The notes below the pieces were generated by a model. It was not told the DNA's origin. It did no database searches and saw only the letters and a program-made list of their open reading frames with translations. A stretch of 64,000 bases of DNA. It comes from Cellvibrionaceae bacterium. GTDB lineage: Bacteria; Pseudomonadota; Gammaproteobacteria; Pseudomonadales; Cellvibrionaceae. The translations under genes were made by a program, and so were the position numbers. Positions 1 through 64,000 of the stretch are shown piece by piece. The stretch spans positions 1 through 64,000 of the forward strand of contig PANW01000068.1 in NCBI GenBank assembly GCA_002707785.1, in the 5' to 3' direction. Every line of letters begins with the position of its first letter. Within the stretch, counting starts at the first letter, position 1.

Positions 1-96
1 CGAGGAGCCGTTAGGTGACGCGGCGATCTCCGCATCTAGAATCCTATAAATCAATGGGTCAACGGATAGAGATTGCCGCGCTGCGCTCGCAATGAC
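1..96. repeat. Interspersed palindromic repeat element, cut by window edge
   Basis: The left arm (about 1-31) contains CGAGGAGC followed by GACGCGGCGATCTCC. The right arm (69-95), read on the minus strand, contains GTCATTGCGAGCG followed by GCGCGGCAATCTC. The arms are imperfect inverted copies of one unit separated by about 37 bases. This unit type, starting GTCATTGCGAG and ending GCAATCTC, is a widespread intergenic repeat in many bacteria (from memory). The first few bases of the left arm lie outside the window. No protein is expected here; reading frames through it are shadows. Confidence 0.6.
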
Positions 97-124
97 TGAC
101 TTTTATAGCTTTTCAGCAGTCTAC

Positions 125-143
125 GGGCGCTTCGGCGCCCTTT
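125..143 (+). terminator. GC hairpin with UUCG tetraloop
   Basis: GGGCGC (125-130), loop TTCG, GCGCCC (135-140), then TTTG. This is a very stable tetraloop hairpin with a short T tract, likely terminating a transcript that enters from left of the window. It lies about 30 bases before the first gene, so it could also sit in that gene's leader. Confidence 0.5.
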
Positions 144-172
144 GTGGGTGAAAGAATTATCGAAAAGGTGAT

Positions 173-739
173 GTGCTGAAAATGTTTCTGCGTGTTGGTT
201 TGGCCGCAATATTGATGGCTTTTTCCGTGCTGGCAAGCGCTCAACGCGGTACCTTTATGAGTGCCGATGAGTTGCGTGAATTGGCCTACCCAGGCCAGCC
301 CATGAGCTGGCAAACCCTTTGGGTAACAGGTGAGCAGCGAGCTTCAATGGAGGCCATACTCGATCACAGTTTCAGATCTTTGCGCGTGCGCTATTGGGGC
401 AAAGGTCAGCGTACCACTTGGGTTTTTGAGGAGATCGGTAAAGAGCTGCCGATCACCTTTGGCGTTATTGTCGAGCATGACAGCATTGTCGAGATTGTGG
501 TGATGGAGTATCGCGAATCCCGCGGTGGCGAAGTTCGCTATCCGTTTTTCACTCAGCAATTCAAAGGTCTCGGCCTCAACCATGGCGACAATTACGGTTT
601 GAATAGCAGTATTGATGGCATTACCGGTGCGACCTTGTCCGTGCGTGCTATGAAGAAAATCGCTACACTGGCGCTCTTCTGTCATCAGTTAACGCCTTTC
701 GCCCAAGTAGAGCATGTCGAGCAAGCCAGTCAGTCCTAA
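173..739 (+). CDS. Exported FMN-binding domain protein
   Basis: This is a 188-residue protein with an N-terminal signal sequence (residues 1-23, likely cleaved after Ala-Ser-Ala) and one FMN-binding domain. The motif Thr-Gly-Ala-Thr at 151-154, preceded by Asp-Gly-Ile, matches the site where ApbE-type flavin transferases attach FMN covalently to the last Thr/Ser. The product is therefore probably a periplasmic or membrane-facing covalent flavoprotein that carries electrons; its partner is unknown. Translation starts at GTG 173, which has AAGG a few bases upstream; ATG 182 is an alternative. The 3' end overlaps the downstream PepSY-type membrane gene by 26 bases, which points to co-translation and a joint redox role. 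No ApbE gene is visible in the window. Confidence 0.8.
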   Translation: MLKMFLRVGLAAILMAFSVLASAQRGTFMSADELRELAYPGQPMSWQTLWVTGEQRASMEAILDHSFRSLRVRYWGKGQRTTWVFEEIGKELPITFGVIVEHDSIVEIVVMEYRESRGGEVRYPFFTQQFKGLGLNHGDNYGLNSSIDGITGATLSVRAMKKIATLALFCHQLTPFAQVEHVEQASQS

Positions 740-1514
740 ACCTCAAACCCAACAGCCTCGTGTAAAAACGTCTCGCTTACATTGCTGGCGCCCTTTCTTC
801 TGGCGCTGGCATAGACGTATCGGACTCAGCGCCGCCGTTGTTGTGGTGCTGGTCTCCATCAGCGGTATTCTCCTCAATCACACCAGCGAATTAGCGCTGG
901 GAAAATCCCCCGTTCGCCAAGCCTGGTTATTGAATCATTACGGAGTGGCTCTGCCAAAGCTGGTTAGCTATCAAGTGGGTGATCGCTGGCTCAGTGGTGA
1001 TGATCACCAATACCTCTATCTCGATGGACAGCAGATTGCCTATTGCAGTGGCTCCTTGGTGGGCGGTGCAGCAACGGAAGGCCTATTGGTTGCCGCTTGC
1101 AGCAATGAGCTAATCTTGGTGACTGCTGCCGGCGAAGTGGTCGAGCGTCTGGGGGCGACTTACGGACTGCCGACTCCGCTGGCGGCCGTGGGACAGTGTG
1201 GAGACGTCTTGTGTGTCTCCAGTGAAGGGCAGAGTTGGAGTGCTGATCTACAGCAATTGGAATGGCGCGAAATTTCTAGCCCCGGGCACTGGTCACAGCC
1301 GTCGCCGCTACCGGCGTTGGTTCGAGCAAAGGTGTTGGATGCGCAGCTTGGCAGCGATTTGTCCTGGGAGCGCGTTGTGCAAGATTTACACAGCGGCCGT
1401 ATTCTCGGCAAGTGGGGCGTGTGGTTAGTGGATTTGGCGGCGCTCTTTTTGTTGTTTCTGTCCTTGAGTGGCTTCTTGCTCTGGTATCAGCAAACCCGTC
1501 GGCGACGAAAGTGA
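714..1514 (+). CDS. PepSY-associated transmembrane protein
   Basis: This is a 266-residue membrane protein. After a basic N-terminal stretch comes Arg-Trp-His-Arg-Arg-Ile-Gly (31-37) and a first membrane helix (about 37-55) ending in a Ser-Gly-Ile-Leu-Leu-Asn-His signature, typical of PepSY_TM proteins. About 180 residues of periplasmic domain follow, then a second helix (about 238-258) and a basic tail. PepSY_TM proteins occur with iron-siderophore reduction and with flavinylated electron carriers. The gene overlaps the FMN-binding gene, so the pair may move electrons across the inner membrane to an exported flavin. It is much shorter than the roughly 400-500-residue reductase-like PepSY proteins. 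The substrate is unknown. Confidence 0.7.
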   Translation: MSSKPVSPKPQTQQPRVKTSRLHCWRPFFWRWHRRIGLSAAVVVVLVSISGILLNHTSELALGKSPVRQAWLLNHYGVALPKLVSYQVGDRWLSGDDHQYLYLDGQQIAYCSGSLVGGAATEGLLVAACSNELILVTAAGEVVERLGATYGLPTPLAAVGQCGDVLCVSSEGQSWSADLQQLEWREISSPGHWSQPSPLPALVRAKVLDAQLGSDLSWERVVQDLHSGRILGKWGVWLVDLAALFLLFLSLSGFLLWYQQTRRRRK

Positions 1515-1588
1515 AGCTGGATTGATGCAGGTCGGGGCAGAAGCGTGTGCGCTGTCGCCACTTTTAATGACCTCCTATCTCTGCGCGA

Positions 1589-1617
1589 TTGACTATTCTT
1601 AAGCTTATCGGCATAAC
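1589..1617 (+). promoter_or_regulatory. Sigma70-type promoter of the Ser/Thr kinase gene
   Basis: TTGACT (1589-1594), a 17-base spacer, CATAAC (1612-1617). Five of six bases match the -35 consensus. The start codon is about 80 bases downstream. Confidence 0.5.
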
Positions 1618-1698
1618 TGACACTCTACTAATAATCGCCTCAAGGGCGCATATGTGGGTTCACTCAAATTGTTAAATTCCGCAACACGATACACCTAG

Positions 1699-4422
1699 AT
1701 GATTGAGATTCCAGGCTATTCCATCGTTCGCACGCTCGGTAAAGGGGGGATGGCCGAAGTTTATTTGGCGATACAGCAGAGCTTTGAGCGCGAGGTGGCA
1801 CTGAAAGTTCTCGCTCCGCATCTCACCGGCGACGACACTTTCAGTGAGCGCTTTCTGCGTGAAGCCAAGATTGTCAGCCGCTTAGTTCACCCCAATATCG
1901 TCACCGTTTACGACGTGGGGATTCAGGGTGACAGCCATTTCTTGTCGATGGAGTATATTCCCGGTGAAGACCTTAAACAGTCGCGCAGCGATTTGTCTTT
2001 GGTTGATCGCATCAATGTTGTTAAGGATATTGCTCGAGCGTTAAATTTTGCCGGTAAAAAAGGTTATGTCCACCGCGATGTGAAGCCCGAAAACATCATG
2101 CTGCACGCTGAAGATGGTCGCGCGGTGTTGATGGATTTTGGCATTGCGCGACCGTCTGAGCTCAATACCGGTATGACTCAAACCGGCACGGCCATTGGTA
2201 CCCCTCACTATATGAGCCCCGAGCAGGCGCGTGGGCAGGATGTGGATCCTCGCTCCGATCTCTATAGCCTGGGGGTGGTGCTGTTTTTGCTACTCGCAGG
2301 GCATGTTCCCTATGATGCGGATTCCGCGGTCGCGGTCGGCATCAAGCATGTGGCTGAACCCATTCCATTATTGCCATCGGAATTACAGATCTTTCAGTCG
2401 ATCATCAACAAAGCTCTATCAAAAGAACCCGCTCATCGCTTCCAAAACGGGGCGGAATTTGTGGCTGCACTGGACACCATTTCAGAATCTGAGCTGCGCG
2501 AAATTGAGCAGATTGTTGAGCGTTCACAGCTGCACCACAGAGATCTGGAGGCGCAAGTAGATACGGATGCACCAACCGTTATTAGTGAAGCGCTAGTGGC
2601 TCCGGGTGACGTGCCGGCGTCTGGAGGGGTTAAGTCAGCATTTACCGGCTCAGTGAACAATCCTGTCTCTGAGCCGGTGAAATTACCATCTTCTGACGTG
2701 AAAACTGACCCTGATGTAGAAGCCTCCGAAGATAATTCAGCGATCGATGAGCTGACTGAGACTCAGCATCGAGCCAGTGTTTGGCCGTGGGTGGCGGGCT
2801 TGTTGGTCGCTGGTGGTATTGGTTATTTGGTGTATTTTCAGCAGCAACTGCCTGTGCATCAGCGCACACAGGTGGTTGATGCCATTTTTGATCGCATCAC
2901 TGGATGGGTTGAACAGGTGGGCGGTTCAGAGCTTGCCGGTATTGACGACGACACAGAGCAGAGCTCTTCCGATACGGAGTCTTCTTCAATGCCATCCTCT
3001 CAGGCGGTGGAGGCGTCACTGCAGCAAGATCTCTCCCCGTCTGTCACAACGGAGGCTATTGGGCCTGCAGGTGTTCCAGCCCCCTCATCAAATCCGTCGA
3101 GCCCGATTGCGTCTGTCCCCGTTGTTAGTGTTCTGGAACAGCGAGAGCAGCAATTGTCACAGGCCTCAGCCTTGTTGAAGGCTTTGCCAGATGATCTGGA
3201 TCAGGGCGGTGAAGTTGCCGATATGTATCGCACTCTGTTGGGACAAAACCCAACCGATATAGAGGCGCGACAGGGGCTGCAAAGTGTACGCTCAATATAC
3301 GAAAACAAGGCTAGGGCAGCACTGGCCGGGAAGGATTACGCCCAAGTGGAGCGAGTGCTGGAGCAGGCGCAAGCCGCCTTTCCTTTAACCAGTCAAGATC
3401 CGCGCTTGGAGAAAATCCGCACCGCGCTGCGTCAGCAGCAGCAAATTGATCAGTGGATGGAAGATGCCCAGCGCTACGCAGGAGACAATGCGCTGTCGCA
3501 GCCCCAGGGGGGCAACGCCATGGAAATGTACCAGCGAGTGCTGGAGTTACAGCCTCAGCACCTAGCCGCACAACAAGGGGTGGCGAGCGTACTTAAGCGC
3601 TTGGCAAGCGGCGTCGAGCGACGCATGAATCGCGGCGAATGGCAGCGCGCCAGCCAGAATCTGCAAGCAGCGCTAAGCGTTGCACCGGACAATCAAAAAT
3701 TACAGCAGCTGCAGGCGACACTTGAGCGCAAGCGGCAGATTCGCCGTCTTGCCAAGGCGGCTCGCCGTCAGCGTCAGCAGGGCGATGTGTTTGCCCCTGC
3801 CGGCGCCAATACACTGCAGAGCTTGCGAAAAATACTGGCTCTGGAGCCGGACCATGCCGAGGCGCGCCAAGCGGTGGATAGTTTGGAGCAGGGGCTGGCG
3901 AGCCAGGTAGAGCAGCATATTCAGGCTGGCGCTTGGGACAATGCTCGCGCGCAGATAGCCAGAGCCCTTGCCTACTTCCCCAACAGTACTGAGCTGCAAC
4001 AATTGAAAGCCATCAATGAGCAAGCCATTTGGGATGCTCAGCAGCCACGTATTGATCAACTGCGTGTCAGTCATCGGATTATTGACAGCTTACAGGGGCC
4101 ACAATCGACCAGCCTAGCCGTGGATGGGTTAATTTACGTGGGCTTTGATTTTAATAACTTTGGGGTTGAGACAACGGTTGTTAATGCACACTTATTTGAG
4201 GGAGAGCCAGCCATTGAGGTGGCGCAGATACCCGTCATATTGACCCGCAATCAGGGCGAGCAGTACTTCCGCTTTGAGCCGCCTTTGCAGGGCTTCGCCC
4301 AAGGTCGCTATCGTCTCGAGATGATCTTGCAAGGACAGTCGCTGGTATCCACACGTTTTGATATCGAGGCTGCTCTTCCTGCTGTGCAGAGCCCCTTGGC
4401 ACCGGTGAGTGAGACACCCTAA
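1699..4422 (+). CDS. Membrane Ser/Thr protein kinase with periplasmic repeat region
   Basis: This 907-residue protein has a cytoplasmic Hanks-type kinase domain (about 6-265). Visible motifs are the glycine loop Gly-Lys-Gly-Gly-Met-Ala (14-19), Lys36, the catalytic His-Arg-Asp (125-127) with Lys-Pro-Glu-Asn, Asp-Phe-Gly (146-148) and Ser-Pro-Glu (173-175), so the kinase should be active. An acidic linker leads to a single membrane helix (about 361-380). The periplasmic part (381-907) is Gln/Ala-rich with several TPR-like repeats of about 110 residues, ending in a beta-rich domain of about 120 residues. PASTA domains, usual in PknB-type wall sensors, are absent. The gene stands alone just upstream of the wall-synthesis cluster, in the same direction. 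A role in wall or stress sensing is only inference. Confidence 0.85.
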   Translation: MIEIPGYSIVRTLGKGGMAEVYLAIQQSFEREVALKVLAPHLTGDDTFSERFLREAKIVSRLVHPNIVTVYDVGIQGDSHFLSMEYIPGEDLKQSRSDLSLVDRINVVKDIARALNFAGKKGYVHRDVKPENIMLHAEDGRAVLMDFGIARPSELNTGMTQTGTAIGTPHYMSPEQARGQDVDPRSDLYSLGVVLFLLLAGHVPYDADSAVAVGIKHVAEPIPLLPSELQIFQSIINKALSKEPAHRFQNGAEFVAALDTISESELREIEQIVERSQLHHRDLEAQVDTDAPTVISEALVAPGDVPASGGVKSAFTGSVNNPVSEPVKLPSSDVKTDPDVEASEDNSAIDELTETQHRASVWPWVAGLLVAGGIGYLVYFQQQLPVHQRTQVVDAIFDRITGWVEQVGGSELAGIDDDTEQSSSDTESSSMPSSQAVEASLQQDLSPSVTTEAIGPAGVPAPSSNPSSPIASVPVVSVLEQREQQLSQASALLKALPDDLDQGGEVADMYRTLLGQNPTDIEARQGLQSVRSIYENKARAALAGKDYAQVERVLEQAQAAFPLTSQDPRLEKIRTALRQQQQIDQWMEDAQRYAGDNALSQPQGGNAMEMYQRVLELQPQHLAAQQGVASVLKRLASGVERRMNRGEWQRASQNLQAALSVAPDNQKLQQLQATLERKRQIRRLAKAARRQRQQGDVFAPAGANTLQSLRKILALEPDHAEARQAVDSLEQGLASQVEQHIQAGAWDNARAQIARALAYFPNSTELQQLKAINEQAIWDAQQPRIDQLRVSHRIIDSLQGPQSTSLAVDGLIYVGFDFNNFGVETTVVNAHLFEGEPAIEVAQIPVILTRNQGEQYFRFEPPLQGFAQGRYRLEMILQGQSLVSTRFDIEAALPAVQSPLAPVSETP

Positions 4423-4463
4423 AAGCCGTCAACGCAGGCCTCAACTCCAGCCGCGACTTGCTG

Positions 4464-4469
4464 TATAAT
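4464..4469 (+). promoter_or_regulatory. -10 element upstream of proA
   Basis: A perfect TATAAT, 43 bases before the proA ATG. I see no good -35 at 16-18 bases. This is the likely start of the proA-nadD-rsfS-rlmH transcript. Confidence 0.45.
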
Positions 4470-4511
4470 GCCCGCCAACCTTGTGTTTACCCTCCTTGAT
4501 GGATATAACCC

Positions 4512-5765
4512 ATGAACGTAAAGGCCTATATGGCAGAAGTAGGGCGCAAAGCGCGTGCTGCTTCCCGCGCAATTGCCGCCGCCACTACTGGTGACAAAAA
4601 CCGCGCACTTTTAGAGACCGCCGAGGCATTGCATAACAGCCGCACTGAGCTAGTCGCAGCCAATGCAGAAGATCTGCAGCAAGGCCGTGACAATGGTCTA
4701 GATGCTGCCCTGTTGGATCGCCTTGAACTCACCTCCGAGCGTATTGATGGCATGATTGAAGGCCTGCGCCAAGTGGCGGCCTTGCCGGATCCCTGTGGTG
4801 AAATCACCGACATGAGTTATCGCCCCAGTGGTATTCAGGTGGGCAAAATGCGCGTGCCTCTCGGTGTTATTGGTATTATTTATGAGTCCCGTCCGAATGT
4901 GACCATCGATGCCGCAAGTCTTTGCCTGAAATCAGGCAATGCCACCATTCTCCGTGGCGGCAGTGAAGCCTTTCGCTCCAATCAAGCCATCGCCAAGTGT
5001 ATTAGCCAGGGCATGGCGGCAGCGGGGCTGCCTGAAGCCGCGGTGCAGATTATCGAAACCACCGATCGTGACGCCGTGGGTGAACTGATCACTATGCCAG
5101 AATTCGTCGACGTGATTGTGCCCCGCGGCGGCAAGGGTTTGATTGAACGCATCAGTAAAGACGCTCGCGTGCCCGTGATTAAACATCTCGACGGGATTTG
5201 TCATGTCTACATTGATGACAAGGCCGATCGGCAAAAGGCTTTCGATATTGCCTTAAATGCCAAGACGCATCGCTATGGTGTGTGCAATGCAATGGAGACG
5301 TTATTGGTCCACCAAGATGTGGCGACTGAGGTACTCCCTCGCTTGGCGCAAGCCTACGCTTATAAAGGAGTCGAGTTGCGAGGCTGTGAGCGCACTCGTG
5401 CGCTCATTAGTGCTGAGGCCGCCAGCGAAGAAGATTGGGGAACGGAGTATTTGGCTCCTGTACTGTCCATTCGTGTGGTGGATGATATGGCGCAGGCTAT
5501 GGATCACATAGAGACCTACAGCTCACGCCATACCGAATCTATCGTTACTGAAGATTACACCCGCGCCCGTCAGTTTCTGGCGCAGGTCGATTCCAGTTCA
5601 GTGATGATTAACGCCTCGACCCGATTTGCTGATGGCTTTGAATATGGTCTGGGGGCGGAAATTGGCATTTCCACCGACAAGATTCATGCCCGAGGTCCTG
5701 TGGGGCTGGAAGGACTGACTTCGCAAAAATACGTCGTATTTGGCGATGGCCACATTCGACAGTAG
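4512..5765 (+). CDS. proA: Gamma-glutamyl phosphate reductase
   Basis: The 417-residue protein has the usual length of the family. It reduces gamma-glutamyl phosphate to glutamate semialdehyde with NADPH, the second step of proline synthesis, in the cytoplasm. It belongs to the aldehyde dehydrogenase superfamily; the catalytic cysteine is Cys258 in the context His-Arg-Tyr-Gly-Val-Cys-Asn-Ala. The Tyr-Glu-Ser-Arg-Pro-Asn-Val segment (124-130) and the Leu-Arg-Gly-Gly-Ser-Glu segment (147-152) are also family hallmarks. The stop codon is immediately followed by the nadD ATG, so the two are translationally linked. proB is not in the window. The order proA-nadD-rsfS-rlmH is the same as in Pseudomonas. 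Confidence 0.97.
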
Positions 5766-6443
5766 ATGGCCGAGTTAAACACCTCTCCAGTTTCTGACCA
5801 CCTCGGTTCAAGGCTTGTCATCGGATTATTCGGCGGCACCTTTGATCCCGTGCACAATGCTCATTTGCGTATGGCGCTGGAGTTGAAGCAGCGGTTGCAA
5901 CTCGATGAAATGCGGTTGTTGCCTTGTCATCAGCCGCCGCATCGCGATCAACCCCAGCGCAGCAGCGACGATCGTGCGGCTATGGTGCGTTTGGCTGTGG
6001 AGCATTGTGATCAGTTGAGTGTGGATGAGCGTGAACTGCAGCGCGATAAGCCTTCTTACACCGTCGATACCTTGTTGGAATTGCGCCAACAGCTCGGTGA
6101 CGGCGTCTCTCTGTGCTGGTGTGTGGGAATGGATTCACTGGTGAATCTGTCCAGTTGGCACCGCTGGCGAGAATTGCTGGACGTGGGGCATCTGGTTGTC
6201 ACCGCTCGTCCCGGTTGGCAACTGCCGGTTGATGGAGAGGTGGCGGACTGGCTCAATGAGCACCGTGCCGATGCCGCACAGCTGAAAAAAACGGCCTGCG
6301 GGTCAGTGGTTGTGTGTGAAATGAGTCAGCTGGCGATATCAGCGACCGAGATACGCGACACCATCGCCAAAGGGGATTCCGCACAATATTTAATGCCCGA
6401 GGCGGTTTGGCGCTATATTAAAGGCAATGACCTGTACAATTGA
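5766..6443 (+). CDS. nadD: Nicotinate-nucleotide adenylyltransferase
   Basis: The 225-residue protein makes deamido-NAD from nicotinate mononucleotide and ATP in NAD biosynthesis. The nucleotidyltransferase signature Gly-Gly-Thr-Phe-Asp-Pro-Val-His-Asn-Ala-His lies at 23-33, and the second motif Ile-Ser-Ala-Thr-Glu-Ile-Arg is near the C-terminus. The ATG directly abuts the proA stop codon. This leaves an N-terminal extension of about 17 residues before the usual Ile-Gly-Leu-Phe-Gly-Gly start, and no better in-frame start is visible. It is followed by rsfS after 70 bases. Confidence 0.96.
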   Translation: MAELNTSPVSDHLGSRLVIGLFGGTFDPVHNAHLRMALELKQRLQLDEMRLLPCHQPPHRDQPQRSSDDRAAMVRLAVEHCDQLSVDERELQRDKPSYTVDTLLELRQQLGDGVSLCWCVGMDSLVNLSSWHRWRELLDVGHLVVTARPGWQLPVDGEVADWLNEHRADAAQLKKTACGSVVVCEMSQLAISATEIRDTIAKGDSAQYLMPEAVWRYIKGNDLYN

Positions 6444-6513
6444 TTGATCCGTGAAGCCGATTGCCAGTGGCTTTTCGGTTATTTGATACTTTTTATTAGG
6501 AAGACAACTTTCG

Positions 6514-6861
6514 ATGTCCCAAGAATTGAACAACATCATCACCAATGCCCTCGAAGATCTAAAGGGCAAAGAAATCGTTAGCATGGATGTGAGTGAATTG
6601 TCCGATGTTATGGACACCCTCATTATTGCCAGCGGCACCTCTAACCGCCATGTGAAATCTCTGGCGACCAACGCTGTGCAAGATGCCAAAGATAAAGGCT
6701 TGCCAGCGCTCGGCATAGAGGGGCTAGAGAGCGGCGAGTGGGTATTGGCCGATTTTGGCGATACGGTCTTGCACGTAATGATGCCCGCAACGCGCGATTT
6801 CTACGATTTGGAAAAATTGTGGAGCATGGAGCCCGGTAGTCGTCAGCAAGACAGCGAATAA
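6514..6861 (+). CDS. rsfS: Ribosomal silencing factor RsfS
   Basis: The 115-residue protein belongs to the Iojap/RsfS family. It binds uL14 on the large ribosomal subunit and blocks joining with the small subunit when nutrients are poor. The core Asp-Thr-Leu-Ile-Ile-Ala-Ser-Gly-Thr-Ser (around 31-40) and the segment Glu-Ser-Gly-Glu-Trp-Val-Leu-Ala-Asp-Phe-Gly-Asp are clear family features. AGGAAG stands just upstream of the ATG. It lies between nadD and rlmH in the conserved order. Confidence 0.95.
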   Translation: MSQELNNIITNALEDLKGKEIVSMDVSELSDVMDTLIIASGTSNRHVKSLATNAVQDAKDKGLPALGIEGLESGEWVLADFGDTVLHVMMPATRDFYDLEKLWSMEPGSRQQDSE

Positions 6862-6909
6862 TTTCGTCTAAGCTATTTCTCTTTTTCTGCTCTGTATTGA
6901 GACTCCACC

Positions 6910-7377
6910 ATGCGTTTTAAAATCATCGCTGTCGGAACCCGCATGCCCGGCTGGGTCGAAGATGGGTTCAAGGACTACGCCAAGCGTCTCCCCAGAGACT
7001 TTTCTGTTGAGGTGGTGGAGTTACCTCTCGGCCAACGCGGCAAGAACGCATCGGTAACCAAGGCAATCGCCAAAGAGGGGGAGCAGATGTTGGCGGCGAT
7101 CCCCAAGGGCGACAAGGTGATCGCGCTGGATGTATTGGGTAAGCCGTGGAGCACTGAAAAACTCGCTGATAATTTGGCGAATTGGTCGATGGAGTGCAGC
7201 AATTACAGTTTGTTGATTGGTGGTCCCGACGGATTGGCTCCTGAGTGTCTGGCGCGAGCCGATGCAAAGTGGTCGATGTCTGCGTTGACCCTGCCGCATC
7301 CGCTGGTGCGTATTGTTTTGATCGAGCAATTGTATCGAGCTTGGTCCATTCTCAACAATCATCCCTATCACAAGTGA
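6910..7377 (+). CDS. rlmH: 23S rRNA pseudouridine(1915)-N3-methyltransferase
   Basis: The 155-residue protein is the exact family length. This small SPOUT-class enzyme uses SAM to methylate pseudouridine 1915 in helix 69 of 23S rRNA. The C-terminal knot region is clear: Leu-Leu-Ile-Gly-Gly-Pro-Asp-Gly, then Leu-Pro-His-Pro-Leu-Val-Arg and the invariant ending Asn-Asn-His-Pro-Tyr-His-Lys. It is followed after about 90 bases by mrdA. A weak CAACT/AGTTG dyad lies in that gap. Confidence 0.97.
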
Positions 7378-7468
7378 AGCGCAACTTGTAAAAGAGTTGT
7401 GGTCAGCTTTCTTCTGGTCTTCAAAGCCCATACAATCAGTGAAATAACAAGATTTAGACAGAGCTTTC

Positions 7469-9463
7469 ATGGCCGAACCGCAACATCTTAAAGACCATTA
7501 TCAAGAAGCGCGAATTTTCTCTCGGCGTTTAATAGTGGCGCTGCTGGCCATAGTGGCACTGTTGGGGCTATTGCTTGCGCGGCTCTACAATCTGCAGGTC
7601 GTGAACTTCAACAACTACGTCACTCAATCCGATCGCAATCGAGTACAGGTGCAGGCGTTGCCTCCCACTCGTGGTTTGATCATGGATCGCCAGGGTAAAC
7701 TGTTGGCGGATAATCGCCCCAGCTACACCCTGACGTTAATCAAAGAACAGGTCAATGATTTGCCTGGGACCTTGAATCTGTTATCGGAGTTGGTTGAGCT
7801 GCGCGAAGACGAGCTTGAGGGGTTCCATAAGCGCTTGAAACAGCGCCGCCGTCCTTTCGAGGCTGTGCCTCTCAGTTATCGTTTGAGCGAAGAGGAGATT
7901 GCTCGTCTCGCGGTTAACGAATACCGTTTGCCTGGAGTAAAGGTTTCCGCTGAATTGGTACGGGATTATCCGTTGAGTGATCTATTGGCTCACTCGGTGG
8001 GTTATGTGGGGCGTATTAATGATCGCGAAATGGCCAAGTTCGATGAAGAGAGTTATCGCCGCTACAGCGGTACTCATACCACCGGTAAAATTGGCCTCGA
8101 AAAACAGTATGAGTCGCAGCTGCTCGGTGAGGTGGGCTACCAATATGTGGAAACCAATGCCCGTGGCAGAGTGTTGCGAGTGTTGGAGCGTATTGCGCCA
8201 AAGCCCGGTGCCAATCTAGAGTTGTTTTTGGACGCCGGCGTGCAACAGGAAGCTATTGTCGCCATGGGCGAGCGCCGCGGAGCGGTGGTGGCCTTGGATG
8301 TAAAAACTGGCGGAGTCCTAGCGCTGGCCAGTACCCCGAGCTACAACCCCAACTTATTTGTCACCGGTATCAGTTACAAAGATTACAACGCCCTCAATCG
8401 CTCGTTGGATTTGCCGTTGTTTAATCGCACCATCCAAGGTCAGTACCCGCCGGGCTCGACACTCAAGCCCATGCTTGGGTTGGGGGCTTTACATCACCGC
8501 GTGGTGGATCCTAGCTATCGCGTGCGCGATCCGGGTTTCTACCAACTTGAGGGCGAAGAGCGTTTGTACCGAGACTGGAAGCGCGAAGGTCACGGTAATC
8601 GAGTCGATTTGCGGCAAGCGATTACTGAGTCCTGCGATACCTATTATTATGATTTGGCCTTCCGTATGGGGATCGATTCCATTCATTCATTTGGCAGCAA
8701 CTTCGCTTTGGGCCGACGCACGGGCGTGGATATCCCTAGTGAGCGTAAAGGCCTTTGGCCGTCACGACAGTGGAAACGCTCCGCGCGAGGTTTGGCGTGG
8801 TATCCCGGCGATAGTCTCAATGTCGGTTTGGGGCAGGGGGATGTTTTGACAACGCCTTTGCAGTTAGCGGCCATGACCGCGACTTTAGCGAACCGCGGCA
8901 AGTTCATTCAGCCTCGTTTGGTGAAACGCATTGAAGGTGAGGATACCCCAGCAGTTGTTCAGCAGATGTACAGCGTTTCCGATGAACACTGGGATTACAT
9001 CTTCAGCGCGATGAAAAATGTAGTGCACGGTCTGCGAGGAACCGCTCAGAGTATTCGTCGCGGCATGAACTATAAAATGGCCGGAAAAACCGGTACTGCG
9101 CAAGTCGTGGGCATTGCTCAGGGGGAAGAGTACGACTCAGAAGCCCTCATCGAACGCCAACGAGATCACGCTCTCTTTGTTGCCTTTGCCCCTGTGGATG
9201 CGCCCAAGATTGCGGTCGCTGTGATTGTCGAAAACGGCGAAAAGAGTTCTAAGGCGGCCAAGGTTGCACGTCGAGTTATTGATCGCTACCTAGAGATAGA
9301 CGCTGAGCTGGAACAAAAACGACAGCAGCAGGAATTGGAAAATGCGCACAATAACAATCGTGTGCAAACCGATGTGACAACATTAGAACAAGGTAATCGT
9401 CCTATCCCCCAGCAGAGTTCAGGATTGTTGCCGACGTCATCCTCAGGAAACCCTCTGTCATGA
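7469..9463 (+). CDS. mrdA: Penicillin-binding protein 2, elongasome transpeptidase
   Basis: The 664-residue class B PBP cross-links peptidoglycan during rod elongation together with RodA. It has a membrane anchor (about 19-40), a dimerisation domain including an Arg-Gly-Leu-Ile-Met-Asp segment (68-73), and a transpeptidase domain. The active-site triad is Ser330-Thr-Leu-Lys333, Ser388-Cys-Asp390 and Lys540-Thr-Gly-Thr. The C-terminal tail of about 55 residues is Gln/Asn/Ser-rich and looks disordered. The stop codon overlaps the rodA start by four bases (ATGA), a tight translational coupling typical of this pair. Confidence 0.97.
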   Translation: MAEPQHLKDHYQEARIFSRRLIVALLAIVALLGLLLARLYNLQVVNFNNYVTQSDRNRVQVQALPPTRGLIMDRQGKLLADNRPSYTLTLIKEQVNDLPGTLNLLSELVELREDELEGFHKRLKQRRRPFEAVPLSYRLSEEEIARLAVNEYRLPGVKVSAELVRDYPLSDLLAHSVGYVGRINDREMAKFDEESYRRYSGTHTTGKIGLEKQYESQLLGEVGYQYVETNARGRVLRVLERIAPKPGANLELFLDAGVQQEAIVAMGERRGAVVALDVKTGGVLALASTPSYNPNLFVTGISYKDYNALNRSLDLPLFNRTIQGQYPPGSTLKPMLGLGALHHRVVDPSYRVRDPGFYQLEGEERLYRDWKREGHGNRVDLRQAITESCDTYYYDLAFRMGIDSIHSFGSNFALGRRTGVDIPSERKGLWPSRQWKRSARGLAWYPGDSLNVGLGQGDVLTTPLQLAAMTATLANRGKFIQPRLVKRIEGEDTPAVVQQMYSVSDEHWDYIFSAMKNVVHGLRGTAQSIRRGMNYKMAGKTGTAQVVGIAQGEEYDSEALIERQRDHALFVAFAPVDAPKIAVAVIVENGEKSSKAAKVARRVIDRYLEIDAELEQKRQQQELENAHNNNRVQTDVTTLEQGNRPIPQQSSGLLPTSSSGNPLS

Positions 9464-10608
9464 GTGTTGGAGATTTTCAGCGGCGCATGCCAGAGGCAAG
9501 CCGTGACCTGCGTCGACCGGTAGGCGTATTGCAGCGCTGGCATATTGATTGGCCGCTGCTGCTGGGATTGCTGTTGATCACGGTTTATGGCTTGGTGGTG
9601 TTGTACAGTGCTAGCGGACAAGATTTTCACTATGTGAAGCGTCAAAGTGTGTTCTTTTTGATTGCTTATGGTGTGATGTTTACCGTGGCGCAAGTTCGGC
9701 TGCATGTGCTGGAGTATTGGGCGCCTTGGTTCTTTGCCGCAGGGGTGGTGCTGTTGGGCATGGTGTTGGTGGTCGGCGTGGGTGCCAAAGGCGCGCAGCG
9801 CTGGTTGAGTATCGGGGGGTTTCGTTTTCAGCCGTCGGAGATTCTAAAGCTCGCCGTTCCGATTATGATGGCGGCCTATTTGTCGAAAAGATTGCTGCCG
9901 CCGCGTTTTCGTCATGTATTTTTCTCGTTGGTACTGATCGGTGTACCCACCTTGCTGATTATGCGGCAGCCGGATTTAGGTACGTCACTATTGATTGCGA
10001 CCTCGGGCTTGTTGGTGCTATTTTTTGCCGGTTTGAGGTGGCGCTATATATTGGGGGCTGTGGGGGTACTACTGGCCAGTGCGTGGCCCATATGGATGTT
10101 TGTCTTGCACGGTTATCAGCGCCAGAGAATTCTGACCTTATTAAACCCAGAAGCCGACAAACTCGGCGCCGGGTGGAACATTATTCAGTCAAAAACAGCG
10201 ATTGGCTCCGGTGGCATCTACGGTAAAGGTTGGCTCAATGGCACTCAGTCGCAGTTGAATTTTTTACCCGAGAGCCACACGGATTTTATTATTGCCGTAT
10301 TGGCTGAAGAGTTTGGTTTGTTGGGGGTGTTAGCGCTAATAGGGCTCTACGTTTTAGTGATTGGCCGAGGCTTGTGGATTGCCGTCAATGCACAAAATAC
10401 CTTTGGTCGATTATTAGCGGGGAGTATTACGTTCACTTTCTTTGTCTATATCTTCGTTAATATTGGTATGGTCAGTGGATTGTTGCCGGTTGTGGGGGTG
10501 CCACTGCCGTTGGTGAGTCACGGGGGAACCTCAATTGTCACCTTGATGATGGGGTTTGGAATTTTGATGGCGATCGGAACCGAGCGTCGTCGAGTCAGTA
10601 TTGGATAA
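9460..10608 (+). CDS. mrdB: Peptidoglycan glycosyltransferase RodA
   Basis: The 382-residue SEDS-family membrane protein polymerises lipid II into glycan strands in the elongasome. It shows about ten membrane helices, the Gly-Ala-Gln-Arg-Trp-Leu segment, the Gln-Pro-Asp-Leu-Gly-Thr motif carrying the catalytic Asp, and the loop Pro-Glu-Ser-His-Thr-Asp-Phe-Ile. The C-terminal Pro-Leu-Pro-Leu-Val-Ser-His-Gly-Gly is also typical. The start overlaps the mrdA stop. It is followed after about 60 bases by mltB. Confidence 0.97.
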   Translation: MSVGDFQRRMPEASRDLRRPVGVLQRWHIDWPLLLGLLLITVYGLVVLYSASGQDFHYVKRQSVFFLIAYGVMFTVAQVRLHVLEYWAPWFFAAGVVLLGMVLVVGVGAKGAQRWLSIGGFRFQPSEILKLAVPIMMAAYLSKRLLPPRFRHVFFSLVLIGVPTLLIMRQPDLGTSLLIATSGLLVLFFAGLRWRYILGAVGVLLASAWPIWMFVLHGYQRQRILTLLNPEADKLGAGWNIIQSKTAIGSGGIYGKGWLNGTQSQLNFLPESHTDFIIAVLAEEFGLLGVLALIGLYVLVIGRGLWIAVNAQNTFGRLLAGSITFTFFVYIFVNIGMVSGLLPVVGVPLPLVSHGGTSIVTLMMGFGILMAIGTERRRVSIG

Positions 10609-10669
10609 TACAGTGAGAAGGTCTCGGGGTAAGAGCCGTCGAGATGTTGATTGAGGTAAAGGAGTGACA

Positions 10670-11713
10670 ATGTTGTTGAGTTCTCAGGGGATAAGAAAAT
10701 CGGTGCGGACTTTATTAATGGGCGCTGTTGCGACCATGATTGTACCGCTCAATGGGTTTGCACAGGGTTACAGCGACAATACCCAAACTCAGGCGTTTAT
10801 TGATGAAATGGTGGCAGAGCACGAATTTGACCGAGGCCAGCTTGAGCAGTGGTTTGCGCAGACCGAAAAGAAACAATCCATTCTCGATGCCATGGCGCGT
10901 CCGGCCGAGAAAACTAAGACGTGGGGTCAGTACCGCAATATCTTTGTGAAACCCGGGCGTATCAACAAGGGGGTTGAGTTCTGGCAGCGGCATGAGTCAG
11001 TGCTCGCTCGCGCGGAAGATACCTTGGGAGTTCCCGCGGAAATCATCGTCGCGATTATCGGTGTCGAAACCCGATACGGCTCCAATAAGGGCAGTTATCG
11101 TGTGATCGATGCGCTTTCTACATTGGCGTTCGATTACCCCAAGCGCAGTAAGTTCTTCACCAAAGAGTTGCGTCACTATTTACTGTTAACCCGTGAGCAA
11201 GAGCGTGATCCGTTGACGTTGAAAGGCTCTTACGCCGGTGCCATGGGTTATGGTCAATTCATGCCGTCGAGCTATCGAGCCTACGCTCGAGACTTTGATG
11301 GCGATGGGGCGGTGGATATTTGGGATAACCCTGAGGATGCCATCGGTAGCGTGGCCAACTACTTTGTTCGTCACGGTTGGAAGACCGGGCAACCAGTAGT
11401 CACCCGAGCGCGCGTGTCGAAAGATTACGACCGCTCCATCATTAATGATTCTCTTAAGCCCAAGCGTACCGTCGCTGCTTTGCAAGAACTGGGTTTCCAG
11501 CCTGTCGAAGTCATGGAGTCTGAGGCCAAGGCGACTGCGATGAAGCTGCAGGGCGCTAATGGTGCCGAGTTTTGGATGGGAATGGGTAACTTTTACACGA
11601 TTACCCGCTATAACCACAGCCGCTTGTACGCGATGGCCGTGTATCAGCTGAGCCAAGAAATTCTTCGTGCGAAGCAGTCGGTGAATGTTGCTGCGACCAA
11701 AGCGGCGCAATAG
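10670..11713 (+). CDS. mltB: Membrane-bound lytic murein transglycosylase B
   Basis: Product of 347 residues from ATG 10670; GTG 10664 would add two. I chose the ATG because AAAGGAG (10657-10663) is six bases upstream, whereas the GTG touches it. A signal sequence ends near Gly-Phe-Ala, with no lipobox, so this is the soluble SltB-like form. The catalytic Glu is in Ile-Gly-Val-Glu-Thr-Arg-Tyr-Gly (Glu133), followed by the Tyr-Ala-Gly-Ala-Met-Gly-Tyr-Gly-Gln-Phe-Met-Pro-Ser motif. The enzyme cleaves glycan strands with formation of 1,6-anhydro-muramic ends. It sits between rodA and rlpA as in Pseudomonas. Confidence 0.93.
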   Translation: MLLSSQGIRKSVRTLLMGAVATMIVPLNGFAQGYSDNTQTQAFIDEMVAEHEFDRGQLEQWFAQTEKKQSILDAMARPAEKTKTWGQYRNIFVKPGRINKGVEFWQRHESVLARAEDTLGVPAEIIVAIIGVETRYGSNKGSYRVIDALSTLAFDYPKRSKFFTKELRHYLLLTREQERDPLTLKGSYAGAMGYGQFMPSSYRAYARDFDGDGAVDIWDNPEDAIGSVANYFVRHGWKTGQPVVTRARVSKDYDRSIINDSLKPKRTVAALQELGFQPVEVMESEAKATAMKLQGANGAEFWMGMGNFYTITRYNHSRLYAMAVYQLSQEILRAKQSVNVAATKAAQ

Positions 11714-11717
11714 GGCG

Positions 11718-12617
11718 ATGACAATGTTGACTCGAGTGCGAGACGTTGGTGCCCTAGCGGCACTATTATTGCTCACTGCCTGTAGCTCGCAGGTAGCGGT
11801 GGTCAAAGATAGCGGCCCCAAGCAGGCGGTCGATGTGGCCCACATTCCTGATGCGGTGCCTCGCCATGAAGTGCGCACCAAAGCGGGTAATAAATCGCCG
11901 TATACCGTATTGGGTAAAACCTATAGCGTATTGCCTGACAGTAAGGGCTTTGTGGAAGAAGGTATTGCCTCTTGGTATGGCAATAAATTTCATGGCCGCA
12001 AAACCTCTAACGGTGAAATTTACAGCATGTACGGCATGACTGCGGCCCATAAAAACCTGCCGATTCCATCCTACGTGCGAGTCACCAATTTGGACAATGG
12101 GCGTCAAGTGGTGGTGCGGGTTAACGATCGCGGACCTTTCCACGAAGGACGAGTCATTGATCTCACTTACGCGGCCGCCTCTAAGCTGGGGTTTGTGAAG
12201 CTCGGAACCGCACCAGTTCGGGTCGAGGCCGTAGGGCCTGGGGATCAATTGGCTGCAGCTCAGACAACCGCGACAACTGCCGTGCCCCAGACGCAAACTC
12301 GTCAGGTTTCATCGGCGAGTTCATCCCCAGTGTCCGTTGCCATGCCTAAAGCGCCGGCGCCTAAACATTCTGCCGGTTATCAACTGCCCGCCAATACCTT
12401 CCTGCAGGCCGGTGCTTTTTCAAACCTAAGCGCTGCAGAAAATTTACAGAGCCGAATTGGTGCTCTGACGCCATTGCCTGTGTCGGTCATGCCACCGGTC
12501 AATGATCGTCTTTACCGTGTTCGCGTCGGGCCCATTGATAACAATCTGGTGCTGATGGATTTGCGTACTTTGTTGCAGCGTCACCAAATGCCGGCTCCGC
12601 ATATTGTCTACGACTGA
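11718..12617 (+). CDS. rlpA: Septal lipoprotein RlpA, DPBB-SPOR
   Basis: 299 residues from ATG 11718. An ATG at 11685 would start inside mltB and push the signal sequence inward. The lipoprotein signal ends Leu-Thr-Ala-Cys (Cys22). The double-psi beta-barrel begins at Gly-Ile-Ala-Ser-Trp-Tyr-Gly and contains Arg-Val-Asn-Asp-Arg-Gly-Pro-Phe; a Thr/Ser/Pro-rich linker leads to a C-terminal SPOR domain (about 225-299) that binds denuded glycan at septa. In Pseudomonas RlpA is a lytic transglycosylase that acts on glycan lacking stem peptides. It follows mltB after 4 bases and precedes dacA, whose product trims stem peptides. Confidence 0.93.
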   Translation: MTMLTRVRDVGALAALLLLTACSSQVAVVKDSGPKQAVDVAHIPDAVPRHEVRTKAGNKSPYTVLGKTYSVLPDSKGFVEEGIASWYGNKFHGRKTSNGEIYSMYGMTAAHKNLPIPSYVRVTNLDNGRQVVVRVNDRGPFHEGRVIDLTYAAASKLGFVKLGTAPVRVEAVGPGDQLAAAQTTATTAVPQTQTRQVSSASSSPVSVAMPKAPAPKHSAGYQLPANTFLQAGAFSNLSAAENLQSRIGALTPLPVSVMPPVNDRLYRVRVGPIDNNLVLMDLRTLLQRHQMPAPHIVYD

Positions 12618-12626
12618 TATACCGTT

Positions 12627-12679
12627 GTAAAAGTGTGTCTCAGCCCGTTGGATAGCGGGCTGGGCGCTGCTACACTTAC
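12627..12679 (+). promoter_or_regulatory. Two-tier hairpin between rlpA and dacA
   Basis: Inner stem CAGCCCG (12641-12647) pairs with CGGGCTG (12656-12662). An outer stem GTAA-aa-GTGT pairs with ACACTTAC (to about 12679), with a two-base bulge. There is no T tract, so it may pause transcription, stabilise an mRNA end or be protein-bound rather than act as an intrinsic terminator. Confidence 0.4.
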
Positions 12680-12797
12680 CCCCACTCTGAACGTCTGAAG
12701 TGGAATTGTTTTTCCTTCTTGCGGTCTACAGATCACTAATCCAGCGTTAGCGCGTTGGGCTTTCGTTTCCTTTCATATTCTGGTTCTGTCGAAATTC

Positions 12798-13967
12798 ATG
12801 AACACACACTCCGTTTTGAAATCTCTTGTTGCGCTGCTTTTATCGTCGATATTACTGATGACCTCACCGGCCAACGCTCGTCAAACAATCATTCCTGCGC
12901 CGCCTCAATTGGCTGCCAGTGGCTACCTATTGATTGATGCTGATACCGGTAAGGTGCTGGTAGAGAATAATGCGGATCAGCCTTTGCCCCCCGCTAGCCT
13001 AACTAAAATGATGACCAGTTATATCGTTTCATCGGAAATCGATGGCGGTAACATGCACGAAGATGACCTAGTCAACATCAGTGTCAAAGCATGGAAAATG
13101 GGTGGCTCGAAAATGTTCATTCGAGAAGGCACTCGAGTTAGCATCAAAGATCTGTTGCGCGGCGTTATCATTCAGTCGGGCAACGATGCCAGTGTCGCTC
13201 TCGCCGAGCATGTTGCCGGCAGTGAAGGGGCTTTTGTGGATGTTATGAACCAGCAAGCCGCACTGCTGGGAATGACCAACAGCCAGTTTCACAACGCCAC
13301 TGGGTGGCCGGCAGAAGGGCACGTTTCAACGGCACGCGATCTGTCGCTGTTAGCGCGAGCACTGATTAATGACTTTCCCGAGCACTACAAGCTCTACGCG
13401 GAAAAATACTTTAAGTACAACGGTATCAACCAGCCCAATCGCAATAAACTTCTATTCCGTGATGCCAGTGTTGATGGATTAAAAACCGGTCATACCGAAG
13501 AAGCGGGTTTTTGTCTGGTGTCATCTGCGCGCAAGAACGGTATGCGCTTGATTGCTGTGGTGATGGGAACGCGTTCGGATGAAGCCCGCGCTGCGGAGTC
13601 TCAGAAACTACTGGCCTATGGTTTCCGCTACTTTCAAACCCACAAGTTGTACAGCCAAGGTGATGAGCTGAGTGCCGCTCGAGTTTGGGCGGGGCAGGAA
13701 GAGCAGGTAAAGCTAGGCATTGCAGAGGATCTTTATTTGACCATTCCCCGTGGAGCGGCAGAAGAGCTCGAAGCCAAAATGCACATTGATGATGTGATTA
13801 AGGCGCCTTTTAAAGCTGGGCAAGAACTGGGTAATCTAACGGTTGTTCTCAATAATGAAACACTGGTCGATATTCCCTTGGTGGCAATTTCAGCGGTCGA
13901 GGAGGCGGGAGTTTTAGCTCGTCTTTGGGATACGATCAAACTCTTCTTTATCAGTTTGTTTAGCTAA
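12798..13967 (+). CDS. dacA: D-alanyl-D-alanine carboxypeptidase, PBP5/6 type
   Basis: The 389-residue low-molecular-weight PBP removes the terminal D-Ala from pentapeptide stems in the periplasm. A signal peptide ends near Ala-Asn-Ala (25-27). Active-site motifs are Ser67-Leu-Thr-Lys70, Ser127-Gly-Asn129 and Lys229-Thr-Gly231. A C-terminal beta domain is followed by an amphipathic helix with Trp, Phe and Leu at the very end, the usual membrane anchor. It closes the wall cluster and a terminator follows. In E. coli and Pseudomonas the next genes are ybeD-lipB-lipA; here those lie about 40 kb downstream. Confidence 0.96.
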   Translation: MNTHSVLKSLVALLLSSILLMTSPANARQTIIPAPPQLAASGYLLIDADTGKVLVENNADQPLPPASLTKMMTSYIVSSEIDGGNMHEDDLVNISVKAWKMGGSKMFIREGTRVSIKDLLRGVIIQSGNDASVALAEHVAGSEGAFVDVMNQQAALLGMTNSQFHNATGWPAEGHVSTARDLSLLARALINDFPEHYKLYAEKYFKYNGINQPNRNKLLFRDASVDGLKTGHTEEAGFCLVSSARKNGMRLIAVVMGTRSDEARAAESQKLLAYGFRYFQTHKLYSQGDELSAARVWAGQEEQVKLGIAEDLYLTIPRGAAEELEAKMHIDDVIKAPFKAGQELGNLTVVLNNETLVDIPLVAISAVEEAGVLARLWDTIKLFFISLFS

Positions 13968-14016
13968 ATACTGCCGCGCTATGGCCAAGGCTCGACTTAG
14001 GTCGAATGTGGCAGCG

Positions 14017-14055
14017 AAAAAAAACGGTTACACTCTAGGGGGTAGCCGTTTTTTT
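14017..14055 (+). terminator. Intrinsic terminator after dacA
   Basis: AACGGTTA (14023-14030) pairs, with one G-T pair, with TAGCCGTT (14043-14050), followed by a run of T. The A run upstream makes it potentially bidirectional. Confidence 0.8.
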
Positions 14056-14133
14056 ATGGGCGAGAAATACTCGTTCAGCGCTGATATCACTTTCATTTGA
14101 ACATGTATTGGAATTCGCCAGGGGCAGAACTGC

Positions 14134-17100
14134 ATGGACAGCCAGCTATTGTTACTTCTTGTCTGTGTCTACAGTGGCTTGTTGTTTGCTATCGCGTGGC
14201 TGGCAGAGCGCTATGGCAATCGTCTCCATGCTCACTGGTGGCGGCCGCTGGTTTATACTCTATCCATCGGCGTCTATTGCAGCTCTTGGACCTTTCTCGG
14301 TGCGGTTGGTCAAGCCGTTGAGAATGGTTGGCAGTATCTGCCGATTTATTTAGGCCCCATTCTACTCGTCCTTTTCGGTTGGCCTTTTCTGCGTCGCCTG
14401 TTGATCATCAGTTCCCGCAATAAGGTGACCTCGATTGCTGATTTTATCGGCTCTCGCTACGGTAAAAATCAACGTTTGGCGGCGATCGTAACCCTGGTGC
14501 TGGTGGTCGGTACCTTGCCCTATATCGCGCTGCAACTGCGCGCGGTAGGTATTGCTTGGTCGACTATTCATTGGGACGACGGCGCCGGAGTCGCCTTTGA
14601 TTCTTGGTCGAGTTTAATTGCGGCTATGGCTATGGCGTGGTTTGCCATTCTATTCGGCACTCGGGTGATAGACGGCCCCGACCGGCATCGGGGCATGATC
14701 ACGGCGGTCGCGGTGGAATCGTTGGTGAAAGTGATTGCTTTTGTGGTGGTGGGCTTTTTGGCGTTTCGATTGTTGGAGACGCCAGGGTTGAATATCGCCA
14801 GCATTACCCCGAATTTCGAAACGGCACAAATTATCAGCCCATTGTTCTGGACCGAAATGTTGTTGGCGGCCATCGCGATCGTCTGTTTGCCTCGGCAATT
14901 TCATGTCATGGTGGTGGAGTATCAGCATCGCTCGGATTTGCGTTATACCCGCTGGTTACTACCACTCTATCTCGCCATCTTTGCGATTTTGGTGATCCCC
15001 TTGGCGCAAGTGGGGGCTCAGTTGTTTGGCGGTCTTGCGGTAGACCCCGATAGTTACGTGTTGACCTTACCGCGTTGGGCGGGAGAAGAGTCGACTCTGG
15101 TGATTACTTTCATTGGCTCGCTGTCGGCTGCGACGGGCATGGTGGTGGTAGCGACGATTGCCCTGTCGATTATGATTTCCAATGAATTGATCGTGCCCAT
15201 CTGGTTGCGATCGAGCTCTAGTCGAGGGCAAAGCGCTAGTGATTTGGGCACCTCTCTGCGTTTTATTCGTCGAGCCTCCATTGTTGCCGTATTGGTATTG
15301 GGCTGGGCGCTAGAGCGGATTATGAGTACCGCCGATGGTCTCGCCTCTATGGGATTGATCTCGTTTGCCGCAACCGCTCAGTTTATGCCGGCGGTACTAG
15401 GTGCGTTATATTGGTCCAAAGGGCATGCACGTGGTGTGATTGGCGGCGTGTTGGTGGGGATGGCGATTTGGTTTTACTGCCTATTACTGCCAGTACTGTT
15501 ACCGGCAGATCATTCACTGATTCTACAGGGCCCTGCGGGCATTGAGTGGTTGGCTCCTTACCAACTCTTCGGTCTAAGTGGGCTGGACCCTCTCAGCCAC
15601 GGCGTTTTCTGGAGTTTACTGTTTAATGTTGTTGTGTTTTTGGTGGTTTCGCGGCGCTCGGTATTTCGGTTGTTGGACATTCGCCAATCAGATGCCTTTA
15701 CGCGATTGCGTTGGAGTGTGCGTCGCCAAGCGTTGGATATGGAGCCTTCGGGAATTGAGGTCCAACAACTCCAAGCATTGATGGATCCATTGTTCGGCAA
15801 AGAGCGAACTCTGGACATGTGGCAAGACTTTGAGCAGCGGGTGGGGCATCGTTTACTGCCTCATGATCAAACACCACGGTTTGTGGTGGCGACCATTGAA
15901 AGTGATTTGGCAGCCATTATCGGAGCTGTTTCGGCTCATCGCGCTATGCAGTTATTGATCAGTCAGCAGCCACTGCAACTGCAGGACTTTGTCAGTTTGG
16001 TAGGCGGCAGTTCTCGGCAACTGCAGTTCAGTCAAACACTGCTGCAAACTACCTTGGAGACGATACCCCAAGGCATCAGCGTAGTGGATAAAGATTTGCA
16101 GTTGGTGGCTTGGAATCAACAATATCAAAAACTGTTTGATTATCCCAAGCGTCTACTTTACGTCGGTTGTGACATTGAAAAAATCTACCACTATAACGCT
16201 ATGCGGGGTTATCTCGGCACCAGCAATGATGGTATAGAAGCGGCGGTGGAGCGACGTCTCAATCAATTGCGTTCCGGTACCCCGCATCGGATGGAGCGGG
16301 TGCTGCCCAGTGGGGAAGTTATTGAAATCCGCGGCACCCCTTTGGCCAATGGCGGTTATGTGACGACTTACACCGACGTTAGTGATTACCACATGATGCT
16401 CGACCAGCTGGAAAATGCTAAAGAGACACTGGAGGATCGGGTTGATTCGAGAACTGCTGAATTACAGTATGTGAACGACTCGCTATCTAGAGAAAACGAA
16501 TTGCGTGCACGTACGGAACAGGAATTGAAAACTGTACACGCCAGTAAGAGCCGCTTTTTGGCCGCGGCCAGTCACGATCTCTTGCAACCTATTAATGCTG
16601 CGCGACTATTTGTTGCCTCTCTCAGTGCGAAGCTAGATGTGAGCAATGATACGCCTTTGCGCAGTGACGTTGAGTACTTGGATGACGCCTTGGCTCAGGC
16701 TGAACAATTGATTAATTCGTTGAGAGAAATCTCCCGTTTAGGTTCTGGCAAAGAGCGGCCCCAGCGAGAAAATTTTGCCATCGATAGTTTGCTGCGCCCG
16801 TTGGCCAATGAAGCTTCAGCCTTGGCGGAAAAGCAGCAAATAGAATTCGATTGGGTGCCCTCATCCGTGTGGGTCAACAGCGACCCGCATTTGTTGCGGC
16901 GAGTTGTACAGAATTTTGTCTCGAATGCTCTGCGCTACACCAAGAGCGGCAAGGTGGTATTAGGGTGTCGCCGTCACTGCGACAACTTGAGTATTGAGGT
17001 TTGGGATACCGGGCCGGGTATTGCGGAGCAGGATCGTCTGCGTATTTTTGAAGAGTTTGAACGCTTACCGGGTTCCAATACCGGCAACCAAGGTTTGGGG

Positions 17101-17643
17101 CTGGGGTTGTCGATCGCTCAGCGTATCTCCCAATTGTTAGGCCATCCTATCAGTCTGGATTCTCAGTTGGGGCGCGGATCAGTCTTTCGAATTCAGGTGA
17201 ATTTAGGCGTAGCGGAACAGGCAGCGATTGCGAAGCCGACGGTTGATTCTCGCTTGTCAGGTTTGTCGGTGTTATGCATTGATAATGAGGCGGTTATTCT
17301 CGCGGGTATGCAATCGCTGTTAGAACAGTGGGGCTGTCGGGTGGTCACCGCGTCGGACTTACGTGAAGCCCTCGCCAACTGGTCCGACGAAGTGGCACCA
17401 CAATTGGTATTGGCAGACTTCCACTTAGATGAAGAAACGGGTTTGGATGTGTTGGAGGCCTTGCGCTATCACTGGCAGCAGCCGATACCTGCGGTCGTTA
17501 TTAGTGCCGATAACAGTGATGACGTGAGGCAGCAAGTGCAAGATGCCGATTGTTTGTTTTTACCCAAACCGGTTCAGCCCACCGCACTGAGAACCTTGAT
17601 GCGCCGTGCATTGCGGCGTCAAAGAGTTCAACGGACAGGTTAA
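14134..17643 (+). CDS. SSS-transporter hybrid histidine kinase, CrbS/MxtR type
   Basis: This 1169-residue protein starts with a sodium:solute symporter-like domain of about 13 membrane helices (about 1-500). A linker follows, then a PAS domain (about 640-750), a coiled coil, HisKA with His814 in Ala-Ser-His-Asp-Leu-Leu-Gln-Pro, HATPase_c with an N-box near 924 and Gly-Leu-Gly-Leu-Gly-Leu-Ser, and a C-terminal receiver with Asp1095. This is the architecture of CrbS/MxtR, which with the LuxR-type regulator CrbR controls the acetate switch in Vibrio and Pseudomonas. The neighbouring convergent LuxR-type regulator and the Na+/carboxylate symporter fit that role. CbrA is a relative but pairs with an NtrC-type partner. 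AGGGG stands about 10 bases before the ATG. Confidence 0.88.
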   Translation: MDSQLLLLLVCVYSGLLFAIAWLAERYGNRLHAHWWRPLVYTLSIGVYCSSWTFLGAVGQAVENGWQYLPIYLGPILLVLFGWPFLRRLLIISSRNKVTSIADFIGSRYGKNQRLAAIVTLVLVVGTLPYIALQLRAVGIAWSTIHWDDGAGVAFDSWSSLIAAMAMAWFAILFGTRVIDGPDRHRGMITAVAVESLVKVIAFVVVGFLAFRLLETPGLNIASITPNFETAQIISPLFWTEMLLAAIAIVCLPRQFHVMVVEYQHRSDLRYTRWLLPLYLAIFAILVIPLAQVGAQLFGGLAVDPDSYVLTLPRWAGEESTLVITFIGSLSAATGMVVVATIALSIMISNELIVPIWLRSSSSRGQSASDLGTSLRFIRRASIVAVLVLGWALERIMSTADGLASMGLISFAATAQFMPAVLGALYWSKGHARGVIGGVLVGMAIWFYCLLLPVLLPADHSLILQGPAGIEWLAPYQLFGLSGLDPLSHGVFWSLLFNVVVFLVVSRRSVFRLLDIRQSDAFTRLRWSVRRQALDMEPSGIEVQQLQALMDPLFGKERTLDMWQDFEQRVGHRLLPHDQTPRFVVATIESDLAAIIGAVSAHRAMQLLISQQPLQLQDFVSLVGGSSRQLQFSQTLLQTTLETIPQGISVVDKDLQLVAWNQQYQKLFDYPKRLLYVGCDIEKIYHYNAMRGYLGTSNDGIEAAVERRLNQLRSGTPHRMERVLPSGEVIEIRGTPLANGGYVTTYTDVSDYHMMLDQLENAKETLEDRVDSRTAELQYVNDSLSRENELRARTEQELKTVHASKSRFLAAASHDLLQPINAARLFVASLSAKLDVSNDTPLRSDVEYLDDALAQAEQLINSLREISRLGSGKERPQRENFAIDSLLRPLANEASALAEKQQIEFDWVPSSVWVNSDPHLLRRVVQNFVSNALRYTKSGKVVLGCRRHCDNLSIEVWDTGPGIAEQDRLRIFEEFERLPGSNTGNQGLGLGLSIAQRISQLLGHPISLDSQLGRGSVFRIQVNLGVAEQAAIAKPTVDSRLSGLSVLCIDNEAVILAGMQSLLEQWGCRVVTASDLREALANWSDEVAPQLVLADFHLDEETGLDVLEALRYHWQQPIPAVVISADNSDDVRQQVQDADCLFLPKPVQPTALRTLMRRALRRQRVQRTG

Positions 17644-17711
17644 TTACTGTTCTCGATTAAGAGTCTTATTACAATAACTTGCAACCGAATACTCTCGGCA
17701 GTGGTGGAATT

Positions 17712-18389
17712 CTATTGGGACTTTTTAAATTCATCCAACGATTGGCTGGGGCTGACTGCGAGCTGGCCGATGGCAACGGCTGCTTGGGTTCTTGAGTGCA
17801 CACCCAGTTTGCGAAAAATCTCCGTCATGTGCGCTTTAATTGTAGCTTCAGTCACATGCAACTCGTAAGCAATCTGCTTATTGAGTAATCCTTGGCTGAC
17901 CATAGAGGCCACTTTAAACTGCTGAGGCGTTAAGCTCGCCAAGGCCTCGGCAATATTGAGTTCTGTTTCACCGGCGGCGGGTTCGTCGGTGAGTCCTTCC
18001 GGAAGCCAAGTGTTTCCTCTTAACACTGTTAGCAGTGCGTCGCTCATCGCTTCAAGTGAGGCGCTCTTGGGGAGAAAGCCACTGGCGCCATGATCCATGG
18101 CGCGGCGAATGATCTCAGGTTCTTCGTGAGCCGAGACAATCATCACGGGAATCTGTGGGTAGTGCGCGGTGAGAAAAACGAGTGAGCTAAAGCCTTCAGC
18201 GCCGGGCATATGTAAGTCGAGCAAAATGAGGTTGGCGTTAGCGTTACTGTCTACGCACTGATGCAAGCTATTAAAATCTTCGGCCTCAATGAGTTGTGGT
18301 TGGCTGAGCTCCCTTTGCAGTGTGGCACTCAGAGCTGAGCGAAACAAAGGGTGATCGTCTGCGATGATAATGCACGGGTGGGTGACCAT
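17712..18389 (-). CDS. LuxR/NarL-type response regulator, CrbR-like
   Basis: 225 residues from ATG 18389; a TTG at 18398 is less likely. The receiver domain (about 1-115) has the phospho-acceptor Asp58 in Leu-Leu-Asp-Leu-His-Met-Pro-Gly and an Asp-Asp pair near residue 11. A LuxR-type helix-turn-helix (about 153-209) has Leu-Thr-Pro-Gln-Gln then Gly-Leu-Leu-Asn-Lys-Gln-Ile-Ala and Val-Thr-Glu-Ala-Thr-Ile-Lys-Ala-His. It converges on the transporter-kinase gene with a 68-base gap and is divergent from the porin gene. It is the obvious partner of that kinase and probably activates acetate-assimilation genes. The TAGACT repeats upstream of the porin are candidate binding sites (inference). Confidence 0.88.
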   Translation of the reverse strand: MVTHPCIIIADDHPLFRSALSATLQRELSQPQLIEAEDFNSLHQCVDSNANANLILLDLHMPGAEGFSSLVFLTAHYPQIPVMIVSAHEEPEIIRRAMDHGASGFLPKSASLEAMSDALLTVLRGNTWLPEGLTDEPAAGETELNIAEALASLTPQQFKVASMVSQGLLNKQIAYELHVTEATIKAHMTEIFRKLGVHSRTQAAVAIGQLAVSPSQSLDEFKKSQ

Positions 18390-18667
18390 AGCGCTCAATC
18401 CATAATTGAAACATTGTTATTATTGTAGCTGCTGAACCTTCTAACTGACGCCTAGGTCAGCATAATTTCATTCCAGCACTTAAAGCTCTTAGCGAAACTC
18501 TTACCGATAATAGTACCGCAAGACGGTAGGAATGCGAATATTGTGGCGATGAAAACTCAATTCTAGCGGATGTTTTCAGTGGGAAGGGAGATGAAAAAAA
18601 TCACAGCCCCGCCGAAGCGGAACCGTGCAGAGAACTGACTCTGGTCCAAGGATTGAGTGAAATTGTG

Positions 18668-18730
18668 GGCAGATATCAAGTGCATGACTCTCTCTTTGTG
18701 TTTAAAGAGGAGAGCTCTCTGCTGTCTGCC
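18668..18730 (+). ncRNA. Candidate structured RNA or leader hairpin
   Basis: An inner hairpin at 18688-18714 pairs CTCTC-TCTTT with AAAGAGGAGAG, with one bulged C and loop GTGTTT. It is enclosed by GGCAGA (18668-18673) and TCTGCC (18724-18729). No T tract follows directly. It could be part of a long porin leader or a small RNA. No family is recognised. Confidence 0.3.
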
Positions 18731-18813
18731 TATCCTGTCAAACTTTCGCTAAAACGTGTTACAAGCGATATCGCTATGCTGACAGTATCGTGCTGATCGC
18801 TATCATCTGCCAT

Positions 18814-18901
18814 TAGACTTTGGTCGAGAAGTAGATGTTCCCTCTATAGCTTCTGTCAATAGTCTATCGCACTAGACTTTAGTCGATAGTTAGACTAACG
18901 G
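18814..18901. promoter_or_regulatory. TAGACT repeat cluster upstream of the porin gene
   Basis: Two 22-base direct repeats start with TAGACTTT at 18814 and 18873; they share TAGACTTT, GTCGA and a closing TAGA. Between and after them lie AGTCTA (18861-18866), TAGACT (18873-18878) and TAGACT (18891-18896), making an AGTCTA-N6-TAGACT dyad. The last copy reads GTTAGACTAACGG and reappears with two changes upstream of the symporter genes (20278). This looks like a tandem operator. Confidence 0.5.
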
Positions 18902-18971
18902 TTAATACCTCTCTGTAGTAAAGCGGCAAATACTGGTTGTCGGAGATAACACTACAACGGAGAGGACAATC

Positions 18972-20261
18972 ATGAATTATAAAAATACCCAATCCCCTTT
19001 GGCGTTAGCGGTAGGCGCAACCCTGATGTTGTCCGCACTGCCGAGTCTGGCAGATGCCGATATGCAAAAAAGGGTGGAGATGCTTGAGCGAGAGCTGATG
19101 GCGTTGAAAACCCAGTTGCAAGAAAAAGAAGAAATTCAGCTTAAAAAGGGTGTCGAACTCAAAAAAGGCACGCGTTTCCAGTACGGCGGTTACGTTAAGT
19201 TAGACGGTATGTGGAGTAAAAACTCGGATCAGCGCCGTGCAAACAATGTTGGCGATGATTTCTTGGTGCCCTCTACTATTGCTGTCGGTGACGAATCCAA
19301 TGAAGGCGACGCGGTATTTGACAGCAATGCCAAATTCAGCCGCTTGTGGTTCAAGACTCGCACAGAAACAGACGCCGGTTTACTGACCAGTTACATCGAA
19401 ACCGATTTTAACGGTTCTAACGATGAGCGCTTAACCAACCAGTCGGTGAGTGGTTTGCGTCATGCATTCGTCAATTGGGACTATTCAGAATCTGACTCGC
19501 TGTTACTCGGGCAGACCTGGAGTACGTTTTTTAACGTCGGCGCCTTACCTGAAACTCTAGATTTTGTTGGTCCCACCTCGGGTACGGTGTTTGTGCGTCA
19601 GGCACAGGCTCGCTGGACTCACAAAATGGGCGATGGCACGTCCTTTATGCTCGCGGCGGAGAACCCATCGGTGAGTATGTATGACGCTGGCGGCGGCTTT
19701 GAGGCCAACGATATCGATGAAAGTTCAATGCCTGATTTAATCGCTCGCTACAATGGTAAGGCGGGTAATTTCAGCTATAGCCTCGCAGCAATGGGGCGTG
19801 AAATCAGTTATGACACTGGCTCCCAATCTGATGATGAGATGGGTTTTGGTGTCAGCTTGTCGGGCAAGTGGGTGTTTGAAAACGGCGATGATCTGAAATT
19901 TATGGTCAACCACGGCAACCTGGGCCGCTATGTGGGCTTAAACGCGTTTCGGGATGCTGCGGTTGAAATCGATGGCGACATCGACTTGATCGACATGACC
20001 GGTGGTTTCATTGCCTATCGCCATCACTGGAACGAAAAGTTCCGCAGTACCTTTAGCTATGCCATGTCTAGCGCCGATAACTCCGATGACATTCTCAGTG
20101 ATGTTACGGAAACCATCTCCAACGCCAATATCAATTTGATGTATTCCCCCACCAAAAAGCTCACTCTCGGTGCAGAATTTATCTACGCAGAGCGCGAGGT
20201 TGAAAGTGGCTTGGACGGCGATTTGGAGCGCTTACAGTTTATGGGTAAGTGGGCATTCTAA
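18972..20261 (+). CDS. DcaP-type outer-membrane porin
   Basis: The 429-residue protein has a signal peptide (about 1-27, ending Ser-Leu-Ala) and then a short coiled coil (about 30-60) rich in Glu, Leu and Lys. A beta-barrel begins Gly-Gly-Tyr-Val-Lys-Leu-Asp-Gly. The coiled coil followed by this barrel start is typical of DcaP-family trimeric porins, which take up negatively charged organic acids. Asp-rich loops and a terminal aromatic (Lys-Trp-Ala-Phe) fit an outer-membrane barrel. It precedes the symporter pair by about 100 bases and shares an operator-like motif with it, so it probably supplies carboxylates to the periplasm. Confidence 0.85.
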   Translation: MNYKNTQSPLALAVGATLMLSALPSLADADMQKRVEMLERELMALKTQLQEKEEIQLKKGVELKKGTRFQYGGYVKLDGMWSKNSDQRRANNVGDDFLVPSTIAVGDESNEGDAVFDSNAKFSRLWFKTRTETDAGLLTSYIETDFNGSNDERLTNQSVSGLRHAFVNWDYSESDSLLLGQTWSTFFNVGALPETLDFVGPTSGTVFVRQAQARWTHKMGDGTSFMLAAENPSVSMYDAGGGFEANDIDESSMPDLIARYNGKAGNFSYSLAAMGREISYDTGSQSDDEMGFGVSLSGKWVFENGDDLKFMVNHGNLGRYVGLNAFRDAAVEIDGDIDLIDMTGGFIAYRHHWNEKFRSTFSYAMSSADNSDDILSDVTETISNANINLMYSPTKKLTLGAEFIYAEREVESGLDGDLERLQFMGKWAF

Positions 20262-20277
20262 CCTTTTATCAGTGGCA

Positions 20278-20312
20278 GTTAGACCAACGTCCAATAGTGA
20301 AGTGGGTCTAAC
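20278..20312. promoter_or_regulatory. GTTAGACC inverted repeat before symporter genes
   Basis: GTTAGACC (20278-20285) and GGTCTAAC (20305-20312) are perfect inverted repeats 19 bases apart. GTTAGACCAACGT matches GTTAGACTAACGG upstream of the porin in 11 of 13 positions. It is likely a regulator-binding dyad; as RNA it could also form a stem between porin and symporter. Confidence 0.5.
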
Positions 20313-20359
20313 CGCCGTATAAATAAGGGTGACAACAAAGAGTTTGGAGGAGAACAATC

Positions 20360-20626
20360 ATGGCGTTTCAATCTGAAAGTGATGCGAAAGCCTATTGGAA
20401 AGAAAACCTCGGTTTGATGGTTAAGCTGATGGTGGTGTGGTTTGTGGTGTCGTTTGGCTGCGGGATACTGTTTGTCGATGCGCTCAATACTATTCAGTTA
20501 GGTGGTTACAAGTTGGGCTTTTGGTTTGCTCAGCAGGGGTCCATTTATGTCTTCGTCGTACTGACTTTTTATTACGCGAAGAAAATGGGCGATTTGGACC
20601 GTAAATACGGCGTCGACGACGAATAA
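20360..20626 (+). CDS. Na+/solute symporter small subunit, DUF4212
   Basis: The 88-residue membrane protein has two helices (about 15-38 and 50-72) and a charged C-terminal tail (Lys-Lys-Met-Gly-Asp-Leu-Asp-Arg-Lys-Tyr-Gly). The opening Tyr-Trp-Lys-Glu-Asn-Leu is typical of DUF4212, the small partner of VC_2705-type sodium:solute symporters. A strong ribosome site (GGAGGAGAA) precedes the ATG. It ends 14 bases before the large subunit gene, so the two form one operon. Confidence 0.9.
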   Translation: MAFQSESDAKAYWKENLGLMVKLMVVWFVVSFGCGILFVDALNTIQLGGYKLGFWFAQQGSIYVFVVLTFYYAKKMGDLDRKYGVDDE

Positions 20627-20640
20627 ACGGGAGCATAATC

Positions 20641-22371
20641 ATGGATCTCAAAACGATGACCTACATTGTTGTAGGTTTAACCTTTGCACTTTATCTGGGG
20701 ATCGCCTTCTGGGCGCGCGCCGGATCAACCAAAGAATTTTACGTGGCCGGTGGTGGTGTTCACCCAGTTGCCAATGGTATGGCAACCGCCGCTGACTGGA
20801 TGTCTGCTGCATCGTTCATTTCCATGGCCGGTCTGATTGCCTTTATGGGATACGGTGGTTCGGTATTTTTGATGGGCTGGACGGGCGGTTATGTGATTCT
20901 AGCCATGTTGCTTGCGCCATACTTGCGTAAGTACGGTAAATTCACTGTGCCGGAGTTCATTGGTGATCGATTCTATTCCCGTGGAGCTCGTGTGGTCGCG
21001 GTCATCTGTCTGATCATCTGTTCGGTTACCTATGTCATCGGTCAAATGAAAGGTGTGGGTGTTGCTTTTTCTCGCTTCCTAGAAGTTAGCTACGAGCTAG
21101 GTTTGCTTGTGGGTATGGTGATCGTGTTCTTCTACGCGGTACTCGGTGGTATGAAAGGGATTACCTATACACAGATCGCGCAATACTGCGTGTTGATTTT
21201 TGCCTACACCATCCCGGCAATGTTTATATCACTGAACCTGACTGGCAACCCCATTCCACAGCTGGGCTTGGGCAGTACCATGGTGGGAAGTGAAACCTAT
21301 CTATTGGATCGACTCGATCAGGTGGTCACAGAGCTCGGCTTTGCTGAGTACACCACCAGTGTGCGGCTAAACATGACCAATATGTTTGCCTACACCTTGT
21401 CGTTGATGATTGGTACGGCGGGTTTGCCTCACGTTATTATTCGCTTCTTCACTGTACCTAAGGTGAAAGATGCGCGTACCTCAGCGGGTTGGGCACTTAT
21501 CTTCATCGCGATCTTGTATACCACTGCTCCTGCAGTTGCTGGTATGGCTCGTCTCAATCTCATGAACACGATTGAGCCCACACAAGGTGAGCACTTAGTC
21601 TATGAAGAGCGTCCGCAATGGTTCAAGAACTGGGAAAAAACCGGTCTTCTGAAGTTTGAAGATAAGAACGGTGATGGTCGTATTCAGTACACCTCTAGCA
21701 AAGATACCAACGAAATGGTGAAAGTGGATAATGACATCATGGTATTGGCGAACCCAGAAATTGCTCAGCTACCGAATTGGGTGATTGCATTGGTGGCCGC
21801 TGGTGGCTTAGCGGCGGCACTGTCTACAGCAGCGGGTTTACTGTTGGCGATCTCTTCGGCGATCTCTCACGATCTGTTGAAAGGGGTGATCGCACCCAAC
21901 ATTAGCGAGAAACAGGAGTTGCGAGCGTCTAGGATTGCCATGGCAGTGGCTATCGCGGGTGCGGGTTATCTTGGCTACAACCCGCCCGATTTTGCGGCTG
22001 GTACGGTGGCTCTCGCCTTTGGTTTGGCCGCATCGTCGATCTTCCCGGCCTTAATGATGGGTATCTTCAGCAAGCGTGTGAATAAAGAAGGTGCTGTGGC
22101 AGGTATGATCGCCGGTATTACGGTAACTCTGCTCTATGTCTTCCAGCACAAAGGCATCATGTTTATTGCCGATACCGCGTTCCTAGGTGATATGTCGGCC
22201 AATTGGTTTATGGGTATCGAGCCCAATGCCTTTGGTGCGGTGGGTGCGGTGGTTAACTTTGCGGTTGCTTTTGCAGTCTCTCGTGTAACGGCTGAACCTC
22301 CACAAGAAGTACAAGACTTGGTTGAGCATATTCGAGTGCCAACCGGTGTAGAAGGTGCGCAAGATCACTAA
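20641..22371 (+). CDS. Na+/carboxylate (acetate-type) symporter, VC_2705 subfamily
   Basis: The 576-residue SSS-family permease has about 13 helices and conserved segments such as Ala-Ala-Asp-Trp-Met-Ser-Ala-Ala-Ser-Phe (50-59). It most likely imports acetate or a related short-chain acid with Na+. A hydrophilic insertion at about 305-365 contains Asp341-Lys-Asn-Gly-Asp-Gly-Arg-Ile-Gln, an EF-hand-like loop that may bind Ca2+. The gene follows its DUF4212 small subunit and is closed by an intrinsic terminator. The upstream kinase/regulator pair suggests CrbSR-type control. It is called ActP-like, but the substrate is not proven by sequence. Confidence 0.88.
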   Translation: MDLKTMTYIVVGLTFALYLGIAFWARAGSTKEFYVAGGGVHPVANGMATAADWMSAASFISMAGLIAFMGYGGSVFLMGWTGGYVILAMLLAPYLRKYGKFTVPEFIGDRFYSRGARVVAVICLIICSVTYVIGQMKGVGVAFSRFLEVSYELGLLVGMVIVFFYAVLGGMKGITYTQIAQYCVLIFAYTIPAMFISLNLTGNPIPQLGLGSTMVGSETYLLDRLDQVVTELGFAEYTTSVRLNMTNMFAYTLSLMIGTAGLPHVIIRFFTVPKVKDARTSAGWALIFIAILYTTAPAVAGMARLNLMNTIEPTQGEHLVYEERPQWFKNWEKTGLLKFEDKNGDGRIQYTSSKDTNEMVKVDNDIMVLANPEIAQLPNWVIALVAAGGLAAALSTAAGLLLAISSAISHDLLKGVIAPNISEKQELRASRIAMAVAIAGAGYLGYNPPDFAAGTVALAFGLAASSIFPALMMGIFSKRVNKEGAVAGMIAGITVTLLYVFQHKGIMFIADTAFLGDMSANWFMGIEPNAFGAVGAVVNFAVAFAVSRVTAEPPQEVQDLVEHIRVPTGVEGAQDH

Positions 22372-22395
22372 TACCCAAATAGAATAAATCCTCCT

Positions 22396-22419
22396 GGCCC
22401 CTTGATTGGGGCCTTTTTT
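22396..22419 (+). terminator. Intrinsic terminator after the symporter
   Basis: GGCCCC (22396-22401), loop TTGATT, GGGGCC (22408-22413), then six T. Confidence 0.9.
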
Positions 22420-22569
22420 ACTTTCGCTCTTACAGTTGCTTATGCATTTGAAAGAGATCGATAAGATGAAGGTTTGGGTTTGTGGTTAAGTTGTTGTAAG
22501 TTCTTTTTATATTGAGTCAGTAAATTAAATACAAACCAAAGCTTTTGCCATTCATAACAGGGGTTTAAC

Positions 22570-23070
22570 GTGGATTTTTTTAAGAATAAACACGTCGTAG
22601 TCGCTCTTATTGTTGCGCCGATTTTGGCGGTTTTGAGTTATTTTGCCGTGGATGCAATAGTATCGGAGACACCTCATGCCGCTGAAGCCGGCAAACAGTA
22701 TGAGCTGGTGTCTCTGCCTAACTGTCGTTACAACAGTGGAGTTTGTGGATTAAAGAATGGTGAATTTGAATTAACCTTGAAAGCCGAATGGCAGGAAGAA
22801 GGTCGGGTGATTTTGCATTTGACCTCTGCGCATCCATTGGATGGCGCCATGATTGCCGCGGTAAATAATGCGAGTGAAGACAAAGAGCCGGTTGAGATGT
22901 ATCCCGAAGACCGCAGCGGATTAAACTGGTCGCTAGAGCTCATGAATCCAAATGTCGAGCAAGGACGATTGCGTTTAGCGGTATCTTCCAATAAGACACT
23001 TTATTACGGCGATGCAGCCATGAAGTTTGCGCTCTATGAAACGATTTTTGATGAGGACTTTCGTCAGTAG
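22570..23070 (+). CDS. Hypothetical membrane-anchored protein
   Basis: 166 residues starting at GTG 22570 after AGGGG. One N-terminal membrane helix (about 9-30) anchors an exported domain of about 135 residues that is probably beta-rich. It has two cysteines close together (Asn-Cys-Arg-Tyr and Val-Cys-Gly) that could form a disulfide. I do not recognise the family. It stands between the symporter and the cNMP-CBS-DUF294 gene, 42 bases before the latter's start, which suggests one transcript and a part in the same uptake or signalling unit. It is shorter than FixH-type proteins and lacks their motifs as far as I can see. Confidence 0.6.
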   Translation: MDFFKNKHVVVALIVAPILAVLSYFAVDAIVSETPHAAEAGKQYELVSLPNCRYNSGVCGLKNGEFELTLKAEWQEEGRVILHLTSAHPLDGAMIAAVNNASEDKEPVEMYPEDRSGLNWSLELMNPNVEQGRLRLAVSSNKTLYYGDAAMKFALYETIFDEDFRQ

Positions 23071-23112
23071 TACTCTTTGTTTTTTTGCGCTAGCGCTGCA
23101 GGAAAGATTCCT

Positions 23113-25026
23113 ATGAACGAGTATACAAACCCCGATTCCAACAGCTCCGTGGTGGCTACGGGGCTTAGTCCAGAACTGAGCGCGGTGAAGGACTTCCTCG
23201 CCGAGTGTATTCCTTTTGATACCCTATCCGATGATCAGCTCAATCAACTCGCGCCGGCAATTGAAGTTTGTTACTACCGACAGGGTCATATTTTTCGCAG
23301 TGAAGATGATGCGGGTGGCCTGCGTATCATACGCAGTGGTGCGGCGGAATTGCGTGTTGAAAATGATCGCTTGATCGATCGTTTTGGAGAAACCGTCAGC
23401 TTTAACTTGCTTGGGCTCAGTCAGGAGCAGCCCGGTATTCGCGCCACACTCATTGAAGACTCGTTGATCTATTACTTGGCTGAAGTCGACTATCAGCGCT
23501 TGCGTAAACAGTATCGTGACTTTGATCGCTTCTTTCATTCCCAACGCAGCCGTCGGGTCAGGCGCGCGGCGCGCCATGAAACAACACCCTCGGAAATGAT
23601 GCGGCGCGTGAAAGATCTGATGAGCTCCAATGTTCTGAGTGTGGCGCCCGTCGACTCCATCCAAACGACTGCGCAGTTGATGTCAGAGCACCGAATCTCG
23701 TCGGTGCTGGTGATGCAGGATGAGCAACTCAAAGGAATTGTCACAGATAGAGATATTCGTTCGCGGGCGGTGGCTCTGGGGCTGGACGTTGCGGAACCTA
23801 TTGAACGCATTATGACCGTATCGCCAGACACTATTTTTGACGACGAAACCCTGTTTGATGCCACCTTATTCATGACGCAAAAGGGTTATCACCATATACC
23901 GGTTGTCTCTGCACATGGCGAGGATAGCCGTGCTCCTAAATCGGTGGTGGGCATTGTGACCTCATCCGATCTTATGTTGGCGCGCCGAGATGATCCAGTG
24001 TATTTGGTCCAGCACGTCAACCGCCAACAAACCGTCAAAGGGCTGAAAGACATTACTGCGCTGCTACCGGATTTGTTGGCACAGTGGGTTAACGCCGGTA
24101 TCAAATCAACTCAGGTTGGGCATGTCCTCACTGCCATCAGTGATGCGGTGACTATTCGATTAATTGCCATGGCAGAGCAAGAGTTGGGACCGGCGCCGGC
24201 CCCTTTTTGTTGGTTGGGATTCGGGTCACAAGGGCGTGAGGAGCAATTGCTTGGCGGCGATCAAGACAACGCGCTATTGATTTCCGATGACGTTAAAGAC
24301 AGTGATTTAGCTTGGTTCGAAAAAATGGCTCATCGCGTGTGTGACGGGCTCAATGAATGTGGTTACGTCTATTGCCCGGGTGAAGTGATGGCGACCACCA
24401 AAGAGTGGCGGCAACCGTTGCAGGGCTGGAAACAGACCGTGGATCGCTGGACTCGAAGCCCCACGTCCGACGCTGTTATGCGAGTGAGTATTTTCTTTGA
24501 TGTGCGGGCGGTACATGGCGATGCCAGTCTGGCGAAGCAATTGCAAGCTCATATGCTCAAGCGCACTAAGGGCAATAGTATTTTTCTGGCCGCATTGGCA
24601 GAAAATGTGCTCGATGCTCCGCCGCCGCTGGGGATTTTTCGTCGCTTTGTGGTGGACCACAATGGCGAGCACCGAGACGAATTGAATCTAAAAAAACGCG
24701 CGGTGATACCCATCGTTGATTTGGTGCGAATTCATTCACTGGCGCATGGTATTCAAGCGGTCAATACGGTCCGCCGACTGCATGCTTTAGCGGATGCTAA
24801 GGTCATGTCCATTGGTGACAGTCGCAATCTGCAAGATGCACTGCAAGTGATTATGCAAACTCGCGTCGAGGCTCAGGTTCAACAATTGATGAATGCCGAA
24901 AAACCTACCAACTATCTCAACCCTGATGAGCTGCCTAAATTGGTGCGAAAGCAGTTGCGCGATGCCTTTAGCGTCGTTAAAGATGCGCAGCAATCTATCC
25001 GACTGAATTACCGCCCAGGCTTGTAG
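23113..25026 (+). CDS. cNMP-binding/CBS/DUF294 nucleotidyltransferase-like protein
   Basis: 637 residues from ATG 23113, preceded by AGGAA; a TTG at 23077 has no ribosome site. Domains in order are a cyclic-nucleotide-binding-like fold (about 32-145), two CBS motifs (about 168-222 and 233-290) and a DUF294 nucleotidyltransferase with Gly-Ser-Gln-Gly-Arg-Glu-Glu (371-377) and Asp383/Asp385, then its substrate-binding domain. The architecture resembles GlnD-like signal proteins whose substrate is unknown. Such a gene is a standing neighbour of VC_2705-type symporters and of the following exonuclease, so it may sense energy state and regulate uptake; that link is inference. Confidence 0.85.
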   Translation: MNEYTNPDSNSSVVATGLSPELSAVKDFLAECIPFDTLSDDQLNQLAPAIEVCYYRQGHIFRSEDDAGGLRIIRSGAAELRVENDRLIDRFGETVSFNLLGLSQEQPGIRATLIEDSLIYYLAEVDYQRLRKQYRDFDRFFHSQRSRRVRRAARHETTPSEMMRRVKDLMSSNVLSVAPVDSIQTTAQLMSEHRISSVLVMQDEQLKGIVTDRDIRSRAVALGLDVAEPIERIMTVSPDTIFDDETLFDATLFMTQKGYHHIPVVSAHGEDSRAPKSVVGIVTSSDLMLARRDDPVYLVQHVNRQQTVKGLKDITALLPDLLAQWVNAGIKSTQVGHVLTAISDAVTIRLIAMAEQELGPAPAPFCWLGFGSQGREEQLLGGDQDNALLISDDVKDSDLAWFEKMAHRVCDGLNECGYVYCPGEVMATTKEWRQPLQGWKQTVDRWTRSPTSDAVMRVSIFFDVRAVHGDASLAKQLQAHMLKRTKGNSIFLAALAENVLDAPPPLGIFRRFVVDHNGEHRDELNLKKRAVIPIVDLVRIHSLAHGIQAVNTVRRLHALADAKVMSIGDSRNLQDALQVIMQTRVEAQVQQLMNAEKPTNYLNPDELPKLVRKQLRDAFSVVKDAQQSIRLNYRPGL

Positions 25027-25037
25027 AGCGTCGCGTT

Positions 25038-25733
25038 ATGTGGGACATGAAACTCAAGCGTTTGTACTATCGACTGAAGCTGTTGACTTTCGGCCGCTCC
25101 ACAGACACACGTTTGGCATTTTCACTGTTGGAAAAGTGTTGGCAAGAGTCGGGCTTTTCTAGCAATCGCGATTGGCGCGAACAAGAGTTTTTGGTGGTCG
25201 ATGCCGAAATGTCGTCGCTGGATGCGCAAACCGGAGAGTTGCTCAGTCTCGGTTGGGTGGTGATTCGAGAGGGGCGCATACCGATTGGTAGTGCCGTACA
25301 CCATTTATTGCAGTCAAAAGATGGAGTGGGAGAAAGTGCCACTATTCATCAAATTCGGGATTGCGAGTTGGTCGATGGCCTTAGTGCGGAAGCATTGATT
25401 GGGCAGTTTCTCGAGGCCGCCAGAGGTCGAGTCTTAGTTTTCCATCATGCGCTCTTGGACGTCAGTTTCCTCGATAAACTGACGCGTGCTTTCTACGGGG
25501 CGCCTTTATTGATGCCTGTGTTGGATACCTTACAGATCGAAAAACGCAGCTTGGTACGCCGCGAGGTACCACTGGGGCAGAATGTATTGCGCTTGGCCAG
25601 TTGCTGTGCCCGCTACAACCTTCCGCCCAGCCCCGCGCACAATGCCTTGACTGATGCGCTAGCAACGGCGGAGCTGTTTTTGGCGCAGATTGCTCATAAG
25701 GGTAAGGATGTGCGCCTTGGAGATTTACTCTAA
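25038..25733 (+). CDS. DEDDh 3'-5' exonuclease, DnaQ-like
   Basis: The 231-residue protein has an RNase T/DnaQ fold. Exo I is Asp55-Ala-Glu57, Exo II includes Asp141 after His-His-Ala-Leu-Leu, and Exo III is His201-Asn-Ala-Leu-Thr-Asp206, so all catalytic acids are present. It lacks the N- and C-terminal features of the replicative epsilon subunit and has an N-terminal extension of about 50 residues. It follows the DUF294 gene by 11 bases. The 3' end overlaps the convergent DUF4124 gene by four bases. The substrate is unknown. Confidence 0.85.
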   Translation: MWDMKLKRLYYRLKLLTFGRSTDTRLAFSLLEKCWQESGFSSNRDWREQEFLVVDAEMSSLDAQTGELLSLGWVVIREGRIPIGSAVHHLLQSKDGVGESATIHQIRDCELVDGLSAEALIGQFLEAARGRVLVFHHALLDVSFLDKLTRAFYGAPLLMPVLDTLQIEKRSLVRREVPLGQNVLRLASCCARYNLPPSPAHNALTDALATAELFLAQIAHKGKDVRLGDLL

Positions 25734-26149
25734 CAATCTTGCTTGATGATTTCTCTCGCCGTATTCATCTGTTGTTCTACTTCTTCAGGTCCCAAGAATC
25801 TGAAACTGTCCCCTTCTTTGACCTTAATACGGGCATTGTTCTTCATGGTTTCCAAGTTTTTACGTGCAGCGGCGCAACGCTCGGGATCTTTTGGAAACTC
25901 CTCTTCAGTGGCCTTGGCGACTGTTTTCGATTCTTTTTTGGGCTTTTCAGCGACGGGTTCACCGTAAATATTGGTAGTGCGCACCTTGGTGTTGGGCTTG
26001 TCTTTGGGCGGATGGGCGGAATAGTGCACCACACCGTTCTCATCTTCCCACTTATAGAAGTCTTTACTGCTAAGTGAGCTGTGACTAAACAGAAAGAGTG
26101 ACAGGCACAAGGCGCTGCTCAAAAGGCGTGCAATGTTAGTGATAGTCAT
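25730..26149 (-). CDS. Exported DUF4124 domain protein
   Basis: 139 residues from ATG 26149; a TTG at 26158 is possible. A signal peptide (about 1-27) is followed by the DUF4124 core: Tyr-Lys-Trp-Glu-Asp-Glu-Asn-Gly-Val-Val-His-Tyr-Ser. A Lys/Glu-rich linker and a short helical C-terminus follow. Function is unknown; such proteins are common small periplasmic proteins in Pseudomonas relatives. It converges on the exonuclease gene (four-base overlap) and is divergent from ilvI. Confidence 0.75.
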   Translation of the reverse strand: MTITNIARLLSSALCLSLFLFSHSSLSSKDFYKWEDENGVVHYSAHPPKDKPNTKVRTTNIYGEPVAEKPKKESKTVAKATEEEFPKDPERCAAARKNLETMKNNARIKVKEGDSFRFLGPEEVEQQMNTAREIIKQDC

Positions 26150-26276
26150 GCTGCTCAAGATCCTTAGTGTGTTCTTATGTGGCTTATTATTGCCGTTCTG
26201 AAGAGTCTACGCCAGCAAAGTCGAGAGGTCGGTGAATCAATTCAAGGTTTATCGGGTAAAAACCGACATTTTTCGC
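26133..26276 (+). promoter_or_regulatory. Possible leader-peptide attenuator upstream of ilvIH
   Basis: A plus-strand ORF at 26133-26201 encodes 22 residues, of which 13 are Leu, Val or Ile. Twenty-six bases after its stop, GTCGGT (26228-26233) can pair with ACCGAC (26262-26267), followed by ATTTTT. An alternative stem GGTTT (26246-26250)/AAACC (26260-26264) overlaps the right arm. The next plus-strand gene is ilvI. Against this, the peptide is antisense to a signal-peptide coding stretch, which gives hydrophobic codons by chance, and ilvI is about 350 bases further on. Confidence 0.25.
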
Positions 26277-26629
26277 CTTCTCAGAGGCCTTAACCCCTTG
26301 ACTTTACTGGCCAAGTCGCCAAAATTGCGGGTTCGCTAGATGGCGTGTAGATCGCAACCGTAACCTCGGTAATTGGCTCGGAAATCACCCATATTTCCAG
26401 TATCTACCCCCGGCAAGCCAACCGCTGGCCGAACCATCCCAATTGCGTAGGTGCGTCCACCGACGTTGCCTATCCGATTTGCTGCGGCGCTAACAAGGGC
26501 GGCGGAGTCGGGCAAGCTTCAGTCATCACGGGTTTTGATTGTATAGAGCGCGCGGTCTAGTCTCAAACTGGGCGGTGGTCTATGTCTATGGTCCGTGCAG
26601 TTACTTTTATTGATTAAAGGGGATAACAG
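26150..26629. other. Intergenic region upstream of ilvI
   Basis: 480 bases between the divergent DUF4124 and ilvI genes. Apart from the possible attenuator (to 26276) I find no gene. A 60-codon open frame on the minus strand (26340-26515) has no good start or ribosome site. AAAGGGG stands before the ilvI GTG. The length is unusual for an ilvIH leader and could hide a long 5' UTR or decayed sequence. Confidence 0.4.
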
Positions 26630-28366
26630 GTGGAAATGCTCTCTGGCGGCGATATGTTAATTCGCTCCCTGCAAGAAGAAGGCGTTGATGTTGTATTTGG
26701 CTACCCAGGTGGGGCGGCGTTACATATCTACGATGCAATTTTCAGACAAGATAAAGTTAAGCACATACTGGTGCGTCACGAACAGTCGGCGACTCACGCG
26801 GCTGACGGCTACGCGCGTGCCAGCGGGAAAGTGGGTACGGTGCTGGTCACCTCCGGTCCTGGTGCGACCAATGCCATTACCGGTATCGCTACTGCCTATA
26901 TGGACTCCATTCCCATGGTTGTCATTTCTGGCCAGGTTCCCGCCGAGAAGATCGGTGAAGATGCCTTCCAGGAAACCGATATGGTGGGTGTATCACGTCC
27001 TATCGTAAAACACAGCTTTTTGGTGCAGAACGCCTCTGAGATTCCAGAGATTATCAAAAAAGCGTACCACATTGCCTCTACCGGTCGCCCTGGTCCGGTG
27101 GTTGTCGACGTCCCTAAGAATACGGTAAACCCAGCTGAAACCTTCCCCTTCGAATACCCGAAGAAGTTGAAGATGCGTTCTTATACGCCGGCAACCAAAG
27201 GTCACAGCGGACAGATTAAGAAAGCGGTTAGCATGTTGATGCAAGCTAAGCGTCCGATGATTTACGCCGGTGGTGGTGTGGTGTTGGGCGAGGCCAGTGA
27301 TCTGCTCACCGAATTGTCACAAAAACTGAATTTCCCCGTCACCAATACTTTGATGGGATTGGGGGCTTATCCTGGCAACGACAAGCAGTTTGTCGGCATG
27401 TTGGGTATGCACGGTACTTTCGAAGCCAATACTGCTATGCACCACAGCGATTTGATCTTGGCGGTGGGCGCACGTTTCGATGATCGTGTGACCAATACCA
27501 CTAGCAAATTCTGCCCTAATGCCAAGATCATTCACATTGATATTGATCCTGCATCGATTTCCAAGACCATTACCGCGGATGTACCCATTGTCGGCGCCGT
27601 TGATAGTGTGTTGAAAGACATGCTGGAGCTGGTTAAAGAATCGAAAGAAACGCCCGATGAAACCGCACTGGCAGATTGGTGGAAGCAGATTAACGAGTGG
27701 CGTGAGCGCCATGGGATTTATACCCAACCTCGCTATAACACCGAAGGTGACAAGATCATGCCGCAAGACGTGATCAAGACACTGTATGAGGTCACCAATG
27801 GCGACGCTATTGTCACCTCTGATGTGGGCCAGCATCAGATGTTTGCGGCTCAATACTATTTGTTTAAGAGCCCGCGCCAGTGGATCAATTCTGGCGGCTT
27901 GGGAACTATGGGGTTTGGTTTGCCAGCGGCTATGGGTGCAGCCTTTGCAGTACGTGACAAAGACGTTGTCTGTGTTACCGGTGAAGGTTCTATCCAGATG
28001 TGTATTCAGGAGCTGTCAACACTGACTCAGTACGGCATTCCCGTGAAGATAGTTTGCTTGAACAATCAGGCTCTAGGCATGGTCAAGCAATGGCAGGACA
28101 TGGTGTATGACAGCCGTTACTCGGAAATTCACTACGAAGATTCCCTGCCGGACTTCACCAAGTTGATGGAAGCTTACGGTCATGTGGGCATCGATGTTCA
28201 CAAAAAAGAAGAGCTGCGCGAAAAGCTAGAAGAAGGTTTTGCGATGAAAGATCGCGTGGTATTCATGAACGTATACGTTGATCCGAGTGAGCACGTATAT
28301 CCAATGTTGGTGGCCCCAGAGGGCTCCATGCGAGACATGTGGTTAAGTAAAACGGAGCGTACCTAA
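26630..28366 (+). CDS. ilvI: Acetolactate synthase large subunit
   Basis: The 578-residue protein is the ThDP-dependent enzyme of the first common step of valine, leucine and isoleucine synthesis. The catalytic Glu is in His-Glu-Gln-Ser-Ala-Thr-His-Ala-Ala-Asp-Gly-Tyr-Ala. The FAD/pyruvate domain and the ThDP motif Gly-Glu-Gly-Ser-Ile-Gln-Met to Asn-Asn are present; Glu in place of Asp in that motif is familiar from Pseudomonas IlvI. Translation starts at GTG 26630, or ATG 26636. It is followed after one base by ilvH. Confidence 0.96.
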   Translation: MEMLSGGDMLIRSLQEEGVDVVFGYPGGAALHIYDAIFRQDKVKHILVRHEQSATHAADGYARASGKVGTVLVTSGPGATNAITGIATAYMDSIPMVVISGQVPAEKIGEDAFQETDMVGVSRPIVKHSFLVQNASEIPEIIKKAYHIASTGRPGPVVVDVPKNTVNPAETFPFEYPKKLKMRSYTPATKGHSGQIKKAVSMLMQAKRPMIYAGGGVVLGEASDLLTELSQKLNFPVTNTLMGLGAYPGNDKQFVGMLGMHGTFEANTAMHHSDLILAVGARFDDRVTNTTSKFCPNAKIIHIDIDPASISKTITADVPIVGAVDSVLKDMLELVKESKETPDETALADWWKQINEWRERHGIYTQPRYNTEGDKIMPQDVIKTLYEVTNGDAIVTSDVGQHQMFAAQYYLFKSPRQWINSGGLGTMGFGLPAAMGAAFAVRDKDVVCVTGEGSIQMCIQELSTLTQYGIPVKIVCLNNQALGMVKQWQDMVYDSRYSEIHYEDSLPDFTKLMEAYGHVGIDVHKKEELREKLEEGFAMKDRVVFMNVYVDPSEHVYPMLVAPEGSMRDMWLSKTERT

Positions 28367-28367
28367 G

Positions 28368-28859
28368 ATGAGACGTATTATTTCTGTACTCATGGAAAAT
28401 GAGCCAGGCGCCTTGTCCCGAGTAGTGGGTTTGTTTTCTCAGCGTGGTTATAACATTGAGACTCTCACCGTTGCGCCGACCGAAGACGAAACCTTGTCGC
28501 GTTTGACCGTGACCACCGTGGGTGACGATCATAAGATCGAACAGATCACCAAGAACCTCAACAAATTGATTGATGTGGTGAAGCTGGTCGATTTGAGCGA
28601 AGGTCAGCATATCGAGCGCGAGTTGATGCTGATCAAAGTCAAAGCCTCAGGTGCACAACGTGCTGAGATCAAACGCTGCGTGGATATTTTCCGCGCTCAG
28701 GTTATTGATGTCACCAGCACGGTCTACACCATTCAGGTCGCAGGCACCTCTGATAAGCTGGATGCTTTTGTACAGGCTGTTGGTGATGCCGCTATTCTGG
28801 AAGTGGTTCGTTCGGGTGTGTCGGGTATCTCTCGCGGAGAGAAAGTGCTCAGCATCTAA
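28368..28859 (+). CDS. ilvH: Acetolactate synthase small (regulatory) subunit
   Basis: The 163-residue protein has an N-terminal ACT domain (Ser-Val-Leu-Met-Glu-Asn-Glu-Pro-Gly-Ala-Leu-Ser-Arg-Val, then Phe-Ser-Gln-Arg-Gly-Tyr-Asn-Ile-Glu) and the second ALS_ss_C domain ending in Ser-Gly-Val-Ser-Gly-Ile-Ser-Arg-Gly. It activates IlvI and confers valine feedback inhibition. It starts one base after the ilvI stop and ends with an intrinsic terminator. Confidence 0.97.
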   Translation: MRRIISVLMENEPGALSRVVGLFSQRGYNIETLTVAPTEDETLSRLTVTTVGDDHKIEQITKNLNKLIDVVKLVDLSEGQHIERELMLIKVKASGAQRAEIKRCVDIFRAQVIDVTSTVYTIQVAGTSDKLDAFVQAVGDAAILEVVRSGVSGISRGEKVLSI

Positions 28860-28880
28860 GCGCTCACTTGATCGCAGAAA

Positions 28881-28908
28881 GGCTCGGCTGTTCAGTCGGG
28901 CCTTTTTT
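28881..28908 (+). terminator. Intrinsic terminator after ilvH
   Basis: GGCTCGGC (28881-28888) pairs, with G-T pairs, with GTCGGGCC (28895-28902), followed by six T. Confidence 0.85.
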
Positions 28909-28986
28909 GTATCTGGCTGCCAACGAGACCATACTGTCAGCCAGTCCCACACTGACGCCCATTGATCAACTGGATATATTGTCTTA

Positions 28987-30171
28987 GTGCAGCATGCCAC
29001 CCGTTTTCAAAAGCTTGATGAATTGTTGGCAAGTCACCGTCACTGGTGGCAAGTGCAGGCCTTTCATCATCGAGATTTTCCTTGGTTGGAGTCGTCCTTA
29101 GTCGGTGAGTTAAGGGCGTTGTCGGATGATCAGATTGAAGAGCTGGCGAAGGATTCCGAACAGCTTGTTCGATGGTTGTCGCAGTGGATTCCGCAACTAT
29201 CGCAAGTAACCTCCCTTCAGCGACTGCCAAAGTGTCCGCGGCGAGATCTACACATTCCTCCTCGATTGGACATTCAAATACCGGGTCGAAAGTGGCAACA
29301 AATTCAGGCGTTTTTAGCCTCACGTCGCGCCAGCCAAGCTCACGTGCTCGAGTGGTGTGCGGGCAAGGGGCATCTTGGGCGCTGCCTCGGTGTTTTGGAT
29401 CAATGCTCAGTATCCAGTCTCGAATGGCAAGCCGAACTCTGTAAACAAGGCGAGATTTTGGCGCGTCGACAGCCGCACACACAGAATTTTGTGTGTGCGG
29501 ATGCGTTCTCTTCTGAGGCACGACAACACATCGAAGTCGGCATGGAGGTCGTTGCGCTTCATGCCTGTGGAGATTTGCATACGCAATTGATGCGCCATTG
29601 TTGCGAGCGTTCGGTGACGGCCCTGACTTTTTCACCCTGTTGTTATCATTTGATTCAAGGCGATGTGTATCGTCCTATGTCAAAACAAGCACTAGCCGCT
29701 CAACTGAGTTTAACCCGTCAAGATCTGAGCCTGCCATTGCAACAAACGGTGACGGCCGGTGCGTCAGTGCGACGGCGCCGAGACAAAGAGTTGCAATGGC
29801 GTCTGGCGTTTGATGAATGGCAGCGCAGTTTCCGTAGACAAGATTCCTACCTGCCATTGCCGACGCTTCGGGCAGAGCATTTGAAAATGAGTTTTTCTAA
29901 TTTTGTTGCTGCTATGGCCGAAAAAAAGGGGCTTCAGAGTTTGGGGGCAGTGGATGAAGATCGCTGGTTGGAGGCAGGGCATGAACGCTTTCGACTAGTG
30001 CGTCGTATGGAGTTGGTTATGCATGCCTTCCGACGGCCTTTGGAGTTGTGGCTGGTGCTGGATCGGGCACTCTATTTACAAGAGCAAGGCGCTCAGGTGT
30101 CGGTGGGCGAGTTTTGCGAGCCGAGTTTAACCCCTAGAAATATCTTATTGGATGCACGTTGGGTTCGATAG
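28987..30171 (+). CDS. METTL25-like SAM-dependent methyltransferase
   Basis: 394 residues from GTG 28987. The SAM-binding motif Glu-Trp-Cys-Ala-Gly-Lys-Gly-His-Leu-Gly-Arg lies near 118-128. A second block reads His-Ala-Cys-Gly-Asp-Leu-His-Thr, and a third Ser-Pro-Cys-Cys-Tyr-His, both hallmarks of the Methyltransf_32/METTL25 group. The substrate is unknown; an RNA or protein target is plausible. The coding sequence contains a perfect 11-base inverted repeat (29473-29500). It stands alone between the ilvIH terminator and the convergent SDR gene. The start codon is uncertain because no clear ribosome site is visible. Confidence 0.75.
   Translation: MQHATRFQKLDELLASHRHWWQVQAFHHRDFPWLESSLVGELRALSDDQIEELAKDSEQLVRWLSQWIPQLSQVTSLQRLPKCPRRDLHIPPRLDIQIPGRKWQQIQAFLASRRASQAHVLEWCAGKGHLGRCLGVLDQCSVSSLEWQAELCKQGEILARRQPHTQNFVCADAFSSEARQHIEVGMEVVALHACGDLHTQLMRHCCERSVTALTFSPCCYHLIQGDVYRPMSKQALAAQLSLTRQDLSLPLQQTVTAGASVRRRRDKELQWRLAFDEWQRSFRRQDSYLPLPTLRAEHLKMSFSNFVAAMAEKKGLQSLGAVDEDRWLEAGHERFRLVRRMELVMHAFRRPLELWLVLDRALYLQEQGAQVSVGEFCEPSLTPRNILLDARWVR
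29473..29500. repeat. Perfect 11-base inverted repeat inside the methyltransferase gene
   Basis: CCGCACACACA (29473-29483), spacer GAATTT, TGTGTGTGCGG (29490-29500). The arms are exact complements, which is unusual inside coding sequence. The mRNA would form a very stable hairpin. Confidence 0.85.
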
Positions 30172-30199
30172 TGAATGTCGACACTTAACCGCTTCGACA

Positions 30200-30260
30200 T
30201 TAAGAAGCCCCTGTATTGACCTCTCTAGGTTGAGAGGTTCGGAGGAAGCAGACTTCTTAA
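30200..30260. terminator. Nested dyad between convergent genes
   Basis: Outer arms TTAAGAAG (30200-30207) and CTTCTTAA (30253-30260); inner hairpin ACCTCTC (30219-30225)/GAGAGGT (30232-30238). It lies between the stops of the methyltransferase and SDR genes, the place for a two-way terminator, but lacks a long T run. Confidence 0.4.
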
Positions 30261-30280
30261 TACCTTGATTGCGTTGCAGA

Positions 30281-31057
30281 TTACTGTGCGGTGTAGCCGC
30301 CATCGACGACTAGCTCGGCTCCGGTCATATAGCTGCTGTCATCGGAGGCAAGAAACAAAATGGATTTGGCCATTTCTATGGGTTGACCGGGGCGATCCAT
30401 AGGGATTTTAGCGCGAACCCCCGCCATGACTTGTTCGGCCATTTCTTCACCAAATTGCTCCACAATATTTGTGGTGGTCATCGGCGTTTCGATAAATCCC
30501 GGATGCAATGTATTCACACGAATACCGTAGTTGTTTTGGGCGCAATGGAGCGCGGCTGATTTGGAGAAAATCCTGACCGCCCCTTTGCTGGCGTTGTAGG
30601 CAGCAACGGTGGGTTCACCGATCAGACCCTCGATGGAGGAAACGTTAATGATGGAACCACCGCTACCCGCCTTCATGGTTTTAATGGCGGCCTGAGTGCC
30701 CAGAAAAACTCCCTCGACATTTACCGACTGGGTCTTTCTCCAGCCGTCGAGGGTTTCATCTTCAACATTGCCGGAGAGTGCAACACCGGCGTTATTGACC
30801 ATAATATCCAGCTGACCAAAAGCCTCCAGTGTAGCTGCCATGGCTTTGGGCCAGCTGTCTTCTTGGGTAACGTCTTGTTGCAAGGGCAGCACTTCGCCTC
30901 CCTTGACTTTAATGGCGGCGACGCAGTCAGTTAGATCATCAAGGCTTAAACCGCTGATGACTACTTTGGCGCCTTGCTCAGCAAAAATTTCCGCGGTGGC
31001 TCGACCAATGCCGGTACCTCCGCCTGATATGAATGCTACCTTGCCTGTTAGTCTCAT
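30281..31057 (-). CDS. Short-chain dehydrogenase/reductase
   Basis: The 258-residue classical SDR has the cofactor motif Gly-Gly-Gly-Thr-Gly-Ile-Gly (12-18), Asn-Asn-Ala-Gly (88-91), catalytic Ser140/141, Tyr154 and Lys158, and Pro-Gly in the substrate region. Asp-free, basic-poor residues after the second strand leave NAD versus NADP open. It lies 46 bases downstream of the Baeyer-Villiger monooxygenase in the same direction. It could oxidise an alcohol to the ketone used by that enzyme, a common pairing in alicyclic alcohol/ketone breakdown. The substrate is unknown. Confidence 0.85.
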   Translation of the reverse strand: MRLTGKVAFISGGGTGIGRATAEIFAEQGAKVVISGLSLDDLTDCVAAIKVKGGEVLPLQQDVTQEDSWPKAMAATLEAFGQLDIMVNNAGVALSGNVEDETLDGWRKTQSVNVEGVFLGTQAAIKTMKAGSGGSIINVSSIEGLIGEPTVAAYNASKGAVRIFSKSAALHCAQNNYGIRVNTLHPGFIETPMTTTNIVEQFGEEMAEQVMAGVRAKIPMDRPGQPIEMAKSILFLASDDSSYMTGAELVVDGGYTAQ

Positions 31058-31103
31058 CGCATGAGTCCTGTGTGGGTTTTATTCTTAGAATGATCCGTAA
31101 ACA

Positions 31104-32660
31104 TTAGGATACGATCGCGGCTTCTTCAAGCTTCTCGTCGGCTGTGTTTGGCGCAGTTTCAGAGGAAGTGTCTGGCGCTGAGACTGCATTGGGTCGGGCG
31201 GCCTCCATGACCAGATCATTGACGTTCGGTTGATCCATCTCTGTCACCCAGCGCTTCCATGTGTAGGGCCACATAGCCGGGTCTCCATCACCATCTAAGT
31301 ACCAGCTCTGACAGCCTCCCACCCACGCAGTACCTTTCATACCGGCTTTTAAGTATTGGTTGAAGCTGACCAGTGCTTCTTGTTTGGCTTCGATGGTATC
31401 AATCTTTTTCTGTCGCCACAGGTCGATGAGCTTCAGAACGTAATTGGTTTGCACTTCACTCATGGCAATCACTGAGAAGTTTCCGATCGGCGTGTTGGGG
31501 CCGAGCATCAAAAAGAAATTGGGGAAATTAGGTAGCAGCACTGAGCGATAGGCTTGAACCTTTCGGCCCCAAGCTTCGTTGATGTGCAGGCCATCTTTAC
31601 CTCGCATTTCCATGGGACGCATAAAGTTAAACGGCTGGAAACCGGTAGAGACGACCAGCACATCCAGTTCGTGAAGGTTGCCGTCTTTGGTAATGACTCC
31701 GCGTTCTTCAATGCGCTCAATGCCCTCAGTCACAAGATCCGCATTGGGTTTTTGGATGCCGTCGTAGAAGGTTGAGTTGATGATCAAACGTTTACAGCCA
31801 ACGGTGTAATCGGGACGCAGTTTCTCGCGCAATACCGGATCTTTGATGCTCTTGTTAAGATTGCGTTTACACATAAAATCCACAAACGCGTGTTGCAATT
31901 TGTGTCCAGTCACAGCCTTGGAGAAAATGTGTTCGAGGCCACGGGTGTACCACTTTCTCAAGCGGTGCATTTTGTTGGGGTTGTCGCGCCAGGCTTGCTT
32001 TTGTTTTTCATCGAAGGCTTTGTTGGGCAGTGGGAAAATCCACTGAGGCGTGCGTTGGAACACAGAGACTTTTTTCGCCACTTTGGTTAGCTCGGGAATG
32101 ACTTGTGCAGCGGTGGAACCGGTGCCGATGACGCCCACTCGCTTGCCACTTAAGTCGACGCTCTCATCCCACTGCGCCGTGTGGAACATCTTGCCATTAA
32201 AGGTTTCAAGCCCTTTAATATCGGGAAAGGCTGGGTGATGTAAAATCCCGGTGGCACCGATGAGAAAATCCGCCACCAGCGTATCTCCCTTGCTGGTTTC
32301 TACCGTCCATTTACCGTTGTCGTAGAGGCTGCTGACTACGGCTTCATTGAATCGAACTTTCTCGGTGACGCCATATTTCCGGCCAACACGCTCGAAGTAC
32401 TCCTGAATCTCATCGCCGTGAGCGAAGCGGTTACTCCACTCGGCGTTAGGCTCAAAGGAATAGGTGTACATGTGTGCCGGTACATCACAGGCGACACCGG
32501 GATAGCGATTTTCACGCCAAGTGCCGCCAATGTTGTGCTTCTTCTCCAATATGGTGATGTCGGTAATGCCGGCTTCGCGTAACTTGATCGTCATTAGAAT
32601 ACCGGTCATACCGGCGCCAATGATGACCACGGAAGGATTGCGAACAGATTGCTGATTCAT
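31104..32660 (-). CDS. Flavin monooxygenase, Baeyer-Villiger type
   Basis: The 518-residue protein has an N-terminal FAD Rossmann motif Ile-Gly-Ala-Gly-Met-Thr-Gly (14-20), Gly-Gly-Thr-Trp (45-48), the Baeyer-Villiger fingerprint Phe-Asn-Gly-Lys-Met-Phe-His-Thr-Ala-Gln-Trp (154-164) and a second NADPH motif Gly-Thr-Gly-Ser-Thr-Ala (179-184). It inserts oxygen next to a ketone to give an ester or lactone. The C-terminal tail (about 490-518) is Ala/Thr/Glu-rich and probably disordered. It is likely co-transcribed with the SDR downstream. No esterase or lactonase is near, so a complete pathway is not shown here. Confidence 0.88.
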   Translation of the reverse strand: MNQQSVRNPSVVIIGAGMTGILMTIKLREAGITDITILEKKHNIGGTWRENRYPGVACDVPAHMYTYSFEPNAEWSNRFAHGDEIQEYFERVGRKYGVTEKVRFNEAVVSSLYDNGKWTVETSKGDTLVADFLIGATGILHHPAFPDIKGLETFNGKMFHTAQWDESVDLSGKRVGVIGTGSTAAQVIPELTKVAKKVSVFQRTPQWIFPLPNKAFDEKQKQAWRDNPNKMHRLRKWYTRGLEHIFSKAVTGHKLQHAFVDFMCKRNLNKSIKDPVLREKLRPDYTVGCKRLIINSTFYDGIQKPNADLVTEGIERIEERGVITKDGNLHELDVLVVSTGFQPFNFMRPMEMRGKDGLHINEAWGRKVQAYRSVLLPNFPNFFLMLGPNTPIGNFSVIAMSEVQTNYVLKLIDLWRQKKIDTIEAKQEALVSFNQYLKAGMKGTAWVGGCQSWYLDGDGDPAMWPYTWKRWVTEMDQPNVNDLVMEAARPNAVSAPDTSSETAPNTADEKLEEAAIVS

Positions 32661-32777
32661 GGACAGACTCCCTAATGAGAAACTTAGATGCTTCTAGATT
32701 ACGGTAGCCGTCTGCGCTATACCCACTCCTGAGGTAGGGGAATTAGGCAATAGAGTGGGGGGTGGGGGAGTGTTTTT

Positions 32778-34388
32778 TTACTTTTTGTGCGGGTGACGGG
32801 CATTGCGCAGGGCAACGCTAGGTATCAAGGCCAGAAAGAGAATAATGCCAGTAATCAAAAAAGTATCTTGAAAGCCCAGCGTCAGAGATTGGGAATAAAA
32901 TTCTCGATTGAGAAGCCACATGGCCAAAGGCTCTTGATAGGCTTGGTCGACCCCGCTTTGATGCAGTCCAGGGACTAGCTGCTTAAGCATGCTTTGTGTT
33001 TGTGGGTTGGCGGCATCTTGGGTGCTGATAATGTAATCCAAGTGGTAGCTGGTACTGCGATCTAGATAAACGGAGGTTAGATTAACACCAAACGCTCCGC
33101 CAATCTGGCGCACGAAGTTGATGGTGCCTGAGGCTTGCGTGAGCTGCGATGGCTGCAGGGTCGCGAAAGCGGCCACATTCAGTGACGGCATCACCACAGC
33201 CATGCCCACACGACTGAGAATTAACCAAAAGCAGATGGTCGAGAAAGCAGTGAATTTGTCAGCGTTCACCATCGCCGCGCTGCCGTAGGCCAGCATCGTC
33301 ATGCCAATCATGATCATCCAGTGCGGCGGAGTGCGGTCACTGAGTCTGCCACAGATGGGAAAGGCTACGGTGAGAATGAGGCCGGCAGGCAAAAGTGCGA
33401 GACCGGCTTTCGTGGCGGTGAGCTCTTGGACCGCCTGTAAGAACAGGGGCACGGCATACATGCCACCAAACAATGCTGCTCCAAAAAGCGCGGAGACAAT
33501 GGCGGACATGGTGTAGTTGCGGTTCTGGAACAGGGAAAGATCCATCAGAGGAGATCGGCTGCGCTGTTGTTGATATAAAAAGCCGAGAGCCGATACGCCC
33601 GTTACTACAAAACAGAAAATCACCAGGTCAGAGTTCCAACCGTGTTTCTGTCCATTGCTCAATCCCACCAACAGGTGAACAATAGTAATGGAGAGCCACG
33701 CCAAGCCCTGCCAGTCGAGCTTGCCTGGGTTGTTGTTCTTGTCTGCGCCTGGAAGAAAGATCAACGCCAATGGCAGGCTTAGCGCGGCCAGAGGCAGAGG
33801 CACAAAAAACACCGCACGCCAGCCGAGGCTATCGACCACTACACCGCCAATATACGGGCCAATGGCGGGCCCCATAACCGCTAGAATGCCAAAGATACCC
33901 ATTCCCATACCCTGCTGTTCGGGGGGGAAGATTCTCGTCATTAGGTACATGGCTAAAGGTAGAAAAAAACCGTAGGAGAAACCTTGAATCACACGGGATA
34001 AAATCAAAATGTCGGCATTGGGGCTCACTGCACCGAGAATAGAGCTGCCAATAAACACCAGTGTCGACCAAAAGAAGGTGTTTTGAATGCCAATTTTATT
34101 AAGGCTCCAAGATGACATCAGCATGCTTACCGTCGAGCTAGCAAGGTAGCCGGTGGAGAGCCACTGGGCATCACTCTGGCTAATGCCGTAAGCTCCCATA
34201 ATCTCGGGAATGGCGACATTTACAATGGTCGACATGAGCAAAACCGCGAAAGTTCCCATGCCGATAGTGGCGATGGCGAACCAGCGGTAGCGCTCACCGT
34301 AGCGCTCGAAAAGCGCTTCGATGGAGCCCGGTGATTTCGGTGAGAGGCGTCGCCCTAGGTTAGCTGCGGGTGTCAATATCCACCTCAA
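32778..34388 (-). CDS. DHA2-family efflux permease, EmrB type
   Basis: The 536-residue MFS protein has about 14 helices, matching the EmrB/QacA drug:H+ antiporter group. The second-helix segment Leu-Ser-Thr-Gly-Tyr-Leu and motif C-like Gly-Pro-Ala-Ile-Gly-Pro-Tyr-Ile-Gly-Gly are visible. The start is uncertain: the open frame begins at TTG 34388 with another TTG at 34376 just after GAGGTGG; both lie within the end of the upstream emrA-like gene (up to 29 bases overlap). With the adaptor it should form a tripartite pump through TolC and export hydrophobic toxic compounds. Confidence 0.88.
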   Translation of the reverse strand: MRWILTPAANLGRRLSPKSPGSIEALFERYGERYRWFAIATIGMGTFAVLLMSTIVNVAIPEIMGAYGISQSDAQWLSTGYLASSTVSMLMSSWSLNKIGIQNTFFWSTLVFIGSSILGAVSPNADILILSRVIQGFSYGFFLPLAMYLMTRIFPPEQQGMGMGIFGILAVMGPAIGPYIGGVVVDSLGWRAVFFVPLPLAALSLPLALIFLPGADKNNNPGKLDWQGLAWLSITIVHLLVGLSNGQKHGWNSDLVIFCFVVTGVSALGFLYQQQRSRSPLMDLSLFQNRNYTMSAIVSALFGAALFGGMYAVPLFLQAVQELTATKAGLALLPAGLILTVAFPICGRLSDRTPPHWMIMIGMTMLAYGSAAMVNADKFTAFSTICFWLILSRVGMAVVMPSLNVAAFATLQPSQLTQASGTINFVRQIGGAFGVNLTSVYLDRSTSYHLDYIISTQDAANPQTQSMLKQLVPGLHQSGVDQAYQEPLAMWLLNREFYSQSLTLGFQDTFLITGIILFLALIPSVALRNARHPHKK

Positions 34389-35496
34389 CCATCATGCCGG
34401 GTTTCAGCAGTTGTTGCTGCTGTTCTATGGCGAGCTTAATTCGCAAACGCTGAGTCACTTTGGTGAAGTTGCCGCTGGGATTTGGGTTCGGTAGCAAGGC
34501 AAATTCACTGGTAGTGGCATTGTCGATGCTCGATACAGTTGCCTTAAATTCATGATCCGGGTAGGCGTCCACAGTAATTGATGCACTCATTCCAGGTTTG
34601 ACATGGCGCAGCTCAGTTTCCTTAATGTTGGCATTGATCCAGATGTCCTCAGGGTTGTGCAGCATCAGCAGTCGACGGCCCGGTGATATATATTCGCCTT
34701 TGTGGCCGAACGTCTTGTCGATAATGGCATTGATGGGGCTGCGAATTTGGCGGTCTTCCACATCCAGTGAAAACTGTTTTTGCTGGACCCTAAGTCGCTC
34801 TAGGTCTTGCTCCATAATGGCGATTTTTCGCTCCAGCAGTTCCACCGACATCATTTGAGCTTTGGCCTTTCTAAGCTCCGCACTTTGTTGCAACAGTTCT
34901 GACTTGGCTTGCTGATGATTTTCTTGCGCCTGACTGAGCACCAGTTCGTCTTCTTCCCATTGGCGTTTCGACACCAGCTGCTTTTTGAGGAGCTTGTCGG
35001 TGCGCTCAAAGTTACTTTGCGCCAGTTGCAGTGATGAATTGGCTTTTTTGGCATTTGAGCGAGCGCTATCTAGCTTGGCTTTTTCGGTTTCTAGCAGGCT
35101 AGCTTGCTCCTCGCTGACCATGGCTCTTTCGCTACGGGAGCGCTCAATCTCCGCCTCTTTGGTAAGAATTTGTATGTCCATTTCCTCGATCGCGAGTTTT
35201 GCCGCGCGGTCGTCAATCTGTACCAGCAGGTCGCCGGCGTTAACTTGTTGTCCGCCATTGACGGCAAATTCAGAGATCCATCCTGAACGATTACTACTGA
35301 TGATGATGACGTTACTGGCAATACGGGCATCACTAATCGCAACGCTATTGCTGCGCTCATAGGCCCACCAGCTGATGGCCAACGTTGATAGCAACAGTAT
35401 GGTCCACTTGATGTTTTCTTTATGCAGGGTTTGGCCGTTATCTCGAAACAGGAATGGAAGCATTTGTGCCAACAGATTCTTTAGCGTATGCGACAT
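34360..35496 (-). CDS. HlyD-type membrane-fusion adaptor, EmrA-like
   Basis: The 378-residue protein has one N-terminal membrane helix (about 30-48), a biotinyl-lipoyl-like half motif, a long alpha-helical hairpin (about 95-235, Gln/Glu/Lys/Leu-rich coiled coils) and a beta-barrel with Ser-Pro-Gly-Arg-Arg and Lys-Pro-Gly-Met. It links the EmrB-like permease to an outer-membrane channel. Its ATG overlaps the marR stop by one base (TAATG), and its 3' end overlaps the permease gene, so marR-emrA-emrB are one operon. Confidence 0.9.
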   Translation of the reverse strand: MSHTLKNLLAQMLPFLFRDNGQTLHKENIKWTILLLSTLAISWWAYERSNSVAISDARIASNVIIISSNRSGWISEFAVNGGQQVNAGDLLVQIDDRAAKLAIEEMDIQILTKEAEIERSRSERAMVSEEQASLLETEKAKLDSARSNAKKANSSLQLAQSNFERTDKLLKKQLVSKRQWEEDELVLSQAQENHQQAKSELLQQSAELRKAKAQMMSVELLERKIAIMEQDLERLRVQQKQFSLDVEDRQIRSPINAIIDKTFGHKGEYISPGRRLLMLHNPEDIWINANIKETELRHVKPGMSASITVDAYPDHEFKATVSSIDNATTSEFALLPNPNPSGNFTKVTQRLRIKLAIEQQQQLLKPGMMVEVDIDTRS

Positions 35497-35975
35497 TAGC
35501 GGGGTACCTCGGAGGAGCGCACCGGTGTCTGCTGGCGCAACTCCTGTAAATTGATGTGGATTTTTTCTAGTAGGGCGACCAGTTGTTCTTTTTCATCGCC
35601 ATTGAGCCCTTGCATGCTGACTTCTGAAAGATCGTCTACGCACTGCTCAATCTCTGGGAAATAGGGTTCAGCTTTAGGCGTGATAAACACTCGCTTCACT
35701 CGACGATCTTGAGCGTCGGGGCGTCGCTCTACTAATCCTGAAGCTTCCAGCTTATCGATCAGCGTGCCTGTGGGGGCCTTCTCTATCAGCAGGCGCTCAG
35801 CCAGCTCCGACTGAGTTTGTCCGTCTTGATTCTTTAAGTGGGTAATGACTCGCCACTGTGAACGAGTCAAACCAATCCCGTCGGCTTTTAGTTGGCGGTA
35901 GAGTGCAGTACTGAACATCCGATGGATGTCTGCCATAAGGGTGGTGAAGCACAAGTCTGTTTTGAGCGGGAGCAT
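35496..35975 (-). CDS. MarR-family transcriptional regulator
   Basis: The 159-residue winged-helix regulator has the helix-turn-helix around Gln-Ser-Glu-Leu-Ala-Glu-Arg-Leu, then Thr-Leu-Ile-Asp-Lys-Leu-Glu-Ala-Ser-Gly-Leu-Val-Glu-Arg-Arg and the wing Asp-Ala-Gln-Asp-Arg-Arg-Val-Lys. As first gene of the efflux operon it is most likely a repressor that releases when a toxic ligand binds. A palindrome 22 bases upstream of its ATG is the likely operator. Confidence 0.92.
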   Translation of the reverse strand: MLPLKTDLCFTTLMADIHRMFSTALYRQLKADGIGLTRSQWRVITHLKNQDGQTQSELAERLLIEKAPTGTLIDKLEASGLVERRPDAQDRRVKRVFITPKAEPYFPEIEQCVDDLSEVSMQGLNGDEKEQLVALLEKIHINLQELRQQTPVRSSEVPR

Positions 35976-35996
35976 GGTAAGCCGTAACCTATGTAA

Positions 35997-36014
35997 TAGT
36001 AATGTATGTTACTA
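35997..36014. promoter_or_regulatory. Candidate MarR operator
   Basis: TAGTAA (35997-36002), six bases, TTACTA (36009-36014): a perfect 6+6 palindrome, the size and symmetry MarR dimers use. It lies 22 bases upstream of the marR ATG and about 190 bases from the divergent MFS gene. Confidence 0.6.
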
Positions 36015-36206
36015 ATTTCTTCGTCTTAGGTATACGCTATAACGACGAGTTGGCGCTTAAAGACGAATGTTGGCAGCTCTCTGCTATCCATCGGGAGTCT
36101 GTGGTACTGCCCCGGGGCTGGGGCTTAATTGGTCTTTTCTTGGAGGCAGCAGCACATTTTTCCTTGGAATCCGGTAAAATCCGCCTTTTTTGATTGGGAA
36201 TTGCCT

Positions 36207-37565
36207 GTGACCGCCTTTGATTCATCCCTAGAGCGGCGAGCCATTAGCTCGTTGGCGAGCTTGTACGCCTTTCGGATGCTGGGGCTGTTTATGGTGCTGC
36301 CGGTACTGGCACTGTATGGCGATGAGTATACGGGCAGCACGCCTTTGATGTTGGGCGTCGCGCTAGGGGCCTATGGTTTTACCCAAGCGCTACTGCAGAT
36401 TCCGTTTGGCATGCTGTCGGATCGCTGGGGGCGCAAGCCGGTCATAGCACTCGGATTGATCATCTTCGCTCTAGGTTCGGTGGTCGCCGCCACGGCGGAT
36501 ACCGTTTATGAATTGATCTTAGGGCGGTGTTTGCAAGGCGGAGGTGCAATTGCCAGCGCCATCATGGCAATGGTCGCAGACCTGACCAGTGATGAAAGCC
36601 GCACTAAGGCCATGGCGAGTATTGGTGCCTCCATTGGTTTATCATTTTCTGTTGCCTTGGTGTTGGGGCCGGTGTTGGCTAGCTGGGGCGGTTTGTCTTC
36701 GTTGTTTTGGGCAACGGTGGGGCTGGCATTGGCGGGCTTATTGATACTTTGGCGCTGGGTACCGACACCAGTCGTTGTTCACCGCCATCGAGATGCAGGG
36801 GCTATCCCGGGGTTGTTACGAGCTACTCTCATTCATCCCCAATTAATACGGCTGAATGTAGGGATTTTCGCTCTGCACTTTGTCTTGATGGCGTGTTTCT
36901 TGATAATGCCAAGCATATTCGAAACGCAGTTAGGCTATCCGCGTGAGCAACATTGGATGATTTATCTACCTTTGTTGGTGCTGGCTTTTATCGCGATGGT
37001 TCCATTCATCATCATCGCTGAGAAGCGGCAAAAAATTAAATCGGTATTTATCGCAGCGATTGTTTTGCTGGCTGTGATGATTGTCTGCATGGGGCAGTTG
37101 TCACATCACAATACTGGCTTCTTAATTTCAGTCTTTTTCTTTTTTATGGCCTTTAATTTACTGGAGGCAACTCTGCCTTCACTAATGAGCAAAATGGCTC
37201 CAGCAGGGGCCAAAGGTACGGCATCTGGAATCTATTCGACTTGCCAGTTTTTGGGGGCCTTTGCCGGAGGTGTCAGTGCCGGTTGGCTGCTAGAGGTTGA
37301 AGGGCTGGCCATGGTTTGGTGGGTCGGTGTTGCGGTGGTTTTAGTGTGGTTAGGTTTGGCGATTACTATGACCAGTCCGCGTTTTTTGACTGCTGTGCAA
37401 GTACCTCTGCAGGCTGAGCAGATGACCCGCGCCGAGCCGCTGCTAAGCGGGCTACCAGGAGTGGCTGAAGTTGTACTGATTGAAGATGAGGCGACGGCTT
37501 ACTTGAAGGTCGATCCAGAGGCTTTTGATCATAGTAGTATCGCTTCACTTAATTGGAACTCCTAA
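36207..37565 (+). CDS. MFS transporter with C-terminal ferredoxin-like domain, YajR-like
   Basis: About 452 residues from GTG 36207, just after TTGGGAA. A TTG at 36129 would add 26 unlikely residues. Twelve helices carry the MFS motif A Gly-Met-Leu-Ser-Asp-Arg-Trp-Gly-Arg-Lys. The last 65 residues form a soluble alpha-beta domain like the YAM domain of YajR (Leu-Pro-Gly-Val-Ala-Glu-Val-Val-Leu). In Pseudomonas the homologue sits between uvrA and ssb; here ssb is about 8.4 kb downstream and a phosphorelay cluster lies between. The substrate is unknown. Confidence 0.82.
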   Translation: MTAFDSSLERRAISSLASLYAFRMLGLFMVLPVLALYGDEYTGSTPLMLGVALGAYGFTQALLQIPFGMLSDRWGRKPVIALGLIIFALGSVVAATADTVYELILGRCLQGGGAIASAIMAMVADLTSDESRTKAMASIGASIGLSFSVALVLGPVLASWGGLSSLFWATVGLALAGLLILWRWVPTPVVVHRHRDAGAIPGLLRATLIHPQLIRLNVGIFALHFVLMACFLIMPSIFETQLGYPREQHWMIYLPLLVLAFIAMVPFIIIAEKRQKIKSVFIAAIVLLAVMIVCMGQLSHHNTGFLISVFFFFMAFNLLEATLPSLMSKMAPAGAKGTASGIYSTCQFLGAFAGGVSAGWLLEVEGLAMVWWVGVAVVLVWLGLAITMTSPRFLTAVQVPLQAEQMTRAEPLLSGLPGVAEVVLIEDEATAYLKVDPEAFDHSSIASLNWNS

Positions 37566-37981
37566 AGCTGTCGCAATGGCAGCGGTTTCTCCAAGGTATG
37601 GACGCTGATACTCAGTACTGTAAGTAAGGCTTAGGATTGGTAAGTCGGCCTCCCCATATTCTTCTGATTGTCGTTAACGAGTTTTGAGCCTTGTCCTACT
37701 TAATTGCTGGGAGCCTATTCTGGTGTTCCCTCAAGACTTCGAACTCTATGATTGCGCTGAACGGTGATACATCTAACAGTCACTTGTCGACAAAAGTGCC
37801 GTTCGCTCCCCACTATGCTATAAATTTCTATGTTATCAGCCTCTGTTTTCAGTAGATCTGTCCGCACCAGGCGAAGGCCTAGCGTTAAACTCTAGTTGGC
37901 GAGGTTGTTAGGTTAAAGGATTACATCTTTAGTGGCGGCGCTTGTCTCAGAGTTTAGCTAGTGCCTCCTTATAGGAAGGAT
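37566..37981. other. Intergenic region before the hybrid kinase
   Basis: 416 bases without a credible gene. It holds the palindrome TTGTCGACAA (37784-37793) and an extended -10, TGCTATAAA (37816-37824), the likely promoter of the phosphorelay operon, leaving a leader of about 150 bases. No inverted terminal repeats of a mobile element are visible. Confidence 0.5.
37784..37824 (+). promoter_or_regulatory. Extended -10 promoter with upstream palindrome
   Basis: TGC-TATAAA at 37816-37824 fits an extended -10 (TGnTATAAT-like). The perfect palindrome TTGTCGACAA at 37784-37793 lies where an activator or repressor could act. No strong -35. Confidence 0.4.
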
Positions 37982-40900
37982 ATGCGAACGAGTTTATCGA
38001 TTAGCGCCATTTTGGGGGGGCTTGTAGCTGGGCTGGGCCTGCTAGTTCTTATCGGCTGGTATTCTTCTAATATCAACCTAGTGTTAGTGCATCCGAGCTT
38101 TGTCGCCATGCAATACAACACGGCGCTTGGATTTTTGTTGTCTGGGATCGCGATAATGGTGCTGCATAGGCGGCGGGGTTTAGTCTCCGCGTTGCTTGCT
38201 GTCTGTGTATTGCTTCTGGGCTCACTGACGCTGGCTGAATATCTATGGAACCTTAATCTAGGGATTGACACGCTTTTCGATTCCTACTTCATAGATGCCG
38301 ATTTTCGGGCGATGTATGCCCAAGGTAGTCTTGCTCATCCTCATCGTATGGCGCCCAATACCGCTTTTTGTTTTTCTCTTGTTGGACTGTCCATTTGGCT
38401 CGCCTCTCGGCCTCATGGCGAGGGCTACGCGGCGTCTATCAGCAGCTTAGGGTGCGTGGTTTTTGCGTTGGGAGTCGTGTCTTTTACGGGCTATTTGGCC
38501 GGTGCAGAAAGTCTTTTTGGCTGGGGAGGTTTGGCGGTGATGGCCATTCATACCAGTGCCGGTTTTATGGTTTTGGGGGGTGGGTTATTTACTTACGGAC
38601 TGCGTCTCTATCATCAGGGTAAAGAGCATCAAGGAGTGCCCGTTTGGCTGGTATGGCCAATAGCAATCTTGGGATTGTCGATCACAAGCACCTTATGGAT
38701 GGGACTGAACGCGTATCGTGATAGCTTGGGCAATCACATTGACGACTATAGTAGTTACGCCGCCGAAAGCATGCTGCTGTTTGGTTTTTCTTCTACGGTT
38801 GCGTTGATTATGGCGCTGCGTAGTCGTCTCTCTGAAGACGCGGAGCCCTTGGCCGCTCGATCACTGTATAAAGCCCCGCTCGTTGTTGTTGTGTTGGGAG
38901 CCATTCTATCATTGTCAATTTTTCAGGTGTTGGAAAGTAGCTTTGATGCAGGAGTTAAGCAAAATTTCGAAGCGGCTGTTCAACGCAGGGGCAATGCTAT
39001 TAGCCAGAATTTTTCGCTCTATTTTGAACCACTTTATCACTTGAGAGGACTATTTTATGCCTCTGAACGAGTCACAGAAGAAAAATTTTCATTGATGGCG
39101 CAAGAGACTTTTGATCGCCATGCGGGCATTGTCTCTGTGCATTGGCTGCCCTATGTCCAACACTCAGAGCGGGCTATCTTTGAAGAAAGTATTGTCAAAG
39201 AAATTGGCCGAGATTTTTCGATACGCCAATTCTCAGGAAGCAATCTCGTTGCAGCCGATGTGCTAGAAGATTATTTCCCGATTACCTATATGGAATCGGC
39301 TTCAGTATATCGAAGTTTAGAGGGACTCAATGTAGCCTCAGTTCCCTATCATGAAGCTGCAATCGACTTCGCGGTTAGTCATAATCGGCTTTCTATCGTT
39401 GATCTAGTGAGCCTAATTACAAGTGGTGACAGTGATCGTAATATTTACGTTTATCTCCCTGTTTATAGTGATAGAGCCGGCAATAGCACCCCTGGATATC
39501 AAAAACTTCGTGGCGTCATCACGCTAGCATTTCAGATGAAACCAACCATCGAAGATCTACTAGAGCGATATTTTTTACCTGCCGGTCTAGATATGCAATT
39601 CGAAAGCACTTCTTCGGATGCGATTGGTCACACCTTGTATTATCACTCTTCGCGAGTCTCCACAGAGGACGTCGGTGTGCGATTGGAGGGTAGCTACAAC
39701 GTCAAGGTCGCCAATAAAACATGGAAGATGACCGCATATTCTTCTCATGATCAACTCTACCCCAAAGGCTCTTTCTTCAACTATATTCCACCCGTGACAA
39801 TTTTTATTATTGCGATTGCCTTGGCAGAAATACTTCGGAAAAACTCCGTAAGAAACAGAGAGAAAGCGAAATTTCTCAGTGAGATCGAAACACGCGAGCA
39901 ACATTACAGTGTGCTCGTGGATACCATTCCCGGTACCGCCTATACCTGTTTGCCAGATGCCCATCAAACGATGTTGTTCATGAGCGACGAGATTGAGGAG
40001 ATTGCCGGCTATTGCGCCCAGAGCTTTACTGAAACTAATGATATCAGTTGGTTGGATGTCATCCATGATGACGATAGAGAAAGGCTCGTCCATGAGGTGT
40101 CTAACATCAATTTGGATAATCAGGAATACACAACGCAATATCGAATTTGGCACAAAGAGGGGCGGTTGCGTTGGGTTCTGGAAAGAGGGAAAGCGGTTTT
40201 TGATCAATTGGACCGTATTAAAGAACTGCACGGAACCATGATTGATATAACCGAAAGTAAACTCAATGAGGCCAAATTTCAGGGGCTGCTTGAGTCGACC
40301 CCAGACAGTGTCGTAATTACGAACGAGGATGGCACCATCGCCTTCATAAACAATCAAGCTGAAACTGTGTTTGGTTATTCAAATGAAGAGGTGGTCGGTC
40401 AAAAGGTTGAGTTGCTTATTCCTGAAAATTTTCGAGAAAATCATCCTCGTTTACGACAAGACTATACGCTCTACCCGAAGCAGCGGTCGATGGGAACCGG
40501 CGTTGAGTTGGCTGCGCTAACTCGTTCGGGGAAAGAGATTCCGGTGGAGATTAGTCTTAGCCCCATGCAGACTGACGGCGGAGTGCTGGTGACGGCGGCG
40601 ATTCGTGATATTACCGATCGGAAAAATCTAGAAAACGAACTGATTCAAGCAAAAGAAAAGGCTGAGCAGGCGACTCGAGCGAAAGGAGATTTTCTCGCGA
40701 ATATGAGTCATGAAATTCGCACGCCAATGAATGCAATCATTGGTATGTCAAACCTTGCACTTGAAACAGATTTGAATCCTCGGCAACTAAATTATATCGA
40801 AAAGGTAAATCGGTCAGCAGAGTCTCTACTGGGAATAATAAATGACATGTTGGATTTTTCAAAAATTGATGCAGGAAAGTTGCAAATTGAAAATGTCAGT

Positions 40901-42895
40901 TTTTGTTTGGAAGATGTCTTCTCAAATCTGGCCAATGTAGTTGGATTAAAAGCTGAAGAAAAGGGCTTAGAGTTGTTGTTTGATCTCGATCCGGATGTGC
41001 CGCTTAATTTAGTGGGTGACCCTCTTCGCTTAGGGCAGGTGTTGCTGAATCTTGGAAGTAACGCGGTGAAGTTTACCAGCTCTGGTGAGGTGGTGATTTC
41101 AGTAGAAAAGATAGAAGGTAATGGCGAAGCGGTAGTATTGGAGTTTCACGTTCGAGATTCTGGTATTGGCATCGAAGAGGAAAAGAGAGAGACGCTGTTT
41201 GAGTCTTTTTCTCAAGCCGATACATCAACCACTAGACAGTTTGGTGGGACGGGGTTGGGCCTGACCATTAGCAAAAAACTGGCTGAGTTGATGGGCGGGA
41301 GTATTCGATGTGAGAGTGTCGTCGGCCAAGGCAGTATTTTCAGTTTCTCGGCTGAGTTTGAAAGGTGCAAAGAATCCCCTCAATCTTTCAGTGACGTCGA
41401 ACTAGACTCAATGCGGGTATTGGTGGTGGATGATAATGGCAGCTCCCGTCAAATTCTGGATAAAATGTTATCCAGTTTCGGGCTTCGTACTTACGTAGTC
41501 AGTAGCGGTATTGACGCCCTAAAAATCATCTCGGATCAAGATCAAACAGATCCTTTTGATCTTGCGGTAGTGGATTGGAAAATGCCGAATCTTGACGGCG
41601 TCGATACGATCAGAAAGATCCAATTGAATACCGAGCTTAAGTCTCAGCCAAAGGTTCTTATGGCAACGGCGTTTTGTCGAGATGAGCTGAATCGTGTGTC
41701 GGAAGACATTGATGTGGGGGCGGTGCTTGAGAAACCGGTCACACCCTCTAGTTTGTTGGATGGGGTTTATCGGGCTCTTGGTCGCTCTTTACGGCCTAGT
41801 TCCAGGTCTGCAAGTAGGATGTCGGATATAGATGCTTTGATACGGAAGCTACAGGGCGCAAGAGTTCTAGTGGTTGAAGATAATGATATTAATATGGAGC
41901 TGGCTGTAGATATATTGACCCAGTCAGGAATGTTGGTGACGAAGGCGGTCAATGGTCAAGAAGCGATTGAGGCGCTGAATTATGCTGAGTTTGATGGTGT
42001 ATTGATGGATTGTCAGATGCCAGTTATGGATGGCTATGAGGCAACGCGTGCTATTCGACAGAATGTTAAATACAAAGAACTGCCGATACTGGCTATGACG
42101 GCCAATGCCATGGTGGGAGATAGAGAGAAAGTACTCGCAGCAGGTATGAACGATCATATTCCTAAGCCTATCCAGAAGTATGAGTTGTTCAATAGTATGG
42201 CACGCTGGATCAGCCCACAGGGTGAAGCTTTCGTAGAGAGAAGAGCGGAAAAAGAGCGTCGGGCTTCAGCTCTTGGCAAGAAACTGACCAATGAACTGCC
42301 TTATCTGGATGGTGTCGATGTGGTTCAGGGGCTGCAGCGTTGCGGCGGTAATAGCGAGCTCTATTTGCGCTTGCTAATGAAATTCTCGAATCGGGAAAGG
42401 AGCTTTTCCGAGCGCAGTCGCCAAGCGCTGGAGGATCAAGATTTTGTAGGCTTAGGTGACTATGCCCATTCGTTAAAAGGTGTTGCTGGTAATCTTGCCA
42501 TTGTTGACGTTGAGCGCAATGCTGAACGGCTCCAAACGGCTTGTCGTGAAAGAGACAATGATGGCAGTATAGAAGTCATACTTATTGATCTTGAACGAGA
42601 TGTGAATAAAGTCCTAACTAGTCTTAGCACTTTGAGCTCTGCAGACAGCTATAGAGGTTCGGATCAGCAGAGTGAGAATGTCGCCGCTCTGTTAGATGAA
42701 TTACGCCAGTACTTAGAAGAGTTTGATACCCAGGCTGTAACCTGTGTAGAAACGCTGAAATCGAGCGTCAATTTCAATGTGGGGGAGTCAATATTGGCGC
42801 AGCTTATTAAAGCTATCGATCGGTTTGATTTTGAATTGGCTTTGAAGCAGCTAGCGAGCTATGAAAAGTTGTATTCAGAATCTCATGAGTCTTGA
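37982..42895 (+). CDS. CHASE-PAS hybrid histidine kinase with two receivers and Hpt
   Basis: 1637 residues from ATG 37982, chosen because AGGAAGGA lies directly upstream; GTG 37961 is the longer option. The N-terminus has about eight membrane helices (to about 305), a CHASE-type periplasmic domain (about 335-600) and a further helix. Then come two PAS domains (about 640-755 and 760-880), HisKA with His910 in Met-Ser-His-Glu-Ile-Arg-Thr-Pro, HATPase_c, receiver 1 (Asp1198 in Val-Val-Asp-Trp), receiver 2 (Asp1343 in Met-Asp-Cys-Gln-Met-Pro) and Hpt (His1496 in Ala-His-Ser-Leu-Lys-Gly). All phosphorelay residues are present. Base composition is more AT-rich than the flanking genes. The ligand is unknown. 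Confidence 0.9.
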   Translation: MRTSLSISAILGGLVAGLGLLVLIGWYSSNINLVLVHPSFVAMQYNTALGFLLSGIAIMVLHRRRGLVSALLAVCVLLLGSLTLAEYLWNLNLGIDTLFDSYFIDADFRAMYAQGSLAHPHRMAPNTAFCFSLVGLSIWLASRPHGEGYAASISSLGCVVFALGVVSFTGYLAGAESLFGWGGLAVMAIHTSAGFMVLGGGLFTYGLRLYHQGKEHQGVPVWLVWPIAILGLSITSTLWMGLNAYRDSLGNHIDDYSSYAAESMLLFGFSSTVALIMALRSRLSEDAEPLAARSLYKAPLVVVVLGAILSLSIFQVLESSFDAGVKQNFEAAVQRRGNAISQNFSLYFEPLYHLRGLFYASERVTEEKFSLMAQETFDRHAGIVSVHWLPYVQHSERAIFEESIVKEIGRDFSIRQFSGSNLVAADVLEDYFPITYMESASVYRSLEGLNVASVPYHEAAIDFAVSHNRLSIVDLVSLITSGDSDRNIYVYLPVYSDRAGNSTPGYQKLRGVITLAFQMKPTIEDLLERYFLPAGLDMQFESTSSDAIGHTLYYHSSRVSTEDVGVRLEGSYNVKVANKTWKMTAYSSHDQLYPKGSFFNYIPPVTIFIIAIALAEILRKNSVRNREKAKFLSEIETREQHYSVLVDTIPGTAYTCLPDAHQTMLFMSDEIEEIAGYCAQSFTETNDISWLDVIHDDDRERLVHEVSNINLDNQEYTTQYRIWHKEGRLRWVLERGKAVFDQLDRIKELHGTMIDITESKLNEAKFQGLLESTPDSVVITNEDGTIAFINNQAETVFGYSNEEVVGQKVELLIPENFRENHPRLRQDYTLYPKQRSMGTGVELAALTRSGKEIPVEISLSPMQTDGGVLVTAAIRDITDRKNLENELIQAKEKAEQATRAKGDFLANMSHEIRTPMNAIIGMSNLALETDLNPRQLNYIEKVNRSAESLLGIINDMLDFSKIDAGKLQIENVSFCLEDVFSNLANVVGLKAEEKGLELLFDLDPDVPLNLVGDPLRLGQVLLNLGSNAVKFTSSGEVVISVEKIEGNGEAVVLEFHVRDSGIGIEEEKRETLFESFSQADTSTTRQFGGTGLGLTISKKLAELMGGSIRCESVVGQGSIFSFSAEFERCKESPQSFSDVELDSMRVLVVDDNGSSRQILDKMLSSFGLRTYVVSSGIDALKIISDQDQTDPFDLAVVDWKMPNLDGVDTIRKIQLNTELKSQPKVLMATAFCRDELNRVSEDIDVGAVLEKPVTPSSLLDGVYRALGRSLRPSSRSASRMSDIDALIRKLQGARVLVVEDNDINMELAVDILTQSGMLVTKAVNGQEAIEALNYAEFDGVLMDCQMPVMDGYEATRAIRQNVKYKELPILAMTANAMVGDREKVLAAGMNDHIPKPIQKYELFNSMARWISPQGEAFVERRAEKERRASALGKKLTNELPYLDGVDVVQGLQRCGGNSELYLRLLMKFSNRERSFSERSRQALEDQDFVGLGDYAHSLKGVAGNLAIVDVERNAERLQTACRERDNDGSIEVILIDLERDVNKVLTSLSTLSSADSYRGSDQQSENVAALLDELRQYLEEFDTQAVTCVETLKSSVNFNVGESILAQLIKAIDRFDFELALKQLASYEKLYSESHES

Positions 42896-43494
42896 CGTCG
42901 GTGGCGCCTATGATCTCTATTCCTGGATTGAATTGTGAAGCGGCCCTCAATAGGCTTGACGGTAACCTCTCTTTATATTTTAGGTTAGTAGAGAAGTATA
43001 TTACTGGGCAGGCGGGGATTGATCGGGCTATTCGCGCCAATGCAAACATGCAAGATAAGACCGAAGCGATAAGGCTCACTCACTCATTGAAAGGGCTCTC
43101 TGCCGGGTTGGGAGCAGAGGTCGTTACCGAGTTAAGTGCGCAGCTTGAACAGGGGCTTAAGGGTGGTGGCGACTGCACCTCTCTGATTGATCAATTGGAG
43201 TGTGAGCTTGAGAGTACAGTTTCGAATTTGAAGCAGGCTCTCGTTGAATATGAAGATTTTCTAGTGATCGCTGTCGACGATCTTGAGTCGTTAGTTCCCG
43301 TACCGGACACCCTCAAAAGAGTACAGGTTTTGTTGGCGGCATCCGATGTCGAAGCCATTGAATTGTTGGAAAGGCTATCTTTACATCGTGACGCCTCAGA
43401 CCTTAAATCAGTGCTCAAGTTGGCACGTGACTACAAGTTTGATGAGGCACTGGAGAGCTTTATTGAGGTGTCGAGAGATACTAAGGAAAAATGA
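42892..43494 (+). CDS. Stand-alone Hpt phosphotransfer protein
   Basis: 200 residues from TTG 42892, overlapping the kinase stop by four bases; GTG 42901 and ATG 42910 are alternatives. The Hpt helix bundle (about 15-110) has the phospho-accepting His64 in Leu-Thr-His-Ser-Leu-Lys-Gly-Leu. The C-terminal 90 residues repeat a helical pattern (Leu-Leu-Glu-Arg-Leu, Leu-Lys-Leu-Ala-Arg-Asp-Tyr-Lys-Phe-Asp-Glu-Ala-Leu) also seen at the end of the kinase, perhaps a docking module. It overlaps the next gene by four bases and should shuttle phosphate from the kinase to the two following response regulators. Confidence 0.8.
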   Translation: MTSVAPMISIPGLNCEAALNRLDGNLSLYFRLVEKYITGQAGIDRAIRANANMQDKTEAIRLTHSLKGLSAGLGAEVVTELSAQLEQGLKGGGDCTSLIDQLECELESTVSNLKQALVEYEDFLVIAVDDLESLVPVPDTLKRVQVLLAASDVEAIELLERLSLHRDASDLKSVLKLARDYKFDEALESFIEVSRDTKEK

Positions 43495-44582
43495 TGCATA
43501 CTTTGTTAGTTGTCGATGACAATGCACAGAATATAGATGTGTTTCGTGCGTTGTTGGGAAAGGACTTCAAGTTAAAAGCGGCGACCAGTGGAGAAAAAGC
43601 TCTAAAGATATGTCTTACGGACTCAGATATCGATTTGATTTTACTCGATATCATTATGCCAGAAGTGGATGGCTTTAGTGTTTGTCGAGCCTTAAAGAGC
43701 AATGCTCGCACCAAGAGTATACCGGTCGTATTCGTGACTAGTCTCAATGATGAAGCCAGTGAAAAGCGAGGCTTTGAAGTTGGTGCAAGTGACTACATTA
43801 CTAAACCTGTTAGTGCTCTGCAGTTGCGTTCACGGATAGCATCTAACATTAGGCTGAAAGAACTCAGTCGCAATGCACAAAGCTCATCTCAAGAGCAAAC
43901 GCAAAAGACGTTGGATACCATCGCAAATTACCTTATCACCAGCTCCGATGAAAACGTCCGAAATAGGTTTTCAATTGTCGAATCGATGAGGGGTGTGCTA
44001 TCGAACTATGATGTTGACGGTTCTGTCGATTATCAGATGAGCGCTATGTTAGCCGCTCTGCTTGATGAACCGGAGCTCGCGAAAACCGATAGCCAATTTC
44101 ACAATAGCGAAGATATTCGAGGAATAGGCGCAGAATTACTCAAAACAATGCCGGGAACAGAGCTTGCGAGCAGTATTGTAGAGCGGTGGGGAGATGAGCT
44201 TCCGGAAGCAAATTTTGTTAACCAGTACGAGCAGGATCCTGAGATGCTGGGGCGTTTGTTGTTAAAGGCAGCGAGTATGATGAGCCGTGACAATCTGCGC
44301 GCGACATCAGACCCGATTACAGAACTGATCGCAAAATATGCGCCCTTGTTGTCGCGCAGCGAGGATACGGGCAAGGTGTCTTACCCGATGAAAGTGGATG
44401 ATTTAATGGCGGGAATGACACTGGCGGAACCCATCATGTCGGCCAAAGGCTGTATTTTTATTCCCTCCGGCACGAAGCTCACCGTTCCAATAGTTAATTA
44501 CTTAACTAACGTCAGGAAGAATAATCACTCGATTGCAGATTGGGTGAACATCAGTGGTCTTGATTTCTCCGAGGAGGTTTAG
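43491..44582 (+). CDS. Response regulator with degenerate HD-type output domain
   Basis: The 363-residue protein has an N-terminal receiver (1-125) with Asp53 in Leu-Leu-Asp-Ile-Ile-Met-Pro-Glu-Val-Asp-Gly and a conserved Lys-Pro. The rest resembles the HD-domain helical scaffold: Ser-Ala-Met-Leu-Ala-Ala-Leu-Leu, then Ala-Glu-Leu-Leu-Lys-Thr-Met-Pro-Gly. The His-Asp pair and the GYP loop are gone. The tail has Leu-Met-Ala-Gly-Met-Thr-Leu-Ala-Glu-Pro and Phe-Ile-Pro-Ser-Gly-Thr-Lys-Leu-Thr, as in linkers of c-di-GMP phosphodiesterases. It is probably a non-catalytic partner or phosphate sink beside the active HD-GYP protein that follows after two bases. Confidence 0.72.
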   Translation: MMHTLLVVDDNAQNIDVFRALLGKDFKLKAATSGEKALKICLTDSDIDLILLDIIMPEVDGFSVCRALKSNARTKSIPVVFVTSLNDEASEKRGFEVGASDYITKPVSALQLRSRIASNIRLKELSRNAQSSSQEQTQKTLDTIANYLITSSDENVRNRFSIVESMRGVLSNYDVDGSVDYQMSAMLAALLDEPELAKTDSQFHNSEDIRGIGAELLKTMPGTELASSIVERWGDELPEANFVNQYEQDPEMLGRLLLKAASMMSRDNLRATSDPITELIAKYAPLLSRSEDTGKVSYPMKVDDLMAGMTLAEPIMSAKGCIFIPSGTKLTVPIVNYLTNVRKNNHSIADWVNISGLDFSEEV

Positions 44583-44584
44583 AG

Positions 44585-45604
44585 ATGGAGGTGCGCGAAA
44601 CGGTTCTTATTGTCGATGATGTCCCTGAGAACATTGATGTGTTGAGTGGCGTTCTTCAAGCAGATTACAAAATTAAGGCGGCTATCAATGGTGAAATAGC
44701 ATTGAAAATCTGTGCGGGAGACAGTCTTCCTGACATCATTTTACTGGACGTCATGATGCCTGGCATGGATGGCTATCAAGTGTGTGAAATATTGAAAAGT
44801 GATACTCGAACAAAAGATATTCCGGTTATTTTTGTAACTGCCAAGGGAGAGGTGGAAGACGAGAAGAAGGGCCTTTTTTTAGGTGCTATTGATTACATTA
44901 CCAAGCCGGTGTCTCCGGCAATCGTAAAATCCCGCGACAAGAATCACCTCAATCTCTACGATCAGAGACGCCATTTAGAATCCTTGGTAAAAGATCGCAC
45001 CGCAGAGCTGGAGCTTTCCAAGCATGAAATCATCATGAGGCTGGGGCGGGCGGCCGAATACAAAGACAATGAAACCGGTATGCATGTTCGACGGATGAGT
45101 CTATATACGGAGTTATTGGCCGGTTCATTGGGATTGTCGGAAGAGTATGTCGATCTCCTGCTAAAGGCCTCGCCGATGCACGATGTGGGTAAAATCGGCA
45201 TACCTTACGCCGTTTTACTAAAGCCCGGTAAATTGGAACCTGAAGAATGGGAGGTGATGAAAACGCATCCCCAAATTGGAGCCAATATTTTAGGTGAGCA
45301 CAAAACACCGCTGCTAAATTTAGCCAGAGAGATAGCGCTCTCTCATCATGAAAAATGGGATGGCTCAGGTTATCCAGATGGGCTGCAGGGCGAGAGCATT
45401 CCACTATCGGGTCGGATTGTCGCAATCACCGATGTATTTGACGCGCTAACCACCGCAAGACCCTACAAAGAGGCTTGGGATATAGACAGGGCGCTGGCTT
45501 ACATACAAGCAGAGTCTGGGCGCCATTTTGACCCATCCATAGTGCCCGTGTTTATGGGTATAATTGATGACATCCTCGAAGTTCGTGAGCGTTACAAGGA
45601 ATAG
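44585..45604 (+). CDS. HD-GYP response regulator, c-di-GMP phosphodiesterase, RpfG-like
   Basis: The 339-residue protein has a receiver with Asp55 (Leu-Leu-Asp-Val-Met-Met-Pro-Gly) and an HD-GYP domain: His199-Asp200-Val-Gly-Lys-Ile-Gly-Ile-Pro, His254-His255-Glu-Lys-Trp-Asp-Gly, Ser-Gly-Tyr262-Pro-Asp-Gly-Leu and Asp-Val-Phe-Asp-Ala-Leu-Thr. All metal ligands and the GYP loop are present, so it should hydrolyse cyclic di-GMP. It is the last gene of the phosphorelay operon and its evident output; the operon has no DNA-binding output. Confidence 0.92.
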   Translation: MEVRETVLIVDDVPENIDVLSGVLQADYKIKAAINGEIALKICAGDSLPDIILLDVMMPGMDGYQVCEILKSDTRTKDIPVIFVTAKGEVEDEKKGLFLGAIDYITKPVSPAIVKSRDKNHLNLYDQRRHLESLVKDRTAELELSKHEIIMRLGRAAEYKDNETGMHVRRMSLYTELLAGSLGLSEEYVDLLLKASPMHDVGKIGIPYAVLLKPGKLEPEEWEVMKTHPQIGANILGEHKTPLLNLAREIALSHHEKWDGSGYPDGLQGESIPLSGRIVAITDVFDALTTARPYKEAWDIDRALAYIQAESGRHFDPSIVPVFMGIIDDILEVRERYKE

Positions 45605-45706
45605 CCCATATTTGGTACGGCCATAGGCCCTTGTCGGTAGATCCAGAGCATCTTCGGATACCCTCAATTCCTTCAGTGCGACATCCTTGGATGGCTCCTC
45701 AGTCAT
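45605..45706 (-). pseudogene. 5' fragment of a small gene at the cluster edge
   Basis: ATG 45706 is preceded by AGAGGGA at ideal spacing. The 34 codons up to the HD-GYP stop read like the start of a small acidic protein: Met-Thr-Glu-Glu-Pro-Ser-Lys-Asp-Val-Ala, then Asp-Ala-Leu-Asp-Leu-Pro-Thr-Arg-Ala-Tyr-Gly-Arg. The latter resembles the first helix of an RNA polymerase alpha C-terminal domain-like fold. The frame then runs antisense into the HD-GYP gene, where residues no longer look real beyond about 20 more. I infer a gene cut by insertion of the phosphorelay cluster. A complete overlapping gene of 86 residues (45446-45706) is the alternative. Confidence 0.35.
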
Positions 45707-45998
45707 ACTTTTTTCCCTCTGGTTGTTAGAGCGTCGCTGGTGTAAGCTCACCCTCTTTATACTGTTTATGATTGCTCACTCATACCTCGTGTCTCGGCCA
45801 GCCGTCATCTTTGTGTTGATGCCTATTCGAGGTATAGAGAGGGTGTTTTCTGGTTGTTCTAGGTAATGTGGGATAGCTGAGATCATCGTCATAAAAGCAG
45901 CAGTATTCGGACATCGTACAAATCTCAGACACGATACAATGGTGCCTTATCTAAGTGAGGGCCCCAGAGAAATACAAGACTTTTAGGAGAGTGTGGTT
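45605..45998. other. Intergenic region between HD-GYP gene and ssb
   Basis: 394 bases. The left third holds a gene fragment on the minus strand (45605-45706). The rest contains the ssb control region, including TACAAT (45935-45940) without a convincing -35. I see no LexA box of CTGT-N8-ACAG type. Confidence 0.5.
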
Positions 45999-46637
45999 AT
46001 GGCGCGTGGCGTTAATAAAGTGATTTTGGTTGGTAATGTTGGCCAAGACCCAGAAATGAAATATATGCCAAGTGGCAATGCCGTGACCAACATCAGTGTT
46101 GCCACTTCGGAGACTTGGAAAGATAAGCAAACCGGGCAGCCTCAAGAGCGTACTGAATGGCACCGAGTAGTGTTTTTCAACCGTTTGGGTGAGATTGCTG
46201 GCGAGTATTTACGCAAAGGCTCTAAGGTCTATGTAGAAGGTTCATTGCGCACCCGCAAATGGCAAGATCAAAGCGGTCAAGATCGTTATACTACCGAAAT
46301 CGTGGGTAGCGAGATGCAAATGCTCGATAGCCGCAATGATGGCGGTATGAACCCGTCGCAAGGGGGCTACGGTCAAGCGGCTCAGCAACCACAGCCTATG
46401 GCGGCCCCTAACATGCAGGCTCAGCCAATGGCTCAGGCGCAAGCTATGCCTCAGCAGGGTATGCAGCAAGCTCAACAGGCCGCTCCGCAGGCTCAGCCTC
46501 GACAAGCTCAACAGGCTCAGCCGCCAGCGCAACAGCCACAACAAGCTCAGCCGATGGCTCCGCAACAGCAACCTGGCCAGCAGGCTCCGCAACCTGCGCA
46601 AGGTTTTGATAACTTTGACGACGATATACCCTTCTAA
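45999..46637 (+). CDS. ssb: Single-stranded DNA-binding protein
   Basis: 212 residues from ATG 45999, eight bases after AGGAGA; GTG 45993 would add two. The OB fold (1-110) starts [12 protein letters not shown]. A Gln/Ala/Pro-rich disordered linker of about 85 residues leads to the acidic tip Phe-Asp-Asp-Asp-Ile-Pro-Phe that recruits repair and replication partners. The linker is longer than in E. coli SSB (178 residues in total). In Pseudomonas ssb follows the MFS gene directly. Confidence 0.96.
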
Positions 46638-46650
46638 TATGAATGTTATT

Positions 46651-46700
46651 GGGGCCTCTCGGTAGTCCATCTGTCGAGAGGTCAAGTTCTTGCCCTTTTT
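46651..46700 (+). terminator. Possible terminator after ssb
   Basis: CCTCTCG (46655-46661) pairs with CGAGAGG (46675-46681). An outer GGGC/GCCC (46652-46655/46692-46695) is followed by five T. The stems compete for one base, so the structure is moderate. Confidence 0.4.
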
Positions 46701-46718
46701 CTTGTATGTACGCAAATT

Positions 46719-47624
46719 GTGACTCATAAAATATTGATTACAGATGCCCATTCTCCTGTTGGAAAAGCGATTCATCGGGCGTTTGAACACACCTCCTTTG
46801 CGGTCATTACCCCAGCCGTTGATAGTTTTGAGTGGGAGGATGTTCCGCAGCTAGTCGCCTTGCTTGAAGAGCATCAAATAGACGTCATTATCAACACTGC
46901 CGGCTGGCAAGAAACTCCCGGAGTAGGTAATCAACTGTTGTTGGTAAGCGCCACCAAGGCGATTGCCGATGCGGCTCAGCAAGTGGGCTGTGTGGTGCTC
47001 CACTTGTCTAGCTATCGGGTGTTTGGTGGCGAGAACAAGTCCACCTACGATGAGCAAGACAAGCCTTTTCCACTCGGACCAGCAGGGCGAGCCTTTCTTG
47101 AGGCTGAGCGAGTACTGGAGCGAAACCTTGAGCGCTATATTTGCCTGCGGGTGAGCTGGGTATTGGATATTGTCGGTGAATCTGTGTTTCGCCGATTGTT
47201 ACAAGATTTGGTGGTTGAGGGAGATGTCCTAGAGGTGACTCATCAGCGCCGCGGATCGCCCATTAGTGCCACAGAAATTGGACGTATGATGCTAGCCATG
47301 GTGCAGCAGATAGTCTGTGGCGCTGAAAACTGGGGCGTCTTTCATCTTTCTTCCGGTGACCCCTGCTCTTCGGCTGAATTCGCTGAAGCTGTTGCCGACA
47401 TCTTGGAGCGTGAAGGGGCATTGAAGCGTGACTGGTGTGTGGAATCATTGTCGGAAGAAGAGCTGCAGCAGCAGGGCGAACCCGATAGTGCAGCGCTTGC
47501 CGTACGCCGCTGCCGTGATAATTTCGGCTATCAAATTCGCAGTTGGCGTCAAGGGTTGACAGGTATTGTTCGTACGTGGCTGGCGCAGCAGTCTATTCCT
47601 ACATCCCGCGAGACGAGCCAATGA
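46719..47624 (+). CDS. RmlD-like sugar-nucleotide reductase family protein
   Basis: 301 residues from GTG 46719. An N-terminal Rossmann fold (Leu-Ile-Thr-Asp-Ala-His-Ser-Pro-Val-Gly) resembles dTDP-4-dehydrorhamnose reductase and MAT2B-like proteins. Ser-Ser-Tyr-Arg-Val-Phe-Gly-Gly in the middle and Leu-Arg-Val-Ser-Trp-Val-Leu further on are typical, but the usual Tyr-x-x-x-Lys pair is not obvious, so it may not be an active reductase. No rhamnose genes are near. It ends in a four-base overlap with the Kazal lipoprotein gene. Confidence 0.65.
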   Translation: MTHKILITDAHSPVGKAIHRAFEHTSFAVITPAVDSFEWEDVPQLVALLEEHQIDVIINTAGWQETPGVGNQLLLVSATKAIADAAQQVGCVVLHLSSYRVFGGENKSTYDEQDKPFPLGPAGRAFLEAERVLERNLERYICLRVSWVLDIVGESVFRRLLQDLVVEGDVLEVTHQRRGSPISATEIGRMMLAMVQQIVCGAENWGVFHLSSGDPCSSAEFAEAVADILEREGALKRDWCVESLSEEELQQQGEPDSAALAVRRCRDNFGYQIRSWRQGLTGIVRTWLAQQSIPTSRETSQ

Positions 47625-47908
47625 AGCTAGACAAAATACAGGGTCTTTTTGGTGCCTTCGGTTTAGCTTTGCTACTGGTGGCGTGTCAACCAATAGCATC
47701 GATTCATCAACCAACCGCCAGCAAGAGTCAAGCGGGCCAGAGGGTGCAATGTCCATCTCCACGCCCACAAATGTGTACTCGCCAATACGATCCAGTTTGC
47801 GCAGTGACATCAGATGGCCTACGCAGTACGCAGGGCAACGCTTGCAGCGCCTGTAGCAACGCCGCAATTGTTGCCTATATTGCCGGTGAATGTGTTTCAG
47901 CCGACTGA
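47621..47908 (+). CDS. Kazal-type domain lipoprotein
   Basis: 95 residues from ATG 47621, which overlaps the upstream stop (ATGA). A lipoprotein signal ends Leu-Leu-Val-Ala-Cys. After a Gln/Ser-rich linker comes a Kazal-like domain with six Cys: Cys-Pro-Ser-Pro-Arg-Pro-Gln-Met-Cys, then Pro-Val-Cys-Ala, then Asn-Ala-Cys-Ser-Ala-Cys and a final Gly-Glu-Cys. Kazal domains inhibit serine proteases; as a surface or periplasmic lipoprotein it may guard against foreign or own proteases. The 3' end overlaps the convergent CsgD-like gene by 12 bases. Confidence 0.7.
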   Translation: MKLDKIQGLFGAFGLALLLVACQPIASIHQPTASKSQAGQRVQCPSPRPQMCTRQYDPVCAVTSDGLRSTQGNACSACSNAAIVAYIAGECVSAD

Positions 47909-48601
47909 TCGATTCTCTTTCATCGACTCTAGCAGCGCGTAATTATCATGTAGCCAACGACTGGCCTCTAGTCGTGATTTCACACCAATTTTTTTGTACA
48001 CACTATACATGTGGCTTTTAATCGTGTGTTCACTCAGACGCATCATCTCTGCGATTGCGGCGTTACTCAATCCCGAATAAATACCCTCCAGCATTTGATG
48101 TTCTCTTGGAGTGATCTTGACGGCGGCGGGTTGAATAATATTGCGCGAGGGAGCACGTCGACGCCGAGACATAAAGTCATGGCAAATATCTCGAGGAAAC
48201 CAGAGGCCTCCATTGAGTATATTGTTAAGACCTCGACGAAATTTGTCGAAGCAGGGATTGCTGTAGAAAATTCCAACCAGTTGCGGCCATTCCATTAATT
48301 TAATGTGATCGCTATCGATTTTTGTGTTGATCAAAGCGCATTTCGGGTGATGGTTTTTGGCAACTTGCTGCTGTAACCATGATTGCAATTTGGTCGCGGA
48401 AACTTCGCTGCTGTCTATTAAGACCAGCTGGCGCGCGTTATCGGGATCTATATGGCCAACGATCTGGCATGGAATGGGTACGTGGCGTTTGAGATTATCG
48501 AGCATCAAAATATTATCGATACTGCGAGCGGGAGAATAGAGGTTAATACAATCAAATAAAGCCTGATCAGGTTTGGCGAAACGAGAGGATACTGAGCTCA
48601 T
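47897..48601 (-). CDS. LuxR-family regulator, CsgD-like
   Basis: The 234-residue protein has an N-terminal receiver-like half without the phospho-Asp pattern, including Glu-Trp-Pro-Gln-Leu-Val-Gly-Ile-Phe-Tyr-Ser as in CsgD, and a C-terminal LuxR helix-turn-helix (about 163-225: Thr-Pro-Arg-Glu-His-Gln, Leu-Ser-Asn-Ala-Ala-Ile-Ala, Glu-His-Thr-Ile-Lys-Ser-His). CsgD drives curli and cellulose matrix genes and is under c-di-GMP control. No csgAB genes are in the window, so the target is unknown. AAGGAA precedes the ATG and a promoter lies 45-73 bases upstream. Confidence 0.82.
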   Translation of the reverse strand: MSSVSSRFAKPDQALFDCINLYSPARSIDNILMLDNLKRHVPIPCQIVGHIDPDNARQLVLIDSSEVSATKLQSWLQQQVAKNHHPKCALINTKIDSDHIKLMEWPQLVGIFYSNPCFDKFRRGLNNILNGGLWFPRDICHDFMSRRRRAPSRNIIQPAAVKITPREHQMLEGIYSGLSNAAIAEMMRLSEHTIKSHMYSVYKKIGVKSRLEASRWLHDNYALLESMKENRSVG

Positions 48602-48645
48602 AGAAATTCCTTTTCTATCGTTAGTTGTACTGCTCGTTGACCGTC

Positions 48646-48674
48646 GTTATATACAGCTGAACCTATGCGGTCGA
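48646..48674 (-). promoter_or_regulatory. Promoter of the CsgD-like gene
   Basis: Read on the minus strand: TCGACC (48674-48669), a 17-base spacer, TATAAC (48651-48646). Four of six and five of six consensus bases; about 40 bases upstream of the start codon. Confidence 0.5.
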
Positions 48675-48842
48675 GCAATGAAGCATTGAGCCGATCATCC
48701 GTATCGGCAAATGCTCGGCCATAGTGTCCAGAGCACTCGGTGAAATCAAGCAGGGCTTCGAAGTTTTGCGGCTTGGATCAAACAATTGTCGAGGTATTGC
48801 GCGGTGATTCATACTTTTTTATGGTGTTGATTTAGGGAAACA

Positions 48843-49001
48843 ATGTCTCTCTATTTTCTAATCGTACTGACTCTCTTGGTGGGATGTCTGTCCCTTTCAA
48901 TGGGAATCATTGTTTGTCGATTCGTGTGCGGCAGATCAGTCGTTGTCTATTCGGTAAATCTGACTTTGCTGGCCGTGCGAGTGGAGAAACGAGACAAATG
49001 A
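48843..49001 (+). CDS. Candidate small membrane protein, 52 residues
   Basis: ATG 48843 follows AGGGA at a spacing of four bases. The 52 codons encode a hydrophobic first two thirds (residues 4-25 form a clear helix with Leu, Ile, Val and Gly), then Cys-Arg-Phe-Val-Cys-Gly-Arg-Ser, a second hydrophobic stretch, and a charged tail Arg-Val-Glu-Lys-Arg-Asp-Lys. It fits one or two membrane helices with a cytoplasmic basic end. I do not recognise a family; the outline faintly resembles MrpF-type subunits. It lies divergent from the CsgD-like gene. Confidence 0.4.
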   Translation: MSLYFLIVLTLLVGCLSLSMGIIVCRFVCGRSVVVYSVNLTLLAVRVEKRDK

Positions 49002-49100
49002 TAGTTTGAATGGGCAATGGTTTGCCTAGAAGCTCGCGGTGGCATTGATTAAATGGGGGAAGTTTATATAGTCGAGTTTTTGGGGTGAGAGAGAGCGCAA

Positions 49101-49865
49101 ATGAATTACCAAGATCAGGTCGTTATGATAACCGGAGCCAGTGGTGGCTTGGGACAGGAGGCGGCTAAACAGTTCGCACAAGCTGGCGCTAGGTTAGCGC
49201 TCAGCGATATTAATGAATCATTGTTAAGTGAAGTCGCCGCTCAATTGCGTGATTCTGGCGCCGAGGTATTTCATCAGGTGTGTGATGTCACGGATGAGTC
49301 AGCAGTCCAACAATTCGTTGCAGGAACCGTAGAAGCCTTTGGCCGAATCGATGTGGCGGTCAACAATGCAGGTCTCGACCCTGAGGCAACGCCACTCATC
49401 GATATGAGTTTAGAGGCCTTTGAGCGGATGATGAGTATTAATGTTCGCGGCGTCTTTTTAGGTATGAAGCATCAAATTCCTGTCATGTTAAAACAACAGG
49501 GCGGTCGAATTCTTAATATCTCTTCTATTGCTGGTGTGACCGGTCACGCCTATGGAAGCGTTTATGCAGGTACCAAGCATGCAGTGATTGGTATGACCAA
49601 GTCAGCTGCGGTTGAATACGGTCGTCAGAACATTCGCGTCAATGCCGTTTGTCCCGGTGTTACTGAAACCAATATGTTTGATCGAGCAATGGATGCTTTA
49701 CCGGATAGGGAGCGCGCGATTAAAGGTGTGGGTGCGAGCACCTGTTTGAAGCGTCACGGTCAGCCAGAAGAAGTTGTTCGTGGAATGTTGTTTGCCTGCG
49801 ATCCGGAAAATACCTACATGACTGGACATGCATTAATGATGGACGGTGGCTTTAGCGCTCTCTAG
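49101..49865 (+). CDS. Short-chain dehydrogenase/reductase
   Basis: The 254-residue classical SDR has Gly-Ala-Ser-Gly-Gly-Leu-Gly (11-17), Asp-Ile after the second strand (favouring NAD), Asn-Asn-Ala-Gly, catalytic Ser, and Tyr-Ala-Gly-Thr-Lys as Tyr-x-x-x-Lys. It belongs to the glucose-1-dehydrogenase/FabG-like group; the substrate cannot be told from sequence. GAGAGAG precedes the ATG. A two-way terminator follows. Confidence 0.85.
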   Translation: MNYQDQVVMITGASGGLGQEAAKQFAQAGARLALSDINESLLSEVAAQLRDSGAEVFHQVCDVTDESAVQQFVAGTVEAFGRIDVAVNNAGLDPEATPLIDMSLEAFERMMSINVRGVFLGMKHQIPVMLKQQGGRILNISSIAGVTGHAYGSVYAGTKHAVIGMTKSAAVEYGRQNIRVNAVCPGVTETNMFDRAMDALPDRERAIKGVGASTCLKRHGQPEEVVRGMLFACDPENTYMTGHALMMDGGFSAL

Positions 49866-49913
49866 ATTTCTTTAGATGCTTTGTCAGATCGATCGGGGTA
49901 TTGAAGAGAGAAT

Positions 49914-49942
49914 GAAAAAGCCCCAGAAAGGGGCTTTTTTAC
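49914..49942. terminator. Bidirectional terminator between SDR and fabB
   Basis: AAAAAGCCCC (49915-49924), loop AGAAA, GGGGCTTTTTT (49930-49940). A and T runs on both sides serve the converging SDR and fabB transcripts. Confidence 0.9.
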
Positions 49943-49990
49943 GTCTATTGTTCACAAACTTAGGTGCGAGGCATAGACGTGATGTGAGGA

Positions 49991-51208
49991 TTAATCCTCG
50001 TAGCGTTGGAACACCAAACTGGCGTTGGTACCGCCGAAGCCAAAGCTATTGGACATGACTCGGTTCAGAGTGATGTCGTCCTTACGCTCAGTAACGATAT
50101 TCATGTTTGCCGCTTTTTCGTCGAGATTGTCGACGTTGGCCGAAGCAGAGATGAAGTTGTTTTCCATCATTAGCAAGCTGTAGATGGCTTCCTGTACGCC
50201 GGTGGCGCCCAGAGAATGTCCGGTGAGGGATTTGGTGGAGCTGATGGCTGGCGTTTTGTCTCCAAACACTTCATCAATCGCTTTTAGTTCAGCCACATCA
50301 CCCACTGGAGTGCTGGTGCCGTGGGCATTGATATAGTCCAGTTCGCCTTCAACACCGTTGAGAGCCTGACGCATGCAGCGTGCAGCGCCTTCTCCGGATG
50401 GGGCAACCATGTCATAGCCGTCGGAAGTCGCGCCGTAGCCTACAAGTTCGGCATAAATCTTAGCGCCCCGAGCTTTGGCATGTTCCAATTCCTCGATCAC
50501 CAGACAACCACCGCCACCGGCGATGACGAAACCGTCACGGTCGGCGTCATAGGCGCGTGAGGCTTTTTCAGGAGTGTCATTGTATTTGGTTGATAGCGCA
50601 CCCATGGCATCAAACAAGGCTGTCAGAGACCAATGTTCTTCTTCGCCGCCACCGGCAAAGACAACATCTTGTTTGCCCAGTTGGATCAATTCCATGGCGT
50701 TACCGATACAGTGTGCACTGGTCGCGCAAGCGGAGGAGATAGTGTAGTTCACACCTTTGATCTTAAACGGTGTAGCCAAACAAGCAGAAGTGGTGCTGCT
50801 CATGGTTTGAGTAACACGGTAAGGACCTACTCGCTTCAAACCCTTCTCGCGCAAGATGTCAGCAGCTTCAACCAAGTTCTTGGAAGACGCACCACCGGAG
50901 CCCATAATGATGCCGGCACGCTCGCTGGATACTTGCTCTTCATTGAGGCCAGAATCTTTAATCGCTTGATCCATGGATACGTAGGCATAAGCCGCAGCCT
51001 CACCCATGAAGCGCAGAGTTTTGCGATCGATCTGTTCTTTCAGGTCGATATCAATGCTGCCAGCGAGATGGCTGCGAAAGCCCATTTCTTTGTATTCTTC
51101 TTGAAACTTAATGCCGGAGCGACCTTCTTTCAGGGCATCCAGTACCGTGTCTTTATCGTTACCCAGGCAGGAAACGATTCCCATACCTGTAACCACAACG
51201 CGTTTCAT
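49991..51208 (-). CDS. fabB: Beta-ketoacyl-ACP synthase I
   Basis: The 405-residue protein elongates acyl-ACP and, with FabA, makes unsaturated fatty acids. The active-site Cys161 lies in Ser-Ser-Ala-Cys-Ala-Thr-Ser; the His pair is in Asn-Ala-His-Gly-Thr-Ser-Thr-Pro and Thr-Gly-His-Ser-Leu-Gly-Ala-Thr-Gly. It is downstream of fabA with a 49-base gap; fabAB is the usual arrangement in Pseudomonas relatives. Confidence 0.96.
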
Positions 51209-51257
51209 AAGTATCCTCTAGCGGTTGTCTATCTGATGTTGTTCAGACAAAAAAATC

Positions 51258-51782
51258 TTAAAAGTTATCCGTACTCTTAAACAGACCCACGCGTAAATCT
51301 TTAGCGGTGTAGATTTCGCGGCCGTCTACAGAGACGCTGCCATCGGCAATGCCCATAACCAGCTTGCGCTCAATGACGCGTTTTAAGTTAATACGATAGG
51401 TCACTTTTTTAGCCGTAGGCAGAATCTGGCCAGTGAATTTCACTTCGCCACAGCCCAGTGCACGGCCTTTACCTTCGTTGCCTTTCCAAGCTAAGAAGAA
51501 TCCGACCAGTTGCCACATGGCGTCTAAGCCCAGACAGCCCGGCATGACGGGATCTCCAGGGAAATGGCAGTCAAAGAACCACAAATCCGGGGTAATATCC
51601 AATTCGGCGACAATTTCGCCTTTATCGAATTCACCGCCTTCTGCGCTGATGTGGCTAATGCGATCAAGCATCAACATATTGGGGGTAGGCAGTTGCGCGT
51701 TGCCCTCACCAAACATACGACCGTGGCCACATTCCAGTAAGTCATCGCGGTTATAGGCGTTCTTTCGGTTGGATAAATCCAT
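51258..51782 (-). CDS. fabA: 3-hydroxydecanoyl-ACP dehydratase/isomerase
   Basis: 174 residues from ATG 51782, matching the family length; the frame is open for 45 more codons upstream but those have no family match. The hot-dog-fold enzyme dehydrates 3-hydroxydecanoyl-ACP and isomerises the double bond. Catalytic His73 lies in [14 protein letters not shown], and Asp87 in Gly-Leu-Asp-Ala-Met-Trp-Gln. It is first gene of the fabAB operon. Confidence 0.96.
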
Positions 51783-52099
51783 AAGATATTGCTCTAACTT
51801 TCTTAGTAAATCAGCCGCGTAATAGGCGCGACCATAAAGGGTTGCCCATTCTACCCGTTGGAGGGGGCATGTCCAGACTGATTGGTCATCGCTGGGGGGG
51901 TAAATCGGCCAAAACATTCACGGATAATCGCCAATAAGGAGTTTTTAGAGAATCTTTTCGATATGGGCTTAGTGAGAGCGGGCGAAACCCTATTTCCAGA
52001 TGCCATCTGGCCGACATTTTGCAGTCACAATGTAGTATTCTTGCGCCACACTAACAAGGACGCGCAAAACGCACTCATTTGATGCAAGGACTTTAAAAA
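51783..52099. promoter_or_regulatory. Divergent control region between fabA and galU
   Basis: 317 bases. The fabA promoter lies at 51848-51875. The palindrome CCAGATGCCATCTGG (51996-52010) is about 90 bases before galU and could be an operator. I do not find a convincing FadR or FabR box. Confidence 0.5.
51848..51875 (-). promoter_or_regulatory. fabA: fabAB promoter
   Basis: On the minus strand: TGGACA (51875-51870), a 16-base spacer, TAGAAT (51853-51848). Each hexamer matches the sigma70 consensus in five of six bases; it is 66 bases upstream of the fabA ATG. Confidence 0.55.
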
Positions 52100-52933
52100 A
52101 TGATCAAAAAATGTCTTTTTCCCGTAGCGGGTTATGGCACACGCTTCTTACCAGCCACCAAAGCGATGCCGAAAGAAATGTTGCCTGTGGTGAATAAACC
52201 CCTAGTGCAATACGGTGTCGAGGAGTCAATCGAGGCGGGATTGATCGACATTGGCATGGTTACAGGGCGGGGTAAGCGCGCCATTGCCGATCATTTTGAT
52301 ATGAATTATGAGCTGGAGCACCAGATCTCCGGCAGCGCCAAAGAGGAGTATCTCACCAGCATCCGCAATGTCATGCACAAAGCTGATTTTTCATTTACGC
52401 GTCAGGTTGAAATGCGGGGGTTGGGAGATGCCATTCTCAATGGTAAACGTCTGATTGGTGACGAACCGTTTGGTGTCGTGCTATCGGATGATTTGTGTCT
52501 CACCAATGGCGAAGATGAGGGCGTGATGGCACAAATGGTGAAGCTCTATAAGCAATTTCGCTGCAGCATCGTAGCCATCCAAGAAGTGCCTGATGATTTG
52601 ATCCACAAGTTCGGTGTGATTGATGGCGAGCAGATTAAAGATGGCCTCTATCAGGTCAATAATATGGTTGAAAAGCCTGCCTTGGAAGATGCGCCAAGCA
52701 ATCTGGCGATCATTGGTCGCTACATCCTCACGCCCGATATCTTCGACATTATTGAAGATACACCGCCGGGTAAAAATGGCGAGGTACAGATTACCGATGC
52801 GTTGATGACTCAGGCTAAAAATGGCTGTGTGTTGGCGTATAAATTTAAAGGTCGCCGTTTTGACTGCGGCAGTGTTGAAGGCTTTGTTGAAGCCACCAAC
52901 TACGTATTTGAGAACATCTATCAGGCTGGATAA
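52100..52933 (+). CDS. galU: UTP-glucose-1-phosphate uridylyltransferase
   Basis: The 277-residue protein makes UDP-glucose for polysaccharides. It shows the nucleotide-binding start [15 protein letters not shown], then Leu-Ser-Asp-Asp and Asn-Met-Val-Glu-Lys-Pro. It is followed after 29 bases by a phosphomannomutase/phosphoglucomutase whose product can feed it with glucose-1-phosphate. AAGGAC-like spacing before ATG is adequate. Confidence 0.96.
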
Positions 52934-52962
52934 GCCTAATACGGTTGAGAAAAAGGAAGATT

Positions 52963-54315
52963 ATGAACCAACTGACATGTTTTAAAGCCTACGATATTCG
53001 TGGGCGTTTACCCGACGAGCTCAACGACGATGTGGCATACCGAGTGGGGCGAGCTTACGCGCAATATTTGCAGCCCAAGAGCGTTGTGGTAGGTCACGAT
53101 ATTCGACTTACCAGTGCAGATTTGACTGATGCATTGTCTCGAGGCCTGACCGATGCCGGTGTGAATGTTATTCACATTGGCGAATGTGGCACCGAGGAAG
53201 TGTACTTTGCCACCTTCCATCTTAAGGTTGATGGCGGTATCTGCGTCACCGCCAGTCATAACCCTAAAGATTACAACGGTATGAAGTTGGTGCGTGAAGG
53301 CTCCCGCCCCATCAGTGGCGACACCGGCTTGAACGATATTAAGGCATTGGCAGAGGCCAATGATTTTGGCCCCGTAGCAGTAAACAAGGGCAGTATTGAG
53401 CGCGTTGATACGCGTCCCGCCTATGTCGATCACTTGTTAGGCTATGTGGAAGTCGACAAGCTAAAACCGCTTAAGCTGGTGGTTAATGCTGGCAATGGCG
53501 GAGCGGGTTTGGCGTTGGATGCACTTGAGTCACACCTTCCGTTTGAGCTGATTAAGGTTCATCACCAGCCGGATGGAAATTTCCCTAATGGCGTACCCAA
53601 TCCACTATTGGAAGAGAATCGTGCGCCCACCAGTGACGCGATATTGAGCTCCGGTGCAGACATTGGTTTGGCCTGGGACGGCGATTTTGATCGCTGTTTC
53701 TTCTTCGATTCCAGTGGTCGCTTTATTGAGGGCTACTATCTTGTCGGGCTGTTGGCGGAAACGTTTTTGCTCAAGTCTCCCGGCTCCAAAGTGGTTCATG
53801 ACCCGCGCCTCACTTGGAATACTCAAGCGATTTGCGAGCGCCAGCAGGGACAGGCGATTCAAAGTAAAACGGGCCACGCATTCATCAAAGAGCGCATGCG
53901 CGCTGAAGATGCCATCTACGGCGGTGAAATGAGTGCTCACCACTATTTTCGTGATTTTGCCTACTGCGACAGCGGCATGATTCCATGGCTACTGGTGACC
54001 GAGTTGATGTCGAAAACCGGTAAGAGTCTGGCTGAATTAGTGGATGAATGTATTGCGCAGTTCCCTTGCAGTGGTGAGATCAACAATAAGATTGAGGACC
54101 CTAAAGCGGCGCTGGCAACCGTTGAAGCTCACTTTAAAGAGAGCGCAGCGGAGGTCGATTATACCGATGGTCTGAGTATGAGTTTTGCTGATTGGCGCTT
54201 TAATTTGCGAATGTCCAATACTGAGCCGGTGGTGCGATTGAATGTTGAAAGCCGTGCAGACTTTGCCTTAATGGAATCTAAGCGAGATCAATTGTTGTCC
54301 CTACTAGGGGTGTAG
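52963..54315 (+). CDS. Phosphomannomutase/phosphoglucomutase
   Basis: 450 residues from ATG 52963 (AAAAGGAAG upstream; TTG 52945 rejected). The alpha-D-phosphohexomutase has the phosphoserine loop Thr-Ala-Ser-His-Asn-Pro (about 100), the metal site Asp-Gly-Asp-Phe-Asp-Arg, the sugar loop Gly-Glu-Met-Ser-Ala-His-His and the phosphate site Met-Ser-Asn-Thr-Glu-Pro. The pattern is of the ManB/CpsG-AlgC kind. It converts mannose- or glucose-6-phosphate to the 1-phosphate for GDP-mannose or, with galU upstream, UDP-glucose. A strong terminator follows. Confidence 0.93.
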
Positions 54316-54329
54316 AAACCCTCAATCGA

Positions 54330-54370
54330 GGCCCGACACGGATAAACCCCCTATCCGTGTCGGGCCTTTT
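54330..54370 (+). terminator. Strong intrinsic terminator after the phosphohexomutase
   Basis: Perfect 15-base stem: GGCCCGACACGGATA (54330-54344) and its complement at 54352-54366, loop of seven, then four T. Confidence 0.92.
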
Positions 54371-54451
54371 AGACTGGCCAATATGTCTTGTCCGGTCGTC
54401 TGTTCTTGCTGAGTAGCACTATTATTGCAATCCCCGTAGCCGCTTTCTGCG

Positions 54452-54460
54452 TGATATAAT
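54452..54460 (+). promoter_or_regulatory. Extended -10 promoter of ybeD-lipB-lipA
   Basis: TG-A-TATAAT: a perfect extended -10, about 54 bases before the ybeD ATG. It gives this lipoate operon its own promoter, needed because dacA is far away. Confidence 0.6.
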
Positions 54461-54513
54461 GGCGCCGTTTTCTGGTCTATCCAGACGTATATTCGATGCG
54501 GAAAGTAATATCT

Positions 54514-54828
54514 ATGAGTGACTTAATTAACGGCTCTGGTCAAAAAGTGGTGGGTTCCTCCGAACAAGAGCCGCCTAAAATCGAATTTCCCTGCAAAGAC
54601 TATCCGGTCAAGGTGATGGGGGATTCAGGCAACGACTTTCATGCCTTTGCGCTGGAGGTGATGGAGCGCCATGCACCGGGTCTCGATCAAGCCCGTATTA
54701 CGGTTAAAGGCAGTCGCAATGGTCGCTTTCAATCGATTACATTTTTGATTACTGCCACCGGACCCGAACAGTTGCAGGCATTGCATCAAGAGTTGAGTGC
54801 CAGTCCCATGACAAAAATGGTGCTGTAG
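54514..54828 (+). CDS. ybeD: DUF493 family protein YbeD
   Basis: 104 residues from ATG 54514 (GGAAAG upstream); ATG 54496 is an alternative. The ferredoxin-like fold has Pro-Val-Lys-Val-Met-Gly, Met-Glu-Arg-His-Ala-Pro-Gly and a C-terminal Met-Thr-Lys-Met-Val-Leu, matching E. coli YbeD (87 residues) with a longer, disordered N-terminus. Function is poorly known; it stands before lipB in E. coli and Pseudomonas as here. Confidence 0.9.
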   Translation: MSDLINGSGQKVVGSSEQEPPKIEFPCKDYPVKVMGDSGNDFHAFALEVMERHAPGLDQARITVKGSRNGRFQSITFLITATGPEQLQALHQELSASPMTKMVL

Positions 54829-54953
54829 TCTTCAATCATTGACGATGTTTGGTTCACATAGGGAGCAAGATCTAATTGTGGGTCTGCACCAACCTGCGTT
54901 TTATATTGCCCATTGAAGGGGTATCATGGCGCGTTTTAAAAGCGATTCATTTT

Positions 54954-55691
54954 ATGACTAAGTCACTGGTTGTTCGTCATTTGGGGATGCAGGACTACCG
55001 CAGCGTATGGCGAGCCATGTCAAACTTTACCGACCAGCGTGACTCCGACACTGCTGACGAGTTGTGGTTGGTTGAGCATCCTCCAGTATTTACCCAGGGG
55101 CAGGCGGGAAAAGCCGAACATCTGTTGATGCCCGGTGATATTCCCGTGGTGCAAGTAGACCGGGGTGGCCAGGTGACCTATCACGGTCCTGGTCAGTTGG
55201 TCGGCTATCCCCTTATCGATTTACGTCGTAAGGGCATCGGTGTGCGTGATCTAGTGACCCATACCGAGTCAACTATCGTCGATACGTTGGCGGAGCTGGG
55301 GATAGAGGCCTATCCAAAGCCAGACGCACCCGGTGTCTATGTGAATGAGGCCAAAATTGCCTCCCTGGGGTTTCGTATTCGCAAAGGTTGCAGTTATCAC
55401 GGCCTGAGCTTGAATGTAGATATGGATCTCAACGCTTTTCAACGTATCAATCCCTGCGGTTACCAAGGCTTGCAGATGCTGCGCACTGTGGATTTGAGCG
55501 AAGATGAGCGCGCAGGGTCCGTGACTGCCCTAGAACCTTTGATCGTTCAACATTTTACTAAACTTCTCGACTACAGCGAGTTGAGCAACCCTGAGCTGCC
55601 GGCTTCCGTCTTGCAAACCTTTGCAGATGTCGACAATGACCCGACAACAGTATCCGATACTCAGTCGGCCAATGCCGCTGATCAATCCTAA
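54954..55691 (+). CDS. lipB: Octanoyl-ACP:protein octanoyltransferase
   Basis: 245 residues from ATG 54954; the open frame upstream lacks a start that fits the family. The enzyme moves octanoate from ACP to lipoyl domains. It contains [11 protein letters not shown] (71-81), catalytic Lys134 in Ala-Lys-Ile-Ala-Ser-Leu-Gly and Cys168 in Asn-Pro-Cys-Gly-Tyr. A C-terminal tail of about 25 residues (Asp/Thr/Ser-rich) exceeds the usual end. lipA follows after 16 bases. Confidence 0.95.
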
Positions 55692-55707
55692 ACTTTCAAC
55701 ACACGGA

Positions 55708-56700
55708 ATGACTATGACCACCTCTGACTCCTCCATGGAACCCGTTAAGCGCACTCGCCGCCTCAAGCAAGGTGAGAAGTTGCGCGACGCTGATAAGGTG
55801 GAAAGGATTCCGGTAAAGGTGATTGCCACCGATGAGCTAAAACGCAAGCCGGATTGGATTCGCGTTCGCATTGGTAACTCGCCAGAAGTCGACCGAATTA
55901 AGAAGTTACTTCGAAAAAACAAACTGGCGACGGTTTGTGAAGAGGCCAATTGCCCGAACTTAAGTGAGTGTTTCAGTGGTGGCACCGCAACCTTTATGAT
56001 CATGGGAGAAATCTGTACTCGTCGCTGTCCTTTCTGCGATGTCGGTCATGGAAAGCCCAATCCGTTGGATGCTGACGAACCCGCTCACTTGGCCGAGGCG
56101 ATTGCCGATATGGGGCTCAAGTATGTGGTGATTACCTCGGTCGATCGCGATGATCTTAAAGATGGCGGGGCGCAGCACTTTGCCGACTGTATTCGCGAGT
56201 CGCGTTTGAGGGCACCAGAACTGCAGGTGGAGATCCTGACTCCCGATTTTCGCGGTCGCATGGACATCGCTCTGGAGATCCTTGAAGCCCAAGCGCCAGA
56301 TGTGTTCAATCACAACTTGGAAACCGTGCCGCGTCTGTATCGACAATCCCGCCCAGGTGCCAACTACAAGTGGTCTCTTAAGTTATTGCAGGAATTCAAA
56401 CGCCGTCGTCCTGATGTGCTGACTAAATCTGGCCTGATGGTAGGCTTGGGTGAGAGCAAAGAAGAAATATTCGAAGTCATGCAAGATATGCGTGATCACG
56501 ATATTGATATGTTGACCATTGGTCAGTACTTGCAGCCCTCCAGAGAGCATTTAGCGGTGGATCGTTACGTTCATCCTGATGAATTCGACGAATACACGGC
56601 CAAAGCCAAAGAGCTAGGCTTCAAACACGCCGCCTGTGGACCTTTGGTTCGCTCCTCCTATCACGCCGATAAACAGGCGCACGGTGAAGAGGTTAAATAG
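55708..56700 (+). CDS. lipA: Lipoyl synthase
   Basis: 330 residues from ATG 55708 (or 55714). This radical-SAM enzyme inserts two sulfurs into the octanoyl chain. The auxiliary cluster cysteines are Cys77, Cys82 and Cys88; the radical-SAM cysteines are Cys103, Cys107 and Cys110 in Cys-Thr-Arg-Arg-Cys-Pro-Phe-Cys. The C-terminal Arg-Ser-Ser-Tyr-His-Ala-Asp holds the serine ligand of the auxiliary cluster. A 30-codon longer frame overlaps lipB and is unlikely. Confidence 0.96.
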
Positions 56701-56716
56701 CGCATTAGATCTGCCG

Positions 56717-56743
56717 CTGCGGCTCTTGTTGAGCGAGCCGCAG
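56717..56743 (+). terminator. Possible terminator after lipA
   Basis: CTGCGGCTC (56717-56725) and GAGCCGCAG (56735-56743) form a perfect nine-base stem with nine-base loop, 17 bases after the stop. Only broken T runs follow. Confidence 0.45.
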
Positions 56744-56963
56744 TTCAGCTTTCTGACGACACTTTTCCCCGCCAAATGTTTTCCTGCTAAGCTAAAAGCT
56801 GTACACGGTCGTTTATGAACTCGGTCAAACTCTGGCAATGTCTGAGTTTTAATGGTTTGCGTTTTTACTCTCAACGGTAAGGTTTTTCAGCATCCGATTT
56901 TGTCTTCTAATACGGCCGATGCTCTGTTGATTATCGCCAGCTCTTCTGATTGAGTGGAACACT

Positions 56964-57452
56964 ATGCCCAGCTGTCAGAGCTCACTTTCTGAATTGCAAC
57001 CCGAGTTTGTCTCTTTGGCTCAGCTACCTCATCGGCTAAATCAAGTGGTCGATTGGCATCAGCAGCAATGGCCTCAGGAGAGTGCTGATCAGCGTCGACA
57101 AAAGTTGCAAAGCCATCTTAAGGGGGACAGTTTTCCAATCACCTTATTAGCGCTTCAGAACGATGAGCTACTGGGGGCTGTGAGTTTGGTGCAATATCGA
57201 CGCTTAGGAGGCCTGTCCCCGAGTTATTGGCTCGCCAATGCTGTTGTCGCGCCCAATTTGCGCAGGCGAGGGCTCGGGGCAAAGTTGGTAATCGCTGCCG
57301 AAGCCTATGCCCGGCAGCACAATCTATCCGAGTTGTATCTCTATGCCACCGATCAGGTGCGTTTCTATGAGCGATTGCAGTGGCAACCGCTGCGGCAAAA
57401 AACCTTTAAGGGTGAGTTAGCCACGATTATGCGTCGTCGCTGGGATTCGTAG
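56964..57452 (+). CDS. GNAT-family N-acetyltransferase
   Basis: The 162-residue protein has acetyl-CoA motif A, Arg-Arg-Arg-Gly-Leu-Gly-Ala-Lys-Leu-Val (about 96-105), preceded by Leu-Ala-Asn-Ala-Val-Val-Ala-Pro and followed by Tyr-Glu-Arg-Leu-Gln-Trp. The substrate is unknown. The DUF3080 gene begins one base after its stop, so the two share an mRNA. Confidence 0.8.
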   Translation: MPSCQSSLSELQPEFVSLAQLPHRLNQVVDWHQQQWPQESADQRRQKLQSHLKGDSFPITLLALQNDELLGAVSLVQYRRLGGLSPSYWLANAVVAPNLRRRGLGAKLVIAAEAYARQHNLSELYLYATDQVRFYERLQWQPLRQKTFKGELATIMRRRWDS

Positions 57453-57453
57453 C

Positions 57454-58578
57454 GTGCAGTTCTTGCAATCGCGGTGTCGAAGTACGTTTGTGTTGGTGTG
57501 GATTTTTGGTGTCTGTGTCAGTTGTACCCCGATAAATCGCGCTGATGCGATTTTTGAGGATTACCTCTATCGAATGAGTAACGTCTTTCAGTTTGATGAG
57601 ATCGCGCTTCCGGTCGTTACCATAGAATCATTTCCCTCCCGTCGAAAACTCCAATATCAACCACCTCAGTTAAGTCTCAATTTACTGGAGTTCCTACGCC
57701 TATCTCGTTGTGAATTACAGCGATTGTTGGGGGCGCGCAATAGCAGTCTGGGTATTACCATGGCCAACAGTCAGCATTGGCTGTATGAGTTGTCCTTTAT
57801 CGAATTGGCTCAGCAGTGTTTACAGACATTGGCCAGCAGCTCAAAAACGGAGGGCTTGCGTCAGCAGCTGGAGCTCGCTCTGATGCAAAAACGCAGTAGC
57901 CTCGAGGAGATCTATTGGAATGCCACCTGGGGGTCGGAAGAGTTTCAATATGTCTTTTCTGCTGGAATTACACCGATGACGCAGCAACAACTAGAGTTGC
58001 GGCCGATAGTGTTGGAGCAAGCTTTGATCGAGTTACTTGCCGGAGCGAATTATTGGCAGTCGCTTAGTGATGATGAGCGCCGAACTCGATTCGAATCGCA
58101 GTTGGCGGTGCTTGCTAGTGAAAAGTACCTTGGGCAGTTACGCGTCAGCATGAATCTCGCGCGACAATATTTATTGGCAATAGAGCGGGCAGTTACAGAT
58201 ATGGAAGATTCCAGTCCTCTTTGTGGCACTGCACGCCTGTCGAGGCGTACGGAGATCATGGAGCGGGTATTTATGCGCTACTACATTGGCGCAGTGCAGC
58301 CTATGTTGAGCGGCTTACATCAACGTATTGAGCAAATACGAGAAGTTTTTATGGCGGCACCTGCAACCGAGATTGTGCGTGCAGCGGACGCAGACGATCG
58401 TAGCTTTGCTCAGTCTGGTTTTGTCGGCACAACGCAGGAGCATGCCCTTATCGATTATTGGCAGGCGGTTTGGGCCGATAGGGCAGGCAGTGAGTGGCGA
58501 CTCTATCAGCAGGCCATCAGCTCTCATACGTTAATGTGGCAAGATGTTCTACGCCGCTGCGATCGGCTACCACACTAA
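57454..58578 (+). CDS. DUF3080 family putative lipoprotein
   Basis: 374 residues from GTG 57454. An N-terminal hydrophobic segment (12-22) ends Cys-Val-Ser-Cys, a lipobox with Cys at -3, where Leu or Val is usual. The mature part is all helical, opening with Phe-Glu-Asp-Tyr-Leu-Tyr-Arg-Met, a DUF3080 feature, then Leu-Ser-Arg-Cys-Glu-Leu-Gln and Tyr-Glu-Leu-Ser-Phe. Function is unknown. It is linked to the GNAT gene. Confidence 0.7.
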   Translation: MQFLQSRCRSTFVLVWIFGVCVSCTPINRADAIFEDYLYRMSNVFQFDEIALPVVTIESFPSRRKLQYQPPQLSLNLLEFLRLSRCELQRLLGARNSSLGITMANSQHWLYELSFIELAQQCLQTLASSSKTEGLRQQLELALMQKRSSLEEIYWNATWGSEEFQYVFSAGITPMTQQQLELRPIVLEQALIELLAGANYWQSLSDDERRTRFESQLAVLASEKYLGQLRVSMNLARQYLLAIERAVTDMEDSSPLCGTARLSRRTEIMERVFMRYYIGAVQPMLSGLHQRIEQIREVFMAAPATEIVRAADADDRSFAQSGFVGTTQEHALIDYWQAVWADRAGSEWRLYQQAISSHTLMWQDVLRRCDRLPH

Positions 58579-58792
58579 AATTTCGTAGTTGGAGGCGCTA
58601 ATCTGCACTGGTGGATACCGGTTATCGGTGGGAACTCAATTTTCGTCTGCATCGGCGCTGACAAGGCGATTGAGATCCTGTTTAATGGAGTGGTTGGATA
58701 CGGGTTGCAGGGAGCTGGATATTGGCGGTTAAACGTCTTAGATGTAATTGTAATTAAGCGCGCTAACTAAAAGAATAACAAAGGCACTATTT

Positions 58793-60874
58793 ATGACTGA
58801 GGTTAGAAATCAACTTTCCTCCGAATCCAGTCCCTATTTGCAATTGCATGCCAATCAACCTGTTGCCTGGCAGGTTTGGAGTGAGCAAACACTGACGCTG
58901 GCTCGTCTCCTCGATAAACCCATTCTTTTGTCTATCGGCTATTCCGCATGTCATTGGTGTCATGTAATGGCTCGAGAGTCTTTTCAGGATGGCGCGATTG
59001 CAACAATCATCAACGACAATTTCCTGAGCATCAAAGTCGATCGCGAAGAGCGACCGGATTTAGATGAGGTCTATCAGACTGCCCATCAAATGCTTACCGG
59101 CAAACCCGGCGGTTGGCCACTGACATTATTCTTGTGTCCTCAAACCCAGTTGCCCTTTCTTGCCGGTACCTATTTTTCCAAGCAGTCCGATGGGCAGAGC
59201 TTAGGCTTCGAAGATCTCTTACAGCGAGTCGCTACCTATTATCGCAATCAACAACAAGATTTTTCCCGCCTAAGGTCTCAGGTCAAAGACGGCTATGAGC
59301 AGTTGATGGTATTCAATCAGACGGCTTCAAAATTTCACATCGAATCTCTTTTGCCTCGGGCACTGGAGCGCTTGCGTGAATCACAAGATAATCAAGACGG
59401 AGGTTTTGGTGCCGCGCCGAAATTTCCGTTGGCGATGAACGTCTCTCTATTGCTGCGTGCGGAAGCCAGTAACCAGTTATCGGTGCCACAGGCTGAGCAT
59501 CTGCATTTGACGCTCGTGACTATGGCAGAACGCGGTATCAATGATCGTATCGGTGGCGGTTTTTTTCGTTACAGCACAGACAATCAATGGCAAATTCCTC
59601 ACTTTGAAAAAATGCTCTATGACAACGGCCTGTTGCTGGATATCTATGCTCGCGCTTGGATCTTGTCAGATGATCCATTGCATAAAAGCGCGGCGTTGGG
59701 GGTGGTGCGCTGGTTAAGGCAGCATATGTTGTCCCCTGAAGGCGCTTTCTTTAGTTCCATGAGCGCAGAAACCGATGGCCGAGAAGGCGATTATTATTGC
59801 CTTACTGCCGCAGAGATTAGTGCCTCGCTGAACGATGATGAGTATGCGCTGTTCGAAGGAATGTTTGGACTTAATCGGGATGAAAACTTTGGCGAACGTT
59901 GGCACTTGTCTCAGCAGCTTGATTTGGCCACCGCCGCACGTCGCTTAATGCTGACTCGGGACACTGCGCTCAAACTGTACCGCAATGGCCGTGAGAAAAT
60001 TGAAGCGTTGCGAGCGCAGAAGCCGTTGCCGCTCATTGATCACAAAATTCTCACCGGTTGGAACGCCTTGGTCATTAAGGGTTTATTTTGCCTGTCTCGC
60101 AAGGGCGATGAATCGCGCGAGTTAACTCTGGCTCAAAATGCGATTGATTTCATTCGCTCAAAGCTGTTTATTGGTCAGCGCTTGTTTGTTGCTTGGCAAA
60201 ATGGTGAGCCATGCCGACACGCGTATCTCGATGACTATGTGTATCTGATGGATACCTTACTGGAAGGCTTGCAGAGTCAGTGGCGCGATGTTGATTACGA
60301 ATTTCTGATCTCGCTAGCAGAAACGGCCTTGCGCTTGCATCAGGATACTGAGCATGGTGGTTTCTTTTATACGGCGAACGATGCTGAAACGCTAATCTAT
60401 CGATCTAAACCGCTAATGGATACTGCGCTGCCGTCAGTCAACGGTATTGCTGCTAAGGTGTTTTGGCGTTTGGGAAATCTCGCGGCGGAACCTCGTTATA
60501 TTCAAGCCGCGCGCAGGGTGATCGAATACGCGCAACCGTTCATGGATCAATCACCAGAAACGCATTTAACTCTAATCCAAACTCATCATGAAATGTTGTC
60601 GCCGCTGCCTCAAGTCTTATTGATGGACAAAGCCGACAGCCTGCAAGCTTGGCAGCGTGATATTCGTCAAACGTTTCCTGAATCAGTGACTTGTTATCGC
60701 CTACCCGCTACATCGGCCTCACTTCCTCCCGAAATGCTGGCTCTCGAGCCTGGAGAGGCATTGGTGTGCACTGGCGATCGTTGCCTTGCAGTTCAGGAAT
60801 CTCGTATCGCAGTGATTGATCAGCTCACCGAATTGGTGGCCGCCATGGCGTTTGAATTAGTCGACGACAAGTAG
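58793..60874 (+). CDS. DUF255 thioredoxin-like protein, YyaL/SPATA20 family
   Basis: The 693-residue protein has an N-terminal thioredoxin-like DUF255 domain (1-170) with the opening Ser-Ser-Pro-Tyr-Leu-Gln-Leu-His-Ala and Cys53-His-Trp-Cys56. The remainder (about 190-690) is an alpha/alpha toroid of the N-acylglucosamine-epimerase kind. The family runs from bacteria to human SPATA20; its function is not settled. It has its own 214-base upstream gap and no partner gene. Confidence 0.88.
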   Translation: MTEVRNQLSSESSPYLQLHANQPVAWQVWSEQTLTLARLLDKPILLSIGYSACHWCHVMARESFQDGAIATIINDNFLSIKVDREERPDLDEVYQTAHQMLTGKPGGWPLTLFLCPQTQLPFLAGTYFSKQSDGQSLGFEDLLQRVATYYRNQQQDFSRLRSQVKDGYEQLMVFNQTASKFHIESLLPRALERLRESQDNQDGGFGAAPKFPLAMNVSLLLRAEASNQLSVPQAEHLHLTLVTMAERGINDRIGGGFFRYSTDNQWQIPHFEKMLYDNGLLLDIYARAWILSDDPLHKSAALGVVRWLRQHMLSPEGAFFSSMSAETDGREGDYYCLTAAEISASLNDDEYALFEGMFGLNRDENFGERWHLSQQLDLATAARRLMLTRDTALKLYRNGREKIEALRAQKPLPLIDHKILTGWNALVIKGLFCLSRKGDESRELTLAQNAIDFIRSKLFIGQRLFVAWQNGEPCRHAYLDDYVYLMDTLLEGLQSQWRDVDYEFLISLAETALRLHQDTEHGGFFYTANDAETLIYRSKPLMDTALPSVNGIAAKVFWRLGNLAAEPRYIQAARRVIEYAQPFMDQSPETHLTLIQTHHEMLSPLPQVLLMDKADSLQAWQRDIRQTFPESVTCYRLPATSASLPPEMLALEPGEALVCTGDRCLAVQESRIAVIDQLTELVAAMAFELVDDK

Positions 60875-60921
60875 AAGTCTAATGGTTGTCGCGTTCTGCT
60901 CAGTCAATATAGCGGTCGAAT

Positions 60922-61644
60922 CTAGCTAGATGGGTTTGCGCTCGACTCATTGAAATCAATAACTCGCTCGGGATAGTCGGTAAATACACCGTCCACACCA
61001 AGGCTTTGCATGCTGGCAAAGTCGTCCAGTTCATTGACGGTATAGCTCCACACTTTGACCCCTCGCTTGTGAGCGTCATCCACTAATTGCTGATTGATAA
61101 AGTCGACATTGGAGTGCAAAGAATAGCCTTCCAGCTCTGCTGCGGTTGCGGCGTAGTGCAAGGGTAAACCGGCTTCAAGAATGCCGCGTTTGACTTGAGG
61201 TAGCAGTTGTTTGAATCGGTACAGTTGACGATGATCAAAGCTGGAAACGACGTAGTGATCAAACCCTAGGTTGTGATCTCTGACAAAGCTCTGCAACAAA
61301 GAGGCGACCGCGTCGGCGCAATGTGGGCCTTTTAATTCGATATTCAGTAATACTTCATCTTTGAGCAGCTCAAGTACTGCCTGCAGCGTGGTGAGTCGGG
61401 CGCCGCAAGCCAACCGCAATGAACGTAAGTGCTGCGGATCATGATCAGCCAGTCGGCCTTGCCCTGGCAGCGTGTGGCCTAAACGGCGATCATGAGTGAT
61501 CAAGAGCTCGCTTCCCACCTCCCAAACATCAAGCTCTATGGCATCGACACCTAAGCTCAGGCTTTCCTTAAAGGCCTCAAGCGTATTCTCTGTGTGTACT
61601 TGGCTGCCACCGCGGTGGGCGATGCAGAAGAGGGGAGTGGTCAT
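60922..61644 (-). CDS. Glycerophosphodiester phosphodiesterase
   Basis: The 240-residue cytoplasmic UgpQ-like TIM barrel has His10-Arg11-Gly-Gly and Glu-Asn-Thr, then Asp-Ala-Ile-Glu-Leu-Asp-Val and Thr-His-Asp. It cleaves glycerophosphodiesters from lipid turnover to glycerol-3-phosphate. There is no signal peptide. It converges with the DUF255 gene. Confidence 0.9.
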   Translation of the reverse strand: MTTPLFCIAHRGGSQVHTENTLEAFKESLSLGVDAIELDVWEVGSELLITHDRRLGHTLPGQGRLADHDPQHLRSLRLACGARLTTLQAVLELLKDEVLLNIELKGPHCADAVASLLQSFVRDHNLGFDHYVVSSFDHRQLYRFKQLLPQVKRGILEAGLPLHYAATAAELEGYSLHSNVDFINQQLVDDAHKRGVKVWSYTVNELDDFASMQSLGVDGVFTDYPERVIDFNESSANPSS

Positions 61645-61775
61645 GGTCAGTTTCCAACAGAGGTTTGGTTGTTCTGGCTTTTCGTCGAGTGTTGAGCGAC
61701 ATGTGATGATTACCTAGCACTAGCATAGCGTCTATTGTCCCGTATTTGCGTCACGGAGCAAGATCCGCTAGTTAT

Positions 61776-62663
61776 TCAGTGTGCGAGCCGCTTCAACGCC
61801 TGCTCGGCTTGGGTACGATATTCCCCGCCAAATAGGTTGGCGTGATTGAGGAGGTGGTAGAGTTGATAAATGCTGCGCCGTTCAGGGTAGTGTTGATCAA
61901 TGGGGGCGATCTGATGATAGCCGCGGTAGAAATCTTCAGGCAGGCGGCCAAACAGCTCTGTCATGGCCAGATCGGTTTCTGGATCGCCGTAATAGCAGGC
62001 GGGATCATAGATAACGGGTGAATCTTTGTGAAAACCAATATTCCCTTGCCACAAGTCTCCATGGACTAAGGCAGCCCTTGGTTGATGTCCCGCTAAGCGC
62101 GCTCGAATGACTTCCACATAGGGAGATATCTGTTTCGATTCTATCCCCTGGCCATAAAACATGGATAGCTGATGGCCAATTCGTCGTGTGGCGAAAAACT
62201 CAGCCCAATTGTCGCAGTGGTTGTGGGGTTGGAAGGTAAAGCCACAATAGCTCGGAGCATCAAAACCGTAGTACCCGGGTGTAGATGCCTTGTGCATTTG
62301 TGCCAGTTGTTGTCCTGCCAATCGCCAGTCGCCATCAGACGTTAGATGTAGCTCATCCAACAACAAATAGCTGTAGCTCTGGCAGTAGCCACTGCACAAG
62401 GGGTGGCAGGTGGCGATGGTGTGGGTGTTTTCAATTGCCTTTAAGCTCTCAATTTCTGCCTTAAACAGATGGTGGTGCGAGCGACTGTTGAGCTTGAGAA
62501 AGAAGCCTCGGTCATTGCTGCGCAGCAGATAGCCTGCGTGGGTGTCGCCCCCGCAAATCTCGCGGTAGTTTTCGATCTGCCAGACGCCCCCAGTGTCAGC
62601 GGGACCTGTAGTAATCGCGTGTTCAAACAGTTGATTGATGTTTTCCAGTGTCGGTTGCAGCAT
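61776..62663 (-). CDS. Fructosamine-kinase family protein
   Basis: The 295-residue protein has a protein-kinase-like fold with Leu-Val-His-Gly-Asp-Leu-Trp-Gly-Asn (catalytic Asp) and Tyr-Asp-Pro-Ala-Cys-Tyr-Tyr-Gly-Asp-Pro-Glu-Thr-Asp as metal site. The bacterial family phosphorylates ketosamines, repairing glycated proteins. Length and motifs match YniA. It stands alone, with 131 bases to the GDPD gene. Confidence 0.9.
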   Translation of the reverse strand: MLQPTLENINQLFEHAITTGPADTGGVWQIENYREICGGDTHAGYLLRSNDRGFFLKLNSRSHHHLFKAEIESLKAIENTHTIATCHPLCSGYCQSYSYLLLDELHLTSDGDWRLAGQQLAQMHKASTPGYYGFDAPSYCGFTFQPHNHCDNWAEFFATRRIGHQLSMFYGQGIESKQISPYVEVIRARLAGHQPRAALVHGDLWQGNIGFHKDSPVIYDPACYYGDPETDLAMTELFGRLPEDFYRGYHQIAPIDQHYPERRSIYQLYHLLNHANLFGGEYRTQAEQALKRLAH

Positions 62664-62941
62664 AGTAATGAGAGTTTGGCCAAGTCTATAAGGGAATATA
62701 GTAATTAGGTGCCAAATGGCAAGCAGATCGGAACGATTACGTCTAGAGAAAACCCCTTAATTCGGGTATAACATCCCCCTAACTATAGAGTCAGCGAATG
62801 TGTTGTCGTGGTTACATTCAGGCACATAATAACGCTACCATTTGTGTGGTTTATTCTCCTCTAATTAATGGGCAGAGAGGGCCGCACCCATAACTACAGC
62901 GAATTTCATACGAGTGAATTTTTGAGTGCGAGTAGATAACA

Positions 62942-63550
62942 ATGACTAAACCTGTAGACCTATTGAAATTCAACCAAGCTTGGGCAGAAAGTGTTAAAGC
63001 AGAAGACGCGGGCTATTTTGATCGTTTGTCTGAGCAACAAACCCCCGAATATCTTTGGATTGGTTGCTCCGATAGCCGTATCGCGGCTAACCAAATCGTC
63101 GGTATGGAGCCCGGAAGTATTTTTGTACACCGCAATATTGCCAACGTAGTGGTTCATACCGATCTGAATTGCCTATCGGTGATTCAGTACGCGGTGGAAG
63201 TGTTGAAGGTGAAGCATATTGTGGTCGTTGGTCACTACGGTTGTGGCGGAGTACAAGCGGCCTTAGGTGAAGCCAATAACGGCTTGATTGACAATTGGCT
63301 TGAGCATATTCGCGATGTTTATCGTCAGCATAAAACCGCAGTAGACAGTGCAACCAGCGAGAAAGAGCGAGCTAATCGTTTGTGCGAGCTGAATGTCATT
63401 GCGCAAGTGGGGCATGTGGCTGATACCACTATTGTTCGCAATGCTTGGCGCGACGGTCAAGATTTAACACTTCATGGCTGGATCTACAGCCTTGAGGATG
63501 GCATTGTAAGAGATCTACAAGTGACTCGTGATGCAACCTCACTTACCTAA
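62942..63550 (+). CDS. can: Beta-class carbonic anhydrase
   Basis: The 202-residue protein hydrates CO2 to bicarbonate in the cytoplasm. Zinc ligands are Cys42 in Gly-Cys-Ser-Asp44-Ser-Arg, His98 and Cys101 in Gly-His-Tyr-Gly-Cys-Gly-Gly. It is followed after 64 bases by a YqaE-like gene. Upstream, 278 bases free of genes separate it from the divergent kinase-like gene. Confidence 0.95.
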   Translation: MTKPVDLLKFNQAWAESVKAEDAGYFDRLSEQQTPEYLWIGCSDSRIAANQIVGMEPGSIFVHRNIANVVVHTDLNCLSVIQYAVEVLKVKHIVVVGHYGCGGVQAALGEANNGLIDNWLEHIRDVYRQHKTAVDSATSEKERANRLCELNVIAQVGHVADTTIVRNAWRDGQDLTLHGWIYSLEDGIVRDLQVTRDATSLT

Positions 63551-63614
63551 GTGATTGTATGGCTCGATTCATCGATAGTGTTGATACTATAGATTTTTAG
63601 AAAGGAATATTCAT

Positions 63615-63806
63615 ATGCGTTTGTTGCTGGCTTTGTTGTTGCCTTGGTTGCAGTTCTTTACCATTGGCCGCCCTTTTGCGGGCATTATTTGCCTATTGTT
63701 GCAGATATCGTTGATTGGTTGGTTACCCGCAGCTATCTGGTCAGTGTACGCGTTGAGTCAGTACAAAACTGATCAAAAAATTGAGCAGGCGATGTCGGAC
63801 AAATAA
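63615..63806 (+). CDS. Pmp3/YqaE-like small membrane protein
   Basis: The 63-residue protein has two membrane helices (about 3-22 and 26-46), with Pro near the first helix and Gly-Trp-Leu-Pro-Ala-Ala-Ile in the second, and a charged tail. The outline matches Pmp3/YqaE proteins, linked to membrane potential and salt stress, though the motif match is loose. AAAGGAA precedes the ATG. Confidence 0.7.
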   Translation: MRLLLALLLPWLQFFTIGRPFAGIICLLLQISLIGWLPAAIWSVYALSQYKTDQKIEQAMSDK

Positions 63807-63807
63807 G

Positions 63808-63894
63808 CCGTCAATCGCAGACGGATCTTCCCACCAACATCGATCTGGAATGCTCTATCGAAGCCGCCGTCTGTAATAGTCGAGCGGCTTTTTT
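63808..63894 (+). terminator. Terminator after yqaE-like gene, with possible antiterminator
   Basis: AAGCCGC (63861-63867) and GCGGCTT (63884-63890) form a stem followed by T. Upstream CCGTC/GACGG (63809-63824) forms a hairpin. CAGACGG (63818-63824) can also pair with CCGTCTG (63867-63873), which touches the terminator's left arm. Confidence 0.65.
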
Positions 63895-64000
63895 GTCACC
63901 GAGCTTTCCGTGAAATACCCGTCGTAGTAGGAGTAGGGCCAAGCATTTGTTAGCATGACTGCACAGCTGTCCACATTCATTACTCTGCATCAGGCCCTCG

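Follow-up and report, generated by a model that had tools for sequence, protein, structure and literature searches.

Predicted CrbR operators of the ACTU type upstream of a DcaP-like porin gene, a symporter operon and crbS in Pseudomaricurvus

The activation of acetate genes by the response regulator CrbR requires ACTU, a 17-bp imperfect inverted repeat described by Sepulveda and Lupas (PMC5715377). In the parts of that paper drawn upon here, the core of ACTU is GAC/TAC-N4-GTC and the element lies directly upstream of a sigma-70 promoter, at -52 to -36; the paper's Table 4 lists a weak site for crbS. Two other described systems are close to the one considered here. In Pseudomonas putida KT2440, binding of ErdR to its promoters has been observed by gel shift, and the regulon, as given in the portions of PMC8402216 considered here, includes a protein of the CBS-domain class. 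RpuS/R of Sinorhizobium fredii is a related SLC5/STAC two-component system that controls a monocarboxylate symporter, and the sections of PMC9100948 used here describe a regulator that requires an imperfect direct repeat.

The sites at the locus analysed here resemble those of PMC5715377, in the parts of it consulted, in being 17-bp imperfect inverted repeats with a GAC-N4-GTC core placed before a predicted promoter. They differ in the genes they precede, which encode a DcaP-like porin, a DUF4212/SSF symporter, CrbS and a prpE-like protein. The porin moreover has tandem sites and a variant of the motif with GGY, a triplet that does not occur among the 17-mers of Table 4 of PMC5715377. As in the ErdR regulon of KT2440, a CBS/DUF294 gene follows the symporter here too, the likeness to the published CBS-domain protein being one of class, but in contrast to the gel-shift evidence for ErdR, the sites here are known from sequence alone. 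They are inverted repeats, unlike the direct repeat of the RpuS/R system. In the open-access literature searched, we found no porin reported as a CrbR or ErdR target: a porin appears only in the reference list in the portion of PMC5715377 used, none is named among the tested ErdR promoters in that of PMC8402216, none was found in that of PMC5436829, and the porin in the corresponding part of PMC12997753 belongs to the alcohol-oxidation ped cluster. Thus, the motif and its regulator are already known, and the membership of a porin and the operator variant appear to be new.

The window, by which we mean the whole 64-kb stretch of DNA analysed, comes from contig C67 of a 4.92-Mb draft genome (G000) that is one of six genomes (G000-G005) taken as Pseudomaricurvus. 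Its cluster has the order crbS-like kinase, crbR-like regulator, DcaP-like porin, DUF4212 small subunit and VC_2705-family symporter, and is syntenic in the five other genomes. The CrbS-like hybrid histidine kinase (14134..17643, + strand) contains PAS, HisKA, HATPase_c and REC domains by Pfam behind a long N-terminal part. For this part Pfam gives no SLC5 match, hhalign to SSF gives 53% with E=1.4e-4, and the structure model has a pLDDT of 42.5, so that an SLC5 nature is only suggested. The response regulator (17712..18398, - strand) has a REC domain and a GerE/LuxR-type HTH by Pfam. Its best NCBIfam model is ErdR (NF041830, an 'exception' model), on which it scores 247.6 bits against a cut-off of 390; since it lies below this strict cut-off, we call it CrbR-like and not ErdR proper. 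In a one-way comparison with a Pseudomonas borbori genome (L210, G076), its best match is 56% identical and itself scores 446 bits on NF041830, while the next paralogue is 40% identical and scores 186 bits. The porin gene, a predicted CrbR target, occupies 18972..20261 on the + strand (Pfam DcaP PF19577, E=6e-24), so these coordinates bear out the divergent arrangement with the CrbR-like gene that an initial annotation of this DNA had described. On the same strand follow the symporter small subunit (20360..20626; DUF4212/TIGR03647), the VC_2705-family sodium/solute symporter (20641..22371; TIGR03648, 859 bits), a 166-aa protein without a family, the CBS/DUF294 protein (23077..25026, + strand; Pfam, with synteny in the genus) and a DnaQ-like exonuclease.

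The initial annotation had drawn attention to TAGAC words repeated before the porin and the symporter and had proposed that they mark a shared operator of the neighbouring regulator. The words lie where it placed them, with TAGACT at 18814, 18873 and 18891, GTTAGACTAACGG at 18889-18901 and GTTAGACCAACGT at 20278-20290, and they are halves of ACTU, the 17-bp motif already described for acetate genes under CrbR control. We built one matrix from eight sites in Table 4 of PMC5715377 (four validated and four predicted) and a second from the four validated sites only. Of the roughly 128,000 positions in the window, the eight-site matrix ranks 13991+, 20279+ and 18812- highest; all three lie in the cluster, and their scores are unequalled in 2 million random positions. 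When only the four validated sites are used, 13991+ and 20279+ remain at the top (0.06 expected each), and for 18812- the expectation is 1.2. The published 17-bp sites are matched at 13991, 18812 and 20279, and more weakly at 18872 (12.6 bits) and 18890 (11.4 bits). The repeated words before the porin and the symporter are very probably CrbR binding sites, and we put at roughly 0.86 the probability that the sites are operators through which a CrbR/ErdR-type response regulator would drive crbS, the porin and the symporter operon as an activator. Across the orthologous promoters of the genus, sites precede crbS, the porin and the symporter in all six genomes, some of them weak.

A strict form of the motif, GACYWWNGTCNAAT, has 34 matches in the six genomes (about 33 Mb), against a total of 24 for the reversed control pattern, and a comparison of coordinates places 15 of the 34 in the three intergenic regions of the cluster. 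A 20.3-bit match in a ribosomal-protein region (L018) was judged to be chance. Near position 1500 of L007 (contig C75 of G000), the arms TTAGACC and GGTCTAA surround AA and score 15.6 bits; this site lies between genes that by eye resemble gap and nqrA, and the start of the nqrA-like gene is about 390 bp away.

Three sites lie between crbR and the porin. The distal site, CTCGACCAAAGTCTAAT (18812..18828, - strand), is near-palindromic, scores best on the - strand at 18.7 bits, and has an aligned counterpart in four of the six genus members, G003 and G001 being those without one. The medial site, CTAGACTTTAGTCGATA (18872..18888, + strand; 12.6 bits), keeps GACTTT.GTC invariant in all six. The proximal site, TTAGACTAACGGTTAAT (18890..18906, + strand; 11.4 bits), contains the word TTAGACTAACGG of the initial annotation and keeps TAGAC.AA.GG..AAT invariant, again in all six. 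Taken alone, the medial and proximal sites are not significant in the window, with 2.7 and 5.1 matches expected, and since their scores are unremarkable, the support for them is conservation. The predicted -10 box of the porin, AATACT (18929..18934, + strand), begins 22 bp after the proximal site; it is AATACT in four of the six genomes, GATACT in one and absent in G002. Some porin sites of the genus are weak (10.5 bits in G001; 9.7 bits for the near site of G003, which also has a 17.5-bit site at -461), and nothing at 9.5 bits was found within the 350 bp scanned for the porins of L064 and L067. The porins at the syntenic place in G005, G004 and G003 (L066, L068 and L069) are only 31-33% identical to that of the window, and the same tandem regulatory sites precede them; replacement of the porin gene under a conserved promoter is possible in these three genomes.

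To look beyond the genus, an alignment of four porins was used for a profile search of genome contigs, and the best 80 of 349 related stretches were analysed. A porin was counted as linked when a crbR match lay within 7 kb, and an ACTU site was counted when it reached a threshold of 13 bits no further than about 400 bp from the start of the porin. Among these best 80 of 349, such a site is present in 55 of 58 crbR-linked porin loci (the exceptions are L137, L190 and L211). Of the unlinked loci, 10 have 3 kb or more of sequence upstream, and none of them has such a site, their highest score being 12.6 bits (Fisher p=1e-9 for 55/58 versus 0/10). Unlinked loci of the same best 80 of 349 with less than 3 kb upstream reach 13 bits in seven of nine cases, and three more are too short to score. 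Many loci come from close relatives, such as Microbulbifer and Zhongshania, so that the independent events are fewer than the loci. For comparison, the threshold is reached in 1.4% of letter-shuffled controls and in 5.5% of 1,600 random 440-bp windows of the same loci, real promoters included. The lineages covered we take to be mostly Gammaproteobacteria with a few Alphaproteobacteria. The proposal that porin and symporter share an operator through which the CrbR-like regulator would act is supported by the match to the published motif, by conservation in the six genus genomes searched and by this linkage.

An acs gene transcribed away from the porin lies within 700 bp of it in 45 of the best 80 of 349 loci, and 42 of those 45 have crbR next on the acs strand. 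As acs is a published CrbR target, a control region shared by acs and porin is the commonest arrangement among the best 80 of 349 loci, and the Pseudomaricurvus arrangement looks derived.

The initial annotation had treated GTTAGACTAACGG as the same motif as that at the symporter. It is related to ACTU, as proposed, but it is not the same site, since it belongs to a porin-specific variant, GAC-YWWN-GGY. When the pattern GACYWWNG[GC]YNAAT is searched, it almost always has GGY in place of GTC. Among the best 80 of 349 loci, 34 of 78 named promoters carry GACYWWNGSYNAAT on the strand that codes for the porin, and none of the 78 carries it on the opposite one. By linkage, the variant is found in 30 of the 58 porin promoters with a crbR match and in 4 of the 20 without one, all four in the short-contig class (best 80 of 349). 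Over the 2.4 Mb of strand in the loci of this best 80 of 349, the pattern has 49 matches, with 39 distinct ones in porin upstreams, and it is found in 0.07% of block-shuffled promoters. A weighted -10 score over 37 distinct variant sites peaks at 22 bp, with a mean of 3.95 (the next is 2.52, at 25 bp), and strong -10 matches number 16 at 22 bp and 9 at the next offset, 24. A looser count, which asks only for A2 and T6, gives 11 at 22 bp, 15 at 17 and 14 at 25 over the same 37 sites and no single peak, so the spacing of the variant is less sharp than that of the symporter sites. The proximal variant would be the promoter-proximal CrbR site of the porin.

The sites upstream of the porin could instead serve crbR itself by autoregulation, or be relics of a lost neighbouring acs, with the porin driven by another factor. 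The strongest site of the region does score best on the strand facing crbR, and the arrangement seen in 42 of the 80 loci (best 80 of 349), with acs divergent from the porin and crbR further upstream on the acs strand, means that the distal site could have been an acs site. We regard this as improbable, given that the proximal variant is confined to the porin coding strand (34/78 versus 0/78, best 80 of 349) and that, among 28 sites upstream of crbR, TAnnnT is found at 22 bp in none, the most at any offset listed being 4, at 18 bp. The distal site was accordingly rejected as a candidate for crbR autoregulation.

LuxR-type regulators share related palindromes, and a second CrbR-like protein is present in several relatives. 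The sites might therefore be used not by the CrbR-like neighbour but by a paralogue, a LuxR/NarL-type regulator that recognises a similar GAC-N4-GTC sequence. However, scoring of 47 of 69 candidates in the window's own genome gave a single CrbR match at E<=1e-40, and the presence of ACTU tracks linkage to crbR itself, which leaves a paralogue with about as small a chance as autoregulation or relics.

The remaining site considered by the initial annotation is that of the symporter operon, TTAGACCAACGTCCAAT (20279..20295, + strand), which scores 16.9 bits with the four-site and 18.8 bits with the eight-site matrix. By eye, it is identical to the PFLU5625 site at 14 of 17 positions, and TAGAC.A..GTCCAAT.G is invariant in all six genus members, the site of G001 being weak (11.1 bits). 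Among loci of the best 80 of 349 with a symporter after the porin, 21 of 50 have a symporter site of at least 13 bits; in 12 Microbulbifer loci of the same best 80 of 349, none reaches 11 bits. The inverted repeat reported at this place is present, with arms at 20274-20291 and 20299-20316 that are 83% complementary. As the symmetry of the operator it does not hold, since the second arm, at about 20304-20312, varies across the genus; the partner half of GTTAGACC is the internal GTCCAAT, whose GTC lies inside the 17-mer. A spaced inverted repeat was likewise rejected as the operator: the pattern gave no matches in the window's own genome, and its second arm is not conserved.

Instead of being an operator, the repeat at 20274-20316 could form a hairpin in the RNA where the porin transcript ends. 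The RNA folds better than all 200 shuffled versions (-23.5 kcal/mol, z -3.8), in keeping with its complementary arms. Against this, the genus keeps the 17-mer but not the second arm, and a terminator scan lists no site there, so we hold a hairpin in place of an operator to be very unlikely. Both may be true at once, with a window-specific hairpin overlapping a conserved operator. Hairpins overlap symporter promoters in the window (20274-20316) and in L160, L175-L178, L180 and L195, several of which are close relatives. Folding of the 18 symporter promoters with a TAnnnT box gave z scores of -0.7 to -5.3 for the 8 in which the symporter follows the porin; of the other 10, only L189 fell below -0.5.

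The preferred reading, activation by CrbR, also bears on the distance between site and promoter. The predicted -10 box of the symporter operon, TATAAA (20318..20323, + strand), begins 22 bp after the ACTU site. Across families, 18 of 36 distinct symporter promoters (sites of at least 11 bits) have TAnnnT at a distance of exactly 22 bp from the end of the 17-mer, and no other distance between 8 and 44 accounts for more than 2 of the 36. The six Pseudomaricurvus symporter promoters all fall outside these 18; that of the window does so because TATAAA does not fit TAnnnT. At 22 bp, G001 has TACAAA, G003 and G004 have TAAAAC and G005 has GACACT, and in G002 the best site is not followed by such a box.

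A further site, which the initial annotation did not mention, precedes the crbS-like gene. This site, CTCGACTTAGGTCGAAT (13991..14007, + strand), ranks top in the window with the eight-site matrix and second with the four-site matrix, and scores at least 13.8 bits at this place in all six Pseudomaricurvus genomes. A predicted -10 box, TACACT (14029..14034, + strand), begins 21 bp after it, and the five other genus members have TACACT or TAGACT at 22 bp. In the best-80-of-349 set, with L158, L172, L176, L184, L192 and L207 left out, crbS sites of at least 13 bits are present in 18 of 39 loci. Upstream of crbS, the window has an inverted repeat that includes A and T tracts and resembles a terminator (14017-14056), and the predicted -10 box sits within its stem. 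The repeat is also found in G004 and G002 (z -3.9 to -8.2, window included); the z scores of G001, G005 and G003 are -2.2, -0.8 and +0.5. These observations raise the question of whether the crbS promoter is embedded in the terminator of its neighbour.

The spacing at the symporter, crbS and prpE-like genes is within 1 bp of the -52 to -36 placement given in the part of PMC5715377 used here, and because spacings of 21-22 bp agree with that placement, they argue for class II activation by CrbR as a putative mechanism. A site directly upstream of the promoter is found at the symporter, at crbS and at the proximal variant, but not at the canonical porin sites or at those facing acs. Canonical porin sites have TAnnnT at 22 bp in 1 of 140 cases (13 at 24 bp, 8 at 25), and sites upstream of acs show no peak at 22 bp, with 4 of 117 there and 7 of 117 at 21 bp. 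Chance similarity of short words, the last alternative, can be dismissed: the 12-mer of the initial annotation is not enriched in the window at up to 2 mismatches (7 matches versus 5.35 expected), nor are loose matches genome-wide at up to 1 mismatch (99 versus 194 for the reversed pattern), but conservation across species, linkage and spacing contradict it.

The initial annotation had envisaged a small regulon. The porin and the symporter stand as its likely members, and the set is probably larger than these two: crbS and a prpE-like gene are further likely CrbR targets, acs is a probable one, and adk is possible. The prpE-like gene has a site of at least 13.5 bits in all six Pseudomaricurvus genomes (L232-L237), followed by a -10 box whose distance is 22 bp in five genomes and 21 bp in the sixth. 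The best NCBIfam model of its protein is propionate-CoA ligase, at 765 bits against a cut-off of 955, and propionate activation probably belongs to the same regulon. When the genome's own acs (C49) was scanned for the motif, as the initial annotation had proposed, only the weak CACTACTAAAGTAGGGT (9.7 bits) was found. By eye, a TAC/GAC-N4-GTA/GTG core lies 22-23 bp before TATGAT or TAAGAT upstream of acs in all six genus genomes (L216-L221); by matrix, this core reaches at least 7 bits in three of the six, and G002 also has a canonical 19-bit site. Upstream of adk (L238-L243), five of the six genomes, G004 being the exception, have sites of 12.4-14.8 bits at -204 to -256, far from the start. 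Acetyl-CoA synthetase makes AMP, which makes adk a plausible target. Fumarase was considered and is unsupported, with 13.2 bits in G000, 12.7 and 12.5 bits in two others and nothing at 9.5 bits in three of the six.

Motif identity, conservation, spacing at several promoters and crbR linkage were computed; from these we infer binding, phosphorylation and activation, with acetate or propionate as signal and substrate. In the mechanism we propose, a short-chain fatty acid signal would lead the CrbS-like kinase (14134-17643) to phosphorylate the CrbR-like regulator (17712-18398), which would bind ACTU sites (GAC-N4-GTC) located immediately before weak promoters; for the symporter, crbS and prpE-like genes, the distance to the -10 box would be about 22 bp. 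From these sites it would act as a class II activator, recruit RNA polymerase and turn on the gene of its cognate kinase, the gene of the DcaP-like porin and the operon of the DUF4212/SSF symporter. The porin would be controlled through the tandem medial and asymmetric proximal sites together with the distal site. An uptake route across the outer and inner membranes would in this way be matched to acetyl- and propionyl-CoA synthetases encoded elsewhere in the genome.

We lean slightly towards a broader proposal, in which CrbR controls an ancient uptake module with the DcaP-like porin as a core target that originally shared a divergent promoter region with acs. The asymmetric operator class of the porin (GAC-YWWN-GGY-NAAT-TAC), its altered half facing the -10 box, would give strand-polarised activation that differs in strength or timing from that of canonical ACTU. 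The linkage to crbR, the 22-bp rule at several promoters and the porin variant together provide a testable model of one LuxR-type activator with two operator types. The conservation of the sites suggests that an outer-membrane porin belongs to the CrbR-controlled gene set, which would link the acetate switch to the permeability of the outer membrane. Should CrbR control the porin throughout the lineages covered here, the capture of acetate and propionate would be coordinated from the outer membrane to the CoA ester.
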